Shown here piece after piece: positions 1 through 64,000 of a DNA stretch of 64,000 bases. Position 1 is the first letter of the stretch; every line of letters begins with the position of its first letter. Source of the DNA: Roseiarcus fermentans (GTDB lineage Bacteria; Pseudomonadota; Alphaproteobacteria; Rhizobiales; Beijerinckiaceae); contig NZ_QNRK01000011.1 of the NCBI RefSeq assembly GCF_003315135.1, positions 62,001 through 126,000 on the forward strand, read 5' to 3'. The translations under genes were made by a program, and so were the position numbers. Below the pieces are notes generated by a model that saw nothing but the letters and a program-made list of their open reading frames with translations, did not search any database and was not told the origin of the DNA.

Positions 1-195
1 GAAGCCCATTCATCACTTGACCGCGATGGAGCGATTGATTTTCAGGAACTGCTCGATCTTCGGGCGCACGAGTATCGCGACGCAAGGCGCATCGAAGAGG
101 CACACGTGCGGCAGATGGCCTGCGACATTTTGGAAGGCGGCGAACTCGCATTTCGGGATCGAGCCCAACGCCTACGCATCGCGCTCGCCCGCTAA
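1..195 (+). CDS. C-terminal end of an unrecognised protein (partial)
   Basis: An open frame enters from the left edge and runs 64 codons to a TAA at 193-195. The visible part is rich in charged residues (Arg, Glu, Asp, His) and looks like a helical C-terminus, for example ARRIEEAHVRQMACDILEGG. I do not recognise a family. No start is visible because the gene begins outside the window. The convergent neighbour on the other strand ends at 779, leaving a gene-free gap that holds an inverted-repeat element. The absence of stops and the coding-like composition support a real gene tail, but the function is unknown. Confidence 0.55.
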   Translation, partial: EAHSSLDRDGAIDFQELLDLRAHEYRDARRIEEAHVRQMACDILEGGELAFRDRAQRLRIALAR

Positions 196-778
196 TGGGT
201 CGCGACATAAGCTGCTTCGACACCCGGGAGCGACGAAACGACAGCGAGGCCGCCCTTGTCCGATCCCCTCCGTCCGCCGTCGAGCCCCGTCCGCACGCCC
301 CAGACGGCAGGGCCGGCTGGGCGGCGCGGGGAACGGCGGGAAGCCAAATTTGTTCGCCCGTAACTCCCAAGCCGGCAGCGAATAGCGCCGTCATCGCGAG
401 CGAAGCGAAGCGATCTAGGGCCGCTGGGCCGCTGTCGCGCCCTCTGGTCGTCCCGCCGCCCTTCCTTGCGAGCAAAGACGGAGCGATTTTTTCCGCAGGA
501 AGCAAGCGGCGGCATGGATTGCTTCGTCGCTTTGCTCCTCGCAATGACGGGGTTGGGAGTTACGTTCGCCCCGCGGCGCCGCCGCAAACCTTTGAAAAGG
601 CCCGCTTCGCGCGAGGGAATCCAAGAGAGACCAAATGTCCCGAAACCCCGTCTCCGCCGCCCGGCGCGGACGCCCGCGGCGCCGTTGCGGAAGGCGGCGG
701 CGAAGCCAACTCCGCGCTAAAACTAATAGTGATTGTTATATCTTGTCCGGGCCGGGCCCTGCATCGCGCCGCCGCCCC
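196..778. other. Gene-free convergent intergenic region containing a MITE
   Basis: Two converging genes end at 195 and 779. Overlapping open frames here on both strands are GC-driven and show no family resemblance. The only structured content is the 204-bp inverted-repeat element at 360-563. The remainder, 196-359 and 572-778, shows nothing I can name, apart from a more AT-rich patch at about 718-745 just past the end of the minus-strand gene. Confidence 0.6.
360..563. mobile_element. MITE-like element, copy 1 (204 bp) with 11-bp TIRs and 8-bp target duplication
   Basis: The element starts GTAACTCCCAA at 360-370 and ends with the exact reverse complement TTGGGAGTTAC at 553-563. It is flanked by a perfect 8-bp direct repeat GTTCGCCC at 352-359 and 564-571, as expected of a target-site duplication. 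The interior is a long imperfect palindrome: CGTCATCGCGAGCG near 393 pairs with CGCAATGACG near 541-550. No transposase frame fits inside, so mobilisation would need enzyme in trans. An 8-bp duplication and ends beginning GTAA resemble what I recall of the IS66 family, so an IS66-type transposase is a reasonable guess. A near-identical element lies at 60770-61016 with its own target duplication. Confidence 0.85.
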
Positions 779-1435
779 TCAGTAGACCCACGGCACCAGC
801 CGCCACGTCCGGGCGCGCCAAGCCGCATACTCGGCGCCGAAGGTTTCGCCGAGCAGCCGCTCCTCGGCGTTCATGCGCGCGACCAGGACGAGGGCGATCG
901 CGCCCGTGAGGGCGAGCCCGACGATCGAGCGGAAGACAAGACTCCAGCCGACGCAGGTGACGAGCAATCCGAGATAGGACGGGTGGCGGATCACGCCATA
1001 GAGCCCGTCGGTGACGAGAACGTGGTCCGGCTGGATCGCGACGAGGCCGCTGAACCGGCGCCCGAGGACGAACACCGGCGCGAGGCGCAGGACGCCGCCG
1101 GCCGCATAGAGGGCGACGCCGAGCCAGCGCACGGCCTGGCCGCCGAAGGTCAGCGTGTCGAAGCGATCGCACAGCGGCGGCAGGAAGGCGAGCGCGACGC
1201 CGAGGACCGTGACCGCCGCGAGAACCCAGCGGTTGGAGCGGTCCTCGCGGACGCCCGGTCCGACATGGCCTCGGGTGAACAGGGCCGCGATCCCGAGCGC
1301 GATCGTGGCGAGCGTCACGGCGACGAACGGCGGCGAGGCGAAGAAACGCGCCGCACCGCCCTCCCCGGCCGCCGCGAGGCCGAGGAAGATCGCGAGGCTG
1401 ATCGTGGTGAGGAGCGCGATGCGAAGCGACGTCAT
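779..1435 (-). CDS. Isoprenylcysteine carboxyl methyltransferase (ICMT/PEMT)-family membrane protein
   Basis: A 218-residue multi-spanning membrane protein. Four to five hydrophobic segments are visible, beginning LRIALLTTISLAIFLGLAA. The C-terminal half carries the family pattern: GLYGVIRHPSYLG, then a hydrophobic segment, then MNAEERLLGETFGAEYAAW, the RHPxY and EE motifs that bind S-adenosylmethionine in ICMT and PEMT enzymes. Family members methylate prenylated or lipid substrates, but bacterial members of this type mostly have unknown substrates. The start is placed at ATG 1435 because it leads directly into the first membrane segment; an upstream start would add 25 basic residues with no homology signal. 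It is divergent from the methyltransferase at 1612. Confidence 0.8.
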   Translation of the reverse strand: MTSLRIALLTTISLAIFLGLAAAGEGGAARFFASPPFVAVTLATIALGIAALFTRGHVGPGVREDRSNRWVLAAVTVLGVALAFLPPLCDRFDTLTFGGQAVRWLGVALYAAGGVLRLAPVFVLGRRFSGLVAIQPDHVLVTDGLYGVIRHPSYLGLLVTCVGWSLVFRSIVGLALTGAIALVLVARMNAEERLLGETFGAEYAAWRARTWRLVPWVY

Positions 1436-1611
1436 GAGCGGATGGTAAGCCCGCGCGCCGTCCCGGGCCAAGCGCCGACGCGCGCAGTGTAACATCAATG
1501 TCATGCTCAAACGTTAGATCGGAAGAAATAAGCACCATCAACAAATGCAAGGAAGCCATAGCGCAACGGGGCTGAGAAAAGGACAACGTCGGCTGACTGT
1601 TGTGCAACTCG

Positions 1612-2433
1612 ATGACGTTCATTGTTGAAGAGGGGCCAGTGGGCGAGTACAACGATCTCTACAGGCGAGCGGTCTATTACGATATCGTGTTCCGCCGCGA
1701 CGTGGACGCAGAGGTCGAATTTCTCCGCGCGCTGTTCGAAGCCTACAACCGCCGCCCGCCGCGCACGCTGGTCGACCTGGCCTGCGGCCCCGGGTACCAC
1801 GCGCGCGCATTCGCCCGCGAGGTCGGCGTCCACGCCATCGGTCTGGACATCCGTCCCGAGATGGCGGCGTTCGCCGAGGCGGAAGCGGCGCAGGAGGCGT
1901 TGGCCGGCCGACTCGACTGGATGGTCGGGGACATCCGGGACTTCACCTTGCCGGAGGCGGCGGACATCGCGCTCACCTCCTACGACAGCCTCGACTGCCT
2001 GGTCGAGCAGCACGAGATCGTCGATCACCTGCGCGCCGTCGGACGCAACCTCGTTCCGGGCGGGCTTTATGTGGTCGAATCGACACACCCGCGCGATTGC
2101 ACCCCGTTTCGCTACGGCGCCTGGAGCTATTCGGGCTCGCGCGGCGACGTCGAGGTCAGGATCGACTGGGCGATCAACGATCCGGTGATCGATCCGGTCA
2201 CGATGGTGGTCAGGCCCGAGACCCGGATGCAGGTTCGCGACGGCGGCGAGCGGTTCGAATTCGTGGACAGCGCCCGCGAGCGCTTCCTGTATCCGCCGGA
2301 ACTCGCGGCCCTCGCTGGCGTTTCCGGCGCCCTGCAGCTCGTCGGCTGGTTCGGAGATTTCCGGCTCGATCAGCCGCTCGACAATTCGGAGGCGTCGCGC
2401 CGGATGATCGCCGTCATGCGCAGGGCGGGCTGA
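1612..2433 (+). CDS. Class I SAM-dependent methyltransferase
   Basis: A 273-residue soluble protein. Motif I of Rossmann-fold methyltransferases is clear at about residues 55-64 (DLACGPGYHA), followed by the acidic residue after strand 2 (GLDIRPEM), a motif II-like region GDIRDF and a motif III-like NLVPGGLYVVE. The DSLDCL stretch and the C-terminal beta-rich part resemble small-molecule methyltransferases; the substrate is not predictable. ATG 1612 is preferred over an in-frame TTG at 1600; a GTG at 1639 lies after a GA-rich stretch and is an alternative. The SET-domain gene starts only 4 bp after this stop, so the two are probably co-transcribed and translationally coupled. Confidence 0.8.
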   Translation: MTFIVEEGPVGEYNDLYRRAVYYDIVFRRDVDAEVEFLRALFEAYNRRPPRTLVDLACGPGYHARAFAREVGVHAIGLDIRPEMAAFAEAEAAQEALAGRLDWMVGDIRDFTLPEAADIALTSYDSLDCLVEQHEIVDHLRAVGRNLVPGGLYVVESTHPRDCTPFRYGAWSYSGSRGDVEVRIDWAINDPVIDPVTMVVRPETRMQVRDGGERFEFVDSARERFLYPPELAALAGVSGALQLVGWFGDFRLDQPLDNSEASRRMIAVMRRAG

Positions 2434-2437
2434 ACCG

Positions 2438-2965
2438 ATGCATCATCATGCGGACGGACTGCGGCTGGGAGAACGGGCCGCTTGCGGCGGCCGGGGCGTG
2501 TTCGCGGACCGACCGTTCGCGCGCGGGGACTACCTCCTCACCTGGGGCGGCTGCGTCGTGACCACCGCGAAGATCCGGAATCGCCTCGGCCTGCGCTACG
2601 CCCTGCAGGTCGAGGACGACCTCCACATCGCGACGCCGCTGGGCGAGGAGTCGCTGGCCGACTTCGTCAATCACAGCTGCGACCCGAACGCCGTCCTGGC
2701 TGGCCAGATCACGCTCATCGCCTGGCGCGACATCGCCGCGGGCGAGGAAATCTGCTTCGACTACGCCACTTCTGAAAGCACGGTCCAGGAATTCTCCGCC
2801 TGCCTCTGCGGGAGCCCCGAATGCCGCGGCGCGTTCACCGCGGACGACTGGCGGCTCCCCCGTCTGCGGCGCAGGTACGGCCAGCACTTCTCGCCCTACC
2901 TCCGGCGGCGGATCGCCGCCGAGGCCGACGCGAACGCTTCCCCGTGCCTCGCCGTCGGCGCCTGA
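2438..2965 (+). CDS. SET-domain protein (lysine methyltransferase-like)
   Basis: A 175-residue protein that is almost entirely a SET domain. Visible signatures are GRGVFADRPFARGDYL at about 18-33, the SAM/knot motif NHSCDPNA at 78-85, the catalytic-tyrosine motif EEICFDYA at 103-110, and a post-SET cysteine cluster C122-x-C124-x4-C129 that in family members binds zinc together with the SET cysteine C81. All core residues are intact, so activity is plausible. The family is best known for eukaryotic histone methyltransferases; bacterial single-domain versions may act on nucleoid or other basic proteins, but the target here is unknown. It follows the class I methyltransferase by 4 bp. Confidence 0.85.
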   Translation: MHHHADGLRLGERAACGGRGVFADRPFARGDYLLTWGGCVVTTAKIRNRLGLRYALQVEDDLHIATPLGEESLADFVNHSCDPNAVLAGQITLIAWRDIAAGEEICFDYATSESTVQEFSACLCGSPECRGAFTADDWRLPRLRRRYGQHFSPYLRRRIAAEADANASPCLAVGA

Positions 2966-3194
2966 CGGCCGGGCCGGCCGGAACGGCGCCGGCGCCCCCT
3001 CCCGGTCGCCCGCTCGACCGGCCATCCCTCGCGACCGCCGTCGGCCCACGATCCGTGTGGGCGGGCGACCGGGATCGCGTCCAGACCCCGCCGGGCGACC
3101 GGGACGGGTTCGCCGCGACCGCGGCTCCCCGCCGGGCGCCGGCGGGGAAGCCATCGAGCCAATCGGCCGCCGCACTCGAGTCGTGGAGACCATC

Positions 3195-3494
3195 ATGATC
3201 CTGCCGATCCTGCCAGCCATCAGCCCTCTCGTCGCCGCCGGCGTCGTCCTGTCCACCGCGGCGACCGACGCGGCCTATGTGATGTACACATCCAACGTCG
3301 CCGCGCGCCGCCGTCTCGGAGCGGCGTCCTGGAGCGGCGCCTGGTACTTGCTGTCGGCCGTCGCCGTCATCAGCTTCACCTCGAACTGGGTCTACGTCGT
3401 GTTCGCGGCGGGCGGGTCGTTCATCGGCGGCTATATCGCCGTCTCGGCGCTCGGCCGTAGCGGCGCGCGCCGAGCGGTTGCGAAGTTCGCCTGA
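3195..3494 (+). CDS. Small hydrophobic membrane protein, unknown function
   Basis: A 99-residue protein with about three hydrophobic segments: [39 protein letters not shown] and [17 protein letters not shown]. The central loop has several basic residues (AARRRLGA). I do not recognise a named family, although small proteins of this kind are common in Hyphomicrobiales. ATG 3195 is chosen because it begins the hydrophobic region; upstream codons are Arg/Pro-rich. It lies 229 bp after the SET gene on the same strand, so it may or may not share its transcript. Confidence 0.65.
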
Positions 3495-3763
3495 ACCGGC
3501 GGCCGGCGGGGGTTCTCTCCGGCGTCGCGTCACTCCCCCTCGAAGGGCGCCCGCACGGCTTCTTAGCCGGGGCGTCCGCCGGCGGCGGCCGTTGCGCCTT
3601 TCGTGCGATCGCCCTGTCAGACGAGCCGCCGCGAGCGGAAGACGAGGCGTCCGCCGACGCTGCCGGCGAGAGGCCCGAAACGGGCTTGGCGGCCCGCGGC
3701 CGCGGGCTTGCCAAGCCGCGCGGGAGCGTGGATGGCTCGGGCGTCATCACGTCCGAGGACCCC

Positions 3764-5437
3764 ATGCGTTCCGACATTGAGATCGCCCGCGCCGCAACCC
3801 TGAAACCGATCGCCGACATCGCCGCATCGATCGGCGTTCCCGAGGAGGCGCTGCAGCCGTATGGCCGGTTCATCGCCAAGATCGAGCCGGACTTTTTGCG
3901 CGAAGCGGGGGCGGACCGGCGCGACGGCAAGCTCATTCTGGTCACCGCGATCAATCCCACCCCCGCGGGCGAGGGCAAGACCACCACCACCGTCGGCCTC
4001 GGCGACGCGCTCAACCGAATCGGCAAGAAAGCGATCGTGTGCCTGCGCGAGCCGTCGCTCGGCCCCTGCTTCGGCATGAAGGGCGGCGCCGCCGGCGGCG
4101 GCCATGCCCAGGTCGTGCCGATGGACGCGATCAACCTCCACTTCACCGGCGATTTCCACGCCATCACCTCGGCGCACAACCTGCTCGCGGCGATGCTCGA
4201 CAATCACATCTACTGGGGCAACGCGCTCGGAATCGACCAGCGCCGCATCGCCTGGAAGCGCGCGATCGACATGAACGACCGCGCGCTACGCGAGGTCGTG
4301 GTCGGCCTCGGCGGCCCCTCGAACGGCTTTCCGCACGAGGACGGCTTCGACATCACCGTCGCCTCCGAGGTGATGGCGGCGTTCTGCCTCGCCGCCGACA
4401 TCGACGACCTCGAGCGCCGCCTCGGCCGGATGGTGGTCGCCCACACCTACGACCGCAAGCCCGTGACGGCGGCCGACCTGAAGGCGGAGGGCGCGATGTC
4501 CGCCCTGCTCAAGGAGGCGATCAAGCCGAACCTGGTGCAGACGCTCGAAGGCACGCCCGCCTTCGTCCACGGCGGCCCGTTCGCCAACATCGCCCACGGC
4601 TGCAATTCCGTGGTGGCCACCCGGGCCGCGCTGAAACTCGCCGACTATGTCGTCACCGAAGCCGGTTTCGGCGCCGACCTCGGGGCGGAAAAATTCTTCG
4701 ACATCAAGTGCCGCAAGGCCGGACTGAAGCCCGCCGCGGCGGTGGTGGTGGCGACCGTCCGGGCGCTCAAGATGCACGGCGGCGTGGCCAAGGACGCGCT
4801 CGGAATCGAGAATCTCGCCGCCCTCAAGGCCGGGCTCGCCAATCTCGCGCGCCACATCGCCAACATCCACAAGTTCGGCGTGCCGGTCGTGGTCGCGGTC
4901 AACCGGTTCACCGCCGACACCGAGGCCGAACTCGATCTGGTCCGCCGCGCGGTCGGCGAGCGCTTCGGCCTCACCGCGGTCGCCTGCGACCACTGGGCGC
5001 GCGGCGGCGCCGGCGCGGAGCCGCTCGCGCACGCGGTCGCAGCCCTCGCCGACGCCGGCGAAGGCCAGTTCCAGCCGCTTTATCCCGACGAACTCGGCCT
5101 CTGGGACAAGACGCGCGCGATCGCGCGCGAAATCTACGGCGCCGACGACGTGGTCGCCGACCACGCCGTGCGCGAAAAATTCCGCGCCCTCGACGCGGCC
5201 GGGTACGGCGCGCTGCCGGTCTGCGTCGCCAAGACCCAATATTCGTTTTCCGACGATCCGAGCCGGCTCGGCGCGCCGACCGGCTTCACCGTCACGGTCA
5301 AGGACGTGCGCCTGCGCGCCGGCGCCGGCTTCGTCGTCGCCCAGATGGGCGACATCCGCACCATGCCGGGACTGCCGCGCCGCCCGGCGGCGGAGCGGAT
5401 TCGCGTTGTGGATGGCGAGATCGAGGGGTTGTTCTGA
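3764..5437 (+). CDS. fhs: Formate-tetrahydrofolate ligase
   Basis: A 557-residue enzyme making 10-formyl-tetrahydrofolate from formate, ATP and tetrahydrofolate, the entry of formate into one-carbon metabolism. The ATP-binding signature [14 protein letters not shown] is at about 65-78, followed by [19 protein letters not shown], both diagnostic for the family, and the [11 protein letters not shown] segment. Length matches the usual 555-560 residues. ATG 3764 follows a GAGGA ribosome-binding sequence, and the protein begins like other family members ([16 protein letters not shown]). It is a single gene converging on the aldo/keto reductase at 5659. No folD or formate dehydrogenase gene is nearby. 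No riboswitch-like structure was identified in the 269-bp leader. Confidence 0.96.
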
Positions 5438-5658
5438 CGCCGCGGCTATCCGGGCGCGATTGTCCAGGGCGATCGCTTTGTTTTGACGACCGGGTTGCGG
5501 GTCCTTGTCGGCGAGCGGCCGAGCAGACGTGGGCGGGCTGATCGCTTCGGCGTCGACGCGTCGGCGCGCAGGAGGCCGTCGGCTTTGAGCCGTCCGCCAT
5601 GCGGCCGGGCAACTTTCGCGCTCGCCATGACAGCGTTTCGCCGGGCTTGGGGCCCCGG

Positions 5659-6711
5659 TCACCTCGGGCAGGGCGCATCCTCGCGCAAGAGCCCTTCCCC
5701 CTTCAAGGCGCGCCAGAGGGCCGGCGGGATCTTCTTCGCCATCATCGCGGCGTTGCGCCTGGCCTCGCTCGCGCGCGCGACTCCGGGAACCACGCTGAGC
5801 ACCGCCGGGTGCCCGAGCGGAAAGTGCAGCGCCGCCTCGGGCAACCTGACGTTGTGGTCCCGGCAAACCGTCTGGATGCGCCGCACGCGCGCCTTCACCG
5901 CGTCGGGCGGCGGCCGGTAGTTGTAGTGCGCGTCGGACTTGACGCCGGTCGCCAGAATGCCGGAGTTGAACGGGCCGCCGACGACGACGCCGATCCCCAT
6001 CTGCCGGCACATCGGCAGGAAATTGGTCAGCGCGTCCTGTTCGAGCAGGGTGTAGCGGCCCGCGATCATGAACACGTCGAAGTCGCCGGCGCGCGCGAAA
6101 GCCTCCGCCGCCTCGCACTCGTTGACGCCGGCGCCGATCGCCTTGACGACGCCGGCGGCGCGCAATTCGTCGAGCGCCCGGTAGCCCCCGTTCATGAACT
6201 CGGCGAGGCGGCATTCGACCGCCTCGGAGCAGCCATGGGTCGTCAGATCGACGTCGTGGGCGAACACGATGTCGATCGAATCGAGGCCGAGGCGCTCGAG
6301 CGACTGCTCGAGCGACCGCAGGACGCCGTCGTAGGAATAGTCGAAGCGCTCGCGGCGCGACGGCGTCTCGAAAAAAGCGTTGGGGCGGGACCGTTCCTGC
6401 GGCTTGCAGACCTCGAGCAGGCGGCCGACCTTGGTCGAGAGGAGGTAGGAGTGGCGCGGCTTCGGCCTCAGGAATCCGTTGAGGCGGGTCTCGGAGAGAC
6501 CAAGGCCGTACAGCGGCGCGGTGTCGAAGTAGCGGCAGCCCGTCGCCCACACGGTCTCGAGCGTCGTCCGCGCCTCCTTCTCGGTCAGCGGCCGATAGAG
6601 GTTGCCGAGCGGCGCGCCGCCGAAGCCGAGTTCGCTGAAGGTGAGCTCGGCGCCGAGGCGCGTCACGAATTTCCGGGTTCGCAAGCCTCGTCCGTTCACG
6701 CCCATCGGCAT
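5659..6711 (-). CDS. Aldo/keto reductase (D-threo-aldose 1-dehydrogenase-like)
   Basis: A 350-residue NAD(P)-dependent oxidoreductase of the aldo/keto reductase superfamily. The catalytic tetrad is visible: Asp and Tyr in FDTAPLYGLGLSE, Lys in LSTKVGRLL and His in DIVFAHDVD. The spacing and the GGAPLGNLYRPL start resemble the branch that includes D-threo-aldose/L-fucose dehydrogenase and pyridoxal 4-dehydrogenase; the exact substrate is unknown. ATG 6711 has a purine-rich AGGGAAGGG upstream; a second ATG at 6705 is an alternative. The gene converges with fhs. The C-terminal LWRALKGEGLLREDAPCP is complete. Confidence 0.88.
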   Translation of the reverse strand: MPMGVNGRGLRTRKFVTRLGAELTFSELGFGGAPLGNLYRPLTEKEARTTLETVWATGCRYFDTAPLYGLGLSETRLNGFLRPKPRHSYLLSTKVGRLLEVCKPQERSRPNAFFETPSRRERFDYSYDGVLRSLEQSLERLGLDSIDIVFAHDVDLTTHGCSEAVECRLAEFMNGGYRALDELRAAGVVKAIGAGVNECEAAEAFARAGDFDVFMIAGRYTLLEQDALTNFLPMCRQMGIGVVVGGPFNSGILATGVKSDAHYNYRPPPDAVKARVRRIQTVCRDHNVRLPEAALHFPLGHPAVLSVVPGVARASEARRNAAMMAKKIPPALWRALKGEGLLREDAPCPR

Positions 6712-6899
6712 GGCGACGCCCTTCCCTGAGAGCCCGTGACAAAGGCCGCCTCGCGGACCGCCGCGTCGGCTTCCTCCCTGTAAAACGCGTGGCGCCGAAT
6801 TCCCGGGCCCGCAATGTGCGAAGACCATCCTGGGCGTCCGGAAAATACTTCTGCACCGCCGCCGGCGAGTCAAGCGCGGCCTCGCCGGGGCGCTGCGGG

Positions 6900-7118
6900 C
6901 TAACACTCGCCCGACCGCTCCGCGGAGGCGCGATCGCCTTCAGCGATGAAGCGGCGCAGGCGCTCCAGGCTCTCGTCGTCCCGGGCGCGCTGCTCGAGAT
7001 CCTCGAGAATCCGCGACAGCGCCGCGCGCGCAGTCGGCCATTGGTAACTCGCGTTCGCCGACAGCCGCTGCGCATGGAGGATCGCGCGCTCGACGATGTC
7101 GGAAGCCAGCCCGCCCAT
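6900..7118 (-). CDS. Small hypothetical protein
   Basis: A 72-residue, mostly helical, charged protein (ERAILHAQRLSANA, ALSRILEDLEQRARDDESLE) with no membrane segment. It is preceded by a weak GTGAGG ribosome-binding sequence before ATG 7118 and sits 170 bp downstream of the methylmalonyl-CoA mutase large subunit on the same strand, so it could be the last gene of that transcript. No family recognised. An upstream in-frame start at 7199 would add 27 residues. Confidence 0.45.
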   Translation of the reverse strand: MGGLASDIVERAILHAQRLSANASYQWPTARAALSRILEDLEQRARDDESLERLRRFIAEGDRASAERSGEC

Positions 7119-7288
7119 GAGCGCCTCACCCTCTCGATAGCCGCACGCCGAGAGGATGGCAATTCCGGCGCCGCGCGAAACGGGCCGGATCGGCGCCAAT
7201 CTGGATCACACGAGCCACGCGCGACGGTCCCCGCGGAGACCGTCTGCACCATTTCGGGAAAGGGAGAGAAAGCGCCCGGCGCGCCGCC

Positions 7289-9445
7289 TCAGGCGGGCGC
7301 GCGCTGGCTGAACCCGAGCCGCTCGTTCAGGTCCTCGAGAACCGCCTGCGCGGCCTCGGGAACGACGGTCCCGGGCGGGAAGATCGCGTCGGCGCCGGCG
7401 GCGCGCAATTCGGCGAAGTCCTGTTCCGGGATGACGCCGCCCACGACGATCATCGCCTCGCCGAGGCCCGCCTTGGCGAGCGCGCTCTTGAGCGCCGGCA
7501 CCAGCGCCAGATGGCCCGCCGCGAGCGACGACACGCCGACGATGTCGACCTTGCTTTCGACGGCCTGCGCCGCGACCTCCTCGGGCGTCGCGAACAGCGG
7601 CCCGATCTTCACGTCGAAGCCGAGATCGGCGAAGCCGGAGGCGATGATCTTCTGGCCGCGGTCGTGGCCGTCCTGGCCCATCTTGGCCACGAGGATGCGC
7701 GGACGGCGCCCGGTGTTCTCCTCGAACGCGCGCGCCATCGACAGGACCCGCTCGTTGGCCGCCGTCGTCGCCCCCGACTCGGCGAGATAGACGCCGGAAA
7801 TCACCTGGTTCCTGGCGACGTGCCGGCCGAACACCTTCTCCATCGCGAGCGAAATCTCGCCGACCGTCGCCTTGGCGCGCGCCGCCTCGATCGACAGTTG
7901 CAGCAGATTGGCGTTTCCGCGCGCGCCTTCCGTCAGCGCCGCGAGCGCCGCCTGGGTCTTGGCCTCGTCGCGCTCGGCGCGCAGATGCTGGAGCTTGTCG
8001 ATCTGCGCGGCGCGCACGGTCGCCGCGTCGACCTTGAGAACGTTGATCCCGCGCTCGACGGTCGGGTGGAAGGCGTTGACGCCGATCACCGTCTGACGGC
8101 CGGAATCGATGCGCGCCTGGGTGCGCGCGGCGGCCTCTTCGATGCGCCGCTTCGGCAGGCCCTGTTCGATCGCCTTGGCCATGCCGCCGAGCGACTCGAT
8201 TTCGTCGATGTGGCTCTGCGCCCGCGCCGCGAGCTCGGTGGTGAGGCGCTCGACGTAATAGGACCCGCCCCAGGGGTCGATGATGCGGGTGGTGCCGCTC
8301 TCCTCGATCAGGAACAGCTGGGTGTTGCGGGCGATGCGCGCCGAGAACGGCGTCGGCAGCGCCAGCGCCTCGTCGAGCGCGTTGGTGTGCAGCGACTGGG
8401 TGTGGCCTTGCGTGGCCGCCATCGCCTCGATCTGGGTGCGGATGACGTTGTTGAACACGTCCTGCGCCGTCAGCGACCAGCCCGAGGTCTGGCTGTGGGT
8501 GCGCAGCGGCAGGGACTTGTCCGATTTCGGGCCGAACCCCTTCACGATGTTCGCCCAAAGCATCCGCGCCGCGCGCATCTTGGCGATTTCCATGAAGAAG
8601 TTCATGCCGATCGCCCAGAAGAACGACAGGCGGGGCGCGAACTGGTCGACCGTCATGCCCGCGGCGACCCCGGCGCGGATGTATTCGAGACCGTCCGCCA
8701 GCGTATAGGCCAGCTCGAGGTCCTGCGTCGCGCCGGCCTCCTGCATGTGATAGCCGGAGATCGAGATCGAGTTGAACTTCGGCATGTTCTTCGCGGTGAA
8801 GGCGAAGATGTCGGAGATGATCCGCATCGAGGAGGCGGGCGGATAGATATAGGTGTTGCGGACCATGAACTCCTTCAGAATGTCGTTCTGAATGGTCCCG
8901 GTCAGCTTCTCCATCGGCACGCCCTGCTCCTCGGCGGCGACGATGTAGAGCGCCATCACCGGCAGCACGGCGCCGTTCATCGTCATCGACACGCTCATCG
9001 TGTCGAGCGGGATGCCGGAGAACAGGGTGCGCATGTCGTAGATCGAGTCGATCGCCACGCCCGCCATGCCGACGTCGCCGGCGACCCGCGGATGATCGGA
9101 ATCGTAGCCGCGGTGGGTCGCCAGATCGAAGGCGATCGACAGCCCCTTCTGCCCGGCGGCGAGATTGGCGCGGTAGAAGGCGTTCGACGCCTCGGCGGTC
9201 GAGAAGCCCGCGTACTGGCGCACCGTCCAGGGCTGGTTGACGTACATCGTCGGGTAAGGCCCGCGCAGGTACGGGGCGAGGCCCGGCCAGTCGTGGCTGA
9301 GGTCGCGGCCGGCCCGGTCGCTGGCGTCGTAGTACGACCTGACCTCGACGCCCTCGGGGGTCGCCCAGGTTTCCGTCCCGGCGTCCGCGGCCGGAACCGG
9401 CGCGTCGCCCAAGGCGACTTTGGCAAAATTCGGAATCACGCCCAT
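7289..9445 (-). CDS. mutB: Methylmalonyl-CoA mutase, large (alpha) subunit
   Basis: A 718-residue adenosylcobalamin-dependent mutase converting (R)-methylmalonyl-CoA to succinyl-CoA, the last step of propionyl-CoA assimilation. The N-terminal TIM-barrel portion carries [17 protein letters not shown] and the substrate-loop motif [15 protein letters not shown]. The C-terminal B12 domain has the cobalt-ligand motif DGHDRG at about residues 589-594 within [14 protein letters not shown]. Length is normal for the catalytic subunit. ATG 9445 follows GGAGGG and lies 20 bp after the small-subunit stop codon, so the two subunits are in one operon. The gene is also called bhbA or scpA in some genomes. 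Confidence 0.96.
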
Positions 9446-9465
9446 CGCACCCTCCAGAGCGCCCG

Positions 9466-11304
9466 TTACGGCGCGACGCGCTTGTAGAGACCCTCGAGGG
9501 CGGCGATCGCGTCGCCGCCCACGAACACGAACTCGTCCACGCCCGCCGCGCGCAGCCCCTGCTCGAGGTCGCCGGGGCGCCCCGCGAACATCAGGCCCTT
9601 GACGCCGGACGCCTTGACGGCGGCGGCGAAGGCCTCGCCGCGCGCCGCATAGGTCGCGTCGTCGCTGCACAGGCACGCGAACGGGGCGCGGCTGGCCGCG
9701 AGCTTGGCCACCGCGTCCTCGGGCGTCGCCGCCTCGCCGTCATAGACGGAGGCGACGCCGCCCGCCTCGAGCCAGTCGCGCATGTAGGCGACCCGGCGGC
9801 GGTGGGCGGGCTCCGGACCGATCGCCACCAGATAGGCCCGGGGGCGCTCGCCGGTCTTTTCCAAGATCGCGTCGGACCGGTCGCGCAAGGCCTCGAACGG
9901 CTCGGCGAGCCGGATCGGCGACAGCGCCCCCTCGACCGATGCGAACGGCTCCGGCGCCGGCGCCCCCGGCGCGACGTCGACAGGCGTTTCGTCAGGCTGC
10001 GGGTGGGCGCTGACGCCGGTGATCGGCGTCTTGATCCTGGCGATGTCGCGCCTGAGCGCCGCGGCGTTCTCGCCGACCTTGCGCTGGAAAGTCCCCTCCA
10101 CGAGCGCCGACGGCAGGCCGCCCCTGGCTTCGATCTCCTGGAACAGCGCCCAGCCCTTCTCGCCGAGCGCCTTGGTCAGGGCCTCGAAACCGCCGGCGCC
10201 GGCGGCGGGATCGGCGACGAATCCGAGGTGGGACTCGCGCAAGAGAATGAGCTGGCCGTTGCGGGCGAGCCGGCGCGCCAGACTGTCGGGCAAACCGACC
10301 GCGAGCGTATGCGGCAGGACGCTGACGGTGTCGGCGCCGCCGAGGCCGGCGGCGAACGCCGCGACCGTTCCGCGCATGACATTCACATACGGATCGCGCC
10401 GGGTCATCATCCGCCAGGCGCTTTCCGCCTGCACGTACGGGGCGCGCGGCGCGAGCCCGCAGGCGTCCTCGACCCGCGCCCACAGGATGCGCAACGCCCG
10501 GAACTTGGCCAGCGACACGAATTCCTCCGCGTCGGAGGCGAGCCGGAACGCCAGCATGGCGCGCGCTGCGTCGGGCGCGACGCCGGCGTCGCCGAGGGCG
10601 CGCAGGAGGGTGACGGCGGCGGCCAGCGCGAAGGCGAGTTCCTGCGCGGCCGAGCCGCCCGCCGCATGCACGCTGCGCGCGTCGGCGACGAAGAAGGGTC
10701 CGGCGAAGCGCCCGGAGCGCAGGTCGAGCGCCGCGTCGAGGTAAGGATTGACGTGCGCCGACCAGTCGGCGGGGAACGGCCCGCGGGCCGCCGCCGCGAA
10801 CGGATCGAGGCCGAAGGAGACCGCCGAGATCGCGGGCTCGGCCCCGGCGTCGCGGATGCGCTGGCGGAAGGCGCGCGCCTCGGCCGGACCGTCCGGACCG
10901 AGGTCGAGCTCGAAGCGGGTCCCGGCGTCGAACTGCACGCCGTCGAAGGCCAGTCCCAGCGCCTCCGGGTCGGATCGCCGCAGGCCGAAGCCGTAGGCGC
11001 CGATCGCGCGCGCGAACACCACCTGGAGCCCGTCGGCGCCGTTGGCGAGGTCGTCCTGCGCCTGGGCGCTGGCCTCGCGGGCGTCGGGATTGTCGAGGCG
11101 GGCGATCACCCGCCACGCCCCGCCGGCGCGAAGGGCGCGCGGGCCCTCGGCGGGCTGGTAGACCGGCTCGATCCGGACGCCGTCGGCGGTCCTGGCGACG
11201 AGCTTGTCGAGGCTCGCCCCCTTCAGCGCCGCTTCCGCGGCCTTGCGCCAGTCGGCCTCCGTCCAGGCCGGGAATACTTCCGCCTCCGCTCCCACAGCCC
11301 TCAC
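9466..11304 (-). CDS. mutA: Methylmalonyl-CoA mutase, small (beta) subunit
   Basis: A 612-residue protein homologous to MutB along its length but without the DxHxxG cobalt-ligand motif in the C-terminal domain, as expected for the non-catalytic partner of a heterodimeric mutase. Its own sequence begins [21 protein letters not shown], typical of the small subunit. The GTG start at 11304 has AGGGA immediately upstream; a second GTG nine bases downstream is equally possible. It precedes mutB with a 20-bp gap. The chaperone GTPase gene meaB is not in the window. The preceding same-strand gene ends 34 bp upstream, so all three may share a transcript. Confidence 0.93.
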
Positions 11305-11338
11305 TCCCTGTCGTTTGTGCGACCCGGAAAACTCCGGG

Positions 11339-11746
11339 TCAGATGAATTGGGAAATGCCCGGTATCGAAGCGGCGATCTCGCCGATGATCTGGTCGCCCG
11401 CCACTTCGCGCGCGTAGGCGAACACCTCCCGCCCGGAGGTCTGGATCTGGTCCATGCTGAGGCCGAGCCCCATCAATTCGCCGCCCAGCGCCATCAGGCC
11501 GCCGCCGCCCATCGCGCCGGTCGCGATGCCCATGAGGCCCTTCAGTCCGAACCCCATGCCCTCGCCGCCGGTCCGGTCGCCGGAGGCGACGATCGCGTGC
11601 AGCTCCGGCGCCTTCTCCCACAGGTCCTTGACCGCCTCCTCGGACGCTTCGCGCTGGATGAAGTCGGCGATCAGCGCGACCGTCTTGCGGGCGACCTCCG
11701 GCGACAGGTTGGCCGCGGTGGCGACGCGGGCGATGACGTTGTCCAT
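11339..11746 (-). CDS. Conserved hypothetical protein (DUF2267/DUF2780-like)
   Basis: A 135-residue protein with a helical N-terminus (DNVIARVATAANLSPEVARK), a basic/acidic middle (QREASEEAVKDLWEKAPELH) and a long Gly/Met-rich stretch (GFGLKGLMGIATGAMGGGG). The pattern matches small rhizobial proteins annotated as DUF2267- or DUF2780-like; function is unknown. ATG 11746 follows GGGAG at a good distance. It sits 34 bp upstream of mutA on the same strand. The glycine-rich core could form a hydrophobic helix pair, but no clear membrane segment is evident. Confidence 0.7.
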   Translation of the reverse strand: MDNVIARVATAANLSPEVARKTVALIADFIQREASEEAVKDLWEKAPELHAIVASGDRTGGEGMGFGLKGLMGIATGAMGGGGLMALGGELMGLGLSMDQIQTSGREVFAYAREVAGDQIIGEIAASIPGISQFI

Positions 11747-12428
11747 AAATGACTCCCTGGTTGCACGGTCTTTGCGGCGTTGTGTCGCCCCCAGCGCAAC
11801 CAAAATCAAGAACGCCCCGCATAGTAATTGGTCGGCGGCGCGAACGCCACCGAAACGCCCGCCGGCGACCGAGGGCGCGACGAAAGGGCGCGGCGGACGA
11901 GGGGACCCGGCCGGACGCCGGCGCGACGCGGCTCGCTCAGACCTTCATGAGAATTTCACATAACTAAACCCGGACGAATTATGCAGGAATTGCGCAGCGC
12001 CCTCGGGTGACCGCCGTCGCGACGGCGCGACGGCGGCGAATCCGCCCAGGCCCGCCCGCCCGGAGCCGTCGCCGCGAGCGGCGCGGCGGCGCGGCCGCCG
12101 CACCGTCCCGATACCCGCCACGGCCGCTCGATTGCTGATCTTTCCGAGTGATGGCGGGGCGTTCGCGGGCCCCAGGCCAGGAACGCGGCCGGCGCCGGGA
12201 GGATCCGTTCCGTCCGGGAATCCGGGCGCCTGCGCCGCCGGGCGTAGGAATATGAACATTTGTGTAATCTCTGTATGCATTTGTCGCATACCTGCGCTGA
12301 ATACGCATACCTACCGAAAAGCGACCGAGCCGCCTATGTTGCAGCGCAAGGAAAGATTTGTTGCATCGCAACACAAACGCCGTCCGATCCGCTCGCGCGG
12401 GCGGGCGGGACATTCAGGAGACCAGACC
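11747..12428. other. Long divergent intergenic region upstream of the DUF1127 gene
   Basis: About 680 bp between divergent genes. No frame here resembles a protein. Two patches are relatively AT-rich: 11945-11990, and 12240-12310, the latter likely the promoter region of the DUF1127 gene. The second contains GTATGC at 12273-12278 and its complement GCATAC at 12286-12291, with a further GCATAC at 12305-12310, which could be an operator. The GC-rich middle (12000-12120) shows nothing definite. Confidence 0.45.
12273..12291. promoter_or_regulatory. Candidate operator: inverted repeat GTATGC-N7-GCATAC
   Basis: Two perfect 6-bp arms separated by 7 bp lie in the AT-rich patch about 140 bp upstream of the DUF1127 start. 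A third GCATAC half-site occurs at 12305-12310. This is a pattern seen in the sequence; the regulator is unknown and chance occurrence is possible. Confidence 0.3.
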
Positions 12429-12596
12429 ATGAGCACTCTCAAGAACGTCGCCGACAAGCTGGCCGCGTGGCGCCGGTATCGCGAAGCGGTTCGGGAACTG
12501 AGCCAGATGACCGACCGGGAGCTGAACGACATCGGCATCCGCCGCGGCGAGATCGAAACGGTCGTCCGCCAGTCGGTGATGTCGACCGTCGGCTGA
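12429..12596 (+). CDS. DUF1127 small arginine-rich protein
   Basis: A 55-residue protein with the DUF1127 pattern: [34 protein letters not shown]. In alphaproteobacteria such proteins are small basic regulators; studied members affect phosphate and carbon metabolism and RNA turnover, but this copy has not been characterised. ATG 12429 has AGGAG at 12416-12420. A strong intrinsic terminator follows at 12637-12664, so it is a monocistronic unit with a long leader. Confidence 0.85.
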
Positions 12597-12636
12597 ACCG
12601 GCGTGAACCGTCTGCGTTTCGCCTGAACGGATCGGG

Positions 12637-12664
12637 AAGCGGCCCCTGGCGGGCCGCTTTTTCG
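12637..12664 (+). terminator. Rho-independent terminator of the DUF1127 gene
   Basis: AGCGGCCC pairs with GGGCCGCT around a CTGGC loop, immediately followed by a T-rich run TTTTTCGTTTGTTT. It lies about 40 bp past the DUF1127 stop codon and before trmFO. Confidence 0.8.
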
Positions 12665-12721
12665 TTTGTTTGGGCCGCTGTCCGGTTGACGCCCCGGCCC
12701 GGCTCGGGCGAAGACGAGGCG

Positions 12722-14143
12722 ATGCGTCCCATTCACGTCATCGGCGGCGGCCTCGCCGGCTCGGAAGCCGCGTGGCAGGCGGCCGAGGCCGGCGTTCCGG
12801 TCGTGCTGCACGAAATGCGCCCCGAAACCGCGACCGCCGCGCACCGCACCGGCCGGCTGGCGGAGCTCGTCTGCTCGAACTCCTTCCGCTCCGACGACGC
12901 CGCGACCAACGCCGTCGGCGTGCTGCACCGCGAGATGCGCGCCCTCGACTCGGTCATCCTGCGCAGCGCCGACGCCCATCAGGTGCCGGCGGGCGGCGCG
13001 CTCGCGGTCGACCGCGACGGATTTTCCCAAGCGGTCGAAAGCGCCGTGCTCGCGCACCCGTTGGTCACGCTCGCGCGCGGCGAGATCGCCGGTCTTCCGC
13101 CCGCCGACTGGGACAATGTCGTGATCGCGACCGGCCCGCTCACCTCGGCCGCCCTCGCCGAGGCGATCGCCCGCCTCACCGGAGAAGGCGCGCTCGCCTT
13201 CTTCGACGCCATCGCGCCGATCGTCCATCGCGCCTCGATCGACATGGACGTCGCCTGGATGCAGTCGCGCTACGACAAGGAAGGGCCGAGCGGCGAGGGC
13301 GCGGCGGCCTATGTCAACTGCCCGATGAACCGCGACCAGTACGAGGCCTTCGTCGACGCGCTGCTCGCGGCCGAGAAGACGGAGTTTCGCGAGTTCGAGG
13401 GCACGCCCTATTTCGACGGCTGCCTGCCGATCGAGGTCATGGCCGAGCGCGGGCGCGAGACCCTGCGCCACGGGCCGATGAAGCCCGTGGGCCTGACCAA
13501 CGCGCATGCGCCCGCCGTCAAGCCCTGGGCGGTGGCGCAGCTCCGGCAGGACAACGCGATCGGCGCGCTCTTCAACATCGTCGGCTTCCAGACCAAGATG
13601 AAATACGGCGAGCAGACGCGGGTGTTCCGGATGATCCCCGGCCTCGAGCGCGCCGAATTCGCCCGGCTCGGCGGCATCCACCGCAACACCTACCTGAATT
13701 CCCCGAAGGTTCTCGACCCGCTCCTGAGGCTCAGGGCCGAGCCGCGCCTGCGCTTCGCCGGCCAGATCACCGGCTGCGAGGGCTATGTCGAGAGCGCCGC
13801 AATCGGCCTGATCGCCGGGCGCCTCGCCGCAGCCGAACGCCGCGGCGAGGCGCTCGAGCCGCCGCCCGGAACGACCGCGATCGGCGCCCTCCTCAACCAC
13901 ATCACCGGCGGCCACATCGAAGCGATCGACGCCGGGCCGCGCTCCTTCCAGCCGATGAACGTCAATTTCGGCCTGTTTCCGCCGATCGTCGAGCCGCGGG
14001 TCGACGAGACGGGCCGGCGCCTGCGCGGACCGGACCGCGGCGCGGCGCGCAAGCGCGCGCTGTCGGCGCGGGCGGACGCCGACCTCGCCGCCTGGATCGA
14101 GGCCAATCGCCCGCCGTTGCGGAGCGAGGACGCGGCCGGATAG
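12722..14143 (+). CDS. trmFO: Methylenetetrahydrofolate-tRNA-(uracil-5-)-methyltransferase TrmFO
   Basis: A 473-residue folate- and FAD-dependent enzyme that makes 5-methyluridine at position 54 of tRNA. The N-terminal FAD motif is [14 protein letters not shown], followed by LHEMRPE and the conserved [11 protein letters not shown] containing a family cysteine. Later motifs are [23 protein letters not shown] (shortened here to its conserved core HGPMKPVGL), [12 protein letters not shown] and [16 protein letters not shown] with the second conserved cysteine. The last of these and [10 protein letters not shown] are diagnostic. Length is as expected. ATG 12722 begins directly at the Rossmann motif. 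It is a single gene that converges with the YCII gene. Confidence 0.95.
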
Positions 14144-14170
14144 AATTCCCCGCGTCCCCGCAGCGGCCGG

Positions 14171-14512
14171 CTACATGCCGGGGATCGGCATGATCTCGAC
14201 GATCTCGACCCAGGCGCCGGGCATCTCGAGATGCGGATTGCCCTTTTGCAACATCGCGGCCGCAGCCTCGGCGGAGTCCGCCTGCACGATCGAATAGCCG
14301 CCGATGCCGTTCTTCGTGTCGGAGATCCCCTTCGCGTCGACGCGCTTGGTCCTGCCGAGCGGCGCCCCGCCGTCGACCAGCGACGCCTGGTGCTCGCCCA
14401 TCCACTTCATCCAGGCGTCCATGCCCTTCTTCTGCTGCTCGGGCGTCGACTCGCGCATCATCCGCTCGAAGTCCGCCGGGTTCGCCATGTACAGGACCAT
14501 GAACTTCGCCAT
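14171..14512 (-). CDS. YCII-related domain protein
   Basis: A 113-residue protein beginning MAKFMVLYMANPADFERMM and containing MDAWMKWMGEHQASLVDGG and GGYSIVQADSAEAAAAML, the usual layout of YCII-related (ferredoxin-like fold) proteins. These often lie near sigma factors or catabolic genes and may be small enzymes; none is assigned for this one. ATG 14512 has GGAGG upstream at an ideal distance. It lies 200 bp downstream of the sulfatase on the same strand. Confidence 0.8.
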   Translation of the reverse strand: MAKFMVLYMANPADFERMMRESTPEQQKKGMDAWMKWMGEHQASLVDGGAPLGRTKRVDAKGISDTKNGIGGYSIVQADSAEAAAAMLQKGNPHLEMPGAWVEIVEIMPIPGM

Positions 14513-14714
14513 TCCGTTCCTCCTCCTGATGTCGCGCGCCTGTTTGCGGCGGACCGGCTTTCCCTTTCCCGGGCGCCTGCGGCGAGCGCCGGGACCGTCG
14601 CACGGCCGATGGTCGAAAATTGGACTTCGCACGAGCGCATGGGAAGCATCCGCGCCCCGCTCGACGATCCGCGCGCGAGCCGGCCCGATACGCTCGCGGG
14701 CGAGCTGGCGCGCC

Positions 14715-16253
14715 TCACCCGCCGCCGCGGAACCGCGTGATGTTCGGCGCCGGCGGGTTGGGATGGTCCTTGACCGAGCGCTCGTAGGCCTTCACCGCCT
14801 GGAGCGCCGGATCGAGCGCCCAGGGGAACAGGAACGCGACGTTCAACTGCTCGGCCGGGTCCATCTCGATGTTGTAGAGCTTCGGATAGCCGTTCATCTC
14901 GCCGCTCGCCGCCTCGAGCCCGCCGAGGCGCTGCGCGCCCTCGCCGCTCGGACGGATGTCGCGATAATAGACGCGCCACTGCTTCCAGCGCGCCGCGACC
15001 AGATCCGGCCCGATGAAGGTCAGGAGCTGCTCGCGGGCGCCGAGCGCGCTCCGGCCGAACAGCGCCTCGCTCTGGTCGACGCCGTCGATCGGCCGGTCGG
15101 CCGGCAACTTGCCGCCGACGATGGCGGCGAACGTCGGCAGGAAATCCATTTCCGAGACCATGGCGTTGGACGACGAGCCGGCGGCCACGTGGCCGGGCCA
15201 GCGGACGAAGGCGAAGGTGCGGACCGAGCCCTCGCTGGCGTCGCCGAGTTCGCCGCGGAACGGGCCGCTGAAGCCCATGTCGGGCGTGCCGCTGTTGCCG
15301 AGCTCGCGCACCGTCATGCCCTGCGGGCCGTTGTCGGAGGCGAAGACGACGATCGTGTCGCGGTCGACGCCGAGGCGCTCGAGCGCGTCGAGAATTTGCC
15401 CGACGTGGAAGTCGCCCTCCATCATCTTGTCGCCGTAGTTGCCGATCCGCGACTTGCCGGCGAAGGCGTGCGAGGGAAGATTGGGATAGTGGCCCATCGA
15501 GAACGGCAGGTAGAGGAAGAAGGGCCGCCCGGCGGCGTGGGCGCGCGTCATGAAGTCGATCGCCCGGTCGGTCAGCTCGTTGTCGATCTCGGCCCGCACC
15601 GCGGGCGTATAGGGTTTGACCGCGCGCAGCGGCCCGCCCGCCTTCGCCTCGACCATCATCGCCTCGGCCGCGACCGCCGCTTCGTGCGCCGGCGTGTAGG
15701 AATGCGTGAGACGGATGGTGTCGAGAAAGGTCGCCGAGTCCCACGACCAGTCGGGCGGAATGCCGTAGAACTCGTCGAAGCCATGCGCGGTCGGCAGGCT
15801 CTGCGGATCGCGGCCGAGGTGCCACTTGCCGAAGATCGCCGTGGCGTAGCCGAGGCCGTGGAACAGGTCGCCCATGGTGAAGGCGTCGGCCGGCAGCGTG
15901 TTCGGCGTGCCGGGCATGAGCACCAGCGAGAGCCCGTTGCGGATGGAATACTGGCCGGTCATCAGCGCGGCGCGCGAGGGCGTGCACGACGGCTCGACCA
16001 GATATTGCGTCAGGCGCAGGCCCTGGCGCGCCAGGTCGTCGATGCGCGGCGTGGGAAAGCCGCGCAGCTCGCCGCCGCCATAGGGCCCGAGATCGCCCCA
16101 GCCGACGTTGTCGGCCAGGATCAGCGCCACGTTCGGTCGCGGCCCGGCGCTCTGCGCCGCCGCCGCGGACACGGCCGCGAGCGCCGCGGCGAGGATGGCG
16201 AGGCCGAGACGGCCGCGGTGGAGAAACGATCGCGTTGCGCCCGAATCCGTCAT
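14715..16253 (-). CDS. Secreted arylsulfatase (type I, Cys-type)
   Basis: A 512-residue alkaline-phosphatase-superfamily sulfatase. A signal peptide is visible (RLGLAILAAALAAVSAAAAQ). The metal-binding start is ALILADNVGWGDLG and the catalytic signature is CTPSRAALMTG, in which the cysteine is converted to formylglycine. Further metal/substrate residues appear in KWHLGRDP, AFDEFYG-like GFDEFYGIPPDW and FASDNGPQG. The enzyme should hydrolyse sulfate esters in the periplasm; the substrate is unknown. No formylglycine-generating enzyme gene lies in the window. ATG 16253 gives a standard signal peptide; an upstream start would add 28 residues. It is divergent from the DUF2852 gene. Confidence 0.9.
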   Translation of the reverse strand: MTDSGATRSFLHRGRLGLAILAAALAAVSAAAAQSAGPRPNVALILADNVGWGDLGPYGGGELRGFPTPRIDDLARQGLRLTQYLVEPSCTPSRAALMTGQYSIRNGLSLVLMPGTPNTLPADAFTMGDLFHGLGYATAIFGKWHLGRDPQSLPTAHGFDEFYGIPPDWSWDSATFLDTIRLTHSYTPAHEAAVAAEAMMVEAKAGGPLRAVKPYTPAVRAEIDNELTDRAIDFMTRAHAAGRPFFLYLPFSMGHYPNLPSHAFAGKSRIGNYGDKMMEGDFHVGQILDALERLGVDRDTIVVFASDNGPQGMTVRELGNSGTPDMGFSGPFRGELGDASEGSVRTFAFVRWPGHVAAGSSSNAMVSEMDFLPTFAAIVGGKLPADRPIDGVDQSEALFGRSALGAREQLLTFIGPDLVAARWKQWRVYYRDIRPSGEGAQRLGGLEAASGEMNGYPKLYNIEMDPAEQLNVAFLFPWALDPALQAVKAYERSVKDHPNPPAPNITRFRGGG

Positions 16254-16407
16254 GATCGTGCGTCCTCGCGGGGACGCCCGGCGCATGGAGACATCCGCCC
16301 GGGCGTCCGCCGGCCCGGACGCTAGAGGGATCCGCAACCGGCGCGTTTGACGCGGGTCAAACCGGCGCTTTCGGGCAAGCCGCGGCGCCCGCGGCGCCCC
16401 TTGAAAC

Positions 16408-16447
16408 CGATATATCGCACCTTAGATGCTACGCATCCGATATATCG
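16408..16447. promoter_or_regulatory. Two CGATATATCG palindromes 30 bp apart (PadR operator candidate)
   Basis: The 10-bp palindrome CGATATATCG occurs at 16408-16417 and again at 16438-16447, centre-to-centre exactly 30 bp (about three helical turns), in an otherwise GC-rich promoter region directly upstream of the DUF2852 gene. The downstream gene at 17069 encodes a PadR regulator related to NfeR/YqjI, a family that binds AT-rich palindromes near its own operon. The palindromes are seen directly; the regulator link is inference. Confidence 0.65.
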
Positions 16448-16469
16448 GATAGCAAGAACGAGGTTCACC

Positions 16470-16898
16470 ATGTCCGACACGTTCGAAGGCCCGCGCCCCC
16501 GCTGGCCGGGGCCGCTCCCTCATGACTTCGACCCCTGGCGATGGGGCGAGCGTCGCCATGGCCCGCCGCTGCCGGTGAAGATCCTGGCGGTGGCCGTGGC
16601 TTTCTGGCTGTTCCATCCGCTCGGCGTCGCCCTGCTCGTCTACTTCCTGTGGCGCGCGGCGCGGGGACGCGGCTGCGGCTTCCACGCCGACCGGTTCGGG
16701 ACGCGCGCGCACGTCCGCCGGTCGTCCGGCAACACCGCGTTCGAGGAACGCCGGCGCGAGACCCTGAAGGCGCTCGACGAGGAGGCCGAGGCGTTCGAGG
16801 CCTTCGAGAAGCGGCGCCGCGAGGCGCAGGACCGCGAGGCGTTCGAGCGGTTCGTGGCCGAGCGCAATGCGCCCAAGGGCGACGAGCCGCCGAAGTAA
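16470..16898 (+). CDS. DUF2852-like membrane protein
   Basis: A 142-residue protein with a short Pro/Trp-rich N-terminus, one or two hydrophobic segments (VKILAVAVAFWLFHPLG, VALLVYFLWRAARG) and a charged helical C-terminal half (FEERRRETLKALDEEAEAFE) likely to form a coiled coil. This architecture matches DUF2852 proteins of Hyphomicrobiales, whose function is unknown. ATG 16470 is the first methionine after the palindromic operators. The PadR gene follows 170 bp downstream on the same strand, suggesting joint control. Confidence 0.7.
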   Translation: MSDTFEGPRPRWPGPLPHDFDPWRWGERRHGPPLPVKILAVAVAFWLFHPLGVALLVYFLWRAARGRGCGFHADRFGTRAHVRRSSGNTAFEERRRETLKALDEEAEAFEAFEKRRREAQDREAFERFVAERNAPKGDEPPK

Positions 16899-16912
16899 CC
16901 GTACCCGTCGTT

Positions 16913-16939
16913 CCGCCCCCGCTTCCCCGGCGGGGGCGG
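16913..16939 (+). other. GC-rich hairpin between the DUF2852 and PadR genes
   Basis: CCGCCCCCG at 16913-16921 pairs perfectly with CGGGGGCGG at 16931-16939 across a 9-base loop, 15 bp after the DUF2852 stop codon. There is no T-run, so it is not a classical terminator; it may be an mRNA-stabilising or attenuating hairpin. Confidence 0.45.
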
Positions 16940-17068
16940 CCGCCCTCGCGCCGGCGCCTCCGCCCCGGCGCGCCTGCGAAAAAGACCTTTGCGCGAGTTT
17001 GCGATTCCGCACGAACGCAAGTCGCTCTAGCATGATCCCGTCGCGCTCCGCGGCCAGAGAAGCGATCG

Positions 17069-17638
17069 ATGCCTTCCCCCTTCCGCCCGCCGCCGCCCGG
17101 CGATGACGAGGCGCCGGACTGCGGCCCGCGCGCCGCCTTCCGCGGCCTGTTCGGACGCCATCGCGGCGGCCCGTTCGGGCGCTGGCGCGGGGCGCGCATG
17201 TTCGATTCCGGCGCGCTGCGCCTGCTGGCGCTGGGCCTGATCGCCGAGGAGCCGCGCCACGGCTACGACATCATCCGGGTGTTGCGGGCGCGCTTCCAGG
17301 GGTCCTACAGCCCCAGTCCCGGCTCCATCTATCCCATCCTGCAGCAGCTTTCCGACGCCGGTCTCGTCACATCGTCCTCGCACGGCCCGCGCCGGCGCTT
17401 CGCGATCACCGAGGCCGGAAAGAGCTGGCTCGCCGGGCAGAGCGCCGAACTGGACGCGATCAAGGTTCAGCTCGACGAAGCGGCCTCGCCGATCGGCGAG
17501 CAGGCCATCGGCGAGGCGATCCGCGACCTCCGCCAGGCTTTGTTCTCCAAGATGCGGGAAGGGGCGCTGGACGCCGGGCAGGCCCGGCGTCTGCGCGACG
17601 TCCTGGAGCGGGCGCGGCGCGAGATCGAGGATCTGTAG
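17069..17638 (+). CDS. PadR-family transcriptional regulator (NfeR/YqjI-like)
   Basis: A 189-residue regulator. After a Pro/Gly-rich N-terminal tail (about 45 residues), the winged-helix domain reads LRLLALGLIAEEPRHGYDI, then SYSPSPGSIYPILQQLSDAGLV and RRRFAITEAGKSWL, all diagnostic for PadR. The C-terminal helical part is a dimerisation domain. The closest remembered relative is E. coli NfeR (YqjI), a nickel-responsive repressor, but the His/Cys-rich metal-binding tail of that protein is missing here: the tail has one Cys and one His. It likely regulates itself and the DUF2852 gene through the CGATATATCG repeats. Confidence 0.88.
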   Translation: MPSPFRPPPPGDDEAPDCGPRAAFRGLFGRHRGGPFGRWRGARMFDSGALRLLALGLIAEEPRHGYDIIRVLRARFQGSYSPSPGSIYPILQQLSDAGLVTSSSHGPRRRFAITEAGKSWLAGQSAELDAIKVQLDEAASPIGEQAIGEAIRDLRQALFSKMREGALDAGQARRLRDVLERARREIEDL

Positions 17639-17830
17639 GGCTGATTCGCCCCCTCGCCGCGCGCGGCGAGATGTCGCTGTCACGCCGCCCGGGCGCCGCG
17701 CCCCGGCCGCCCGCGGCCGCAATGTCTCCCATGTTTGACAGCGCCTGAAGGGTTCGCGCCGGTCTCGCGTCCGCCCGGTTTCCGGCGCTCGCCGGCGTCG
17801 CGCCGATTGACCCTCCTGTCGTTAAGTCGT

Positions 17831-17843
17831 ATTGTATGATAAT
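17831..17843. promoter_or_regulatory. Candidate operator ATTGTATGATAAT upstream of the sugar transporter
   Basis: An AT-rich near-palindrome 86 bp upstream of the substrate-binding protein start, in otherwise GC-rich DNA. It resembles the TTGTATGATACAA-type sites I associate with FCD-family GntR regulators of sugar and sugar-acid genes; such a regulator is the last gene of this cluster. Resemblance is by eye only. Confidence 0.4.
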
Positions 17844-17928
17844 TGGCATTTCGGCTGCGGGGGCCGCCAAGCCTGAATCAACAAGCGAGCGTCCGGCAGC
17901 CGAGGCGCCAACAATCGGGAGGTACATT

Positions 17929-18855
17929 ATGAAATTTGCAAAATGGCTGGGCGGCGCCGCCGTCGCAGCGACCTTGGCGTTCGCCGCTTCGTCCGCTTTC
18001 GCTGTCACGATCGGGTTCAGCCAGGTGGGCGACGAAGGCGACTGGCGTCCTGCTTTCTCCAAGGACATGCAGGACGAGGCCAAGAAAGAGGGCATCGACC
18101 TCAAGTTCGCCGACGCGCAAGGCAAGGAAGAGGACCAGCTCAAGGCGGTGCGCGCCTTCATTGCGCAGAAGGTCGACGCGATCATCATCGCCCCCGTCGT
18201 CACCACCGGCTGGAGCCAGGTGCTCGAGGAAGCCAAGAAGGCCGGCATTCCGGTGTTCCTCGCCGACCGTGACGTGGAAGGCGACAAGAGCCTGTTCGTC
18301 GCCCGCATCTCGGCCGACTTCAACCTCGAGGGCAAGCTCGCCGGCGCCTGGCTCGCCCAGGCCAGCAAGGGCAATTGCAAGATCGTGGAGCTGCAGGGCA
18401 CGGTCGGCTCCGCCCCGGCGATCGAGCGCAAGAAGGGCTTCGAGGCCATCATCTCGCAGTTCCCCGAGATGAAGATCATCAAGTCGCAGAGCGGCAACTT
18501 CACCACCGACGGCGGCAAGAAAGTGATGGAGGCCTTCATCAAGGCCACCGACAACCTCAAGGGCGTCTGCGGCGTGTTCGCCCACAACGACAACATGCAG
18601 CTCGGCGCCATCCAGGCGATGAAGGAAGCCGGCCTGAAGCCGGGCAAGGACTTCCTGATGGTCTCGGTCGACTACGTGCCGGCGATGAAGGAAGCGCTCG
18701 CCGCGGGCGACGCCAACGCCTCGGTCGAGCTTCGCTCGGCGATCGGCAAGTACATCTACCCGGTGGTGACCGACTATCTCAAGGACAAGAAAGAGCTGCC
18801 GAAGTGGATCGTGATTCCGTCCGATCTCCACGCCTCGGCGACGCCCGGAAACTGA
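17929..18855 (+). CDS. ytfQ: Sugar ABC transporter substrate-binding protein (galactofuranose type)
   Basis: A 308-residue periplasmic binding protein with a clean signal peptide (MKFAKWLGGAAVAATLAFAA, cleavage near SSAFA). The mature part starts VTIGFSQVGDEGDWR, very like YtfQ of E. coli, which binds galactofuranose. Other features are the hinge region APVVTTGWSQVLEEAKKAGIP, FLADRDV and the C-terminal KKELPKWIVIPS. ATG 17929 has GGGAGG at 17918-17923. The gene order substrate protein, ATPase, two permeases matches ytfQRT-yjfF. A hairpin follows the stop codon, which fits the usual higher expression of the binding protein. The exact sugar could differ from galactofuranose. Confidence 0.85.
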   Translation: MKFAKWLGGAAVAATLAFAASSAFAVTIGFSQVGDEGDWRPAFSKDMQDEAKKEGIDLKFADAQGKEEDQLKAVRAFIAQKVDAIIIAPVVTTGWSQVLEEAKKAGIPVFLADRDVEGDKSLFVARISADFNLEGKLAGAWLAQASKGNCKIVELQGTVGSAPAIERKKGFEAIISQFPEMKIIKSQSGNFTTDGGKKVMEAFIKATDNLKGVCGVFAHNDNMQLGAIQAMKEAGLKPGKDFLMVSVDYVPAMKEALAAGDANASVELRSAIGKYIYPVVTDYLKDKKELPKWIVIPSDLHASATPGN

Positions 18856-18882
18856 CCCGGGACGAGGCGCCGTAGCGGCAGG

Positions 18883-18910
18883 GCGCGTCCCGTCACCAAG
18901 CGGGACGCGC
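18883..18910 (+). other. Hairpin after the substrate-binding protein gene
   Basis: GCGCGTCCCG at 18883-18892 pairs perfectly with CGGGACGCGC at 18901-18910 around an 8-base loop, 28 bp after the stop codon. There is no T-run. Placed between the binding protein and the ATPase, it likely stabilises the upstream mRNA and reduces read-through, as is common in such operons. Confidence 0.55.
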
Positions 18911-19112
18911 TCCGGCTGCGGCTGCGACGTCGGAAGCCGGCGCGTTCTTCCGCGGACATCGTCCTGCCCCTTCTGGACTTGATCCGGGGGTGGCGCAGGA
19001 TGCGCCGCAGGGCCGCCGGTTCGAGTCCCCACGAGCCTCCTTCGACGCCTCCGGACCGAAAAAGCCCGGGGACGGGGACGAGGTCGGCGGAACCTGCCTG
19101 GAGCAGACAATC

Positions 19113-20618
19113 GTGACTGCGCGTATCGAAATGCTGGGAGTCTCCAAGGCGTTTCCCGGGGTCCGGGCGCTCGACGGCGTGGACTTTCGCGTCGAGGCCG
19201 GCGAGGTTCACGCGCTCATGGGCGAGAACGGGGCCGGAAAGTCGACGCTGATCAAGATCATGACCGGCGCCGTGCAAGGCGACGCCGGCGAGATCCGGCT
19301 CGACGGCCAGACCGTCCGGATCGGCTCGACGGGCGACGCGCAGGCGCTCGGCATCGGAACGGTCTATCAGGAGGTCAACCTCGTCCCGACCATGTCGGTG
19401 ACGAAGAACATGACGCTTCTGCGCCAGCCCAAGCGGTTCGGGCTGATCGACTGGCGGGAAGCGCGGCGGCGCGCCCGCCAGCGCCTCGAGCGGCTCAACA
19501 TCGCCTCGCAGATCGACGTCGAGCGCCCGCTCGGCTCCTATTCGGTCGCCGTCCAGCAGCTCGTGGCGATCGCCCGCGCGCTCGAGGACGACACCAGGGT
19601 TCTCGTGCTGGACGAGCCGACCGCGAGCCTCGACGCCAACGAGACGGCGCTGCTGTTCGGCATCGTCCGCGACCTGAAGGCGCGCGGCATCGCGATCGTG
19701 TTCATCACCCACTTCATCGACCAGGTCTACGCCATCGCCGACCGCATCTCGGTGCTGCGCAACGGCCGCCGCGTCGGGTCGGCGCCGACGTCCGAACTGC
19801 CTCCGCTGCAATTGATTCCGATGATGCTCGGCCGCGAGTTGGAAACCACCGAGAGGCGGGCCGCGTCCGAGTCGTCGGCGATCCACGGCGAGCCGATCCT
19901 GGTCGCCGAGGGGGTCGGTCGACGGCGGGTCATGGCGCCCTTCGATCTGACGCTTCGCCCGGGCGAGGTGGTGGGGCTGTCCGGCCTCCTCGGCTCGGGG
20001 CGCACCGAAGTCGCCAAGCTGGTCTTCGGCGCCATCAAGCGCGATTCCGGCAAGCTGACCATCGCCGGCGCCGAGGTGAAGTCGGCCTCCCCCGCCCGCT
20101 CGCTTCATCTCGGCGTCGCCTACTGCCCGGAGGACCGCAAGGCCGAGGGCCTGTTCGCCGAGCTCAGCGTGCGCGAGAACATCATTCTGGGCCTGCAGAC
20201 CAAGCGCGGCTGGCTGCGCCGGCTGTCGTTCGACGCGCAGCAGGCGCTGGCCGAGGCGATGATCGAGGCGCTCGGGATCGCGACGCCGGACGCCGACAAG
20301 CCGGTCGGCCAGTTGTCCGGCGGCAACCAGCAGAAGGTCGTGCTGGCGCGCGCCCTCACCTCCGACCCGCGCATCCTGATCCTCGACGAGCCGACCCGCG
20401 GCATCGACGTCGGCGCGCACGCCGAGATCGTGGCGCTGATCCGCAAACTCTGCGCCGAGGGGCTGGCGTTGCTGGTCGCCTCGTCCGAGCTCGACGAACT
20501 GGTCGCGGTCAGCGACCGGATCGCGGTCCTGAGGGACCGCCGCAAGGTCGGCGAGATCGAGGAGCGCGCCATCGACCGGCAGACGATCATCGACACCATC
20601 GCGGGCGCACGGACGTGA
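19113..20618 (+). CDS. ytfR: Sugar ABC transporter ATP-binding protein, two ABC domains
   Basis: A 501-residue fused ATPase of the carbohydrate-uptake CUT2 class. The first domain has Walker A GENGAGKST, the signature-like LGSYSVAVQQLVAIARAL and Walker B VLVLDEPTASLD. The second has GSGRTEVAKLVFG in place of a canonical Walker A and an intact LSGGNQQKVVLARAL with ILILDEPTRGID, as in RbsA and YtfR. GTG 19113 is chosen because GGAG lies 9 bases upstream and the coding starts TARIEMLGVSKAFPG. It couples to the permease by a GTGA overlap (GTG start at 20615, TGA at 20616-20618). Confidence 0.88.
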   Translation: MTARIEMLGVSKAFPGVRALDGVDFRVEAGEVHALMGENGAGKSTLIKIMTGAVQGDAGEIRLDGQTVRIGSTGDAQALGIGTVYQEVNLVPTMSVTKNMTLLRQPKRFGLIDWREARRRARQRLERLNIASQIDVERPLGSYSVAVQQLVAIARALEDDTRVLVLDEPTASLDANETALLFGIVRDLKARGIAIVFITHFIDQVYAIADRISVLRNGRRVGSAPTSELPPLQLIPMMLGRELETTERRAASESSAIHGEPILVAEGVGRRRVMAPFDLTLRPGEVVGLSGLLGSGRTEVAKLVFGAIKRDSGKLTIAGAEVKSASPARSLHLGVAYCPEDRKAEGLFAELSVRENIILGLQTKRGWLRRLSFDAQQALAEAMIEALGIATPDADKPVGQLSGGNQQKVVLARALTSDPRILILDEPTRGIDVGAHAEIVALIRKLCAEGLALLVASSELDELVAVSDRIAVLRDRRKVGEIEERAIDRQTIIDTIAGART

Positions 20619-21673
20619 AGCACTCCTCCGACATCCGGCCGCACGCCCCCGCCCCGTCGCGCCTGCGCGCGCTCATGGCTCACCGCGCCGTGTGGCCGGT
20701 TCTGGCGCTGGCGCTGATCCTCGCCGTCGACGGGATGATTTCGCCGGGCTTCTTCCAGATCCGCATCGTCGAGGGCCGGCTGTTCGGCAACCTGGTCGAC
20801 ATCCTCTATCGCGCGGCGCCGACGGCGCTGGTCGCGCTCGGCATGGCGGTGGTGATCGGCACCAAGGGCATCGACCTCTCGGTCGGATCGATCGTCGCCA
20901 TCGTCGGCGCGGTGATCACCTGGCGCATCCACGCCGGCGACCCGCATTGGCTCGTCCTCGTCATCGCGCTCGGCTCGGCGCTGCTGTGCGGCCTGTGGAA
21001 CGGCTGCCTCGTCGCCGTCCTCGACATCCAGCCGATCATCGCGACTCTGATCCTGATGACCTCGGGCCGCGGCATCGGGCTGATGATCAACCTGCTCTAC
21101 GGCGGCACCAACCCGAGCTTCACCAGCCCGTTGCTGCAAGGCCTGAGCGTCGGCCACGTCGGCCTGATCCCGACCCGCCTCGTGCTGTTCGTCGCGATCT
21201 TCGCCGCCCTGTGGCTGCTCGTCCGGCGCACGGCCTTCGGACTGATGCTCGAATCGGTCGGCAGCAGTCCGGCGGCGGCGAACATCGTCGGCATCAACGC
21301 GCGCCTGATCATCTACGCGGCCTATCTCATCTCCGCCTTCTGCTCGGGCTGGGCGGGCGTGGTGCTCGCCGCCGACACCCACACCTCCGATCCGGTCAGC
21401 ATCGGGCTCAACATCGAACTCGACGCCATCCTCGCGGTGGTGATCGGCGGCGGCTCGCTCGCGGGCGGCCGGGTCTATCTCGGCATGACGATCCTGGGCG
21501 CGCTGGTGATTCAGGCGCTGACGACGTCGATCCTGACCAGCGGCCTGCCGCCGGAATACAACCTCGTGGTCAAGGCGGTCGTGGTCATCTGCGTCCTGTT
21601 GCTGCAGTCGGCCAACCTGCGCCGCGCCCTCACCCACGCCCTCTACCATGCCCTCGCGAGGACGAAGCGATGA
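20615..21673 (+). CDS. ytfT: Sugar ABC transporter permease 1
   Basis: A 352-residue inner-membrane permease of the RbsC/YtfT type with about eight to ten hydrophobic segments. Family motifs are VVIGTKGIDLSVGSIVAIVG and LDAILAVVIGGGSLAGGRVYLG. The GTG start overlaps the ATPase stop codon, and the stop overlaps the start of the next permease (ATGA at 21670-21673), so translation of the three genes is coupled. Charged residues at the C-terminus (HALARTKR) face the cytoplasm. Confidence 0.87.
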   Translation: MKHSSDIRPHAPAPSRLRALMAHRAVWPVLALALILAVDGMISPGFFQIRIVEGRLFGNLVDILYRAAPTALVALGMAVVIGTKGIDLSVGSIVAIVGAVITWRIHAGDPHWLVLVIALGSALLCGLWNGCLVAVLDIQPIIATLILMTSGRGIGLMINLLYGGTNPSFTSPLLQGLSVGHVGLIPTRLVLFVAIFAALWLLVRRTAFGLMLESVGSSPAAANIVGINARLIIYAAYLISAFCSGWAGVVLAADTHTSDPVSIGLNIELDAILAVVIGGGSLAGGRVYLGMTILGALVIQALTTSILTSGLPPEYNLVVKAVVVICVLLLQSANLRRALTHALYHALARTKR

Positions 21674-22632
21674 ACGAGAAGTTTCTGCCGCTCCTTGCCA
21701 CCATCGCCGTGTTCGTCGCGATCTTCGTGATCGGCGGGTTGCTCTACAACAACTTCATGTCGACGCAGGTGCTGGGCGACATCCTGGCTGACAACGCCTT
21801 CATCATCACGGCGGCGTTCGGCACCACGTTCGTCATCCTGTCGGGCGGAATCGATCTTTCGATCGGGTCGATGATCGGCTTCGTCGGCGTGGTGATCGCC
21901 AATCTCGACCTCGCCGGGTGGCATCCGCTGCTCGCCGCGGCGCTGATGCTCGGCTTCGGATTCCTGTTCGGCGCGCTCCAGGGTCTCATCATCGACATCT
22001 GCGACATCCAGCCGTTCATCGTGACGCTGGCGGGGCTGTTCCTGCTGCGCGGCGCCTGTTTCATGATCAACCTCGATTCGGTGCCGATCCAGAACGGTTT
22101 CGTCGGCTGGTTTTCCGGTCTCGGCATTCCCCTGCCCGGCGGCGGCGTGCTGCGCAGTTCGGCGATCGTCATGCTTCTGGCGCTCGCGGGCGGGATCGTC
22201 ATCGCCCACTTCACTCGCTTCGGCGCCAACGTCTACGCGATCGGCGGCGACCGGACGTCGGCGACCCTGATGGGCGTGCCGGTCCGGCGCACGACGGTCG
22301 GCATCTACGCGCTCGGCGGGTTCTACAGCGCGCTCGGCGGGGTGATCTACGCCTTCTACACCTCGTCCGGCTATCCGCTCGCCGGCTCCGGCGCCGAACT
22401 CACCGCCATCGCCTCGGTCGTGCTCGGCGGCACGATGCTCACCGGCGGCGTCGGCATGGTCGCGGGCACTTTGTTCGGCGGCATGATTCTTGGTTTGATC
22501 GCGACCATCATCATCTTCAACGGAACGCTGAACGGGGCCTGGATCATGATCGTCAGCGGCGTGCTGCTGTTCGTGTTCATCGTCCTGCAGCGGTCGCTGG
22601 TCGGCTCGCTGCGGATGCGAGGCGCGGCTTGA
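21670..22632 (+). CDS. yjfF: Sugar ABC transporter permease 2
   Basis: A 320-residue permease pairing with the upstream permease. Motifs are TTFVILSGGIDLSIGSMIGF, DICDIQPFIVTLAG, GGDRTSATLMGVPV and AIASVVLGGTMLTGGVG, all typical for YjfF. It starts with ATG 21670 inside the stop of the preceding gene. YjfF and YtfT together form the membrane channel of galactofuranose-type importers. A GntR-family regulator gene starts 13 bp after its stop. Confidence 0.87.
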   Translation: MNEKFLPLLATIAVFVAIFVIGGLLYNNFMSTQVLGDILADNAFIITAAFGTTFVILSGGIDLSIGSMIGFVGVVIANLDLAGWHPLLAAALMLGFGFLFGALQGLIIDICDIQPFIVTLAGLFLLRGACFMINLDSVPIQNGFVGWFSGLGIPLPGGGVLRSSAIVMLLALAGGIVIAHFTRFGANVYAIGGDRTSATLMGVPVRRTTVGIYALGGFYSALGGVIYAFYTSSGYPLAGSGAELTAIASVVLGGTMLTGGVGMVAGTLFGGMILGLIATIIIFNGTLNGAWIMIVSGVLLFVFIVLQRSLVGSLRMRGAA

Positions 22633-22645
22633 GGGATCCGGCGCA

Positions 22646-23482
22646 ATGACCCGCCCGGGCAAAGTCTCGACCGCCGGCCTCAAGCGCCGCCGCGTCGCCG
22701 CCGGCCACGTCCCGGCGGGGCGCCCGGCCGCGCGCGACCACGGCGTTCCGGAGTTCGAGCGCAACATCTACAGCCAGCTCGCCGGCCGGCTCGGGCAGGA
22801 GATCGTCGCCGGCCTGTACGAGAACGGCTCGCTGCTGCCCAACGCCCAGGAGATGTGCACCCGGTTCTCCGTCTCGCGCACGGCGCTGCGGGAGGCCTAC
22901 AGCATCCTCAACGCCAAGGGGCTGATCTTCGCCCGGCCCAAGATCGGCACCCGGGTCCGGCCCAAGTCCGAATGGAACCTGCTCGACCCGGAAGTGCTGG
23001 CCTGGCACCTCGCGGCGACGCCGAGCGAGCATCTGGTCGGCGAACTGTTCGTGTTGCGGCAGATGGTCGAGCCGGCGGCGGCGGCGCTCGCGGCGGCGGC
23101 GCCGGCCCGCGAGACGGTGCAGCGGATCGCCGAAGCCTACGACCGGATGGAGCGGTTCAAGAACGGCGAGGGCGACCTGATCGGCGCCGATCTCGATTTC
23201 CACATGGCGATTCTCGAGGCGTCGGGCAATCGCTTCGTGGCCGCGCTCGGCGGCCTCATCCACACCGCGCTCGAAATCACCTTCCGGTTGAGCTGGCGCG
23301 GCGCCGCCGGCATCCAGGACAACCGCCTGCTTCAGCATCGCGAGGTGTTCGAAGCGATCCGCGACGGCGCGCCGGAGCGGGCGCGCGAACGGATGGCCGC
23401 ACTGTTGCGCGATTCGATCGGCGACGTGCGCGAATACCTGCGCCAGCGCGACGAGGCGGCGGCCCTGGCCGCGGCGCCGTGA
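22646..23482 (+). CDS. GntR-family regulator, FadR/FCD subgroup
   Basis: A 278-residue regulator with an N-terminal winged helix (SQLAGRLGQEIVAGLYENGS, SRTALREAYSILNAKGLI, RPKIGTRVRP) preceded by a 37-residue basic tail, and a C-terminal FCD ligand domain (DLDFHMAILEASGNRF, and the metal-binding His of LLQHREVFEAI). The family senses sugars, sugar acids or organic acids. It ends the ytfQRT-yjfF cluster (13 bp after yjfF), so it probably regulates the importer, possibly through ATTGTATGATAAT at 17831-17843. It converges with the minus-strand gene at 23492. Confidence 0.87.
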   Translation: MTRPGKVSTAGLKRRRVAAGHVPAGRPAARDHGVPEFERNIYSQLAGRLGQEIVAGLYENGSLLPNAQEMCTRFSVSRTALREAYSILNAKGLIFARPKIGTRVRPKSEWNLLDPEVLAWHLAATPSEHLVGELFVLRQMVEPAAAALAAAAPARETVQRIAEAYDRMERFKNGEGDLIGADLDFHMAILEASGNRFVAALGGLIHTALEITFRLSWRGAAGIQDNRLLQHREVFEAIRDGAPERARERMAALLRDSIGDVREYLRQRDEAAALAAAP

Positions 23483-23491
23483 CCGACGCCG

Positions 23492-24358
23492 TCAGAACCG
23501 CCGCGTCCAGCGCCAGATCGCCCACTGGCGCCGGAGCGCGGACGCCGCGACGAACGGCTCGAACGGCCGCGCGGCGTTCAGCGCCAGCCGGTCGAGGTCG
23601 AGCCGCAGCGCGCCGAGGGGAACGAAGGCGGGCAGGATCGCCGCCGGCGAGGCTTTCAGCCGCCGCTCGGCCTCGAGCAGACGATCGCGCGCGAGCGCGA
23701 TGAGGTCGGCGACGGCCGCAACCACCGCTTCGGCGCCGCGTCGGCCGTCGAGGTCGCCGGCCGCCCCGCCATGCCGCTCCACCACGTCGACGGGAAACAG
23801 CGTCGGCGCCGCGCCGGCCCGCGCCGGCAGGGCGGCGAGCATGCCGACCAGCGCCAGCGCCGCGCCGGCCGGTTCGTGGGCCCGCGCCGCGTCGAGGTCC
23901 GGACCGCCCGAGGCGATGCGCGCGGCGAGCCGCAGCCGCGCGCCCTCGCTTTCGCCGGCGTAGCGTTCGAACTCGGACAGCGTGAACGGCAATGGCGGCG
24001 CGATCTCGGTCAGCCGCGCGTCCAGCATCGCCTCGATCGCCTCCGGCGGCAGAGCGAACGCGTCGATCGTCGCGCCGAAGGCCAGCGCCGCGGGGCTGCC
24101 GCCGGCGTCGCGCGCGCCGAGCGCGGCCTCGCGCCACCAGGCGAGTCGGATCGCCGCGAGATTGGCGTCGCGCGCGCGGAATTTCGCCTGCCGGATCTCG
24201 TGATCGAAACAGGCGAGCGCGAGCAATCCGTCGCGGCTGCGGGCCGGCGCGAACAGCGCTCCGAGCCATTGATCCCGGGCGCTCTCCCGCGCAATCGCCG
24301 CGCAGTGCCGGAAGGCTTCCGAAAGCCGCGTCGCGTCGGGTCCGGCCGCCGCCGTCAC
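23492..24358 (-). CDS. Squalene/phytoene synthase-superfamily protein (NDUFAF6-like)
   Basis: A 288-residue protein of the trans-isoprenyl diphosphate synthase fold. Visible patterns are RDQWLGALFAPA, LLALACFDHEIRQAKFRARD, AIRLAWWREAA and YAGESEGARLRLAA. The DxxxD metal motifs of true squalene or phytoene synthases are not convincing (a HEIRQ replaces the first), which fits the NDUFAF6-like branch seen next to secDF in alphaproteobacteria. NDUFAF6 helps assemble mitochondrial complex I; the bacterial role is unproven. The GTG start at 24358 overlaps the stop of the Mth938-domain gene (GTGA). Confidence 0.75.
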   Translation of the reverse strand: MTAAAGPDATRLSEAFRHCAAIARESARDQWLGALFAPARSRDGLLALACFDHEIRQAKFRARDANLAAIRLAWWREAALGARDAGGSPAALAFGATIDAFALPPEAIEAMLDARLTEIAPPLPFTLSEFERYAGESEGARLRLAARIASGGPDLDAARAHEPAGAALALVGMLAALPARAGAAPTLFPVDVVERHGGAAGDLDGRRGAEAVVAAVADLIALARDRLLEAERRLKASPAAILPAFVPLGALRLDLDRLALNAARPFEPFVAASALRRQWAIWRWTRRF

Positions 24359-24747
24359 GGGCAGGCGATCAGGGCCGCGGCGACCCTGCGCGCTTCCGAC
24401 TGCATCACGTTGTAGACCCGGAGCGCGGGTCCGGTGGCCATGATCTCGAAGCGCAGGCCCGCTTCCCTGAGCGCCGCCCGTAGCGCCGAGGGCGGCGGCG
24501 CGAGGTCGACGCCCGAGCCGAGGACGAGGAACTCGATCGCCCCCGGACGCGCCGAGAGCTCGGCGAACAGCGGCGCGAGGCGCAACGGATCGAGGTCGCC
24601 GGCGGCGGCCGCCTCGAGCGGGCGCACGCCGAGCGGCGTCGCGAGGATCGAGCCGCGATGAATCATGCCGGCGAAGGCGAAGCCGCCGCCGCCGTGGGCG
24701 ACGATCGCATGATGTCCCGGCGCGAAGGGCGCGGACGGCGCCGTCAC
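24355..24747 (-). CDS. Mth938-like domain (DUF498) protein
   Basis: A 130-residue protein of the Mth938/NDUFAF3-like fold: FAFAGMIHRGSILATPLGV, then EFLVLGSGVDLAPPPSALRAALREAG and the C-terminal RVYNVMQSEARRVAAALIA. The human relative NDUFAF3 is a complex I assembly factor. The GTG start at 24747 overlaps the secF stop (TGA), and its own stop overlaps the start of the next gene, so secF, this gene and the squalene-synthase-like gene form a coupled chain. The pairing of NDUFAF3-like and NDUFAF6-like proteins is suggestive of a shared assembly role. Confidence 0.82.
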   Translation of the reverse strand: MTAPSAPFAPGHHAIVAHGGGGFAFAGMIHRGSILATPLGVRPLEAAAAGDLDPLRLAPLFAELSARPGAIEFLVLGSGVDLAPPPSALRAALREAGLRFEIMATGPALRVYNVMQSEARRVAAALIACP

Positions 24748-25700
24748 GCCTTCGCCTTCGCGTCCGCGGCGGCCGGCTCGGCGCCCTCGTCCTTCTTGTC
24801 GAACACGTCGCCGCGCACGCCCATGTAGATCAGCATCGGCGAGCAGATGAAGATCGACGAGTAGGTGGCGACGAAGATGCCCCAGATCATCGCCGCGGAG
24901 AACGAGCGGATCACGTGGCCGCCGAGGAAGAACAGGGCGAGCAGCGCCAGGAACACCGTGGTCGCGGTCATGATGGTGCGCGGCAGCACGGCGTTGATCG
25001 ACATGTCGATGATCTCGGCGGTGGAGAGGCGCTTGTACTTGCGCATCACCTCGCGGATGCGGTCGAGCACCACGACCGTCTCGTTGAGCGAGTAGCCGAC
25101 GATGGTCAGGATGGCGGCGATCGAGGTCTGGTTGAACTCCAGCTGGGTGACGCAGAAGAAGCCGACCGTCAGCAACAGATCGTGCATGGTGCCGATGATG
25201 GCGCCGACGGCGAACTGCCACTCGAAGCGGAACCAGAGGTAGGTCAGCACGGCGATGATCGCCACCACGACGCCGAGCGTGCCGCTCTGCACCAGCTCCG
25301 CCGAGACGCTCGGGCCGACCGAGTCGACGCTGCGGAATTCATAGTCGGCCCCGAAAGCGTCGCGGAGCTTGGCGATCGCCGTCTGTTGCCCCTGCTCGCC
25401 GCCCGGCTGCACGTTGAGGCGCAGCAGCACGTCGCCGCCGGAACCGATCTGCTGCACTTCCACCCGCCCGAGGCCGAGGCCGTCGGCGGTCGCGCGGATC
25501 TCGGCCATGCGGACCTCGCCGCTCTTGGCGCGGATGTCGACCTGCGTGCCGCCGGCGAAGTCGATGCCGAAATTCATGCCGACGAACAGGAACATCGCCA
25601 CCGAGACGAGCGACAGGAACGCCGACAACGGATAGCTCACGCGGCGGAACCGCATGAAGCCGAACTTGGTGTTCTCGGGCGCGAGACGGAGGAGTTTCAT
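24744..25700 (-). CDS. secF: Protein translocase subunit SecF
   Basis: A 318-residue inner-membrane protein with six predicted membrane segments. It begins with the cytoplasmic FGFMRFRRVSYPLS, then the first helix, then the conserved GIDFAGGTQVD and, later, AILTIVGYSLNETVVVLDRIRE, the SecF signature. With SecD and YajC it forms the accessory complex that uses the proton gradient to help pull proteins across the membrane. It follows secD by 30 bp and is coupled to the next gene by GTGA. Confidence 0.96.
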   Translation of the reverse strand: MKLLRLAPENTKFGFMRFRRVSYPLSAFLSLVSVAMFLFVGMNFGIDFAGGTQVDIRAKSGEVRMAEIRATADGLGLGRVEVQQIGSGGDVLLRLNVQPGGEQGQQTAIAKLRDAFGADYEFRSVDSVGPSVSAELVQSGTLGVVVAIIAVLTYLWFRFEWQFAVGAIIGTMHDLLLTVGFFCVTQLEFNQTSIAAILTIVGYSLNETVVVLDRIREVMRKYKRLSTAEIIDMSINAVLPRTIMTATTVFLALLALFFLGGHVIRSFSAAMIWGIFVATYSSIFICSPMLIYMGVRGDVFDKKDEGAEPAAADAKAKA

Positions 25701-25730
25701 GGGGGTTCTTTTTCCGGGACCGGCGCGCTT

Positions 25731-27320
25731 TTAGATCGGTATCTTGGTCGGCCGCACGCGGCGATACCAAAGGGCGATCATCATCCGGGTCATCGTCACC
25801 GCGGTGACGATCGAGGTGATGATCCCGAGGCCGAGCGACACGGCGAAGCCGCGGACCGCGCCCGAACCGAACAGGTAGAGAATCAGCGCCGCCACGAACA
25901 TCGTCACGTTGGAGTCGACGATGGTGGCGAAGGCGCGCTTGAAGCCGGCGTCGAGCGCGGAGATGACCGAGCGCCCGAGATGCGCCTCCTCGCGGATGCG
26001 CTCGTAGATGAGCACGTTGGAGTCGACCGCCATGCCGATGGTGAAGACGATGCCGGCGATGCCCGGCAGCGTCAGCGTCGCCCCGAGCAGCGTCATCGAG
26101 GCGAAGATGAACAGAATGTGCACCGCGAGCGCGAGATCGGCGAAGACGCCGAACACGCCATAAGTGGCGATCATGTAGATCACCACCAGCACCGCGCCGA
26201 CATAGGCGGCGCGCTTGCCCGCGTCGATCGAATCCTGGCCGAGCCCGGGGCCGACGGTGCGCTCCTCCACCACCGTGAGCTTGGCCGGCAGCGCCCCGGC
26301 GCGCAGCAGGATGGCGAGGCTGCTCGCCTCCTCCGAGGTGAAGTTGCCGGTGATCTGGCCGGTGCCGCCGGTGATCGGCGAGCGGATCACCGGCGCCGAA
26401 ATGACCTTGCCGTCGAGCACGATGGCGAACGGCCGGCCGACGTTCTCGGTCGTCACCTGGCCGAATTTCTGGCCGCCGCGCAGGTTGAAGCGGAACGTCA
26501 CGTCGGGTTCGCCGGTCTGCTGGTCGAAGCTCTGCTGGGCGTCGACGAGGTCGCCGCCGTCGACCATGATCCGCTTCTGCACGGTGATCGTTCCGCCGCC
26601 CTTTTGCATCGGCAGCGTCTCGACCTCGTTGGCGGGATCACCGGGATCGGCGACGAGCTGGAAGTCGAGCTTGGCGGTCTGGCCGATGATTTCCTTGAGT
26701 TTGGTGGTGTCCTGCAGCCCGGGAATCTCGATCAGCACCCGGTTCAGGCCCTGCTGCGCGATCACGGTCTCCTTGGTGCCCATGGCGTTGACGCGCCGGT
26801 TGAGGACCTCGATCGACTGCGTCACCGCGTGGCGGACCTTGTCGGCGATGGCGGCGTCCGTCAGCGTGAGCTGAACCCCGCTGTCGGTCTCGGTCACGTC
26901 CAGCGTGCGTCCGTTGCCTCCGGCGAGCGCGCCGCCGATCGGCTGGCTGAGCGCCTGAAGCAGGCTGTAGGCCTTGTCGCGCTCGGCCTGATCGCCGATG
27001 CGCACCAGAACGCCGCGCCCTTGCGTGACGATGCCGCCCGAGAGCGCGATCTTGCCGTCGCGCATCTTCTGGCGCACGTCGTCGCGCAGCGCCTCGACCT
27101 GCGCCTTGACCACGGAGGCGTCGTCGACCTGCATCAGCATGTAGGCGCCGCCCTGGAGGTCGAGACCGAGCACGATCTGACGCAGCGGAACGAAGCTCGG
27201 GACCCGGGCGGCCAGCGTATCGACGAGATCGGCGGGCAGGAAGCTCGGCACGACCAGCAGCATCGCCACCGCCACCATCGCCAGAACCGAAGCCAATTTC
27301 CAGGGGGCGAATCGGAGCAT
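25731..27320 (-). CDS. secD: Protein translocase subunit SecD
   Basis: A 529-residue membrane protein: an N-terminal helix, GLDLQGGAYMLMQVD, a large periplasmic domain (VLIEIPGLQDTTKLKEIIG) and a C-terminal six-helix region with GIAGIVFTIGMAVDSNVLI and ERIREEAHLG. It is a normal length for an alphaproteobacterial SecD. ATG 27320 is the natural start before FAPWKLASVLAMV. It sits between yajC (49 bp upstream) and secF (30 bp downstream) on the same strand. Confidence 0.96.
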   Translation of the reverse strand: MLRFAPWKLASVLAMVAVAMLLVVPSFLPADLVDTLAARVPSFVPLRQIVLGLDLQGGAYMLMQVDDASVVKAQVEALRDDVRQKMRDGKIALSGGIVTQGRGVLVRIGDQAERDKAYSLLQALSQPIGGALAGGNGRTLDVTETDSGVQLTLTDAAIADKVRHAVTQSIEVLNRRVNAMGTKETVIAQQGLNRVLIEIPGLQDTTKLKEIIGQTAKLDFQLVADPGDPANEVETLPMQKGGGTITVQKRIMVDGGDLVDAQQSFDQQTGEPDVTFRFNLRGGQKFGQVTTENVGRPFAIVLDGKVISAPVIRSPITGGTGQITGNFTSEEASSLAILLRAGALPAKLTVVEERTVGPGLGQDSIDAGKRAAYVGAVLVVIYMIATYGVFGVFADLALAVHILFIFASMTLLGATLTLPGIAGIVFTIGMAVDSNVLIYERIREEAHLGRSVISALDAGFKRAFATIVDSNVTMFVAALILYLFGSGAVRGFAVSLGLGIITSIVTAVTMTRMMIALWYRRVRPTKIPI

Positions 27321-27369
27321 CGGGCTCTCGCGTTGTCTTACAAAACTATGCCGCGACCGGTCGCGACGC

Positions 27370-27759
27370 TCAGGCCTTCGACGCGTCCTTGACCGGCTCG
27401 CCCTTGACCCGGACCTCGGCGATGCCGGAACGGGCGAGACGGACCTTGACGTTGGGCGCGATTTCCAGCTCCACCTCGTTGTCGTCGACGGACTTGCTGA
27501 TCTTGCCGATGAGCCCGCCCGACGTGACGACGGTGTCGCCGCGCTTGGCGGCCTGGATCATCGCGCGCTGCTCCTTCGCCCGGCGCTGCTGCGGCCGCCA
27601 CAGGACGAAATAGACGATCGCGATCATCGCCACGATCGGCACGAGCTGGACGACCGTATCGTTGATCCCGCCGAGCGATATGGCGCTGGCGGTCTGGGCG
27701 TAGGCTTCGGAAATGAACACGGGGAGCAGCTCCGGCGGCGCGGAGGCCGCGCCGTTCAT
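27370..27759 (-). CDS. yajC: Preprotein translocase subunit YajC
   Basis: A 129-residue protein with a short N-terminal periplasmic part, one membrane helix (VQLVPIVAMIAIVYFVLW) and the YajC cytoplasmic domain RPQQRRAKEQRAMIQAAKRGDTVVT (core RPQQRRAKE, GDTVVTSGGLIGKI). ATG 27759 fits the family length; a start 9 residues upstream is also possible. It heads the yajC-secD-secF-Mth938-SQS-like operon and is divergent from the ABC-F gene across a 174-bp promoter gap. Confidence 0.94.
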   Translation of the reverse strand: MNGAASAPPELLPVFISEAYAQTASAISLGGINDTVVQLVPIVAMIAIVYFVLWRPQQRRAKEQRAMIQAAKRGDTVVTSGGLIGKISKSVDDNEVELEIAPNVKVRLARSGIAEVRVKGEPVKDASKA

Positions 27760-27933
27760 CAGGGGGTCGTCGAAAAAGCGTCGCATATATAGCGGCGCGC
27801 CTTGCGAAAGCAACGCCGCCGGTTCGTCGGCGCGCCGGCCCTCGCGGCCGCCGCCTGCGCTGAGGCGACGCCCAGGCGGCCGGGCGAGCTGACGCGGCTT
27901 GAAACCTGACGCCCGCCGGGTCAAAAGCCCGCC

Positions 27934-29787
27934 ATGCTTCATATCAACGGCCTCACCTACCGGCTGGGCGCGCGGCTGCTGATCGACGGCGCGACCGCGG
28001 CCTTGCCGAGCGGCGCGCGCGTCGGTCTGGTCGGCCGCAACGGCGCCGGCAAGTCGACGCTGTTCCGGCTGATCCGCGGCGAGATTTCCCCCGAGTCGGG
28101 GGCGATCACGACGCCGAGGGGGGCGCGGCTCGGCAGCGTCGAGCAGGAGGCGCCGGGCGGGCCGGAGCGGCTGATCGATTTCGTCCTGTCGGCGGACGTC
28201 GAGCGCGCCGCGCTCAGCGCCGAGGCCGAGGATGCGACCGACCCCGAGCGCATCGCCGAGATCCAGACCCGGCTCGTCGACATCGACGCGCACGCCGCGC
28301 CGGCGCGGGCGGCGCGGATTCTCAACGGCCTCGGTTTCGACGAGGCGGCGCAGGACCGGGCGCTGTCGGAATATTCCGGCGGCTGGCGGATGCGGGTGGC
28401 GCTGGCTGCGGTGCTGTTCTCCGAGCCGGACATCCTGCTGCTCGACGAGCCGACCAACTACCTCGACCTCGAGGGCGTGCTGTGGCTCACCGACTATCTT
28501 CGCTCGTGCCCCTCGACCATCGTCGTCATCAGCCACGACCGCGACCTGCTCGACGACGTCGCCGACCACATCCTGCATCTCGACCGCGGCCGGCTGACGC
28601 TCTGGACCGGCGGCTACACCAGCTTCGAGCGCCAGCGCCGCGAGCAACAGGCCCTTCAGGGCAAGATGCTGAAGAAGCAGGAGGAGCGGCGCGCCCACCT
28701 GCAGGCCTTCGTCGACCGGTTCCGCGCCAGCGCCACCAAGGCGACCCAGGCCCAGTCGCGCCTCAAGATGCTGGCGAAGATGGAGCCGGTGACGGCGGTC
28801 GTCGACGACGCCGTCCTGCCGTTCAAGTGGCCGCCGGTCGCCAGGCCGCTCAGCCCGCCGATCGTCACCCTGGAGAAGGTCAGCGCCGGCTACGGCGAGC
28901 GCGTGGTGCTGTCGCGCCTCGACCTGACCCTTTCGAACGACGACCGGATCGGGCTTCTGGGCGCCAACGGCAACGGCAAGTCGACCTTCGCCAAGCTGAT
29001 CGGCGGGCGGCTCGCGCCGATGGCGGGCAAGATGGTGCGGGCGAACAAGCTCGAGACCGGCTTCTTCGCCCAGCACCAGGTCGACGACCTCGAGCCCGGC
29101 GGCTCGCCCTACACGCATGTCGCCCAGCGCATGCGCGGCGAGCCGGAGGCGAAAATCCGCGGCCGTGCGGCGCTGATCGGCTTCTCGGGCGCCCGCGCCG
29201 ACACCAGGATCGAGGCGCTGTCGGGCGGCGAGAAGGCGCGGCTGCTGATGGGGCTCGCGACCTTCGACGGCCCGCAGCTGCTGATCCTCGACGAGCCGAC
29301 CAACCACCTCGACATCGACAGCCGCGCCGAACTGATCGAGGCGATCAACGACTACGAGGGCGCCTGCATTCTGGTGTCGCACGACCGGCGGCTGCTCGAG
29401 GCCTGCGTCGACCGGCTGTGGCTGGTCGCGGGCGGCACGGTGAAGCCGTTCGACGGCGACGTCGCCGACTACGGCCGTTTCGTCCTCGGCCAGAGCGCGC
29501 CGTCGGCGCAGAAGAAGCAGGCGTCGTCCGCGGCGAAACCCGCCCCGGCGCGCAAGCGCGATCCGGCGCCGATGAAGCGGGAGCTCGCCGCGCTCGAAGA
29601 CAAGATGAACCGCTTCCAGGACCTGTTGCGCCGGGTGGACGAGGCGCTGGCGCAAGCGGCCGGCGCAGGCGGCGACGCGGTCAAGGTGGCGGACCTCGCC
29701 GCACGCCGCGGCGACCTCGAACGCGCGCTCGCCGCCGCCGAGGAGGCGTGGCTCGAGCTGTCGGAACAGGTCGAAGGGGCGTCCTGA
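27934..29787 (+). CDS. ABC-F family ATPase (Uup/YheS-like)
   Basis: A 617-residue soluble protein with two ABC domains and no membrane segments. The first has GRNGAGKST at about 35-43, SGGWRMRVALA and LLLDEPTNYLD; the linker carries YTSFERQRREQQALQGKMLKK, the ABC-F signature linker; the second has GANGNGKST, SGGEKARLLMGL and LILDEPTNHLD. A charged helical C-terminal tail (KRELAALEDKMNRFQDLLRR) is coiled-coil-like. ABC-F proteins act on stalled or initiating ribosomes or in resistance. The residues fit the housekeeping YheS/Uup type rather than a drug-resistance type. Confidence 0.9.
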   Translation: MLHINGLTYRLGARLLIDGATAALPSGARVGLVGRNGAGKSTLFRLIRGEISPESGAITTPRGARLGSVEQEAPGGPERLIDFVLSADVERAALSAEAEDATDPERIAEIQTRLVDIDAHAAPARAARILNGLGFDEAAQDRALSEYSGGWRMRVALAAVLFSEPDILLLDEPTNYLDLEGVLWLTDYLRSCPSTIVVISHDRDLLDDVADHILHLDRGRLTLWTGGYTSFERQRREQQALQGKMLKKQEERRAHLQAFVDRFRASATKATQAQSRLKMLAKMEPVTAVVDDAVLPFKWPPVARPLSPPIVTLEKVSAGYGERVVLSRLDLTLSNDDRIGLLGANGNGKSTFAKLIGGRLAPMAGKMVRANKLETGFFAQHQVDDLEPGGSPYTHVAQRMRGEPEAKIRGRAALIGFSGARADTRIEALSGGEKARLLMGLATFDGPQLLILDEPTNHLDIDSRAELIEAINDYEGACILVSHDRRLLEACVDRLWLVAGGTVKPFDGDVADYGRFVLGQSAPSAQKKQASSAAKPAPARKRDPAPMKRELAALEDKMNRFQDLLRRVDEALAQAAGAGGDAVKVADLAARRGDLERALAAAEEAWLELSEQVEGAS

Positions 29788-30273
29788 CGGCGGCGCTCCG
29801 ACGCCCGGCGCCGCCCGCGGACCCGGGGTCGGCGGCGCGGAAAACGTCCAGCCGGCTTGACGTCCACAAAGCGCGACAGCTTGCCGCAGCCCCGACGCCT
29901 GTCGCGACCTGCCATCGATGTCCGGACACCGAGCGCGCCTTGTCTTCCTGTTCGAGCGTTCGCCTCGACCCGGCGCGGCGCCCGCGCAAGTCGGAACAAA
30001 TAATTTTGTCGGTGAAAGCGAATGGGGAAACGACCGGACATGTCGATCGCTCGAATCGAGACCTGAAAAGTGCGGCGCGTCGAAAATCGGCGCCCGGACG
30101 TTGGCTCGGCGTCGCGCTTTATACAGACGCCGGCCGCGACCGGCGCGGCGAGCGGCGCGCCCCGCGCCGGCTCCGCGCCTCGTTAACACATCCCGCAGCC
30201 GTTCCAATAACTGGACTGTGGCCGGTTTGCGGCCTAAACCGGGCGCACTCGTCTACAGGAGGCGTGACCGCTC
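29788..30273. other. Gene-free stretch before the HdeD-like gene
   Basis: About 490 bp without a convincing gene. The 3' half is less GC-rich (for example AACAAATAATTTTG at 29996-30009) and probably holds the promoter of the downstream gene. AGGAGG at 30257-30262 is the ribosome-binding site for ATG 30274. No hairpin with a T-run was found after the ABC-F gene. Confidence 0.45.
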
Positions 30274-30861
30274 ATGAATACCGACGTCGTCCACACCCTC
30301 GATATCGAGGTGACCAAGACCTTCGCCACCCAGTGGGGCTGGATCATCGCCTTCGGCGCCGCGCTCGTCGTCCTCGGCGCCGCGGCGATCTGGCGCTCGG
30401 TGGCGGCGACCATCGTTTCGATGCTGTTCTTCGGCTGGCTGCTCGTCATCGCCGCCGCGGTCGAGGCCGGCGCCGCCTTCTGGGTCGGCCATTGGGCCGG
30501 GTTCTTCCAGCACGCGCTGGCCGCGATTCTCTACGGCGTGGTCGGCCTGATGTTCCTCGTGAGGCCGAGGGTCTCAGCGGAAGTGCTGACCTTCCTGATG
30601 GCGGCGTTCTTCCTCGTCGGCGGCATCTTCCAGATCGCCGGCACCGGGATGGGCATGATCGGCTACGCCGGCGCCGGCTACGGCGGCTATGGCTGGCACG
30701 TCATCGACGGCGTCATCAACATCCTGCTCGGCCTGATGATCTTCGCCCAGTTCCCGTTCTCGGGCCTGTGGGTGATCGGCCTGTTCATCGGCGTCGACCT
30801 GGTTTTCTACGGCGCCACCTGGATCGCGATCGGCTGGGCGTTGAAGGGAGCGGGGGCGTAA
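30274..30861 (+). CDS. HdeD-family (DUF308) membrane protein
   Basis: A 195-residue inner-membrane protein with six hydrophobic segments, for example WGWIIAFGAALVVLGAAAIW and FFLVGGIFQIAGTGMGMIG. The arrangement of paired helices and the LLVIAAAVEAGAAFWVGHW region match the HdeD/DUF308 family. E. coli HdeD contributes to acid resistance at high cell density; a role here is not established. A strong AGGAGG precedes the start. It is followed by a small single-span membrane protein gene. Confidence 0.85.
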   Translation: MNTDVVHTLDIEVTKTFATQWGWIIAFGAALVVLGAAAIWRSVAATIVSMLFFGWLLVIAAAVEAGAAFWVGHWAGFFQHALAAILYGVVGLMFLVRPRVSAEVLTFLMAAFFLVGGIFQIAGTGMGMIGYAGAGYGGYGWHVIDGVINILLGLMIFAQFPFSGLWVIGLFIGVDLVFYGATWIAIGWALKGAGA

Positions 30862-31019
30862 GGCTGCAGGCCCTCGTCGGCTCCGCCTGGGAACGAGTCC
30901 AGGCGGGCGGGGCGCCGCCTCGTGCCGCGAGCGGGAGAAGGTCAGGCGGGGTGAGGCCGCAGGCTTCCCGCAATAGCCGCCTGGAAGGCCGCCGACCAGA
31001 AGCGTCGTGGGTCGAGACA

Positions 31020-31232
31020 ATGGAAAGGTGGAAAGACTACGGGAAGTCTCCGTGGGCAATCCCGGCGCTTCTTCTGGCGGTGATCCTGATCGGCGCCTTG
31101 TATCGGTTCGGAGAGAGAATGTCCGGTCGGAATGACGCGCCGGATCAGGCCCCGGCGCCTGCCGCCGCCTCCCCCCCGGCCCCTGCCGCCGCCCCGGGTC
31201 CTGCCGCTGTCGCCGCGGCGAAGGCGAAATAG
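31020..31232 (+). CDS. Small single-span membrane protein
   Basis: A 70-residue protein with a charged N-terminus (MERWKDYGKSPW), one membrane helix (AIPALLLAVILIGALYRFG) and an Ala/Pro-rich periplasmic tail ending in basic residues (AAVAAAKAK). No family recognised. It follows the HdeD-like gene by 158 bp, same strand. A 12-bp perfect hairpin lies just after its stop. The hydrophobic helix and sharp hydropathy boundaries support a real gene. Confidence 0.55.
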   Translation: MERWKDYGKSPWAIPALLLAVILIGALYRFGERMSGRNDAPDQAPAPAAASPPAPAAAPGPAAVAAAKAK

Positions 31233-31704
31233 GCGCATCGACGCGCGCCCTCGCCCGCGCTTCCCGGGCGAGGGCGAAGCGCCCGGCGCAGCCGGCTTCG
31301 TCCCGCCTCGGGCGCCGAGCCGATGAACCCGCCGCGCGCCTCGATGGTCGGCGTCCTCGACGTCGTCCGCGTCCTGTAACCCGCGATCGCGGCGGAAGTC
31401 CTGATTTCGCATGGCCCTCGTCCTTGTCGTCGTGGGCCGCTTCGACATCGTCGGTTTGTTGACGTCGGATAGGCGTGTTCCGCCGGCCCGAAAGCGTCCC
31501 CTCGACAACCGGGGCAGACCCTTCGAGACGCGACGCTTCGGCATCGCTCCGCAGGAGGAGGACTGAGACGATTCGCCCCCGAATCCCAGCCCGTCCCCTG
31601 CTCCTTTACCCGCCCTTAAATCGCCCGGTTTAGCCTCTCCGTCAGCGTCAGGCGCGAGGATACCCGAGAGCCGGGGCCCAGGCGCCCGACGAGCGGGATG
31701 TCCC
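31233..31704. other. Gene-free stretch upstream of the penicillin-binding protein
   Basis: About 470 bp with no convincing gene. It opens with a perfect 12-bp hairpin, CGCCCTCGCCCG at 31246-31257 with CGGGCGAGGGCG at 31265-31276, probably a Rho-independent-like or stabilising structure for the preceding gene although no T-run follows. The rest (31280-31660) shows nothing I can name; the sequence near 31610-31640 is relatively AT-rich and may be the promoter for the downstream gene. Confidence 0.45.
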
Positions 31705-34014
31705 ATGTTCGGCCGAGGCGGCGGAAAGAGAAGCCGGGCGCGGATCGAGCCGCGCCTCGACTGGCCGGACGAGCGCGGCGACGACGACCTGCGCGCCGAT
31801 CCCGCCGACCGCCCCCCGGGCGGCCGACGCAGGTCCGACACCAAATTCGCCGCCAAATCCGCCGCCAAATTCGTCGCCGAACCCGCGCGAGGCCGGCAAG
31901 CGCGACGCCGGCCGCTGATCGGCTCGCTGTTTCGCCGTCTCGTCTACTGGAGCGTGGTCGCCTCCGTCTGGGGCGCGATCGCGCTCGTCGGCGTGGTCGG
32001 CTATTACGCCAGCCGTCTGCCGCCGATCGACCAGCTCGCGGTGCCCAAGCGGCCGCCCAACATCGCCATTCTCGCCGACGACGGGACGCTGCTCGTCAAT
32101 CGCGGCGATTCCGGCGGCCCAGCCGTGCGGCTGATGGACCTGCCGCCCTATCTGCCGAAGGCCTTCATCGCCATCGAGGACCGGCGCTTCTATTCCCACT
32201 TCGGCGTCGATCCGCTCGGCATGGCGCGCGCCCTCGTGCGCGACATCGCCGGTCGCGGCGCGGTCGAAGGCGGCTCGACGCTGACGCAGCAACTGGCCAA
32301 GAACCTGTTCCTGACCCAGGAGCGGACGCTGTCGCGAAAAGTCCAGGAGGCGATTCTCGCCATCTGGCTCGAGCGCCGCTATTCCAAGGACCAGATCCTC
32401 GAACTCTATCTGAACCGGGTCTATTTCGGCGCCGGCGCCTACGGGGTCGAAGCGGCCTCGCAGAAATATTTCGGCAAGAGCGCGCGCTTCGACAGCCTGT
32501 CGGAGGCCGCCCTGCTCGCCGGGCTGATGAAATCGCCGTCGAAACTGGCGCCGAACCGCAACCCGACCGGCGCCGCGGAGCGCGCCGGACAGGTCATCGC
32601 CGCCATGGCCGAACAGGGCCTGATCACCCCGGCGCAGGCCAAGATGGCGCTCGCCAGTCCGGCGCAGGCGTGGCGCGACAAGACCGCCGGCGCGATCAAC
32701 TACGCCGCCGACTACGTCCTCGACGCGCTCGACGACACCGTCGGCGCGATCGACGACGACATCGTGGTCACCACCACGATCGACGCCAGGATGCAGACCG
32801 AGGCCGAACGCGCGGTCGCCGACGAACTGTCCGCCAAGGGGCAAAAATTCGGCGTCGGACAGGGCGCGCTGGTGGCGCTCGACCCGACCGGCGGCGTCAA
32901 GGCGCTGGTCGGCGGCAGGAGCTACGCCGAGAGCCAGTTCAACCGCGCGGTCGCCGCCAAGCGCCAGCCGGGCTCGTCGTTCAAGCCGTTCGTCTATCTG
33001 GCCGCGCTGGAAAAGGGCCTCACCCCCGACACCGTGCGCGAGGATGCGCCGATCTCGGTCAAGGGCTGGAACCCGGAAAACTACAGCCGCGAATATTTCG
33101 GCCCGGTCACGTTGACCAAGGGCCTGTCGCTGTCCCTGAACACGGTCGCGGTGCGGCTCGGCCTCGAGGTGGGGCCGAAGACGGTATGCGCGACGGCGCA
33201 CCGCCTGGGCGTCACCTCGGACCTCGAGCCGAACGCCTCGATCGCGCTCGGCACCTCGGCGGTGACGCCGCTGGAAATGGCCTCGGCCTACGCCGCCTTC
33301 GCCAACGGCGGCATCGGCGTGCAGCCGCACGTGATCACGAAGGTCCGCACGACCGGCGGCAAGCTGCTCTATGTGCGGCGCAACGCCAGCTTCGGCCGGG
33401 TCATCGAGCCGCAATACGTGCCGATGATGAACAGCATGATGCAGGAGACGCTGCTCACCGGCACGGCGCGCAAGGCGGAGTTGCCGGGCTGGCAGGCGGC
33501 GGGCAAGACCGGCACGAGCCAGGATTTCCGCGACGCCTGGTTCATCGGCTACACGAGCTACATCGTCACCGCGGTCTGGCTCGGCAACGACGACGACAGC
33601 CCGACGAAGAAAGTCTCCGGCGGCAATCTGCCGGTCGAAATCTGGAGCCGGTTCATGAAGGCCGCGCACCAGAACGTCTCCCCCGTCCCCCTGCCGCTGG
33701 GCACGTGGCAGGCGCAGCCGTCCAACCCGTTCGCGCCGCTGCTGGCCCCGTTCGCGGGCGGCGGCCAACCCCAGCCGCAGCCTCTGCCGCCCGGGATGAT
33801 CCCGCAGGCCGGCGGCCGGGGCGGCGCCCGGCCGGTCGCGGCCGCGCCGGTCGCGGTTGCGCCGTCCGAGCCCGCGCCGGCGCCGCGGCCAGCCGGCCGC
33901 GCGCCATCCCTTCCCGCGCCCGGCGATGCGCCGGTCCCGCCCGCGCCCATTCCCGACGCCCAACCTGGACGGAAGACCAACGACTTCCTCAACCGCATTT
34001 TCGGGACGCTATAG
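31705..34014 (+). CDS. Class A penicillin-binding protein 1A (transglycosylase/transpeptidase)
   Basis: A 769-residue bifunctional peptidoglycan synthase. A basic cytoplasmic tail (about 70 residues) precedes one membrane helix (VVASVWGAIALVGVVGYYA). The GT51 glycosyltransferase domain has AIEDRRFYSHFGVD near 155-168 and EGGSTLTQQLAKNLFLT. The transpeptidase domain has the SxxK motif GSSFKPF near 423, SxN (SLSLNT) near 475 and KTG (AGKTGTSQD) near 600. A Pro/Ala-rich C-terminal tail of about 90 residues follows. All catalytic motifs are intact. It is transcribed alone, with Uma2 genes downstream. Confidence 0.93.
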   Translation: MFGRGGGKRSRARIEPRLDWPDERGDDDLRADPADRPPGGRRRSDTKFAAKSAAKFVAEPARGRQARRRPLIGSLFRRLVYWSVVASVWGAIALVGVVGYYASRLPPIDQLAVPKRPPNIAILADDGTLLVNRGDSGGPAVRLMDLPPYLPKAFIAIEDRRFYSHFGVDPLGMARALVRDIAGRGAVEGGSTLTQQLAKNLFLTQERTLSRKVQEAILAIWLERRYSKDQILELYLNRVYFGAGAYGVEAASQKYFGKSARFDSLSEAALLAGLMKSPSKLAPNRNPTGAAERAGQVIAAMAEQGLITPAQAKMALASPAQAWRDKTAGAINYAADYVLDALDDTVGAIDDDIVVTTTIDARMQTEAERAVADELSAKGQKFGVGQGALVALDPTGGVKALVGGRSYAESQFNRAVAAKRQPGSSFKPFVYLAALEKGLTPDTVREDAPISVKGWNPENYSREYFGPVTLTKGLSLSLNTVAVRLGLEVGPKTVCATAHRLGVTSDLEPNASIALGTSAVTPLEMASAYAAFANGGIGVQPHVITKVRTTGGKLLYVRRNASFGRVIEPQYVPMMNSMMQETLLTGTARKAELPGWQAAGKTGTSQDFRDAWFIGYTSYIVTAVWLGNDDDSPTKKVSGGNLPVEIWSRFMKAAHQNVSPVPLPLGTWQAQPSNPFAPLLAPFAGGGQPQPQPLPPGMIPQAGGRGGARPVAAAPVAVAPSEPAPAPRPAGRAPSLPAPGDAPVPPAPIPDAQPGRKTNDFLNRIFGTL

Positions 34015-34206
34015 CGCAAAGAGCCGGTTTTCCGGTGTTCGCGACAATGATAAGCAATTCATGGGGGAACGCTCTTCCGGGACCGTGGTTACCTGAACGC
34101 CGCCGACGGACTTGGCTCCATGGCGAGCGGCGCCGGGCCCGGTCGGGAGCGCTCCCGGTGAAGGCTTGCGGAGAGAACGATCCATGCCGATGCGGCGAAC
34201 GCGCCC

Positions 34207-34737
34207 ATGACCGTCAACGAATTCCTCGCCTGGATCGAGGGCCGCGAAGGGCGCTGGGAGCTGTTCGAGGGCGAACTCGTGGAAAAGAGGCCCGAGCGCC
34301 CCGCCCATACGGAAACCAAGCGCCGGACGGCCGCCGCCCTCAAGGGCGCCATCCGCCGCGTCGGCGCGGCGTGCCACGTCACCAAGGACGGGTCGATCGT
34401 CCGCATTTCCGAAAGCACCGCGTTCGAGCCCGACGCGGTGATCTACAGCGGCGAGCGGGCGGAGCGCGACACGGTCGAAGTCCCGGCGCCGACGGTCGTG
34501 GTCGAGGTTCTGTCGGAGGGCACGGAGGCGCGCGATCGGGGACCGAAGCTCGCCGGCTACTTCTCGCTGCCGAGCGTGGCGCATTATCTGATCCTGGACC
34601 CGGAGCAGCGCACGGTCGAGCACCGCTGGCGCGGCGCGGGCGGCCGGATCGAGCGGGAGGCGCTGACGGACGGCCCGCTCCGCCTCGACCCGCCGGGCCT
34701 GGCGTTTTTCGTCGAGGAGCTGTTCGCGCCGGTGTGA
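34207..34737 (+). CDS. Uma2-family putative endonuclease, copy 1
   Basis: A 176-residue PD-(D/E)xK-type protein (DUF820/Uma2). Motifs are MTVNEFLAWIE, FEPDAVIY (active-site Asp), VVVEVLSEGTEARDRGPKLAGYF (core EVLS with catalytic Glu and a downstream Lys) and SVAHYLILDPEQRTVEH. Uma2 proteins are abundant in cyanobacteria and scattered elsewhere; nuclease activity is inferred from fold, and their role is unknown. A second paralogue follows 40 bp downstream on the same strand. Confidence 0.85.
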   Translation: MTVNEFLAWIEGREGRWELFEGELVEKRPERPAHTETKRRTAAALKGAIRRVGAACHVTKDGSIVRISESTAFEPDAVIYSGERAERDTVEVPAPTVVVEVLSEGTEARDRGPKLAGYFSLPSVAHYLILDPEQRTVEHRWRGAGGRIEREALTDGPLRLDPPGLAFFVEELFAPV

Positions 34738-34777
34738 GGGCTGACCGACGCGGCCCGGCGTGGTAGGCTTCGCGGCC

Positions 34778-35332
34778 ATGTCGATCGCCGCCGAAACGCC
34801 GATGACCGTCGAGGCGTTTCTCGCCTGGGCCGAGGGGCTGGACGGGCGTTGGCAGCTTCTCGACAGCCGCCCGATCGCGATGGCGCCGGAACGGGCGGCG
34901 CATCTTCTGACGAAGGCGCAGGCCTGGGACGCACTTTATCGAGCGGTCGGACGGGCCGGTCTGCCCTGCACGGTTTTCCCCGACGGCGCCACCGTCCGGG
35001 TGTCGGCGCGCACGGCGTTCGAGCCGGACGCGCTCGTCACCTGCGACCCCCGTGTTCCGCCTGACGCGATCGAAATCCCGAATCCGCTGATCGTCGTCGA
35101 AGTCCTGTCCGAAGGCGCGGCGGACCCGACTTTCGGAGCGAAACTCGAAAACTACTTCTCGCTGCCGAGCGTCGCGCATTATCTGATCGTCGACCCCGAA
35201 CGCCGGACCCTCATCCACCACCGGCGTGGTCGCGGCGACGTGATCGAGACCCGTATCCTGACGGCCGGGCCGCTGCCGCTCGAGCCGCCGGGCCTCGCCC
35301 TCGCGGTCGAGGACTTTTTCGTCCCGCCGTGA
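34778..35332 (+). CDS. Uma2-family putative endonuclease, copy 2
   Basis: A 184-residue paralogue of the upstream gene, sharing [47 protein letters not shown] and SVAHYLIVDPERRTLIHH with it. Identity looks like roughly half of positions, so the duplication is old or the genes arrived as a pair. ATG 34778 is preferred over an in-frame GTG at 34760. The catalytic Asp, Glu and Lys positions are retained. It converges with the VIT-family gene, which ends 9 bp away. Confidence 0.83.
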   Translation: MSIAAETPMTVEAFLAWAEGLDGRWQLLDSRPIAMAPERAAHLLTKAQAWDALYRAVGRAGLPCTVFPDGATVRVSARTAFEPDALVTCDPRVPPDAIEIPNPLIVVEVLSEGAADPTFGAKLENYFSLPSVAHYLIVDPERRTLIHHRRGRGDVIETRILTAGPLPLEPPGLALAVEDFFVPP

Positions 35333-35341
35333 GCTGGTCGT

Positions 35342-36049
35342 TCACGCGCCGAAAGCGCGCGAGATCGCCACGCCGATCGCGACCCCTGCGAGCGCCGCCG
35401 CGACGCCGATCGAGACCGTCTCGATCACCGTGCGCACGACGCCGCGGCCGCCGACCAGCGCCCGCCCGACGCCGAGCGCGACGAGCAGCACAAGGGTCAC
35501 CGACGCCGAGACGGCGCGCGCCTGCGGGACCGGCCACAGGACGAACGGCACGATCGGGATGGCGGCGGCGAAGAAGTCGGCGACCAGCATCCAGAGCGCC
35601 TGGGCTGCCGGCCCCTGTCCGTCGCCGGGCTCGGGCGCTTCGAGCGCCGTCGCCACGCCTTCGAGGCTCGTCGGATCGGCGCGCAGAAGCTCGGCGATCG
35701 CCGCGGTCGTCGTCGGCGCGAGCCCCAGCCGCCCGAGCCGCGCCTCGACCCGGTCGAGCACGGCGCGCGCGTCCGTCCTCATCTCCGCCTTGAGCGCGGC
35801 GGCCGCCCGGCGCGCGGCGTCGCGCGCGGTCTCGACGTCGAGATAGGTCCCCGCCATCATCGAAACAGCCGCCGCGACCGCGCCCGAGGCGCCGGCGATC
35901 AGCACGGTCTTGCTGTCGGTGGTGGTCGCCGCGACCCCGAACACCAAGCCGAAGATCGAGACCGTGCCGTCCTCCATGCCGAAGACGACGTCGCCGGCGG
36001 ACGCCAGAAACGATCGCTTCAGGCGGGACAGCAACCCGACGTCGCCCAT
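35342..36049 (-). CDS. VIT1/CCC1-family membrane protein (putative metal transporter)
   Basis: A 235-residue membrane protein. The first helices contain GDVVFGMEDGTVSIFGLVFGV and VSMMAGTYLDVETARDA, the signature of VIT1/CCC1 proteins, which move Fe2+ or Mn2+ into vacuoles in yeast and plants. A charged cytoplasmic loop follows (about 72-150), then three helices including IPIVPFVLWPVPQA. The family suggests iron or manganese transport, but bacterial members are little studied. ATG 36049 starts the conserved region. It lies 50 bp downstream of an SDR gene on the same strand, so the two may be co-transcribed. Confidence 0.82.
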   Translation of the reverse strand: MGDVGLLSRLKRSFLASAGDVVFGMEDGTVSIFGLVFGVAATTTDSKTVLIAGASGAVAAAVSMMAGTYLDVETARDAARRAAAALKAEMRTDARAVLDRVEARLGRLGLAPTTTAAIAELLRADPTSLEGVATALEAPEPGDGQGPAAQALWMLVADFFAAAIPIVPFVLWPVPQARAVSASVTLVLLVALGVGRALVGGRGVVRTVIETVSIGVAAALAGVAIGVAISRAFGA

Positions 36050-36099
36050 GGCGCCCCCGCTGACGAAATGTCTGTTTCGCGGCGGAGCCGCGGCCGGCG

Positions 36100-36693
36100 T
36101 CAGCCCTTGGCGGCGAGCGCGATGGTTCCGGCGGGCCCTTCGCGCAACTGGCGGACCATCACGGCCGCCACCTCCGCCGCGGGGATCCCGGCCGAGGGGT
36201 CGCGGCCCATCGCCTGCAGCGTCTCGGACACCCATCCGGGCGAGACGGCGTTGACCCGGACCTGCAGTTGCTCGACGGCGACCGCGCGGACGAAGGCCTC
36301 GACCGCGTCGTTGACGGTCGTGATCATCGCCCCGCCCGGCATCGGATGCTGCGCCAGCACCCCGGTGGTGAGCGTGATCGCCCCGCCCGGACGCACCGAT
36401 TTCGCGCCGTAGCGGACGACGTTGACCTGACCCATCAGCTTGTTGGCGAGGCAGAAGGCCCAATCGTCGTCGCTCTGCTGGTCCCACGGCTTGAACCGGG
36501 CGGCGCCGCCGGTGCAGACGATCCCGTCCAGCTCGCCGACGCGGCCGAACAGCGCCTGCAGCGACTTCGGATCGGAGATGTCGACCGTCTCGTCCGAACT
36601 GCGCGAGGCGCGGATGCAGGTATCCGCTCCCAACGCCTCGACCACCGCCGAGCCGATCAGTCCCTTGGCGCCGATCACCAGAATCTTGCCCAT
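36100..36693 (-). CDS. Atypical short-chain dehydrogenase lacking the YxxxK motif
   Basis: A 197-residue Rossmann protein. The N-terminal glycine motif is VIGAKGLIGSAVVEAL, and the pattern VDISDPKSLQALFGRVG and KLMGQVNVVRYG fit a small SDR group. At the position of the usual catalytic Tyr-x3-Lys the sequence is ITTVN (residues 124-128), followed by the normal helix DAVEAFVRAVAVE, so both catalytic residues are absent. This is characteristic of a known divergent SDR group and may mean a non-oxidoreductase or altered mechanism. It begins 86 bp downstream of ahpF on the same strand. Confidence 0.82.
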   Translation of the reverse strand: MGKILVIGAKGLIGSAVVEALGADTCIRASRSSDETVDISDPKSLQALFGRVGELDGIVCTGGAARFKPWDQQSDDDWAFCLANKLMGQVNVVRYGAKSVRPGGAITLTTGVLAQHPMPGGAMITTVNDAVEAFVRAVAVEQLQVRVNAVSPGWVSETLQAMGRDPSAGIPAAEVAAVMVRQLREGPAGTIALAAKG

Positions 36694-36711
36694 CGTCTCG
36701 CTCCCTCGAAT

Positions 36712-36770
36712 GGCAGTCGGGCTTCGGCAGTCGACTCAACGGAAAACCCGACTGCCGACTGCCGACTGCC
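36712..36770. repeat. Hairpin with tandem GACTGCC heptamers between ahpF and the SDR gene
   Basis: GGCAGTCGGG at 36712-36721 is a perfect complement of CCCGACTGCC at 36747-36756, and two more GACTGCC units follow (36757-36770); another GGCAGTC lies at 36726-36732. Repeated heptamers in both orientations can fold in several ways. It sits just after ahpF in the direction of transcription. It could be a transcript 3' structure or a small repeat family. Confidence 0.55.
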
Positions 36771-36778
36771 TTCTTGTA

Positions 36779-38353
36779 TCACGCCGCCTCGACCATCGGC
36801 GCCGGGGCGCGCATCAGGCAGTCGAACGCCGAGAGCGCGGCCTTGGCGCCGTCGCCCATCGCGATGACGATCTGCTTGAACGGCGTGGTCGTCGCGTCGC
36901 CGGCGGCGAACACCCCGTAGGCGGAGGTCTCCTGGCGCGCGTCGACCTCGATCTCGCCGCGCCCGGTGAGCTTGACCGCGCCCTTCAGCCATTCCGAGTT
37001 GGGCACGAGGCCGATCTGGACGAAGATCCCCTCGAGCTCGAGGCGGTGAACCGCCCCGGTCGTGCGATCCTTGTAGGCGAGGCCGACCACCCTGGCGCCG
37101 TCGCCGAACACCTCGGTCGTCTGCGCCGAGGCGATGATCGAGACGTTCGGCAGCGAACGGAGTTTCGCCTGCAGCACCTCGTCGGCGCGCAGCTTCGGGT
37201 CGAACTCGATCAGCGTCACGTGCGCGGTGATGCCGGCGAGGTCGATCGCCGCCTCGACGCCCGAGTTGCCGCCGCCGATCACCGCGACGCGCTTGCCCTT
37301 GAACAACGGCCCGTCGCAATGCGGACAATAGGCGACGCCCTTGTTGCGGTATTCGGCCTCGCCCGGCACGTTCATCGACCGCCAGCGCGCCCCGGGCGAC
37401 AGCACGACCGTGCGCGCCTTCAGCGTCGCGCCGCTCGCGAGCCGGACTTCGGCCAGGCCGCCGGGCGCAGCCGGAATGAGCTGGGCCGCCATCTGGCCGG
37501 TCATCACCTCGACCTCGTGGGCGCGCACCAGGCTTTCGAGCTCCTTGGCGAGCGCCGGCCCCTCGGTGTGGGCGACCGAGATCAGGTTCTCGATGCCGAG
37601 CGTATCGTTGGTCTGGCCGCCGAAGCGGTCGGCGACGAGGCCAGTGCGGATGCCCTTGCGCGCGGCGTAGATCGCCGCCGCCGCCCCCGCCGGGCCGCCG
37701 CCGACGATCAGCATATCGTAAGGCGCCCGGGCGTTCAGCCGTTCGGCGTCGCGGGCTGACGCGCCGGCGTCGAGCTTCGCCACGATCTCGTCGAGGCTCA
37801 TGCGACCCTGCCCGAACGGTTTTCCGTTCAGGAAGACGGACGGAACGGCCATGATCTCGCGCTCCGCCGTCTCGGCCGGGAAGGCCGCGCCGTCGATCGC
37901 CACGTGGCGGACATGCGGGTTGAGCACGCTGATGGCGTTCAGCGCCTGTACCACCTCGGGGCAGTTCTGGCAGGATTGCGAGAAATAGGTCTCGAAGCGG
38001 TAATCGCCCGCGATCGCCTTGATCTGCTCGACCGTCTCGGGCGCGATTTTCGGCGGATGGCCGCCGGCCTGCAGCAAAGCGAGCACCAGCGAGTTGAATT
38101 CGTGGCCCATCGGCAGGCCGGCGAAGGTGACGACCGCGTCCCCGCCCGCCGGGCGGATCGCGAAGGACGGCTTTCGCGCGTCGTCGCCGTCGCGGATGAG
38201 CGCGATGCGGTCCGAGAGCGATGCGATCTCTTCCAGGAGTTCCAGCGTCTCCCGCGAAGCCTCGCCGCCGTCGAGCGATGCGACGAGCTCGATCGGACGT
38301 TGAATGCGCTCGAAATAGCCTTTGAGCTGTGTCTTGATGGAATCGTCGAGCAT
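36779..38353 (-). CDS. ahpF: Alkyl hydroperoxide reductase subunit F
   Basis: A 524-residue FAD- and NADH-dependent disulfide reductase that recycles AhpC. The N-terminal double thioredoxin-fold domain has the redox pair Cys128/Cys131 in [10 protein letters not shown]. The FAD domain starts [20 protein letters not shown], and the second redox pair lies in AYCPHCDGP near residue 345, followed by the NADH motif [19 protein letters not shown]. Length is normal. It lies 120 bp downstream of ahpC with a hairpin between, so it can be co-transcribed at a lower level. Confidence 0.95.
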
Positions 38354-38433
38354 GGAACGCCCCCGAATGTGCCTATGGCGAATGCGCGGGCCGGCGTTGG
38401 TTCCCGGCTCACCGCGATGGACGGAGTGTTGTC

Positions 38434-38459
38434 GGAGGGCGCCGCGGACGGCGCCCTCC
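38434..38459 (-). other. Hairpin between ahpC and ahpF
   Basis: GGAGGGCGCC at 38434-38443 pairs perfectly with GGCGCCCTCC at 38450-38459 around a 6-base loop, just downstream of the ahpC stop in transcription order. No T-run follows. It is likely a partial terminator or mRNA-stabilising structure, consistent with ahpC being made in excess of ahpF. Confidence 0.55.
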
Positions 38460-38473
38460 CGGGTCGTGAAAGT

Positions 38474-39037
<564 letters not shown>

Positions 39038-39148
39038 GATTCAGCCCTCGCTGTTGCGGTTCTTGTTTGAGATTTTTTTGGTGTCTTATGCCCCGGCGAA
39101 CCGCCCAGCGCGGACCCCGGGGACGCCCTGCGTATACCCTGTTAGCCC

Positions 39149-39198
39149 AATCGCTAGAAGTTGGAAATAGCGATTGCATTGATCGATTTGTTCGATCA
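39149..39198. promoter_or_regulatory. Two adjacent palindromes in the ahpC-oxyR intergenic region (OxyR site candidate)
   Basis: AATCGCTA at 39149-39156 and TAGCGATT at 39168-39175 form a perfect inverted repeat spaced by 11 bases. TGATCGA at 39180-39186 and TCGATCA at 39192-39198 form a second one, ending just before the oxyR ATG region. A tetrameric OxyR contacts four half-sites spaced about one helical turn; the ATCG/ATAG-like half-sites and the location fit that. The assignment is inference. Confidence 0.6.
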
Positions 39199-39208
39199 CA
39201 TGGGGCCG

Positions 39209-40165
39209 ATGAAATTCCTTCCGACGCTTCGCCAGCTCCGTTTTCTCGTCGCCCTCGCCGACCGCCGGCATTTCGGCCAGGCGGCGGAGGCCTGCCTCGT
39301 CAGCCAGTCGACGCTCAGCGCGGCGATCCAGGAGCTGGAGGAAGGCCTCGGCGTGATCCTGTTCGACCGCACCCGCCGCTCGGTCGCGCCGACCGGGATC
39401 GGGGTCGAGATCGCCGAGCGAGCGCGAACCATCCTGCGCCAGGCCGAGGACCTCGTCGACATCGCGATCGCCGCGCACGATCCCTTGTCCGGTCCGCTGC
39501 GACTCGGCGTCATCCCGACGATCGGGCCGTTCCTTCTGCCGCGCGTGCTGCCCAGACTCAGGGAAATCGCGCCCGATCTGAAGCTCTACCTGCGCGAGGA
39601 GCAGACGGCGCGACTGGTCGACCGGCTCGAGGCGGGCCAGCTCGACGCGGCGGTGCTCGCGCTGCCCGTGCCCCTCGCCGACGTCGAGAGCGAGGACATC
39701 GCCGTCGATCCGTTCTACGTGGTCTGCCCGCCCGGGCACCGGCTGGCGTCCCTGCCCGTGGTTCGCCCGTGCGACATGGCGACGGAGGACCTGCTGTTGC
39801 TCGAGGACGGCCATTGTCTGCGCGAACACGCGCTCGCCGCCTGTCACCTCGAGGGCGCGCGCCGCAACACCGCGGCGTTCCAGGGCACCAGCCTGCATAC
39901 GCTGGTGCAGATGGCGGCGAACGGGCTCGGCGTCACCCTGGTTCCCGAGATGGCGATCGCCTCGGGCCTCGCCGCCGGCCTCGATCTGCATGTCGCGCCG
40001 CTCGCGGGCGAGGAGCCCGGACGCCGGATCGCCCTCGTCTGGCGCAGGGCGTCGGGCCGCAAGGAGACGTTTCGTCAGCTGGCGACGATCCTGCGCGAGG
40101 CGCTCGAGGCGGGGCGCGAGCGCGCGGCGCTGCGCCGGATTCCGGTGTTCGAGCCGGCCGGCTGA
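39209..40165 (+). CDS. oxyR: Hydrogen-peroxide-sensing LysR regulator OxyR
   Basis: A 318-residue LysR-family regulator. The N-terminal helix-turn-helix is LPTLRQLRFLVALADRRHFGQAA and VSQSTLSAAIQELEEGLG. The sensor domain contains the two redox cysteines spaced nine residues apart in GHCLREHALAAC, matching Cys199/Cys208 of E. coli OxyR; this identifies it as OxyR rather than a generic LysR protein. ATG 39209 is used, giving the usual start; ATG 39200 is an alternative and neither has a strong ribosome-binding site. It is divergent from ahpC, its expected target. Confidence 0.92.
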   Translation: MKFLPTLRQLRFLVALADRRHFGQAAEACLVSQSTLSAAIQELEEGLGVILFDRTRRSVAPTGIGVEIAERARTILRQAEDLVDIAIAAHDPLSGPLRLGVIPTIGPFLLPRVLPRLREIAPDLKLYLREEQTARLVDRLEAGQLDAAVLALPVPLADVESEDIAVDPFYVVCPPGHRLASLPVVRPCDMATEDLLLLEDGHCLREHALAACHLEGARRNTAAFQGTSLHTLVQMAANGLGVTLVPEMAIASGLAAGLDLHVAPLAGEEPGRRIALVWRRASGRKETFRQLATILREALEAGRERAALRRIPVFEPAG

Positions 40166-40286
40166 GGTCTTGCTCGACTGCGACGCAATCGCCGCGCCGC
40201 CCGCGCGCTTTTGCCGCCCCATGCGCTTTTGACACCCTGTGCGCCGCACCATAATTTCGCCCGCGGCCTGGGAGTCTGCGCCCCTC

Positions 40287-40391
40287 GTGACGTTGCGATG
40301 TCTGGACAGGAAGGCGGCGCTGGCGGCGCGGGAGCCGTTCGAGCGCTTCGTCGCGCCCCGCTTCGTCCTTTCCGCGGTCCAGACGATGTGA
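40287..40391 (+). CDS. Possible 34-residue ORF preceding hemG
   Basis: A GTG-started frame reading VTLRCLDRKAALAAREPFER and ending FVLSAVQTM with a TGA at 40389-40391, directly before the hemG ribosome-binding sequence (GGGGAGG at 40392-40398). The composition is protein-like and the position suggests a leader peptide or translational coupling gene, or a fragment. No family recognised. Evidence is weak. Confidence 0.25.
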   Translation: MTLRCLDRKAALAAREPFERFVAPRFVLSAVQTM

Positions 40392-40403
40392 GGGGAGGCG
40401 GCG

Positions 40404-40937
40404 ACGAAGGATATTGCGATTGTTTACGCCACGCGCGACGGCCAGTCCGAGCGGATCGCCGGGCGGATCGCCGCGCGCCTCGGCGACGCCGGCGCGACCA
40501 CCGCCTTTCACCGCCTCGAAAGACGCAGCCCGCCGGCGATCGGCGCCCAGAGTTCGGCCTGCGTCGCCATCCTCGCGGTGCGCTACGGGAACGTGCTGCC
40601 TGAGGCGCGCGACTTCCTCGCCGCCTACGCCGCCGAGGATACGGTGCGGCCGCTGGCGCTCGCGGTCGTCAATCTGGTGGCGCGCGACCCGGCGCGGCGC
40701 ACGCCCGAGACCAACCCCTATCTGCGCAAGACGCTGGCGCGCTATCCGTTGCGCCCCGCCCTCGCCGTCGCCATCGCCGGCCGGCTGAACTATCCGCACT
40801 ATCGCTTCGTCGACAAGCAGATGATCCGCCTGATCATGGCGATGACCGGCGGCGTCGCCGACGGCCGCTCCGACATCGAATACACCGACTGGGGGCAGGT
40901 CGACGATTTCGCCGCCGCCGTCGCCGCGCTGGCGTAG
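40404..40937 (+). CDS. hemG: Protoporphyrinogen IX dehydrogenase HemG; apparent ACG start
   Basis: Reading the frame upstream gives a full flavodoxin-like HemG: KDIAIVYATRDGQSERIAGR, then VNLVARDPARRTPETNPY and a C-terminal YTDWGQVDDFA, closely matching E. coli HemG motifs (STRDGQT, VNLVARKP, RTPQTN, YTDWEQV). HemG oxidises protoporphyrinogen IX using FMN and quinone. The codon where the initiator Met is expected is ACG (40404-40406), 5 bases after GGGGAGG, and no ATG, GTG or TTG lies between the upstream stop (40389) and the conserved start. Either ACG (or ATT 40413) initiates, the start was lost, or there is a sequencing error. If only the internal GTG at 40578 is used, the flavin-binding N-terminus would be missing. 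Length 177 residues matches the family. Confidence 0.8.
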   Translation, partial: TKDIAIVYATRDGQSERIAGRIAARLGDAGATTAFHRLERRSPPAIGAQSSACVAILAVRYGNVLPEARDFLAAYAAEDTVRPLALAVVNLVARDPARRTPETNPYLRKTLARYPLRPALAVAIAGRLNYPHYRFVDKQMIRLIMAMTGGVADGRSDIEYTDWGQVDDFAAAVAALA

Positions 40938-40994
40938 CGCGCCGGGTCGGCGGTCGCGGCGTCCCGGCGCAAGACGCCAGGACGCCGCCCGTCG

Positions 40995-42005
40995 TCAGAA
41001 GTCGTACTTGCCGACGGTGTCCTTGGTGAAGATCAACGGCTTGCCGTAGACCACCTCGCCGTCCTTGCCGGCGGTGAAGGTGGCGTTGGCCTTCGGCACC
41101 TCGATCGTCGCGCCGACCTTCGACGGGTCGAACTTGCCGGCGAGTTTCATGTGGGTTTCATAGGCGGCGACGTAGCCGAGCTCGAACGGATCCCAGAACG
41201 CGAACGCCTTCTGCGAGCCGTTTTCGAGGTAGCGCTTGATCGCGCTCGGCAGCGCGAAGCCGGTGGCGTAGACCTTGCCGACATGCCCGCTCGCCTCGAT
41301 CGCGCGCGCCGCCGCGGGCGCGCTGACCGCCGACGAGGAGATGATCACCTTCAGGTTCGGATGCGCCTGCATCAGGTTCACCGCCACGTCGTAGCTCTTG
41401 GCGTCGTCGTCGCCGGCGAACTGCGTGTCGACGACCTTGAACACCTGATACTTCGGATCGGTCTTGGTCAGCTCCGTCATGATCTTGATGTGCGCCATGT
41501 GGTTGGGCGACGTTGGGGACGCGGCTACGAAAGCGATCTCGCCGCCCTCGGGGACGTCGATCAACGCCGCATCCAGCATGACCTTGGCGGCCTGTTCGTA
41601 GGAGAGCTGGTTGACGAACATGTCGCGCGCCGGCACGGCGGCGTCGGCGTCGTAGGTCGTGACCACGATGCCCTTCTTGCGCGCCTCCTCCAGCACCGGC
41701 GCGACGGCGTTGAGGTCGATCGCCGCAAGGATGATGGCGTCCGGCTTCTGGTTGACGAAGTTCTGCAGCGTCTCGACCTGCAGCGACACGTCCGCATGAT
41801 CGGCGCCGGCGTAGATCAGCGTGTCGCCGAGCTCCTTGGCCGCGGCCTTGGCGCCGTCGCCGGTGAGCTCGAAATACGGAAAGCCGGTCCATTTCGGCGT
41901 CATCATGATCTTGAAGCCCGAGTCCTTGGCGGTCGCGAGGCGCGGCGCCAGGCCGGCCAGGACGAGACCCGCCCCGAGCTTTCCCAATTCTCTACGGTTC
42001 ACCAT
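40995..42005 (-). CDS. ABC transporter substrate-binding protein, LsrB-like
   Basis: A 336-residue periplasmic binding protein. The N-terminus NRRELGKLGAGLVLAGLAP looks like a twin-arginine or standard signal. The mature part resembles LsrB (autoinducer-2 binding) throughout: KIMMTPKWTGFPYFELTG, NFVNQKPDAIIL, TTYDADAAVPARDMFVNQ and the C-terminal IFTKDTVGKYDF, like the GKYDF ending of LsrB. Of the LsrB ligand residues as I remember them, Lys and the first Asp are kept, but the Asp-Gln pair and the Pro seem replaced (SPTSPNHM, SSSAVSAP). It may bind a sugar such as rhamnose rather than AI-2. It follows permease 1 by 42 bp. Confidence 0.82.
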   Translation of the reverse strand: MVNRRELGKLGAGLVLAGLAPRLATAKDSGFKIMMTPKWTGFPYFELTGDGAKAAAKELGDTLIYAGADHADVSLQVETLQNFVNQKPDAIILAAIDLNAVAPVLEEARKKGIVVTTYDADAAVPARDMFVNQLSYEQAAKVMLDAALIDVPEGGEIAFVAASPTSPNHMAHIKIMTELTKTDPKYQVFKVVDTQFAGDDDAKSYDVAVNLMQAHPNLKVIISSSAVSAPAAARAIEASGHVGKVYATGFALPSAIKRYLENGSQKAFAFWDPFELGYVAAYETHMKLAGKFDPSKVGATIEVPKANATFTAGKDGEVVYGKPLIFTKDTVGKYDF

Positions 42006-42047
42006 CGTCTTCCTCCTTCTTTATCGTTGCGTTCCTGTGGTTCCGCT

Positions 42048-43043
42048 TCAGACGTCCGCGTTGTCGGGACGCCGCAGACGCGCCAGCGCCGCCGCAACCG
42101 CCGGGCGGAGCACGCCGCCGACGAGCAGGACGCCGAGCACGACTGTCTGTGTCGGGCCGCCGATGTTGGCGAGGCCCATGCCGTTGCGGAGGGTGCCCAG
42201 CAGCATGAGCGCGAGCACGACGCCGCCGATCGTGCCGCGTCCGCCGTTGATATCCATCCCGCCGAGCACCACCGCGGTGACGACGAACAGAATGGAGCCG
42301 TCCGCGTTGTCGCCGCGCGCCGAGCCGTACTGCCCCACCCACACCACGGCCGCCAGCCCGGCGAGCGCGCTCGCCAGCGCATAGGCGCAGATCTTGATCT
42401 TCACCACGTTCACGCCGGCGAACCACGACGCGTCCCGGTTGAGCCCGATCGAGAAGCAGTACCGCCCGAACACCGTGCGATGCATCAGCAGCCAGACGGC
42501 GACCGCCACCGCCGCGAAAGCCAGCAGGGACACGGGAACGATGTCGTCGAACAAACGCGTCGCGCCGAGCCAGCGATACGAATCGTTGAAATCCGTGTAG
42601 CCGACTTCGCTGCCGACGATGAAGGCGAGGCCGCGGTAGGCGCCCATGGCGCCGAGCGTGACGGCGAGCGAGGGCAGACCGAACCGCGCCGCCAGAACCC
42701 CATTCAGCGTTCCCAGCAGCGCCCCGATCGCGACGACGGCGGCGGCGGCGAAGCCGATGGGAACGCCGAACATGGACAGTTTCGACAGCGTGACCGTGCC
42801 GACCGCGACGGTGGAGGCGAGCGAGATGTCGATCTCGCCGAGCGACACCACCATCGCCAGCCCGAGCGCCAGCAACCCGGGGATGATGAAGAATCGCGTC
42901 GAGCCGAAGATCTGGTCGAGGCTCAGGTAGTACGGCGACAGCGTCGTGGACCAGACGCCTGCGGCCACGATCAACGCGGCGAGCGTCATCTCCCAGGCGG
43001 GCCACTGCGGGCGAACCGGCCTTTTGGTCCTGTCGTCCTTCAC
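42048..43043 (-). CDS. Sugar/AI-2-type ABC transporter permease (LsrD-like)
   Basis: A 331-residue CUT2-type permease with about nine membrane segments. Motifs are ALGLAMVVSLGEIDISLAST, GTLNGVLAARFGLPSLAVTLG and VTAVVLGGMDINGGRGTIGG. The GTG start at 43043 overlaps the stop of the other permease (GTGA). The order ATPase, permease, permease, binding protein on the same strand is the lsrACDB order. The initial cytoplasmic segment is basic (KDDRTKRPVRPQW). Confidence 0.85.
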   Translation of the reverse strand: MKDDRTKRPVRPQWPAWEMTLAALIVAAGVWSTTLSPYYLSLDQIFGSTRFFIIPGLLALGLAMVVSLGEIDISLASTVAVGTVTLSKLSMFGVPIGFAAAAVVAIGALLGTLNGVLAARFGLPSLAVTLGAMGAYRGLAFIVGSEVGYTDFNDSYRWLGATRLFDDIVPVSLLAFAAVAVAVWLLMHRTVFGRYCFSIGLNRDASWFAGVNVVKIKICAYALASALAGLAAVVWVGQYGSARGDNADGSILFVVTAVVLGGMDINGGRGTIGGVVLALMLLGTLRNGMGLANIGGPTQTVVLGVLLVGGVLRPAVAAALARLRRPDNADV

Positions 43044-44068
43044 TTCGCCCCCCGCGTGCGAAGCGAAGCGCGGATGCCCGACGCGATCGCGGCGTCGGCC
43101 GCCACCGCCGCGACGATCGCCACGCCCTGAATGAACATGCGCCAGAACTCCGGCACGGCGAGCAGCACCAGGCCGTTGTCGATGGTGGCGAGCACCACCG
43201 CGCCGAGCGCGGCGCCGATCACCGAGCCGGCGCCGCCCGACACGCTGACGCCGCCGATCACCGCCGCGGCCAGCGAACTCATCTCCCAGCCCGAGGCCAG
43301 CACCACCGTGACCGTGCCGACCCGCGCCGCATAAAGCAGCCCCGCCGCGCCGCACAAGACGCCGCACAGCGTGTAGGCCATGAGCACGACCCGCTCGGCG
43401 CGAAGTCCGAAATAGAAGGCGGCGAGCGGATTGGAGCCGACTGCGTAGATGCGCCGTCCCCAGGGAAAGTATTGCAGGAACGCCCAGACGATGACGACGA
43501 TCGCGGTCGCCGCCGCCGCCAGCAGCGGCACGCCGGCAATCCGCGCATCGACGCTGGTCAGCATCCAGGGCGGCAAGCGGCTCGACGTGACTTCCTGCCC
43601 GTGCGCGTAGACGTAGGTCAGACCCCGATAGAGCGACATCGTGCCGAGCGTCGCGATCAGCGCCGGGACTTTGCCGTAAGCCACCAGGAGGCCGTTGATC
43701 GCGCCGAGCGCGGCGCCGATCGCGAGCGGGATCAGCACGAGCTGCCACGGCGCGATGGCGGGATGGCGGGCGGCGAAATCGGCGGTCAGGTAGGCCGCGA
43801 AGCCCATCATCGCGCCGACCGAAACGTCGAGATTGCGTGTCAGCAGAACGACCGCCTGCGCACAGGCGGCGATCGCGAGGATCGCCGCCGAGGAGGCGAC
43901 GGTGGTGAGGTTCTGGGTCGTCAGGAAGGTGTTCGTCAACACGGCGAACAGCGTTCCCAGCGCCGCCAGGAACACCAGCACGCCGGCTTCGCGCAGCCGC
44001 AGGACGAACGCGATGGCTCGACGCGAGCCCTTCCGGTTCCCGACCGCGGCGTCGTCCGGCGCGCTCAC
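43040..44068 (-). CDS. Sugar/AI-2-type ABC transporter permease (LsrC-like)
   Basis: A 342-residue permease partner with the motifs AVVLLTRNLDVSVGAMMGF, GAINGLLVAYGKVPALIATLG and LAAAVIGGVSVSGGAGSVIG, typical of CUT2/LsrC proteins. The GTG start at 44068 overlaps the stop of the ATPase gene (GTGA), and its own stop overlaps the next permease start. It probably pairs with the next permease in the inner membrane. Confidence 0.85.
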   Translation of the reverse strand: MSAPDDAAVGNRKGSRRAIAFVLRLREAGVLVFLAALGTLFAVLTNTFLTTQNLTTVASSAAILAIAACAQAVVLLTRNLDVSVGAMMGFAAYLTADFAARHPAIAPWQLVLIPLAIGAALGAINGLLVAYGKVPALIATLGTMSLYRGLTYVYAHGQEVTSSRLPPWMLTSVDARIAGVPLLAAAATAIVVIVWAFLQYFPWGRRIYAVGSNPLAAFYFGLRAERVVLMAYTLCGVLCGAAGLLYAARVGTVTVVLASGWEMSSLAAAVIGGVSVSGGAGSVIGAALGAVVLATIDNGLVLLAVPEFWRMFIQGVAIVAAVAADAAIASGIRASLRTRGAK

Positions 44069-45609
44069 CGCCGCGCCCTCGCGCCCTGCTGCGCCGCGGC
44101 CATCATCACCTTCTCCTGCGTCGCTTCGGCGTGGCTGAACGCACCGACCAGGGCGCCTTCGGCGATCACCAGGATGCGGTCGCTCATCGCGATCAGTTCC
44201 GGCAGATCCGAGGAGATCAGCACCACCGCCAACCCCTCGCCGGCGAGCTGGGCGATCATTTCGTGCACCTGCGCCTTGCTGCCGATGTCGATGCCGTGCG
44301 TGGGTTCGTCGAGGATCAGCGCCGCCGGCTTGGTGGCCAGCCACTTGGCGAACGCCACTTTCTGCCGGTTTCCGCCGGAGAGGGACGATACGATCTGCTC
44401 CACCGACGGCGTCAGGACCCGATAGGTCGCGGCGGCGTCTTCGGCCAACCGTCGCTCGCGGGCGGAATCGACGAAACTCCAGCGCGCCAGCGTCCGAACG
44501 ATCGGCAGCGTGATGTTGTGGGTGATGGTTTCGGGCATGATCAGCCCGTCGCGGTCGCGGTCCTCCGGCAGATAGGCGAGGCCCAGCGCCAGCATCTGCC
44601 CGGGGCTGCGCGGATGGACCTCGCGGCCGCGCAGAAACACCTGACCCGAAGTCGGCGGCGTCACGCCGAAAAGGGTCTGCGCGATCTCGGATCGTCCGGC
44701 GCCGACCAGCCCGCCCATGCCGACGATTTCGCCGGCGCGCACCGAAAACGAGACGTCCGCGAAAACCCTTGCGAGCGACAGGGCCTCGACGCGCAACGTC
44801 TCCGCGCCGAGCGCCGGCGCCGCGCGCCGTGTGAACAGCGTCTCGAGCGGCCGGCCGACCATCATCTGCACGAGGCTGGCGCGGTCCACCTCCGCCGCCG
44901 GCCTGGTCGCCACGTGGCGGCGATCCCGCAACACCGTGACGTCGTCGCAGACGGCGGTGATCTCCTCGAGCCGGTGAGAAATGAGGATGACCGCGGTCCC
45001 GCGATCGCGCAGCGCGCGCACCACCCGGAACAGCCGCTCGGCTTCCGCCGGCGTGAGCGCCGAGGTCGGTTCGTCGAGGATCAGGACGCGCACGTCCGCC
45101 GAGAGCGCGCGGGCGATTTCGACGAACTGGTGTTCGGCATAAGACAGCCCCGCCACCAGAGCGCGCGGGTCGATGTCGGACCCGAGGCGGCGAAGCAACG
45201 CGCTCGCCGTGGCGACCATCGTCTTGCGGTTGATCACGCCGATCGGCAGCGTCGGATAGGCGCCGAGCGCGATGTTCTCGGCCACCGACATGTGGGGAAA
45301 CAGTTTCGGGTCCTGATAGACGGCGGCCACGCCCTGGGCTCGCGCCTCGATCGGCGTTCGGAACCGGACCGGCTGGCCGGCGAGCCACACGCGCCCCGAA
45401 TCCGGCTGCGCGAGGCCGGTGATGATCTGCACCAGCGTCGACTTGCCGGCCCCGTTCTCGCCGACGAGGCCGTGCACCCGGCCGGGCAGAACGTCGAAGG
45501 AGACGTCCTCGAGCGCACGCACCGGCCCGAACGCCTTGCATATCCCTTCGAGCCGCAACACCGGGAGAGGCCCGATTTCGGGCCGGTCTAATTGACCCGT
45601 GTCGGGCAT
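44065..45609 (-). CDS. Sugar/AI-2-type ABC transporter ATP-binding protein (LsrA-like)
   Basis: A 514-residue two-domain CUT2 ATPase. The first domain has GENGAGKSTLVQIITG, LSYAEHQFVEIARAL and VLILDEPTSALTP; the second has GAGRSEIAQTLFG and LSGGNRQKVAFAKWL with LILDEPTHGIDIG. ATG 45609 opens a short acidic/Pro tail then LRLEGICKAFGPVRALEDV. It heads a four-gene minus-strand operon coupled by GTGA overlaps. The upstream 536-bp gap contains a decayed MITE at 45640-45844 within the presumed promoter region. Confidence 0.87.
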   Translation of the reverse strand: MPDTGQLDRPEIGPLPVLRLEGICKAFGPVRALEDVSFDVLPGRVHGLVGENGAGKSTLVQIITGLAQPDSGRVWLAGQPVRFRTPIEARAQGVAAVYQDPKLFPHMSVAENIALGAYPTLPIGVINRKTMVATASALLRRLGSDIDPRALVAGLSYAEHQFVEIARALSADVRVLILDEPTSALTPAEAERLFRVVRALRDRGTAVILISHRLEEITAVCDDVTVLRDRRHVATRPAAEVDRASLVQMMVGRPLETLFTRRAAPALGAETLRVEALSLARVFADVSFSVRAGEIVGMGGLVGAGRSEIAQTLFGVTPPTSGQVFLRGREVHPRSPGQMLALGLAYLPEDRDRDGLIMPETITHNITLPIVRTLARWSFVDSARERRLAEDAAATYRVLTPSVEQIVSSLSGGNRQKVAFAKWLATKPAALILDEPTHGIDIGSKAQVHEMIAQLAGEGLAVVLISSDLPELIAMSDRILVIAEGALVGAFSHAEATQEKVMMAAAQQGARARR

Positions 45610-46145
45610 GGTCGGGCTCCCGGAGCCGTCTCACTCGAAGTCACTGCCAAGGACGGCGCCCCGGCGTCGTCAGCGCGAGGGGCCCGAAGGGCGACGCGGC
45701 GATCCGGGAGCCGTCTGCGCTTCCGGCCGCCGGAGCGCCGGACTCCACTGGCGTCAGGCGACGGCGTCCCGGACTCCTGGATCGCCACGTCGCTTCGCTC
45801 CTCGCGATGACGACGTTGAAGCGAGCTCCCGCCTTGGGAGTTACCGCTGCAAACGGAAACCGCGGCAAAGCGCCGCGCCACCGCGGCGGGGACACCGTCC
45901 ACCAGCAGCTCTTTTGGCGCGGCGGCGCCGGAGCGCCGGCCCATCGCTTCCCCCACCCGGCTCGCCTTGAAGAGGCGGGTCCGACTTCGATTTCCGATAG
46001 CTAACATGCCAGCCACCCAACCGAGGCTCTTATAAGCCGACGTGGTTCGGGGGTCCACTGCAAAAGGCGAGCGCCGCCGCCAGGCGGCGAAGTCGGGCGC
46101 CGCGGCGCGCGGGCTCGCGCGCGCCGGGCCTGCCTGGGCGCGATC
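45610..46145. other. Gene-free stretch with a decayed MITE upstream of the LsrA-like gene
   Basis: About 536 bp between two minus-strand genes. Positions 45640-45844 form a decayed inverted-repeat element. The remainder, 45845-46145, contains no convincing gene; an AT-richer patch near 45985-46035 might be the promoter for the ABC operon. Confidence 0.45.
45640..45844. mobile_element. Decayed MITE-like element, copy 3 (205 bp)
   Basis: The right end TTGGGAGTTAC at 45834-45844 is identical to the TIR of the two intact copies. The left end GTCACTGCCAA at 45640-45650 matches the TIR at 9 of 11 bases. The total, 205 bp, is almost identical to copy 1 (204 bp). Internal arms CGTCAGCGCGAGG and CCTCGCGATGACG still pair. 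The 8-bp flanks (CACTCGAA at 45632-45639 and CGCTGCAA at 45845-45852) match at only 5 of 8 bases, so the target duplication has decayed. It probably is an old insertion of the same family. Confidence 0.6.
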
Positions 46146-47255
46146 TCACGACGAGGCGGCCGACGCCTGGTTCGCGCCGCCCGCGCCCGCCCCCTCCCAG
46201 ACCCTCCGGTACACCGCCACGATTTCGTCCGCCTCGCGCTCGCGGCTGAAGTCGCGCGCGATTCGGACGCGCGCCCGCGCGCCGATGGTCGGAATGCGCT
46301 CGGGCGCCCGCATCATCGGCTCGATCGCCGCCGCGAGCGCGTCGACGTCGTCGACCGGCGCCAGAAAGCCGGTGTCGCCGTCGTCGATGACGAGCTCGGC
46401 GGCGCCGGCGCGGGTGGCGATCACCGCGTTCTCCGCCGCCATCGCTTCGAGCAAGGTGAGCCCGAAGCCCTCGACCCGCGAGGCGAACACGGTGATCGAA
46501 ACCCGCCGATACCACAGCGGAACCTCCTCGATCGGCCGTTCGCCGAGGAAGCGGATGCGCTCCGAGAGGCCGGCCGCGGCGGCGCGACCCTTCAGCCTGT
46601 CGACGAATTGCGCGTTGTCGGCTGAGACATGGCCGACGATCACGGCGGCGAAGTCGGGGTATTTCGGCAGCAGGCGGCACATCGCCTCGACGAACAGATC
46701 GCTGCCCTTTTGCTTGCGCACCCGGCCGAAGGTCGCGATTCCGTAGCGTCCGGGCAGGCCGGTCGCGGCGTATTCGGCGGCGCGGTCGGCGGGCGGCTTG
46801 TACAGGTCGAGGTCGACGCCGTGGTGGATCACGGTCGCGGGGCGCTCGACGAACGAGGCGGACACGGCGCTGGTGGCGATGACGGCGTCCATCCGGGCGA
46901 TCAGAAAATTGGTGTAGGCGGTCTTGCGCCGCTGCCCGGCCGAGGTGAAGACGAGCTTCAGCCGGAAGCCGAGGCCTTTCAGAACCAGCCCGAGCAGCAT
47001 TTCCGTGTTGCGCCGGGCGTGCCAGATCCGCGCGCGGCGCCCCTTCGGCGGCCGGAAGCGCAGCCGCACGAGGTCGAGGAGGCTCAAGCCGGCGATCCCG
47101 TCCGGCCGATCCGGGCCGAACCAGACGGCCTCGCAGCGCCCGGCGATCAGCGGCGCGATCGTGCGGTTGGTCGCGGTGACGCCGGAATAGCGCCGCTTGA
47201 GATTGGGAATGACCGCCTCGACCGCGTCGAGGTCGATGCGCCCGGCCTCGGTCAC
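46146..47255 (-). CDS. lpcC: LPS core glycosyltransferase, LpcC-like (GT4)
   Basis: A 369-residue glycosyltransferase. The N-terminus AVIPNLKRRYSGVTATNRTI and IWHARRNTEMLLGLVLKGLG are characteristic of the rhizobial lipopolysaccharide core mannosyltransferase LpcC. The C-terminal GT4 half has FGRVRKQKGSDLFVEAM and VFASRVEGFGLTLLEAMAAE, the donor-binding E-x7-E motif. It transfers a sugar, likely mannose, to the lipid A-proximal core. The GTG start at 47255 overlaps the stop of the GT2 gene (GTGA), so the two are coupled. Confidence 0.85.
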   Translation of the reverse strand: MTEAGRIDLDAVEAVIPNLKRRYSGVTATNRTIAPLIAGRCEAVWFGPDRPDGIAGLSLLDLVRLRFRPPKGRRARIWHARRNTEMLLGLVLKGLGFRLKLVFTSAGQRRKTAYTNFLIARMDAVIATSAVSASFVERPATVIHHGVDLDLYKPPADRAAEYAATGLPGRYGIATFGRVRKQKGSDLFVEAMCRLLPKYPDFAAVIVGHVSADNAQFVDRLKGRAAAAGLSERIRFLGERPIEEVPLWYRRVSITVFASRVEGFGLTLLEAMAAENAVIATRAGAAELVIDDGDTGFLAPVDDVDALAAAIEPMMRAPERIPTIGARARVRIARDFSREREADEIVAVYRRVWEGAGAGGANQASAASS

Positions 47256-48061
47256 GGGCGCTTCCGCGCGTAGTAGAACTGGCGATGCATCGACTCGGTC
47301 ATGAAGGAATAGGCAGCCCCGGTCAGGGCGTGGATGAAGCCCGCCCAGCCGCACAGAAAAAACCGGTTCCAGAAGAAGATGCGCAAGAAATAGAGCGGCG
47401 GGTTGAAGAACAGCTTTGCCCGGGAGGGCTTTCGCCCGCGCTCGAGCCGCTGCTCGGCCTTGAGTCTGGCGTAGTCGATCTCCTTGCGCATCTGCTCGTC
47501 GAGCGGCAGGCCGCGCTCGTGGCGCATGAGGCCGCGCTCGGCGATCTCGGTCCGGCCGTCGACGATCAGGCCCTCGTGGACGATGAGCGACTCGTCGAAG
47601 CGGGCGCAGCCCCGCCGGACGAGCCGCACGATGTGCTCGGGCCGCGTCCACAGGCTCACCGGCTTCGGGCTGCCGTAGAGCGTCAGCGTGCGGCGCAGCC
47701 GCCAGCCGAGGAGGGAGGCCTCGGCCGCCACGAGGCGGGGCAGATCGGCGCGCAGGTCGGCGTCCAGCCACTCGTCCGCGTCGATGCTGAGCACCCACGG
47801 CTGGCGCGCCTCGTCGAGGGCGAACTGTTTCTGGCGGGCGTAGCCGGGCCAGTCCCGGCGGATCAGCCGGATCGGCGCGCCGTTGCGGGCGAATTCGTCG
47901 ACGATGGCGAGCGTGCGATCGGTCGAGCCCGAATCGACGACCACGATCTCGGCGAGGCCGGCGAGGCTGGCGAGGCACTGGCCGATGCAGGCCTCCTCGT
48001 TCCGGCAGATGACGGTCGCGGAAATCGGCAGGGCGGAGGGGTTTGCGAACGTTTCCGTCAT
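47252..48061 (-). CDS. Glycosyltransferase family 2 (WaaE/KdtX-like)
   Basis: A 269-residue GT2 protein: ISATVICRNEEACIGQCLASL, VVVDSGSTDRTLAIVDEF, then the DxD-like WVLSIDADEWLDADL, followed by RLRRTLTLYGSP and a hydrophobic C-terminal segment (FFLCGWAGFIHALTGA). This layout matches WaaE/KdtX-type LPS inner-core glucosyltransferases. ATG 48061 starts the protein; its stop overlaps the start of the LpcC-like gene. It is divergent from the GT25 gene at 48191, so LPS genes are on both sides of a short promoter gap. Confidence 0.85.
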   Translation of the reverse strand: MTETFANPSALPISATVICRNEEACIGQCLASLAGLAEIVVVDSGSTDRTLAIVDEFARNGAPIRLIRRDWPGYARQKQFALDEARQPWVLSIDADEWLDADLRADLPRLVAAEASLLGWRLRRTLTLYGSPKPVSLWTRPEHIVRLVRRGCARFDESLIVHEGLIVDGRTEIAERGLMRHERGLPLDEQMRKEIDYARLKAEQRLERGRKPSRAKLFFNPPLYFLRIFFWNRFFLCGWAGFIHALTGAAYSFMTESMHRQFYYARKRP

Positions 48062-48190
48062 GCTCTCGCCGACGGGGCGGCGCCGACGCGAAAACGACGG
48101 CGGGCCCATGATGACTCCGGGAGGGCCGTCGCGGTAGAAGGCCGCTCGCCCGATTCTCCGGGTCCTATCAGCTCTCGTCAGGATCGGCCA

Positions 48191-48952
48191 GTGTCGAGCG
48201 CGCCGAAGGCTTTTGTCATCCACCTCGAGCGCGCCGCCGGGCGACGCGCGAGCGTCGAGGCGTTGGCGCGCGCCCTGCCGATCGAGAGCGAAATTCTTCC
48301 CGCCGTCGACGGCCTGGCGCTCTCGGCCGAAGCCGTGGGCGCGGCCTATGCCGGCGCCCGCTACGCGCCGCGCTATCCGTTCGCCCTCACCCGCTCGGAG
48401 ATCGGCGCTTTCCTGAGCCATCGCGCCGCGTGGCGCCGCATCGTCGACGACGGCCTCGACTTCGCCTTCGTGTTCGAGGACGACGCGTCGCTCGACCCGC
48501 AGCGTTTCACGGCGCTTCTGGCGGCGCTTGCGGCCGAGCGCGGGCGCTGGCGCTACGTCCTCTTGCCCGCGGCGGGGCTCGAGCCCGCGGGGGTGACGCT
48601 CGCCCGACGGGGCGACGTCGCCCTCCTCCGGCCCTCGTCTCCCCCGCTGCGCGCGATCGGACAGGCGGTGGCGCGCGAGGCGGCCGAGCGCCTGCTGGCG
48701 CTCACCGCGCCGTTCGACCGGCCGGTCGACACCTTTCTGCAGATGAACTGGGTGACCGGCGTCACCCTGCTCGCCGCCGCCCCGACCCCGATCCGCGACG
48801 TCTCGCGCGAGACCGGCGGCACGACCGTGCAGCGCAAGCGGCTCGGCCTGATCGATCGCCTGCGCCACGAGGCGATGCGGCCGGTCTACCGGGCGCAGGT
48901 GCTGGCGCGCTATCGCCGGGCGCTGGCCGCCGGCGCCGACACGAAACCGTAA
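48191..48952 (+). CDS. Glycosyltransferase family 25 (LPS biosynthesis)
   Basis: A 253-residue GT25 protein. It opens AFVIHLERAAGRRASVEAL, has LTRSEIGAFLSHRAAWRRI and the acidic motif FVFEDDASLD, and ends in a basic region. GT25 members add galactose or glucose to LPS or lipooligosaccharide. GTG 48191 is chosen as the closest start to the conserved region; no strong ribosome-binding site is seen. It lies next to, and divergent from, the GT2/LpcC pair. Confidence 0.83.
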   Translation: MSSAPKAFVIHLERAAGRRASVEALARALPIESEILPAVDGLALSAEAVGAAYAGARYAPRYPFALTRSEIGAFLSHRAAWRRIVDDGLDFAFVFEDDASLDPQRFTALLAALAAERGRWRYVLLPAAGLEPAGVTLARRGDVALLRPSSPPLRAIGQAVAREAAERLLALTAPFDRPVDTFLQMNWVTGVTLLAAAPTPIRDVSRETGGTTVQRKRLGLIDRLRHEAMRPVYRAQVLARYRRALAAGADTKP

Positions 48953-49016
48953 TGCGCCGCCGCCAAGGAAGCGCCGGCGAAACAAATTTGCAACCCGACC
49001 CAAGGAGAAGTCCGAC

Positions 49017-49574
49017 ATGAGCGATCTGGTTTTCATCGCCTTCGACAGCGAACACAAGGCCGAGGAGGTGCGCGAAAAGGTGCTCGGCCTCCAGAAGGAC
49101 TATCTCATCGAGGTCGAGGACGCGGTCATCGCGGTCCGCGACGCCAACGGCCGGGTGAAGCTGAACCAGATCCTGCATCCGGCGGCGGGCGGCGCGGTGT
49201 CGGGCGCGTTCTGGGGCATGCTGGTCGGCTGGCTGTTCATGATGCCGCTCGCCGGCGCCGCGGTCGGCGCCGCCGGCGGCGCGCTCGGCGGCTCGATGGC
49301 CGACCCCGGCATCAACGACGACGACATGCGGGCCCAGGCGAACGCGGCGCTGAAGCCCGGCACGGCCGGTCTCTTCCTCTTGATCCGCAAGATGACGACC
49401 GACAAGGTGCTCGACGATCTCAAGGGCGTCGGCGGCACGGTGATCCGGACCTCGTTCGACAACGCGAAGGAAGAGGCGCTGAAGGCGGCGCTCGCCGCGC
49501 ACGTCCCCGCCCCGCCCGTCGTCGCCGAGCCGGCGCCGGCCGAAACGGCGCCGGCCGAAACGCCGAAGGCGTAA
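49017..49574 (+). CDS. DUF1269 family membrane-associated protein
   Basis: A 185-residue protein. The N-terminal ferredoxin-like part reads SDLVFIAFDSEHKAEEVREK; a Gly/Ala-rich hydrophobic hairpin follows (FWGMLVGWLFMMPLAGAAVG), then KPGTAGLFLLIRKMTTDKVL. This is the DUF1269 layout, unknown in function but often stress-linked. Its C-terminus has the tandem PAETAPAET. AGGAG precedes ATG 49017. A strong terminator follows at 49642-49670. Confidence 0.85.
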   Translation: MSDLVFIAFDSEHKAEEVREKVLGLQKDYLIEVEDAVIAVRDANGRVKLNQILHPAAGGAVSGAFWGMLVGWLFMMPLAGAAVGAAGGALGGSMADPGINDDDMRAQANAALKPGTAGLFLLIRKMTTDKVLDDLKGVGGTVIRTSFDNAKEEALKAALAAHVPAPPVVAEPAPAETAPAETPKA

Positions 49575-50074
49575 TCCGGCGCGACGGGCTTTTGGGGAAC
49601 GATCGGCGATTGCCCGATCGGCGCCCTCACGATTGTGATTCGCAGGGGCCCTCGCGGCCCCTGCTCTTTTCGGACCGGACTCCCGCGCCGCCGTTCGAAC
49701 GCCGGGCGTCCGGGCTGCCGCCGTCAATCCGCGAGGGCGTCCTTCCGTTTCTGGAACCCCGTTTCGGATTTCGGTTTTAGAATTCCTGCGCAGACGCGGG
49801 CCGTCCATGCGCCGCCGCGGACCGTCGGAACTGAGCTTTTTCCACCGAGGGACGGCGCCCGGCGCCGAAGCGGACGTCGAGCCGCGGGCGCTTCACCCGG
49901 GCCTCGTCCTGCAGAAGTTAACGTCCGTAGCCAAATTCTTGCGGTCAATGACCTGAATCAATGCAAATTGACGCCCGTCGCGCTAGGGATCGCCGCGATC
50001 GGGTGGAGCGTCGCCGTATGGGGTGGCGGACGCGAAGAGGGCGATCGGAGGGCTCCAAACGAGGGAGGCCACCG
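49575..50074. other. Gene-free stretch after the DUF1269 gene
   Basis: About 500 bp with no recognised gene apart from the terminator at 49642-49670. A region of lower GC around 49915-49970 may contain the promoter for the small ORF at 50075. Overlapping frames on both strands are low-complexity Arg/Pro-rich and not believed to be real. Confidence 0.45.
49642..49670 (+). terminator. Rho-independent terminator of the DUF1269 gene
   Basis: GCAGGGGCC at 49642-49650 pairs perfectly with GGCCCCTGC at 49656-49664 around CTCGC, followed by TCTTTT. Confidence 0.8.
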
Positions 50075-50284
50075 ATGCATGGACACGTCGACAAACCCGC
50101 CATACGGGCGCCGCCGCGGATGCGGGCGGCGAACGCGCATGTGACGAGGCGGCCGCTCGCCGGGCGGCCGGCCGCGTTCGCGACGTTCTGGGTCAAGATC
50201 CACCGGCAGGAATGGATGACCGAGGAATCCGCCCACGCTCATCGTCGCCACTCGCTGTTGCAGGACAATCCCGCTTCCGGGTGA
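50075..50284 (+). CDS. Possible small basic protein (69 residues)
   Basis: An ATG-started frame with a strong purine-rich GAGGGAGG at 50061-50068, encoding MHGHVDKPAIRAPPRMRAAN and an end rich in His, Arg and Gln. No family recognised. A perfect 12-bp palindrome follows 14 bp later (50299-50324). The ribosome-binding site and following hairpin favour a real gene; the composition is not decisive. Confidence 0.35.
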   Translation: MHGHVDKPAIRAPPRMRAANAHVTRRPLAGRPAAFATFWVKIHRQEWMTEESAHAHRRHSLLQDNPASG

Positions 50285-50298
50285 GAAGAACGAACCGT

Positions 50299-50324
50299 CG
50301 CCGGCGCGAGTCCTCGCGCCGGCG
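50299..50324 (+). other. Perfect 12-bp palindromic hairpin
   Basis: CGCCGGCGCGAG at 50299-50310 and CTCGCGCCGGCG at 50313-50324 are perfect complements separated by 2 bases. It lies between the small ORF at 50075-50284 and the convergent DUF488 gene, and may act as a bidirectional transcript end. No T-run. Confidence 0.5.
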
Positions 50325-50394
50325 CCGATGAACTGGAGCGCGTCCAAAAATCTCGCCTGGGTGTCTCGGGCGAGGTTACGCCGCGTCCCGATGA

Positions 50395-50931
50395 TCAGGA
50401 GCGAGCGGGATAGGTCAGCATTCCATTGGGTTGAGGCTGGGCTGCGGGGGTCAGGCGCGCCAGTTCGATGCGGCCGTCGCCGAGGATATGAAAGACCTCC
50501 TCCCCGGCCGCAATCAGGGTGTCGGCGATGATGCGGCGATGGCATCGCCACCAGACCGCTTCGGCGCACATGACCGCCGAACGCGCCCCATGCCCCATCT
50601 CGCGCAGCTTTTCGAGGCCAGAGCGAAAGCCTTCGCCCATCGCGTAATCGGCGTAATTGTGGAAGCTGGCGTTTTCCCAGAAGGCGTTGGTCTCGGGCGA
50701 TACGTCGCGCTGAAGGGCGCGCAAGCCCCCGAGCGACGCCATGTGCTGATAGCCGATCTGGAATCGGGCGAGCGAGGCGGGAAGGACGTCGCGATTGAAC
50801 TGCGGGTTGGCGCGCGAGCCCGGCACGGTTCTCACGTCGACGACGAGCCTGACGTCTGCTTGCTGCAACAGCGCGACGAACGCTTCGATCGAGCGGGTGG
50901 AATGGCCGATGGTGAAGAACGGGTTCGACAT
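50395..50931 (-). CDS. DUF488 protein, copy 1
   Basis: A 178-residue protein beginning MSNPFFTIGHSTRSIEAFVA, with LVVDVRTVPGSRANPQFN, SLGGLRALQRDVSP and VMCAEAVWWRCHRRIIADTL. These are the DUF488 motifs: GHS, DVR, and the paired cysteines in the MCAE...CHR signature, both present here. Function is unknown; the cysteine/histidine arrangement suggests a small enzyme or metal site. ATG 50931 is preferred; an upstream start adds 10 residues. A close paralogue lies at 51692-52243 on the same strand with a cupin gene and an SDR remnant between them. Confidence 0.85.
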   Translation of the reverse strand: MSNPFFTIGHSTRSIEAFVALLQQADVRLVVDVRTVPGSRANPQFNRDVLPASLARFQIGYQHMASLGGLRALQRDVSPETNAFWENASFHNYADYAMGEGFRSGLEKLREMGHGARSAVMCAEAVWWRCHRRIIADTLIAAGEEVFHILGDGRIELARLTPAAQPQPNGMLTYPARS

Positions 50932-50974
50932 CTCGAACAATTCCGTCCGCTCCCTGCGCACCCGCCGCGTCGGC

Positions 50975-51271
50975 TCACGGCTTCAAGTGCTCGATCTCGA
51001 TGAAGGCGAAGTCATAGGGGTTGGCGTTGACGACATTGTGTTCGACGCCGGCGCGACGCGCGTAGGGCGCATGCCGCCTGAGCTGGGCGGTTCGCGAGCC
51101 GCCTCCGGGCTCCTCCAGCAGGAGTTCGCCATCGGCGAGCGGAACGACGACGTAGTCCGCCTCGTGGCGATGCCATCCCGTTTCGCCGCCGGGCGCGAAT
51201 CTCCACTCGGTGACGCGCACATGCGGCTCGGAGATGTGGACATGAGGCGTGGCTTTCGGTCTCGACGACAT
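50975..51271 (-). CDS. Small cupin-domain protein
   Basis: A 98-residue single-domain cupin. The conserved motif 1 is WRFAPGGETGWHRHEADYVV with the His pair of the metal site, and motif 2 is RRAGVEHNVVNANPYDFAFIEI containing a His and Asn. Metal binding is plausible; the substrate is unknown. ATG 51271 is taken over a GTG 21 bases upstream. It lies 43 bp upstream of the first DUF488 copy on the same strand, and may be co-transcribed with it. Confidence 0.8.
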   Translation of the reverse strand: MSSRPKATPHVHISEPHVRVTEWRFAPGGETGWHRHEADYVVVPLADGELLLEEPGGGSRTAQLRRHAPYARRAGVEHNVVNANPYDFAFIEIEHLKP

Positions 51272-51486
51272 GGGGTTTCGGGCTCCGTTCACGGGACTCG
51301 ATCGGGCGGGCGGGATCGCCCGGCCGCCCCACCGGCCTACACAAGGGCGCGCTCGGCCGCCAGCGGCGCCGTCCGCGGTCTCCGAAAGGCTGCCCGTCTC
51401 TCAGCCGCGCGCAATCGTCCCGAGCGCCGGCAGCGCCTCGGACGGGCAAGCGACCATGGCGCCGGGCGCCTTCGTCCTCCGCCGGA

Positions 51487-51657
51487 TCAGGCCACGAAGA
51501 ATTTGAGCTGCTCGTGGACCCAGGGGTAGAATTCCTCGGCCTTCGCGCTCATCCGGGTCTTGAGGCCGCGCGTCTGTTCGTCGGCCAGGATCTCGATCGA
51601 GCCGCCCGCGACGCCGTCGTAGGCCTGAGCGACGACGCTCTCGGCGCCGCTACGATG
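51487..51657 (-). pseudogene. C-terminal remnant of a short-chain dehydrogenase
   Basis: Reading the minus strand gives VVAQAYDGVAGGSIEILADE, then QTRGLKTRMSAKAEEFYPWV and HEQLKFFVA before TGA at 51487. This is the typical C-terminal end of an SDR (about 55 residues); the Rossmann part and active site are absent. Upstream of about 51657 the reading frame loses resemblance and runs into the second DUF488 gene. It is likely a leftover from the rearrangement that placed the DUF488 duplicate here. Confidence 0.6.
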
Positions 51658-51691
51658 GGGCTCGAGTCTCGCTGTTGGTCCGCCGGCTTCA

Positions 51692-52243
51692 CTACGGCGA
51701 GACCGGCGGCGCGGCGGGATAGATCAGCGTTCCGTCGCGCCGAAGCTCGGCCGCGGGCGTCATCCGCGCCGGCTCGATGTGGCCTTCGCCGAGGATGTGA
51801 AACACCTCCTCCCCCGTGGCCATGAGATAGTCCGAAATGATGCGGCGATGGCGCCGCCACCACACCGCCTCGGCGCACATCACCGCCGCCCGCGCCGCAT
51901 GGCCCATTGCGCGCAAGGCTTCGAACCCGGAGCGGAAGTCTGCGCCCATGGCGTAGTCGGCGAAATTGTGAAAGCTGGCGTTCTCCCAGAAGGCGTTGGT
52001 CTCGGGCGAAACGTCGCGCTGAAGTTTGCGCAGGCCGCCGAGCGAGGCCAGGTGCTGATAGCGGATCTGGAACGGGGCGAGGGCCGCGGGAAGGACGTCG
52101 CGGTTGAACTGCGGGTTGGCGCGCGACCGCGGCACGGTTCTCACGTCGACGACCAGCCCGACGTCCGCTTGCTGCAACAGCGCGACAAACGCTTCGGTCG
52201 AGCGCGTGGAATGGCCGATGGTGAAGAACGGGTTCTGCGCCAC
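51692..52243 (-). CDS. DUF488 protein, copy 2 (second conserved cysteine replaced)
   Basis: A 183-residue paralogue of the DUF488 gene at 50395-50931. Most of the protein matches it, for example NPFFTIGHSTRSTEAFVALL and DVSPETNAFWENASFHNFAD. In the C-terminal signature the copy reads MCAEAVWWRRHRRI where copy 1 reads MCAEAVWWRCHRRI, so the cysteine of the CHR motif is now Arg. GTG 52243 is the probable start (VAQNPFFTIGHS). It is divergent from the UPF0158 gene. Loss of the residue may mean altered or lost activity. Confidence 0.83.
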   Translation of the reverse strand: MAQNPFFTIGHSTRSTEAFVALLQQADVGLVVDVRTVPRSRANPQFNRDVLPAALAPFQIRYQHLASLGGLRKLQRDVSPETNAFWENASFHNFADYAMGADFRSGFEALRAMGHAARAAVMCAEAVWWRRHRRIISDYLMATGEEVFHILGEGHIEPARMTPAAELRRDGTLIYPAAPPVSP

Positions 52244-52424
52244 GGGCCCAGGATCGACCCGCGGGCTCGATCGGGCAAGGGGGCTCGCAGCGAGCCTCCC
52301 GACGCTCGTCCCGGCGCGCCGAGAGGGCATCGCGCGCCGCCAGTTTCCCCGGCTGGCGACAGCAGCCGCGGGGGCGTGATATTGTACGTCGGGGCGGGGA
52401 GGAACCTCCCGGGAGAAAGCATCC

Positions 52425-52844
52425 TTGCCGATCGTCTTCAGCGACCTCCTCGACGCCTTCGAGTTCGTAAGCGCGGGTCGGGAGTACGAGAACTCCGCCC
52501 GGGTCAATCGCGAGACGGGCGAGATTCACTGGAGTAGCGAGATGGACCCCTCGCTCTTTCCCCAGCCCGACGACGTCGAGGACGACGCCAAATACGTCTC
52601 CGTGCCGACTGCGCGCGACCTCGACCTCGGCAGGCCGCTGGTCATGCGCTTCGCGGCCGAGCGCCTGGACAGGCACTACGACGAGATCGACGACATGTTT
52701 CATCGAAAAGGCGCCTACCGCCGTTTCAGGGACCTTCTCCTCCGCGTCCGGGCGCTGGACGACTGGTACGCCTTCGAGGGCGAGGCGAAGGAAAAGGCGC
52801 TCCGGGAGTGGTGCGAGAAGGAGGGGCTTGTGGTGGAAGGCTGA
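52425..52844 (+). CDS. UPF0158 family protein
   Basis: A 139-residue acidic protein: IVFSDLLDAFEFVSAGREYE, NRETGEIHWSSEMD, YVSVPTARDLDLGRPLVMRF, IDDMFHRKGAYRRFRDLLLR and a C-terminal ALDDWYAFEGEAKEKAL REWCEKEGL. This is the UPF0158 pattern; function unknown. The start codon is TTG 52425 with GGGAG at 52411-52415. It stands alone, divergent from the DUF488 copy and convergent with DUF4926. Confidence 0.83.
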   Translation: MPIVFSDLLDAFEFVSAGREYENSARVNRETGEIHWSSEMDPSLFPQPDDVEDDAKYVSVPTARDLDLGRPLVMRFAAERLDRHYDEIDDMFHRKGAYRRFRDLLLRVRALDDWYAFEGEAKEKALREWCEKEGLVVEG

Positions 52845-52865
52845 GCGGGGGATTCGGGCCGCCGG

Positions 52866-53105
52866 TCACGCCGCGCGCGGAACGGTCCGCAGCACGAGCA
52901 GCGCATCGTCCCGACAAGGAACGACAGCGTAGGCGCGGCCTTCATCGTCGCTGAACTCGACGAGGGCCGTCGCCTCGTCGAGCGCCTCGAGGATCGTCCC
53001 GACCTGGCCGCGAACGAGGCCGTGTTCAGGAAGGTCGCGCAGCAGGGCGAGGGCGCTGAGGGCAGTCGCCTCGTCTTCACGGTGTTGCGCTTGAATGGGA
53101 ATCAT
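52866..53105 (-). CDS. DUF4926 domain protein
   Basis: A 79-residue protein ending LVEFSDDEGRAYAVVP and carrying LLRDLPEHGLVRGQVGTILE, which matches DUF4926. ATG 53105 has AGGGG upstream; ATGs at 53150 and 53129 would add up to 15 residues and lack a ribosome-binding sequence. DUF4926 proteins are often near toxin-antitoxin or accessory genes. It lies 185 bp downstream of ureC on the same strand. Confidence 0.72.
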   Translation of the reverse strand: MIPIQAQHREDEATALSALALLRDLPEHGLVRGQVGTILEALDEATALVEFSDDEGRAYAVVPCRDDALLVLRTVPRAA

Positions 53106-53224
53106 CGATCCCCTGAAGTTCTCCGTCATGGCGCGCTGGTCTTCCGCCATCTACGCCTCGCCCGCAGGCTGGTGTTCGAGCCCGTGCTCGCAATTGGTCC
53201 CGACCGTCCGCGGCGCGGAGCCGC

Positions 53225-53257
53225 GTGGATGGCCGGGACGAGCCCGGCCATGACGAC
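53225..53257. repeat. REP-like palindrome between ureC and the DUF4926 gene
   Basis: ATGGCCGGG and CCCGGCCAT, spaced by ACGAG, with flanks GTGG and GACGAC. On the other strand this reads GTCATGGCCGGGCTCGTCCC, very like a repeat common between genes of Bradyrhizobiaceae and relatives. The palindrome is visible; family membership is from memory. Confidence 0.6.
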
Positions 53258-53289
53258 GGGGTGCGGTCGACCAACCGTCCCGCCAAATT

Positions 53290-55002
53290 TCAAAACAAAA
53301 AGTACCTCTGCGCCATCGGCAGGCTGTCCGCCGGCTCGCACACCAACAACTCGCCGTCGGCCCGCACCGCATAGGTCTCCGGGTCGATCTCGATGTTGGG
53401 CGTCGCGCCATTGTGGATCATGCTCGCCTTGCGCAAGGACCCGCGGGTGTTGCGCACCGCCACCAGCGTCTTCTGCACCTTGAGCTTGCGCCCGATCCCG
53501 CCCTCGAGCGCGGCGTCGGAGACGAAGGTGAGCGAGGTCGAGGTTTTCGCCCGGCCGTAGGCCCCGAACATCGGCCGGTAGTGGACCGGCTGCGGGGTCG
53601 GGATCGAGGCGTTGGGATCGCCCATCGGCGCGGCGGCGATCATGCCGCCCTTGATCACGCAGTCGGGCTTCACCCCGAAGAAGGCGGGGCTCCACAGCAC
53701 GAGGTCGGCGAGCTTGCCCTTCTCGATCGAGCCGATGTGCTTCGACACGCCGTGGGCGATGGCGGGGTTGATCGTGTATTTCGCCACGTAGCGCTTCGCC
53801 CGCGTGTTGTCGTTGCGGTCGGAATCGCCGGCGAGGGCCCCGCGCTGGCGCTTCATCTTGTCGGCCGTCTGCCAGGTGCGGGTGACCACCTCGCCGACGC
53901 GGCCCATCGCCTGGCTGTCGCTCGACATCATCGAGAGCGCGCCGAGGTCGTGCAGAATGTCCTCGGCGGCGATCGTCTCCTTGCGGATGCGGCTCTCGGC
54001 GAAGGCGAGGTCCTCGGGGATGCTGGAATCGAGGTGATGGCAGACCATCAGCATGTCGAGGTGCTCGTCGAGCGTGTTCCTGGTGTAGGGCCGGGTCGGG
54101 TTGGTCGACGACGGCAGCACGTTGTCGAGGCCGGCGACCTTCATGATGTCGGGCGCGTGGCCGCCGCCCGCGCCCTCGGTGTGGAAGGCGTGGATGGTGC
54201 GGCCCTTGAACGCCTTGATGGTGTCCTCGACGAACCCGGATTCGTTGAGCGTGTCGGAGTGGATCATCACCTGCACGTCGTGGTCGTCGGCGACCGAGAG
54301 GCAGCAGTCGATCGCGGCCGGGGTGGTGCCCCAGTCCTCGTGCAGCTTCAAGGCGCAGGCGCCGGCCTTGATCTGCTCGACCAGCGCCGCCGGCTTCGAG
54401 GCGTTGCCCTTGCCGGCGAAGCCGAGGTTCATCGGGAATTCGTCGGCCGCCTCGATCATCCGGGCGATGTGCCACGGCCCCGGCGTGCAGGTGGTGGCGA
54501 AGGTGCCGGTGGCGGGCCCGGTGCCGCCTCCCAGCATCGAGGTGACGCCCGACATCAGCGCCTCCTCGATCTGCTGCGGGCAGATGAAGTGAATGTGGGT
54601 GTCGAAGCCGCCGGCGGTGAGAATCTTGCCCTCGCCCGCGATCACCTCGGTGCCCGGCCCGACGACGATGGTCACGCCCGGCTGGATGTCCGGGTTTCCC
54701 GCCTTGCCGATGGCCGCGATCAACCCGTCGCGGATGCCGACGTCGGCCTTGACGATCCCCCAATGGTCGAGAATCACCGCGTTGGTGATCACCGTATCCA
54801 CGGCGCCGCGGGCGCGCGTGGTCTGCGCCTGGCCCATGCCGTCGCGAATGACCTTGCCGCCGCCGAACTTCACCTCCTCGCCGTAAGTGGTGAAATCCTT
54901 CTCGATCTCGATGATGAGCTCGGTGTCGGCGAGGCGGACACGGTCGCCGGTGGTCGGGCCGAACATGTCGGCGTAGGCGGCGCGGGGAAGGGAGGTCGTC
55001 AT
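53290..55002 (-). CDS. ureC: Urease catalytic (alpha) subunit
   Basis: A 570-residue Ni2+ amidohydrolase that splits urea into ammonia and carbamate. The nickel-binding residues are His136 and His138 in GFDTHIHF, the carbamylated Lys219 in [12 protein letters not shown] and the following His. The mobile-flap Cys is in [10 protein letters not shown]. Length equals the usual 566-572. It is separated from ureAB by a vapBC module and a fragment of a second ureB (about 1.04 kb), an unusual layout. Nickel-insertion genes ureE, ureF and ureG are not in the window. Confidence 0.96.
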
Positions 55003-55035
55003 CGGTTCACCTGAGTCGTTGGATTGGTATTCGTA

Positions 55036-55200
55036 GGATTGGCGAGCGCGACGACGCGGGCGGGTCTGGCCCGGCTCGAAACGGGCGGCCGCGCCTTCAG
55101 AGATGTCGAGCCGAAAGCCCGTCGCCGTCAGGCGGTCGAATTTCAGCGTGGGGTTGGTCTCGAAGACAGGATCGTAACAGCCGACCTGGATCGGCGGTCG
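55036..55200 (-). pseudogene. ureB: Decayed urease beta-subunit fragment
   Basis: Minus-strand translation gives [20 protein letters not shown] then [20 protein letters not shown] and FEPGQTRPR, clearly homologous to the C-terminal half of the UreB part of the nearby UreAB ([39 protein letters not shown]). The HYHFFE motif is altered and the frame shifts after PGQTR; no start or full N-terminal half is seen. It sits between vapC and ureC, where a separate ureB would normally be expected. Confidence 0.75.
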
Positions 55201-55277
55201 ACTGTCCTGGGGAGGAACATGCCGGCGCAGGCGGCGCGGGGAGGGCGGCGACGGCTGTGCGAGTCATGGACAGGTCT

Positions 55278-55673
55278 CTACGGGACGAGGGAAAACTGAC
55301 TTGATTTCAGCGCTTTGGCATCGAATGTCGCCGTCGAGGCGCAGCCGAGTTCGACGTTGATCTGAGCGAGCAAGTAATCCGCGAATTCGGCTGGACCGTT
55401 TCGGTAGGCCTCCAGCGCCGAAACCACCGCCGTCCGCCGTTCGAATTCGAGGTCATCCGATTGCAGCACGCCGTCGAGATACTTGATGACTTCGACTTTC
55501 GGCTTGTCGAGCGACTTACCGAGCACCCAAGCGAATTCAGCAAGCACGATGACGTTCACCATACACGGTCCGCCACGTCCCGCCTGCTCGACGAACGACC
55601 TCGCGCGTCCACATTGTTCGCGGTCATCGTCGATGAACAATCGAAGCAGGACGTTGGTGTCGAGGCCGATCAT
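55278..55673 (-). CDS. vapC: VapC-type PIN-domain toxin
   Basis: A 131-residue PIN-domain ribonuclease. The acidic residues are Asp5 (GLDTNVLLR), Glu46 (LAEFAWVL), Asp99 (FADYLLA) and Asp118 (TFDAKAL), complete for Mg2+-dependent RNA cleavage. VapC toxins usually cut tRNA or rRNA. The antitoxin stop is directly adjacent to this ATG (TAG at 55674-55676, ATG at 55671-55673), giving tight coupling. It lies inside the urease operon on the same strand. Confidence 0.88.
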   Translation of the reverse strand: MIGLDTNVLLRLFIDDDREQCGRARSFVEQAGRGGPCMVNVIVLAEFAWVLGKSLDKPKVEVIKYLDGVLQSDDLEFERRTAVVSALEAYRNGPAEFADYLLAQINVELGCASTATFDAKALKSSQFSLVP

Positions 55674-55991
55674 CTAGGTCTCGCGCATTCGAGCCCGACG
55701 CATCCTATCCGCCATGGCCTCGGTGACGGCTTCGTCGATCAGGGCGTCCAGGTCTCGTCCCTTCTCGCCCAAGTGAATGGGGTTGGCGCGTGCAAAGTCC
55801 ACAATGCTCCGCCGCTTTCGCGGCTCGACCACCAGCGCCCCGTCGCCTCGCCGGAACCAGTGCAGCCGATCGCCGACATCGAGGCTGAAGGCTTGGCGCA
55901 GTGCGCTCGGCAAAGTGATTTGCCCCTTCGTCGTCAACGTCGACTCGCCGAAGTCTTTCTCGAGGGCATCCGCTTCGTTCGTCACGGCCAC
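55674..55991 (-). CDS. vapB: VapB/AbrB-type antitoxin
   Basis: A 105-residue protein with an AbrB/MazE DNA-binding domain at about 15-55 (STLTTKGQITLPSALRQAF, LDVGDRLHWFRR) and a C-terminal tail (DLDALIDEAVTEAMADRMRR) for toxin binding. The GTG start at 55991 has only weak context; the second in-frame GTG at 55985 is an alternative. It should neutralise the adjacent VapC and repress its own promoter. Just 54 bp separates it from the ureAB stop, so it may also be transcribed from the urease promoter. Confidence 0.87.
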   Translation of the reverse strand: MAVTNEADALEKDFGESTLTTKGQITLPSALRQAFSLDVGDRLHWFRRGDGALVVEPRKRRSIVDFARANPIHLGEKGRDLDALIDEAVTEAMADRMRRARMRET

Positions 55992-56045
55992 GCTCCCGCA
56001 TTCCTTACTAGGAAAATGTAAGGCAATGGGCTTCCCCTTGCAAGT

Positions 56046-56666
56046 CTACACCTTCCCCATCACCTCCTGGCGGAAGCCGAACACCTCGCGTTTGCCGGCG
56101 AGCGCGACGAGGCGGACGGCGCGGCTCTGCCCCGGCTCGAAGCGCACCGCCGTTCCAGCCGGAATGTCGAGCCGAAACCCCTTCGTTTTCTTGCGATCGA
56201 ACTTCAGCGCCGGATTGGTCTCGAAGAAATGGTAGTGCGAGCCGACCTGGATCGGCCGGTCGCCGGCGTTGGACACCTCGAGCTCGACCGTCTCGCGCCC
56301 CTCGTTCATGACGATCTCGCCGGGCTCGGCCAGCACTTCGCCCGGAACCTGTCCGTCGTGACCGCCGCGGATCGGGTGATGCACGGTCACGAGCTTCGTG
56401 CCGTCGGGGAAGGTCGCCTCGACCTGGACGTCGTGGATCATCGAGGCGACGCCCTCCATGACCTGGTCGGCGGTCACCACGTGGGCGCCGGCCTCCATCA
56501 GCTCCGCCACCGAGCGGCCGTCGCGCGCGCCCTCGACGACGAAATCGGTGATCAGCGCCACCGCCTCCGGGTGGTTCAGCTTCACGCCCCGCTCGAGCCG
56601 TCGCCTCGCCACGACGGCGGCCATGGCGATCAACAGCTTGTCCTTTTCGCGCGGCGTCAGATTCAT
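56046..56666 (-). CDS. ureAB: Urease gamma/beta subunit fusion (UreAB)
   Basis: A 206-residue fusion. Residues 1-100 are UreA ([39 protein letters not shown]), and about 107-206 are UreB ([50 protein letters not shown]). Fused gamma-beta subunits occur in Helicobacter and some alphaproteobacteria. GAGGG precedes ATG 56666. ureD is 141 bp upstream; vapB begins 54 bp downstream. The fusion may explain why a separate ureB nearby could decay. Confidence 0.93.
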
Positions 56667-56807
56667 GGCTTCCCTCTCGTGCCCCTCGTTTCGGATCGCG
56701 ACGTCCGGCGCCGCCGGCGCGACGGGAGGCCGACGCCCCCCGCCCGCGAGGGCGCTGTTTGTCCGTCCGATGACGGCGTTTTCCCCACGGGCTCGCTGGT
56801 CCGGCGC

Positions 56808-57632
56808 CTATTGCCACAGGCGCGGCGGCTCGCGTCCGCTCAACGCCACAATGGCGGCGATCGCGGCTTTGCGCAATCGGCTCGGGCTCGCCGAAACCAG
56901 GCGCGCCACGATGAGGCCGTCGAAGGCGCTCGCGCCCGCTTCCACCTCCGCCTCATGGCCCTCGAGCGCCGCCCGCACGTCGGGCAGCCGCGCCTCGACG
57001 CCGGGCGCCGCGGCCAGAAGGGTGGCGATCGCCCGCGCGCCCGCGCCGCACGCCGGGCGGTCGAGCGTCGCTCCGGCGCGGTCGAGCCGGGTTTCGTCGG
57101 CGAACACGAGGCGGCCGGCGCGGCGCAGCCGCCAGCTGTCGCTGAGCGACGCGTCGATGCGCGTCTCGCCCGCGGCGAGGCGGCCGAACACCAGCGTCTC
57201 GACGGCGAGCAGGTCCGCGTCGGCGGCCATGTCGATGGCGAGGCTGCGCTCGAGCCGCGCGCCCTCGAACACCAGCGTCTCCTGCGGCAGCCAGCGCAGG
57301 CGCGCGCCGTCGCCGAGTTCGAGGGCGGTCGCGATCCGCGCCGGCGGGCCGTCGCTGCGGTAGATCTTTTCCGCCGCGACCGTCGTCGCCTCCACCGCCG
57401 CGCCGGCGCCGAGGGCGAGCGCCACGCGGTAGCTGTCGCCGCCGGCGACGCCGCCGCCGGTGTTGACCAGCGCCGCCTCGCAAACATCGGTGGCGCGGGG
57501 AAAGCGCCAGCGCAGGCCTCCGGTCTCGTAGAGGCGCATCGGCTCGGCGCCGCGCCGGCCGCGCACGAACGTCGCCCGCGCTTCCGCCACCGCGCGCTGG
57601 CGGGCGCCCGGGTCCGGCGGCGCCCCGGTCAT
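56808..57632 (-). CDS. ureD: Urease accessory protein UreD
   Basis: A 274-residue urease maturation protein (scaffold for nickel delivery with UreF and UreG). Motifs are LYETGGLRWRFPR, ALVNTGGGVAGGDSYRVALA, TTVAAEKIYRS and LRWLPQETLVFEGARLERS, all typical UreD features. It begins with ATG 57632 overlapping the stop of the GT39-like gene (ATGA). It is the first urease gene, followed by ureAB. Confidence 0.92.
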   Translation of the reverse strand: MTGAPPDPGARQRAVAEARATFVRGRRGAEPMRLYETGGLRWRFPRATDVCEAALVNTGGGVAGGDSYRVALALGAGAAVEATTVAAEKIYRSDGPPARIATALELGDGARLRWLPQETLVFEGARLERSLAIDMAADADLLAVETLVFGRLAAGETRIDASLSDSWRLRRAGRLVFADETRLDRAGATLDRPACGAGARAIATLLAAAPGVEARLPDVRAALEGHEAEVEAGASAFDGLIVARLVSASPSRLRKAAIAAIVALSGREPPRLWQ

Positions 57633-59200
57633 CGCCGGCACGTCCGCGCGAGATCGACCTCGGCGCTCGGGCAGGGCGGATCGAGGACCGGCGCATAGGG
57701 CTCGGCGACACGGAACAGCTCGTACGCCTGGAGGACGCGGCCGGCGCGCCGGCGCTCGATCGTTCCGGCCGGCTCGACGCTGCGGAACCGCATCCCGAGC
57801 ACGAGGTCGTAGCGCCGCCCGGCCTCGGCGATGGCGAGGCCCCGCCTGTCGAACAGGCTTTCCGGGGGCGAGGGCGCGAAAATCCAGCGGATCCGCTGCT
57901 CCGGCTGGACGACGGCGAGGCCCGGGTCGCCGTAGACCGTCAGGAGGGAGGCGAGCGCGTAGCCTTGGGTCAGGACGTAGGGCGCGCCCTCGGCGCGCGC
58001 GCGGGCGTCGACGTCGCGCGCCAGCTCGCGAAACCCTTCGAGGCGGGCGGTCGGGTCGGCGGCGCCGAGCGGAAGAACGCCCGTCAGCGCCTGGACGAAG
58101 CCCGCGAGCATGACGGCGAGCGCGAGCGGCGCCGCCCACAGCGCGGCGCGGGCGACCCGTCCGGCCGCGCCCGCGGCCCGGCGGGCGCGCGCGACCCACT
58201 CGCCGGCGAGGATGGCGCAGGCCGGGAACAGCGGCGCGAGCCAGTTGCCCTGCACCCGGTCGTGCGCCGCGTGGACGAGGAAGTAGACCGCCGCCGGCGC
58301 GATCGTGGCGACGAGCAGCCGGCGCGCTTCCTCGGGCGACCCCGGCGCGACGGACTTGCGCCACGACACGCCCGCGATCGCCGCCGCGAGCGCCGCGAAC
58401 ACCAGCGGGTTGATCAGCAGGATCTGGGAGAGCGCGAATTCGACCAGATAGAACGGCGTGAACCCGGCCGCCGCGGCCCGCCCGCCCTGCTTCAGGAACG
58501 TCGCCCAGCCATGCGCCGCGTTCCAGGCGACGAAAGGCGAAAACACCGCCGCGGCGAGCGCCAGCGCCAGCCAGGGGAGGGGCGAGCGGAGCCAGCGCCG
58601 GAGCGAGGGCGTCGCCACGACGGCGAGCGCGGCGCCGGCGGCGAAGAAGGCCGCGGTGAATTTCGACATCAGCATCAGGCCGAGGGCGAGGCCCATGGCG
58701 ATGATCCAGCGCGCCCTGCCCGTCCGCCAGAGTTCGACCAGCGCCGCGAGCCCCAGCATCCAGAACAGGACGAGCGGCGCGTCCGGCGTCACGAACACCG
58801 CGCCCGCGATCACCAGCGGCGCGGCGATCCACATCAGGACGGCGAGCGCGGCGGTGTCCAGCGAGCCGAACAGCCGCCAGGCGATCAGGGCGACGAGCCC
58901 GGGCAGCGCGCCGACGAGGGCGAGCGACAGCGCGCGGATTCCGAGGTCCGAATCGCCGAACAGCGCGGTCGAGGCGCGGATCAGAACCGCCACCATCGGC
59001 GGATGGTCGAGGTAGCCGAAGGCGAGATCCCGCGACCACAGCGTGTAATAGGCCTCGTCGAAGCTGAGCTCGAGCCGCGAAGCGGCCAGCGTCTGCAACG
59101 CGAGCAGCAGGAGCGCGCCGCCGGCGGCGCAGGCGACGAGCCGTCCGGGACGACGATCGATCCGCGGCCGCGCCCCGGCGACGATGGAAGCTTCCGTCAC
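57629..59200 (-). CDS. GT39-like multi-spanning glycosyltransferase
   Basis: A 523-residue membrane protein with about ten membrane helices. The catalytic acidic motif LSFDEAYYTLWSRDLAFG is in the first external loop (near residues 46-60), like ArnT/PMT family members, followed by GYLDHPPMVAVLIR and TPDAPLVLFWMLGL. It likely transfers a sugar from a polyprenyl-phosphate donor to an envelope target. GTG 59200 is a plausible start; an ATG at 59284 would add 28 residues. Its stop overlaps the ureD start (ATGA), an unexpected coupling. Confidence 0.82.
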   Translation of the reverse strand: MTEASIVAGARPRIDRRPGRLVACAAGGALLLLALQTLAASRLELSFDEAYYTLWSRDLAFGYLDHPPMVAVLIRASTALFGDSDLGIRALSLALVGALPGLVALIAWRLFGSLDTAALAVLMWIAAPLVIAGAVFVTPDAPLVLFWMLGLAALVELWRTGRARWIIAMGLALGLMLMSKFTAAFFAAGAALAVVATPSLRRWLRSPLPWLALALAAAVFSPFVAWNAAHGWATFLKQGGRAAAAGFTPFYLVEFALSQILLINPLVFAALAAAIAGVSWRKSVAPGSPEEARRLLVATIAPAAVYFLVHAAHDRVQGNWLAPLFPACAILAGEWVARARRAAGAAGRVARAALWAAPLALAVMLAGFVQALTGVLPLGAADPTARLEGFRELARDVDARARAEGAPYVLTQGYALASLLTVYGDPGLAVVQPEQRIRWIFAPSPPESLFDRRGLAIAEAGRRYDLVLGMRFRSVEPAGTIERRRAGRVLQAYELFRVAEPYAPVLDPPCPSAEVDLARTCRR

Positions 59201-59408
59201 GTCGTCGCCACTCCTCGCGGACCCTGCTCCAGCGGCCGCCCAGTCGCACGCCGCCGCCCGAAGGGTCAATTCCCCGGCCGCCATCCCCCCTCGATCCGTC
59301 AATTGCCGCGCAAGTGTGGCGCCCTTCACACAGCCCTCGCCGCGACAGCGTCGTATAACCGTCAAATCAAAGGTTTTCCAGCTTGCGGCGCGCGCCAGGA
59401 CGTCGGAC

Positions 59409-60650
59409 ATGGCCCTGAGGGCAGAGGAGAGGCGGTCGGCCCGACCCGGCCGCCGCGACGACGCGGCGGACGCGTCGCGGTTCTTTTCCCGCGTCGGCTA
59501 TGCGGCGCTGGCGATCGGCGCGCCGCTGGCGGTCATCGTCCATCCGCTGGCGCTGTTCATCGTCTTCCCGATCGGCGTCGCCATGATCCTGATGGCCGCG
59601 GCGCTCGAGGCGAAGCCGGGCTTCTCCGACCGTCTGGCGCGCGACGTCATGACGGCGCCGTTTCTCGCGCTCGCCGCCGGCCTCGGCTGGGCGACGCTGT
59701 CGATTCTGTGGACGCCCTATCCGGTTTCGGCGCTCCAGCATGCGCTCAAGCTCGCCCTGCTCATTCTGGCGACCCTGTTCGCGGTCGCCGCCCCGCGCGA
59801 AAACGCGCGCGCCACCGACCTCTACCTGTTCCCGATCGGCGTCGTGGTCGGCATGATCGCGATGGCGGCCAAGGGGCTCGCCGGCGTGGTCGATCATCTT
59901 CCCGACGACGGCGGCCTCGCCGCCGGCGAGATCGCGCTCGCGGTGCTGCTGTTTCCCGCGCTCGGCGGGCTGACCGCGCGCGGGCGCAACGGCTACGCCC
60001 GCATCCTGCTGATCCTGGCGCTGGCCTTCGCCTACACCGCGGGCAACGCGCCGCTGACGATCGCGCTGTTCGCCGGCTATCTGGCGATGTCGTTCGCCAT
60101 CTCGGACCTCGCCCGCACGACGCGCGAGCTGGCCTGGGGGGCCGCGGCGCTGGTGCTGCTGTCCCCGCTCATCCCGGCGTTCGCGCCGACGGTCGCGGCG
60201 TGGATCTTCAACGTCAAGCTGGCGACGCTGCCGCCGCCCTACGCGATCCTGTCGGTCGCGGCCGACATCTTCACCCACGACAAGCTCAGGCTCTTGATCG
60301 GACACGGCTTCGCCACCGTGGCCCGGGGCGTGCACGACCAGATCCTGCCGCTCTACACCCCGCGCTCGTTCGCGTTCACGGTCTGGTACGAGCTCGGCGT
60401 GGTCGGCGCCGTGATCGCCGCGGCGGGCGTCTGGTGCGCCTTTCGCGACATCGGCAAGGCGCCGCCCCGGCTTGCCCCCTTCATGATCGCCGGGCTCGCT
60501 GCGATCGTCGCGCTCGCCTTCTCCAACGTCGACTTCGACGACATGACGGCGCTGACCCTGATCGGCGCGGCGATCATCTCGACCGACGTCGCCGCCCGCA
60601 GCCAGTACCGCACCACGCGGCCTTCGGCGGCGAGCCTCGCCAATCTGTGA
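59409..60650 (+). CDS. O-antigen ligase/polymerase-like membrane protein
   Basis: A 413-residue protein with about ten membrane segments. Features seen are LGWATLSILWTPYPVSALQH, APRENARATDLYLFPIG, LIGHGFATVARGVHDQ and TVWYELGVVGAVIAAAG, resembling the Wzy/WaaL (O-antigen ligase) superfamily with a short periplasmic loop. It probably handles surface polysaccharide, but no other polymerisation genes are adjacent. ATG 59409 follows a GC-rich leader. It is divergent from the GT39-like gene. Confidence 0.75.
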   Translation: MALRAEERRSARPGRRDDAADASRFFSRVGYAALAIGAPLAVIVHPLALFIVFPIGVAMILMAAALEAKPGFSDRLARDVMTAPFLALAAGLGWATLSILWTPYPVSALQHALKLALLILATLFAVAAPRENARATDLYLFPIGVVVGMIAMAAKGLAGVVDHLPDDGGLAAGEIALAVLLFPALGGLTARGRNGYARILLILALAFAYTAGNAPLTIALFAGYLAMSFAISDLARTTRELAWGAAALVLLSPLIPAFAPTVAAWIFNVKLATLPPPYAILSVAADIFTHDKLRLLIGHGFATVARGVHDQILPLYTPRSFAFTVWYELGVVGAVIAAAGVWCAFRDIGKAPPRLAPFMIAGLAAIVALAFSNVDFDDMTALTLIGAAIISTDVAARSQYRTTRPSAASLANL

Positions 60651-61106
60651 TTCCTGCCGATCCCGGCCGTCGTTTCGCCGCGGTTCGGGCAGCGCGGCGA
60701 CGCCGAATCCCGCCCCTGCGCGACAACGCGAAGCCTGTGAGCGGGCCACGGACGAATCAGGCGGAGGAGGTAACTCCCAAGCCGGCAGCGAACAGCGCCG
60801 TCATCGCGGGCGACCCCGGGGTCGAAGAGCCCGGGGGGAAGCGATCCAGGGCCGCTGGGCCGCTGTCGCGCCCTCTGGTCGTCCCGCCGCCCTTCGTTGC
60901 GAGCAGAAGACGGAGCGATTCTTTCCGCAGGAAGCAAGCGGCGGCATGGATTGCTTCGTCCCCCCGGGCTCTTCGACCCGGGGGTTGCTCCTCGCAATGA
61001 CGGGGTTGGGAGTTACCGGAGGAGGCGCGCCCGCCTCCAACCCCCTCGAGATTCCGCCGCTGTGTCGGATGAGGTGTTGGTCGGCGCCCCTGGGGGCGCC
61101 GACGGC
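60651..61106. other. Convergent intergenic region with an intact MITE
   Basis: About 456 bp between the convergent O-antigen-ligase-like gene and the small protein gene. The MITE fills 60770-61016. The rest (60651-60761 and 61025-61106) contains no recognisable gene; a possible hairpin GGCGCCCCTGGGGGCGCC at 61083-61100 sits just past the end of the small protein gene and may end its transcript. Confidence 0.5.
60770..61016. mobile_element. MITE-like element, copy 2 (247 bp) with 11-bp TIRs and 8-bp target duplication
   Basis: The element begins GTAACTCCCAA (60770-60780) and ends TTGGGAGTTAC (61006-61016), identical to copy 1 at 360-563. It is flanked by a perfect 8-bp duplication CGGAGGAG at 60762-60769 and 61017-61024. 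The interior follows copy 1 closely (for example GCCGCTGGGCCGCTGTCGCG) except that each palindrome arm carries an extra roughly 20-25 bp of mutually complementary sequence (left arm about 60812-60838, right arm about 60959-60985). No transposase gene fits inside. Confidence 0.87.
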
Positions 61107-61403
61107 TCAGCGCTTGTGGCTGAGGTTGATGGTGGGCCGCATGGTCCGCGGTCGCTTGTACTCGACCACCACCGCGCGGGTGCGCCCTGCCACCAGGCTC
61201 GCGCGGCCACGCGTTCTCGCCGCCTGCTTGGCCGCCAGCGCCTGCACCTCTTCCACCGGCACGCCCATCAGCTGCGCCGCGATCTGGGCGCGCGACGCCG
61301 CATCGTCGGCCAGGCTCTCGGCGGCGATCAGCGCTTCTTCGATCGTCGGGGTATCCTGCCGAACTCGGCGCATGCCCCATTTGGTCTTCCAAGTGGCGCC
61401 CAT
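61107..61403 (-). CDS. Conserved small hypothetical protein
   Basis: A 98-residue, mainly helical protein: MGATWKTKWGMRRVRQDTPT, then IEEALIAAESLADDAASRAQ, a GVPVEEVQALAAKQA stretch and a basic C-terminus (VVVEYKRPRTMRP). It has no membrane segment. I do not recognise a named domain. It has a clear promoter with a palindrome over the -35 region and a GGAGGG ribosome-binding sequence, so it is a well-regulated single gene. Confidence 0.75.
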   Translation of the reverse strand: MGATWKTKWGMRRVRQDTPTIEEALIAAESLADDAASRAQIAAQLMGVPVEEVQALAAKQAARTRGRASLVAGRTRAVVVEYKRPRTMRPTINLSHKR

Positions 61404-61431
61404 GGGGCCCTCCAAAACGTCCTCGAAACAC

Positions 61432-61459
61432 AGTATACCAGATTTTGTGCACTGCACAA
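61432..61459 (-). promoter_or_regulatory. Sigma-70-type promoter with palindromic operator
   Basis: On the minus strand, TTGTGC (61459-61454) and TATACT (61437-61432) are separated by 16 bp. The perfect palindrome TTGTGCA-C-TGCACAA at 61445-61459 covers the -35 region. It is upstream of the small protein gene starting at 61403. TGC-rich palindromes of this kind are bound by PhaR-type regulators in some bacteria; that link is only a guess. Confidence 0.7.
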
Positions 61460-61549
61460 TAGCAATTACGCGACGGCTCATTGCGTGACAAGGGCGCACG
61501 TTGGCGCGGCAGATGACAACATGGTGAACGGGGTTTTCGTTCCACGCCG

Positions 61550-62794
61550 CTAAAACCCGTGAAACGCGCGCGCTGCGGCCGCGCCCGAGCGGACGGCGTT
61601 TTCCAGACCGTCGGGAAAATCCCGCCCGACATGGCCGCCGGCCAGGAACAGGTTGCCGAACTCCGTGCCGGTCAGCGGCCGGCGGGCGGTCTCGGCTGGC
61701 GTCGCCAGCGCCGCCGCCCGGCGCGACGGGGCCATGCGCCAGGCGGGAGGGGCGTCCGAGAGGCCCGTGAGCGCCGCGACCCCGCGCCAGCAGGCCGCCG
61801 CGAGTTCGTCGCGAGGCGTGTCGAGGCGGGCGCCGGCGTCCTTCACCGCCACCGACATGCCTCCGGGATGGGCGAACAGCCAGTCGAACGGGCCGTTGAG
61901 CGCGCCGACGACGGGCGGCGCGGCCGGCGGCGGCGGCGCGGCGAAATGGATCGTCAGCGCCGCCGACGCCGCCTGCGGCGGCGGCGTCCCGAGGAGCGCC
62001 GCGGTCGCGGCCCACGGCGTCGCCAGGATCGCCGCGTCGCGCGGCCCGAGATCGAGGCGGTCGTGCTCGAAGTCGAGCGAAGCGACGCGGTCGCCCTCCC
62101 GTCCGAGGCCGATCAGCCGCCGGCCGAAGCGCAGGGCGGCGCCGTCCCGCTCGAGACTGCGCGCCAGCGGCTCGACCAGCGCGCGGCCGATTCCCCGGGC
62201 CGGCGCGAGAACCTTCAGGCCCGCCCCGCCGGCCGCGACGATCTGGCGCAGGACGCCGCCGAGGAGCTGCGCGGACGCCGTCTCGGGCGGGCAGTTGAGG
62301 GCGGCGAGCGTCAGCGGACGCCACAGCCGCTCCATCCCCGGCCCGCCCGGCGCGAGGCTGGCGACGGTCGCTTCCGGAGCGGCGGCGAGCAGCCGGCGCC
62401 CGCTCCAGTAGTCGGCGAAACGCAGATTCGTCCCCCGCCTGCGCGGATCGAGCAGCCACCAGGGCCAGCGGCCGGCGTTGGGCGTCACCCGCCAGCGCGC
62501 TCCGGTGGCGAAGTCGGCGAACGCGACCCCCGGCCGCAGGTCGGCGCGCCATTCCGCCCGCGCCCCGACCGCGTCGATCACGGCGAGCGTCGCGGTCCAG
62601 CACGAGAGAATGGCGAACGCGCCGGTGTCGAAGTCGCGGCCGAGCTCGGCGTCGGAAAACGTGCGCCGCCGTCCGCCGGGATGCGACTGCGCCTCGTGGA
62701 CCACGACGTCGCAGGCGCCTCCGTCGAGGAGCGCCCGCGCCGCGGACAGGCCGCCCGCTCCCGCGCCGATCACGTGCACCACCGGGCGCTTCAT
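61550..62794 (-). CDS. hpnE: Hydroxysqualene dehydroxylase HpnE (FAD-dependent)
   Basis: A 414-residue FAD protein of the amine-oxidase/phytoene-desaturase type. The FAD motif is VHVIGAGAGGLSAARALLDGG, followed by EAQSHPGGRRRTF and GRDFDTGAFAI. The C-terminal FAD-binding part is NLFLAGGHVGRDFPDGLENA. This is the pattern of HpnE, which reduces hydroxysqualene to squalene for hopanoid synthesis. HpnC and HpnD are not here, so the assignment rests on sequence pattern. ATG 62794 begins directly at the FAD motif. Confidence 0.75.
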   Translation of the reverse strand: MKRPVVHVIGAGAGGLSAARALLDGGACDVVVHEAQSHPGGRRRTFSDAELGRDFDTGAFAILSCWTATLAVIDAVGARAEWRADLRPGVAFADFATGARWRVTPNAGRWPWWLLDPRRRGTNLRFADYWSGRRLLAAAPEATVASLAPGGPGMERLWRPLTLAALNCPPETASAQLLGGVLRQIVAAGGAGLKVLAPARGIGRALVEPLARSLERDGAALRFGRRLIGLGREGDRVASLDFEHDRLDLGPRDAAILATPWAATAALLGTPPPQAASAALTIHFAAPPPPAAPPVVGALNGPFDWLFAHPGGMSVAVKDAGARLDTPRDELAAACWRGVAALTGLSDAPPAWRMAPSRRAAALATPAETARRPLTGTEFGNLFLAGGHVGRDFPDGLENAVRSGAAAARAFHGF

Positions 62795-63068
62795 GCCGCT
62801 CGGGCTCGCTCGTGTTCCAGGTCGCGCCGGGAACACGGCGCCGAATCATCGGACGCGACGCTAGGGCGGCGCGCGTTCCATGGAAACCCCTGGATCTTGG
62901 CCAGGACATGGCCGCGGGCCCAACCGGCCGCGAACGCGCTGGCCATCGGCGGCGAAATGTCGGATGGAGTCCCGTCTTGACGGATCAGGCGCTGAGGGAG
63001 AGGCCACGCATGCAGGCCCGAGTCCTGTCGACCCGAGTCGTGTCGACGAGCCCGCCGGGAGGCGCCTC

Positions 63069-63983
63069 GTGACCGGGGCGCCGCTCTGGTTCGTGGGCGT
63101 CGACGGCGGGGCGACCCGGTGTCGCGCGCGCGTCCGCGACGCCAGCGGCGCAAAGCTCGCCGAGGCCGCGGGCGCCGCCGCCAACGTCCATGTCGATTTC
63201 GCCGCGGCCGTCGCTGTCATCCGCGCCCTCGTCGTCGAGGCGCTCGGCAGGGCCGGCGCGCCGACGGCCGACCCTTCCCGCACGGCGCTCGGACTGGGCC
63301 TCGCCGGCGTCAACGACGCCCGCGACGCGGACCGTGCGGCCGCCGCCTTTCCCGGCTACGCCCGCGCGCTCGCCGCGAACGACGCCGTCACCGCCTGCAT
63401 CGGCGCCCACGCGGGCGCGGAGGGCGGGCTGGTCATCGCCGGGACCGGCTCGGCCGCGATCGCGCGCGGCGGCGGGCGCGAGACCATCGTCGGCGGACGC
63501 GGGTTCACCCTCGGGGACGACGGATCCGGCGCGCATGTCGGCCTCGACGCGCTGCGCGCGGCGACCCGCGCCGGCGACGGCCTCGGGCCGGAGAGCGCGC
63601 TCACCCGCGACATCCTGCGCGGGTTCGACGGCGACGTGGTCGCGCTGGTGCGCTGGGCGCGCGCCGCCTCCCCCGGCGATTTCGGCGCCTTCGCCCCGCT
63701 CGTGTTCGAGCGGGCGGGCGAGGGCGACGAGGTCGCCCGGAGAATCGTGGCGAAGGCCGCGCGCGCAATCGAACAGCTGGTGCGCCGCGTCGCGGCGCTC
63801 GGCGCCGAGCGGGTGGCGCTGGTCGGCGGCGTCGGCGACGCCGTGCGCCGCCATCTCGCGCCCGGGACCGCGGCGGTTCTGACCCGCCCGCTCCACGACG
63901 CGACCGACGGGGCGATCTTGATGGTGGGCGGCAAGGTCGCGACCGGCCGGAACGAGGCGACATGCGGGGAGCAGGTGGAATGA
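63069..63983 (+). CDS. BadF/BadG/BcrA/BcrD-type ATPase (N-acetylglucosamine kinase-like)
   Basis: A 304-residue ASKHA-fold kinase. The phosphate-1 motif is WFVGVDGGATRCRARV, the middle motif is GLVIAGTGSAAIARGGG and GRGFTLGDDGSGAHVGLDAL, the last a strong signature for the N-acetylglucosamine kinase-like branch. The C-terminal adenosine motif is RVALVGGVGDAVRRHL. GTG 63069 is chosen to start before the kinase motif. Its stop (TGA 63981-63983) overlaps ATG 63980 of the next gene, so they are coupled; the partner lies beyond the window. Confidence 0.82.
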   Translation: MTGAPLWFVGVDGGATRCRARVRDASGAKLAEAAGAAANVHVDFAAAVAVIRALVVEALGRAGAPTADPSRTALGLGLAGVNDARDADRAAAAFPGYARALAANDAVTACIGAHAGAEGGLVIAGTGSAAIARGGGRETIVGGRGFTLGDDGSGAHVGLDALRAATRAGDGLGPESALTRDILRGFDGDVVALVRWARAASPGDFGAFAPLVFERAGEGDEVARRIVAKAARAIEQLVRRVAALGAERVALVGGVGDAVRRHLAPGTAAVLTRPLHDATDGAILMVGGKVATGRNEATCGEQVE

Positions 63984-64000
63984 AGGTGTTGTTCGGCGCG
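63980..64000 (+). CDS. Start of a gene cut by the right edge
   Basis: ATG 63980 overlaps the kinase stop (ATGA) and reads MKVLFGA before the window ends. The overlap and the upstream AGCAGGTGG support a real start; nothing can be said about function beyond likely co-expression with the kinase. Confidence 0.4.

What the first reader, a model, noticed from the sequence alone, without database searches (positions are those of the whole stretch)
352..571. MITE with GTAA-type TIRs and 8-bp target duplication
Seen directly: 11-bp perfect TIRs GTAACTCCCAA/TTGGGAGTTAC and an exact 8-bp direct repeat GTTCGCCC outside them. A second copy at 60770-61016 has the same TIRs with a different exact 8-bp duplication (CGGAGGAG). 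Two independent perfect duplications establish that these are transposition units rather than ordinary intergenic REPs. IS66-family elements, as I recall them, start GTAA and make 8-bp duplications, so an IS66 transposase acting in trans is likely. Related palindromes are common in Hyphomicrobiales genomes but are usually called simple repeats.
Basis: partly seen in the sequence, partly recalled or inferred. Interest (0 to 1): 0.75.

Follow-up and report, generated by a model that had tools for sequence, protein, structure and literature searches.

The report
Mini-transposons that re-hit one site
A short, gene-less mobile DNA sequence is present in about a hundred or more copies in this bacterium, appears to be moved by one type of jumping gene (IS66 family, ISBst12 group) whose ends are found in the same genome, and often lands at exactly the same spot again, building stacks of copies.

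Summary
The unit at 360-563 (204 bp) has 11-bp perfect terminal repeats (TIRs) and an exact 8-bp duplication; 60770-61016 is a second copy; a decayed third lies at 45640-45844. The genome has 156 exact TIRs (reversed control 0). Of 60 isolated units, 37 have an exact 8-bp duplication and 56 have at most two mismatches. The IS66 guess holds and can be narrowed: ISBst12-group elements in the same genome, assembled only at their ends, share 15-17 bp with MITE ends. Their three 5' ends pair with three of four 3' ends by identical 8-bp flanks. Intact Octadecabacter relatives have the same 11-bp TIR and exact 8-bp duplications. The longer IS66 in this genome has other ends. Two things were not expected. 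Units stack in arrays, usually in exact 8-bp register, and neighbours are mostly not each other's closest copies, which argues for repeated insertion. And 28 of 76 insertion groups, and 3 of 4 IS sites, lie exactly 12 bp (beyond the duplication) from a motif GCAAN5TGAAAA, on one side. Congener loci with that motif lack TIRs at this distance, so it is probably a pre-existing target. New variant of a known kind.

The parts
352..359 (.). left 8-bp target duplication GTTCGCCC of copy 1
360..563 (+). MITE copy 1, 204 bp; TIRs 360-370 and 553-563
   Evidence: 47 matches to it in the genome with 40 of 254 candidates scored
388..550 (+). internal REP-like palindrome arms (CCGTCATCGCGAG 388-400 / CTCGCAATGACGG 538-550, 92% complementary)
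   Evidence: a 23-bp piece of the palindrome of sister copies occurs in other genomes without the TIR
564..571 (.). right 8-bp target duplication GTTCGCCC of copy 1
584..598 (+). target motif GCAAACCTTTGAAAA, 12 bp beyond the duplication (20 bp from the TIR end)
   Evidence: the only hit above 12 bits in the 64-kb window (the profile was built from flanks that include this one)
45640..45844 (.). decayed third copy, 205 bp; left TIR GTCACTGCCAA, right TIR exact; flanks CACTCGAA / CGCTGCAA (3 mismatches)
   Evidence: L062
60762..60769 (.). left 8-bp target duplication CGGAGGAG of copy 2
60770..61016 (+). MITE copy 2, 247-bp long-arm variant; TIRs 60770-60780 and 61006-61016; no target motif beside it
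61017..61024 (.). right 8-bp target duplication CGGAGGAG of copy 2

Best explanation
These are non-autonomous MITEs cross-mobilised by an ISBst12-group (single-ORF, TnpC-only) IS66 element of the same genome. TnpC recognises the end GTAACTCCCAA(G)CC and inserts the unit with an 8-bp staggered cut. Insertion is partly sequence-guided: about a third of groups sit at a fixed place, 8 bp + 12 bp from a motif GCAAN5TGAAAA. Each insertion recreates the 8 bp beside the motif and beside the resident TIR, so the same position can be hit again. That builds in-register arrays (unit-8 bp-unit-8 bp), in which older, decayed units tend to lie away from the motif. Shown: copies, TIRs, duplications, IS ends with matching flanks, array register, motif distance. 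Inferred: that this TnpC acts in trans, that the motif is read by the transposase or by a bound host protein (IHF is a candidate, since the core resembles the IHF consensus as I recall it; untested), and the order of events.
For: Copy number: 156 exact TIRs, 0 control. Duplications: 57 of 101 units exact, slid controls 0-1 exact; isolated units 37 of 60 exact, random 0.71. Partner in the same genome: four contig ends encode the last 50 aa of an ISBst12-type TnpC (E 5e-12) followed by GTAACTCCCAAGCCGC; three contig ends carry the 5' end GTAACTCCCAAGCCGGGG; these pair by exact 8-bp flank as CCCTCATT, GGGCGACC and AGCCGCCC, the nine other combinations differing at 2-7 positions. IS ends and some MITE ends share 17 bp exactly. 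Octadecabacter elements: same 11-bp TIR, exact 8-bp duplication, single transposase CDS. Same target rule for both: motif (at most two mismatches) at offset 20 in 28 of 76 MITE groups, 6 hits over the 59 other offsets together, and in 3 of 4 IS sites. Sample fetched by motif: of 29 motif places 10 have a TIR-like end (at most 3 mismatches), 9 of these at offset 20; in congener loci 1 of 27 has one, at distance 3. Arrays: 29 of 40 close junctions are exactly 8 bp; of 25 adjacent pairs one is mutually best.
Against: The middle of the autonomous IS is not in the assembly (PF03050; L158 protein, no hit with 28 of 28 candidates scored), so an intact TnpC gene in this organism is inferred; the fourth 3' end is unpaired. 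The right end of the main MITE class (GTAACTCCCAACCCCG) shares only the 11-bp TIR with the IS ends. 48 of 76 groups lack the motif, copy 2 among them. Only 4 of 16 arrays have the motif at offset 20, so the motif alone does not explain array register. Outer flanks of the 16 arrays: 3 exact, 5 with one mismatch, 6 with four or more, 2 without flank. One of four arrays with a motif is not in age order (L069). The motif was derived from the flanks it was then scored on; the motif-fetched places are only partly independent. None of ten ISBst12-type elements checked elsewhere has the motif at offset 20.
Confidence: 0.82

Rival explanations
1. Arrays arise by tandem duplication of unit plus 8 bp (slippage or unequal crossing over), later blurred by gene conversion, not by repeated insertion.
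For: The two 226-bp units of L060 are mutual best matches at 99.6%; L078 has units of one class (513, 1002) 97.4% alike in alternation, suggesting some block duplication. Main-class neighbours are more often in the same orientation (7 of 9, my count).
Against: Of 25 adjacent pairs only one is mutually best; in the others at least one member matches a non-adjacent copy better, in many cases at 98-100%, and many neighbours belong to different length classes. Neighbours also occur in opposite orientation (L073, L096). The autonomous IS shares its spacer with a neighbouring MITE (L084).
Confidence: 0.15
2. The GCAAN5TGAAAA flank is part of an older mobile or REP-like repeat that travels with the MITE, not a target.
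For: Similarity extends over ~48 bp and falls into classes with matching TSD ends (CGCCC, GTGAC, GGAA). Of 29 own-genome motif places fetched by motif, 15 have their best TIR-like match (1-4 mismatches) at offset 20 (rows), so few places look untouched.
Against: The 8 bp beside the motif recurs on the far side of the MITE, as in copy 1, so the unit ends at the TIR. The motif lies on one side (28 groups on exactly one side; 36 of 82 groups on at least one side and 0 on both at the profile cut-off). Congener loci hold the core without TIRs: 1 of 27 places with a TIR-like end, at another distance.
Confidence: 0.2
3. A longer, multi-ORF IS66 moves the MITEs.
For: One such element with both ends (L031, ends GTAACCGGTACGA, TSD GTTCGAGT) and one partial (L032) are in this genome; their tnpA/tnpB were taken from ORF layout, not from a family search.
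Against: The L031 ends share only GTAAC with the MITE; the ISBst12-type fragments share 15-17 bp and the target rule.
Confidence: 0.04
4. Ordinary REP palindromes, not transposition units.
For: The internal palindrome piece CGTCATTGCGAGGAGCGAAGCGA occurs in 20 of 398 genomes searched, this one included.
Against: 8-bp duplications outside the TIRs; 0 of 28 non-own palindromes have the TIR.
Confidence: 0.01

Closest known systems
ISBst12 group of the IS66 family (ISDge4 of Deinococcus geothermalis, PMC12898284, passages read)
   Same: single-ORF transposase, related TIRs (ISDge4: GTGACTACTCAGCA / GTAACTGCTCAGCA), 8-bp duplication
   Different: here the ends are GTAACTCCCAA, the element has a large MITE progeny, and a target motif lies at fixed distance; the passages read mention neither MITEs nor a target motif
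Octadecabacter arcticus IS66 elements on pOA238_160 and pOA238_118 (L180, L181)
   Same: identical 11-bp TIRs, exact 8-bp duplications, TnpC 48-49% identical to the congener's
   Different: autonomous, 1605 bp; motif GCAAN5TGAAAA not beside them
Prokaryotic MITEs in general (review PMC10969869 and Delihas 2007 PMC2229807, passages read)
   Same: short, gene-less, TIRs, duplications, ends like those of a resident IS; some MITEs carry an IHF site
   Different: 'IS66' and 'tandem' have 0 occurrences in the main text of each; here the IHF-like core (recalled) is in the target, not inside the MITE
QMITE2 of Coxiella with IS1111 insertions (PMC5896051, passages read)
   Same: a MITE that is itself a hot spot for another IS
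   Different: different element; here the nested insert type was not identified

Membership tests
MITE | short unit with TIRs and no transposase gene | tested here: met
   103 paired units of 124-247 bp; ORFs over copy 1 are listed and none was searched against families, but 204 bp cannot hold a transposase
MITE | target duplication of constant length | tested here: met
   8 bp: 57 of 101 exact, 37 of 60 isolated units exact
MITE | autonomous element with matching ends in the same genome | tested here: met
   IS ends at 7 contig ends, three 8-bp pairs; interior not assembled
IS66 family, ISBst12 group (the partner) | TnpC with IS66 DDE domain | tested here: met
   truncated congener protein L158: PF03050 1.2e-19, zf-IS66 3.2e-6, DUF6444 7.7e-12, over the cut-offs; NCBIfam NF033517 158 bits, below its 180 cut-off (the protein is cut by the contig end); own genome: only the last 50 aa, E 5e-12
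IS66 family, ISBst12 group (the partner) | single ORF, no tnpA/tnpB | tested here: met
   congener L158: 107 bp from TIR to TnpC start; Octadecabacter: one CDS in 1605 bp; not testable in the own genome
IS66 family, ISBst12 group (the partner) | ends starting GTAA and 8-bp duplication | tested here: met
IS66 family, ISBst12 group (the partner) | transposition by this TnpC, and mobilisation of the MITE in trans | not testable with these tools
   needs an experiment
REP / BIME | palindromes without TIR or target duplication | tested here: not met
   TIR and duplication present
REP / BIME | associated RAYT transposase | not tested
   no search made

The most novel reading that the evidence does not exclude
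ISBst12-group transposition here is sequence-guided: the transposase, or a host DNA-bending protein on the site, reads GCAAN5TGAAAA and directs the cut 12 bp away. Because each insertion restores the site, arrays grow from the motif side and are time-ordered records of successive insertions.
Probability: 0.45. Interest if true: 0.75.

Novelty: new variant of a known kind. Interest (0 to 1): 0.6.

Why it matters
How IS66-family elements transpose and choose targets is little characterised; PMC12898284 (2026) presents its ISDge4 event as the first report of active transposition in the ISBst12 group (passage). This genome offers about a hundred natural insertions with a measurable target rule, the ends of a matching autonomous element, and arrays that could order insertions in time. 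It also ties a repeat that would pass as intergenic palindromes to a named transposase group.

Tried and rejected
Ubiquitous palindromes as ISBst12 MITEs: rejected, 0 of 28 non-own places with CGTCATTGCGAGGAGCGAAGCGA have a TIR with at most one mismatch within 60 bp. Longer IS66 as mover: rejected on end sequence. IS66 loci of congeners: a scan for GTA-starting ends with an 8-bp repeat found no pair in 29 congener loci, only L031 of the own genome; one truncated ISBst12 element was then found by eye. ISBst12-type loci elsewhere: clear end-plus-duplication pairs in 6 of 12 loci and in 4 of 30 (plus L211, a GTAAGCG-ended one); many of the rest are cut by contig ends or too divergent. A weak third PF03050 hit in the own genome (L033, 23.8 bits) was not examined. 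Rfam: nothing at gathering score for the MITE or the target motif (one search hit a group II intron in L285). Empty-site test: the flanks of copy 2, joined, were searched in the genus. The locus in G004 has 47 bp between the two flanking matches, too short for the element, but the intergenic sequence has diverged and no single-copy CGGAGGAG could be aligned: inconclusive. Orientation rule relative to the motif: looked at by eye, mixed, dropped. Promoter reading of the motif (TTGAAA + 17 + GRGAAT in some places): seen, not tested.

Literature, held library only: IS66+MITE+8-bp+TIR one paper; the TIR string three unrelated papers; miniature inverted-repeat+IS66+Bradyrhizobium none; tandem arrays+MITE+others none; a palindrome string 63 papers, 20 listed, unrelated; ISBst12+MITE none; two or more of nonautonomous/IS66/inverted repeats/transposase in trans 245 papers, 15 listed; another palindrome string none; ISBst12 three papers; MITE with IHF 28 papers, 12 listed.

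Dropped rows: the TIR list shows 100 of 156 places; add the AAGCC and AACC ends, so other end types beyond contig 31 may be missing. Units with one end only were not counted as pairs. The 82 groups are the 76 plus 6 IS ends. The counts include array members, which are not independent; one search gives isolated units apart. The 20 stretches were chosen by me from the listed motif places, mostly those not already in element loci (L297 overlaps one); L276 was left out.

Full report
Observation. The unit is 360-563, with exact 11-bp TIRs and GTTCGCCC on both sides; copy 2 is 60770-61016 with CGGAGGAG. A decayed copy lies at 45640-45844 with three mismatches between its flanks. In the window, only copies 1 and 2 satisfy 'exact 11-bp inverted repeat plus exact 8-bp repeat', against none in 20 block shuffles.

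Genome. The window is contig 11:62001-126000 of a 6.79-Mb, 90-contig genome. It holds 156 exact TIRs, none for the reversed pattern. Of 100 genomes searched as relatives, this one included, 17 have any exact TIR; the ten congeners have 0-8 each. So the family has multiplied in this species. One congener's record is titled uncultured Rhizobiales bacterium.

Duplications. I fetched 90 stretches covering the listed places and paired ends with at most two mismatches 120-260 bp apart: 103 units, 101 with both flanks. Mismatches between the 8-bp flanks: 57 none, 25 one, 6 two, 13 three or more. Sliding the right flank by one to three bases left 0 or 1 exact; random pairing gave 1.46. Isolated units: 37 of 60 exact, 15 one, 4 two, 4 three or more; random 0.71. 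Outer flanks of 16 arrays: 3 exact, 5 one, 6 four or more, 2 without flank. Several units with many mismatches are inside compound arrays (L069, L083, L096); others look mis-paired.

Partner. A search with an alignment of eight ISBst12-type transposases, in 299 relatives, found four places in the own genome (5 of 18 candidates scored), all at contig ends, each the last 50 residues of TnpC. Each is followed by GTAACTCCCAAGCCGC. Three other contig ends carry GTAACTCCCAAGCCGGGG, alike to the 5' end of the truncated element of congener G004 (GTAACTGCCAAGCCGGGGTGAGTCC). By their 8-bp flanks the three 5' ends pair with three of the four 3' ends without a mismatch; the other nine combinations differ at 2-7 positions. 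The fourth 3' end is unpaired. The interior is not in the assembly, perhaps because near-identical copies were not resolved. The main MITE class shares 16 bp with the IS 5' end at its left end, but only the 11-bp TIR at its right end. In Octadecabacter arcticus two intact 1605-bp elements have GTAACTCCCAAG at both ends and exact 8-bp duplications. Other ISBst12-type elements have related ends (GTAACTGCCCAG, GTAATTACCCAC, GTAACTATTCAG) and 8-bp duplications.

Arrays. Between a right end and the next left end, from -5 to 100 bp, 29 of 40 distances are exactly 8 bp; 3 are 7, 2 are 9, 2 are 16, and -5, 20, 24 and 58 occur once each. The spacer often equals the outer duplication, for example AATTGGAC five times in L074. 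Of 25 adjacent unit pairs, one is mutually best; in the rest at least one member matches a non-adjacent copy better, sometimes one in the same array. One IS copy abuts a MITE with their common spacer AGCCGCCC. Compound transposition is suggested by L083: a 205-bp unit and a 35-bp TIR-bounded remnant with spacer GTCCAATT, the reverse complement of the L074 spacer, lie together between ACCCGCCC flanks.

Target. Outer flanks showed a shared ~48-bp pattern on one side: 36 of 82 groups at the profile cut-off, none on both sides. Scored as GCAAN5TGAAAA with at most two mismatches, 28 of 76 groups (150 flanks) have it at offset 20 from the TIR end; the 59 other offsets together have 6 hits. Three of four IS sites have it at offset 20, one has none. 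Core TTTTCAN5TTGC: 59 in this genome, 3 in the reversed control; 5-27 in each congener, control 0-4. In the element loci, 26 exact motif places include 19 with a TIR-like end (at most 3 mismatches) within 70 bp, 17 of them at distance 20. In 21 own loci fetched through the core, 29 motif places include 10 with such an end, 9 at distance 20. In congener loci it is 1 of 27, at distance 3 (all). In 11 of 28 motif groups a TIR-like end (at most 4 mismatches) begins exactly 8 bp past the far duplication, other offsets having 1 each or 2 (at 16); in groups without the motif this is 7 of 92 flanks. Of four multi-unit arrays with a motif, three run from best to least conserved away from the motif (L039 100-100-89, L051 99-92, L099 100-79); L069 does not (97-100-85). 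The likeness to an IHF site is from recall and untested.

Verdict. The finding is real and its interpretation stands, narrowed to the ISBst12 group. The array register and the fixed motif distance are the parts for which I found no account in the papers searched (searches; passages of seven papers).

Noticed in passing
G000 contig ends C1, C32, C42, C55, C60, C66 (left) and C13, C9, C57 (right); L034, L092, L106, L116, L119, L121, L065, L055, L118: A second insert, with TATGTCCTT near both ends, interrupts MITE copies at one position in two MITE length variants. By eye, C42/C57 flanks match 8 of 8, C60/C9 and C32/C13 7 of 8. It looks like a REP-targeting IS (IS110-like is my guess); its transposase was not sought.
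   Followed up: partly
L075:682-697, L302:288-303, L067:685-700: Doubled 8-bp spacers next to a TIR end (AAAGTGACAAAGTGAC, GCTCGCCCGCTCGCCC, GAACAGAGGAACAGAG), as an excision that leaves both duplications would give; three of five doubled 8-mers listed.
   Followed up: partly
L124, L126 (congener G010); single ends in L125, L127 (G010) and L136 (G007): Some relatives with the same TIR have T-run flanks (L124 ATTTTTTC twice, L126 ATTTTTTA/ATTTTTTC), suggesting insertion at terminators; other congener units do not (L129, L130, L132, L135, L142).
   Followed up: no
L176:2818-4787: Legionellaceae ISBst12-type element whose ends run into CGTCATCCTGAGC...GGATCTC palindromes and which carries a small ORF that looks like a GIY-YIG nuclease by eye.
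   Followed up: no
L096:714-722 and L069:937-945: Closely similar neighbouring units are separated by GTCACTCTT in one array and by its reverse complement AAGAGTGAC in the other.
   Followed up: no
L285:954-1091: Group II intron (RF02003, 99.3 bits) among the repeat arrays.
   Followed up: no
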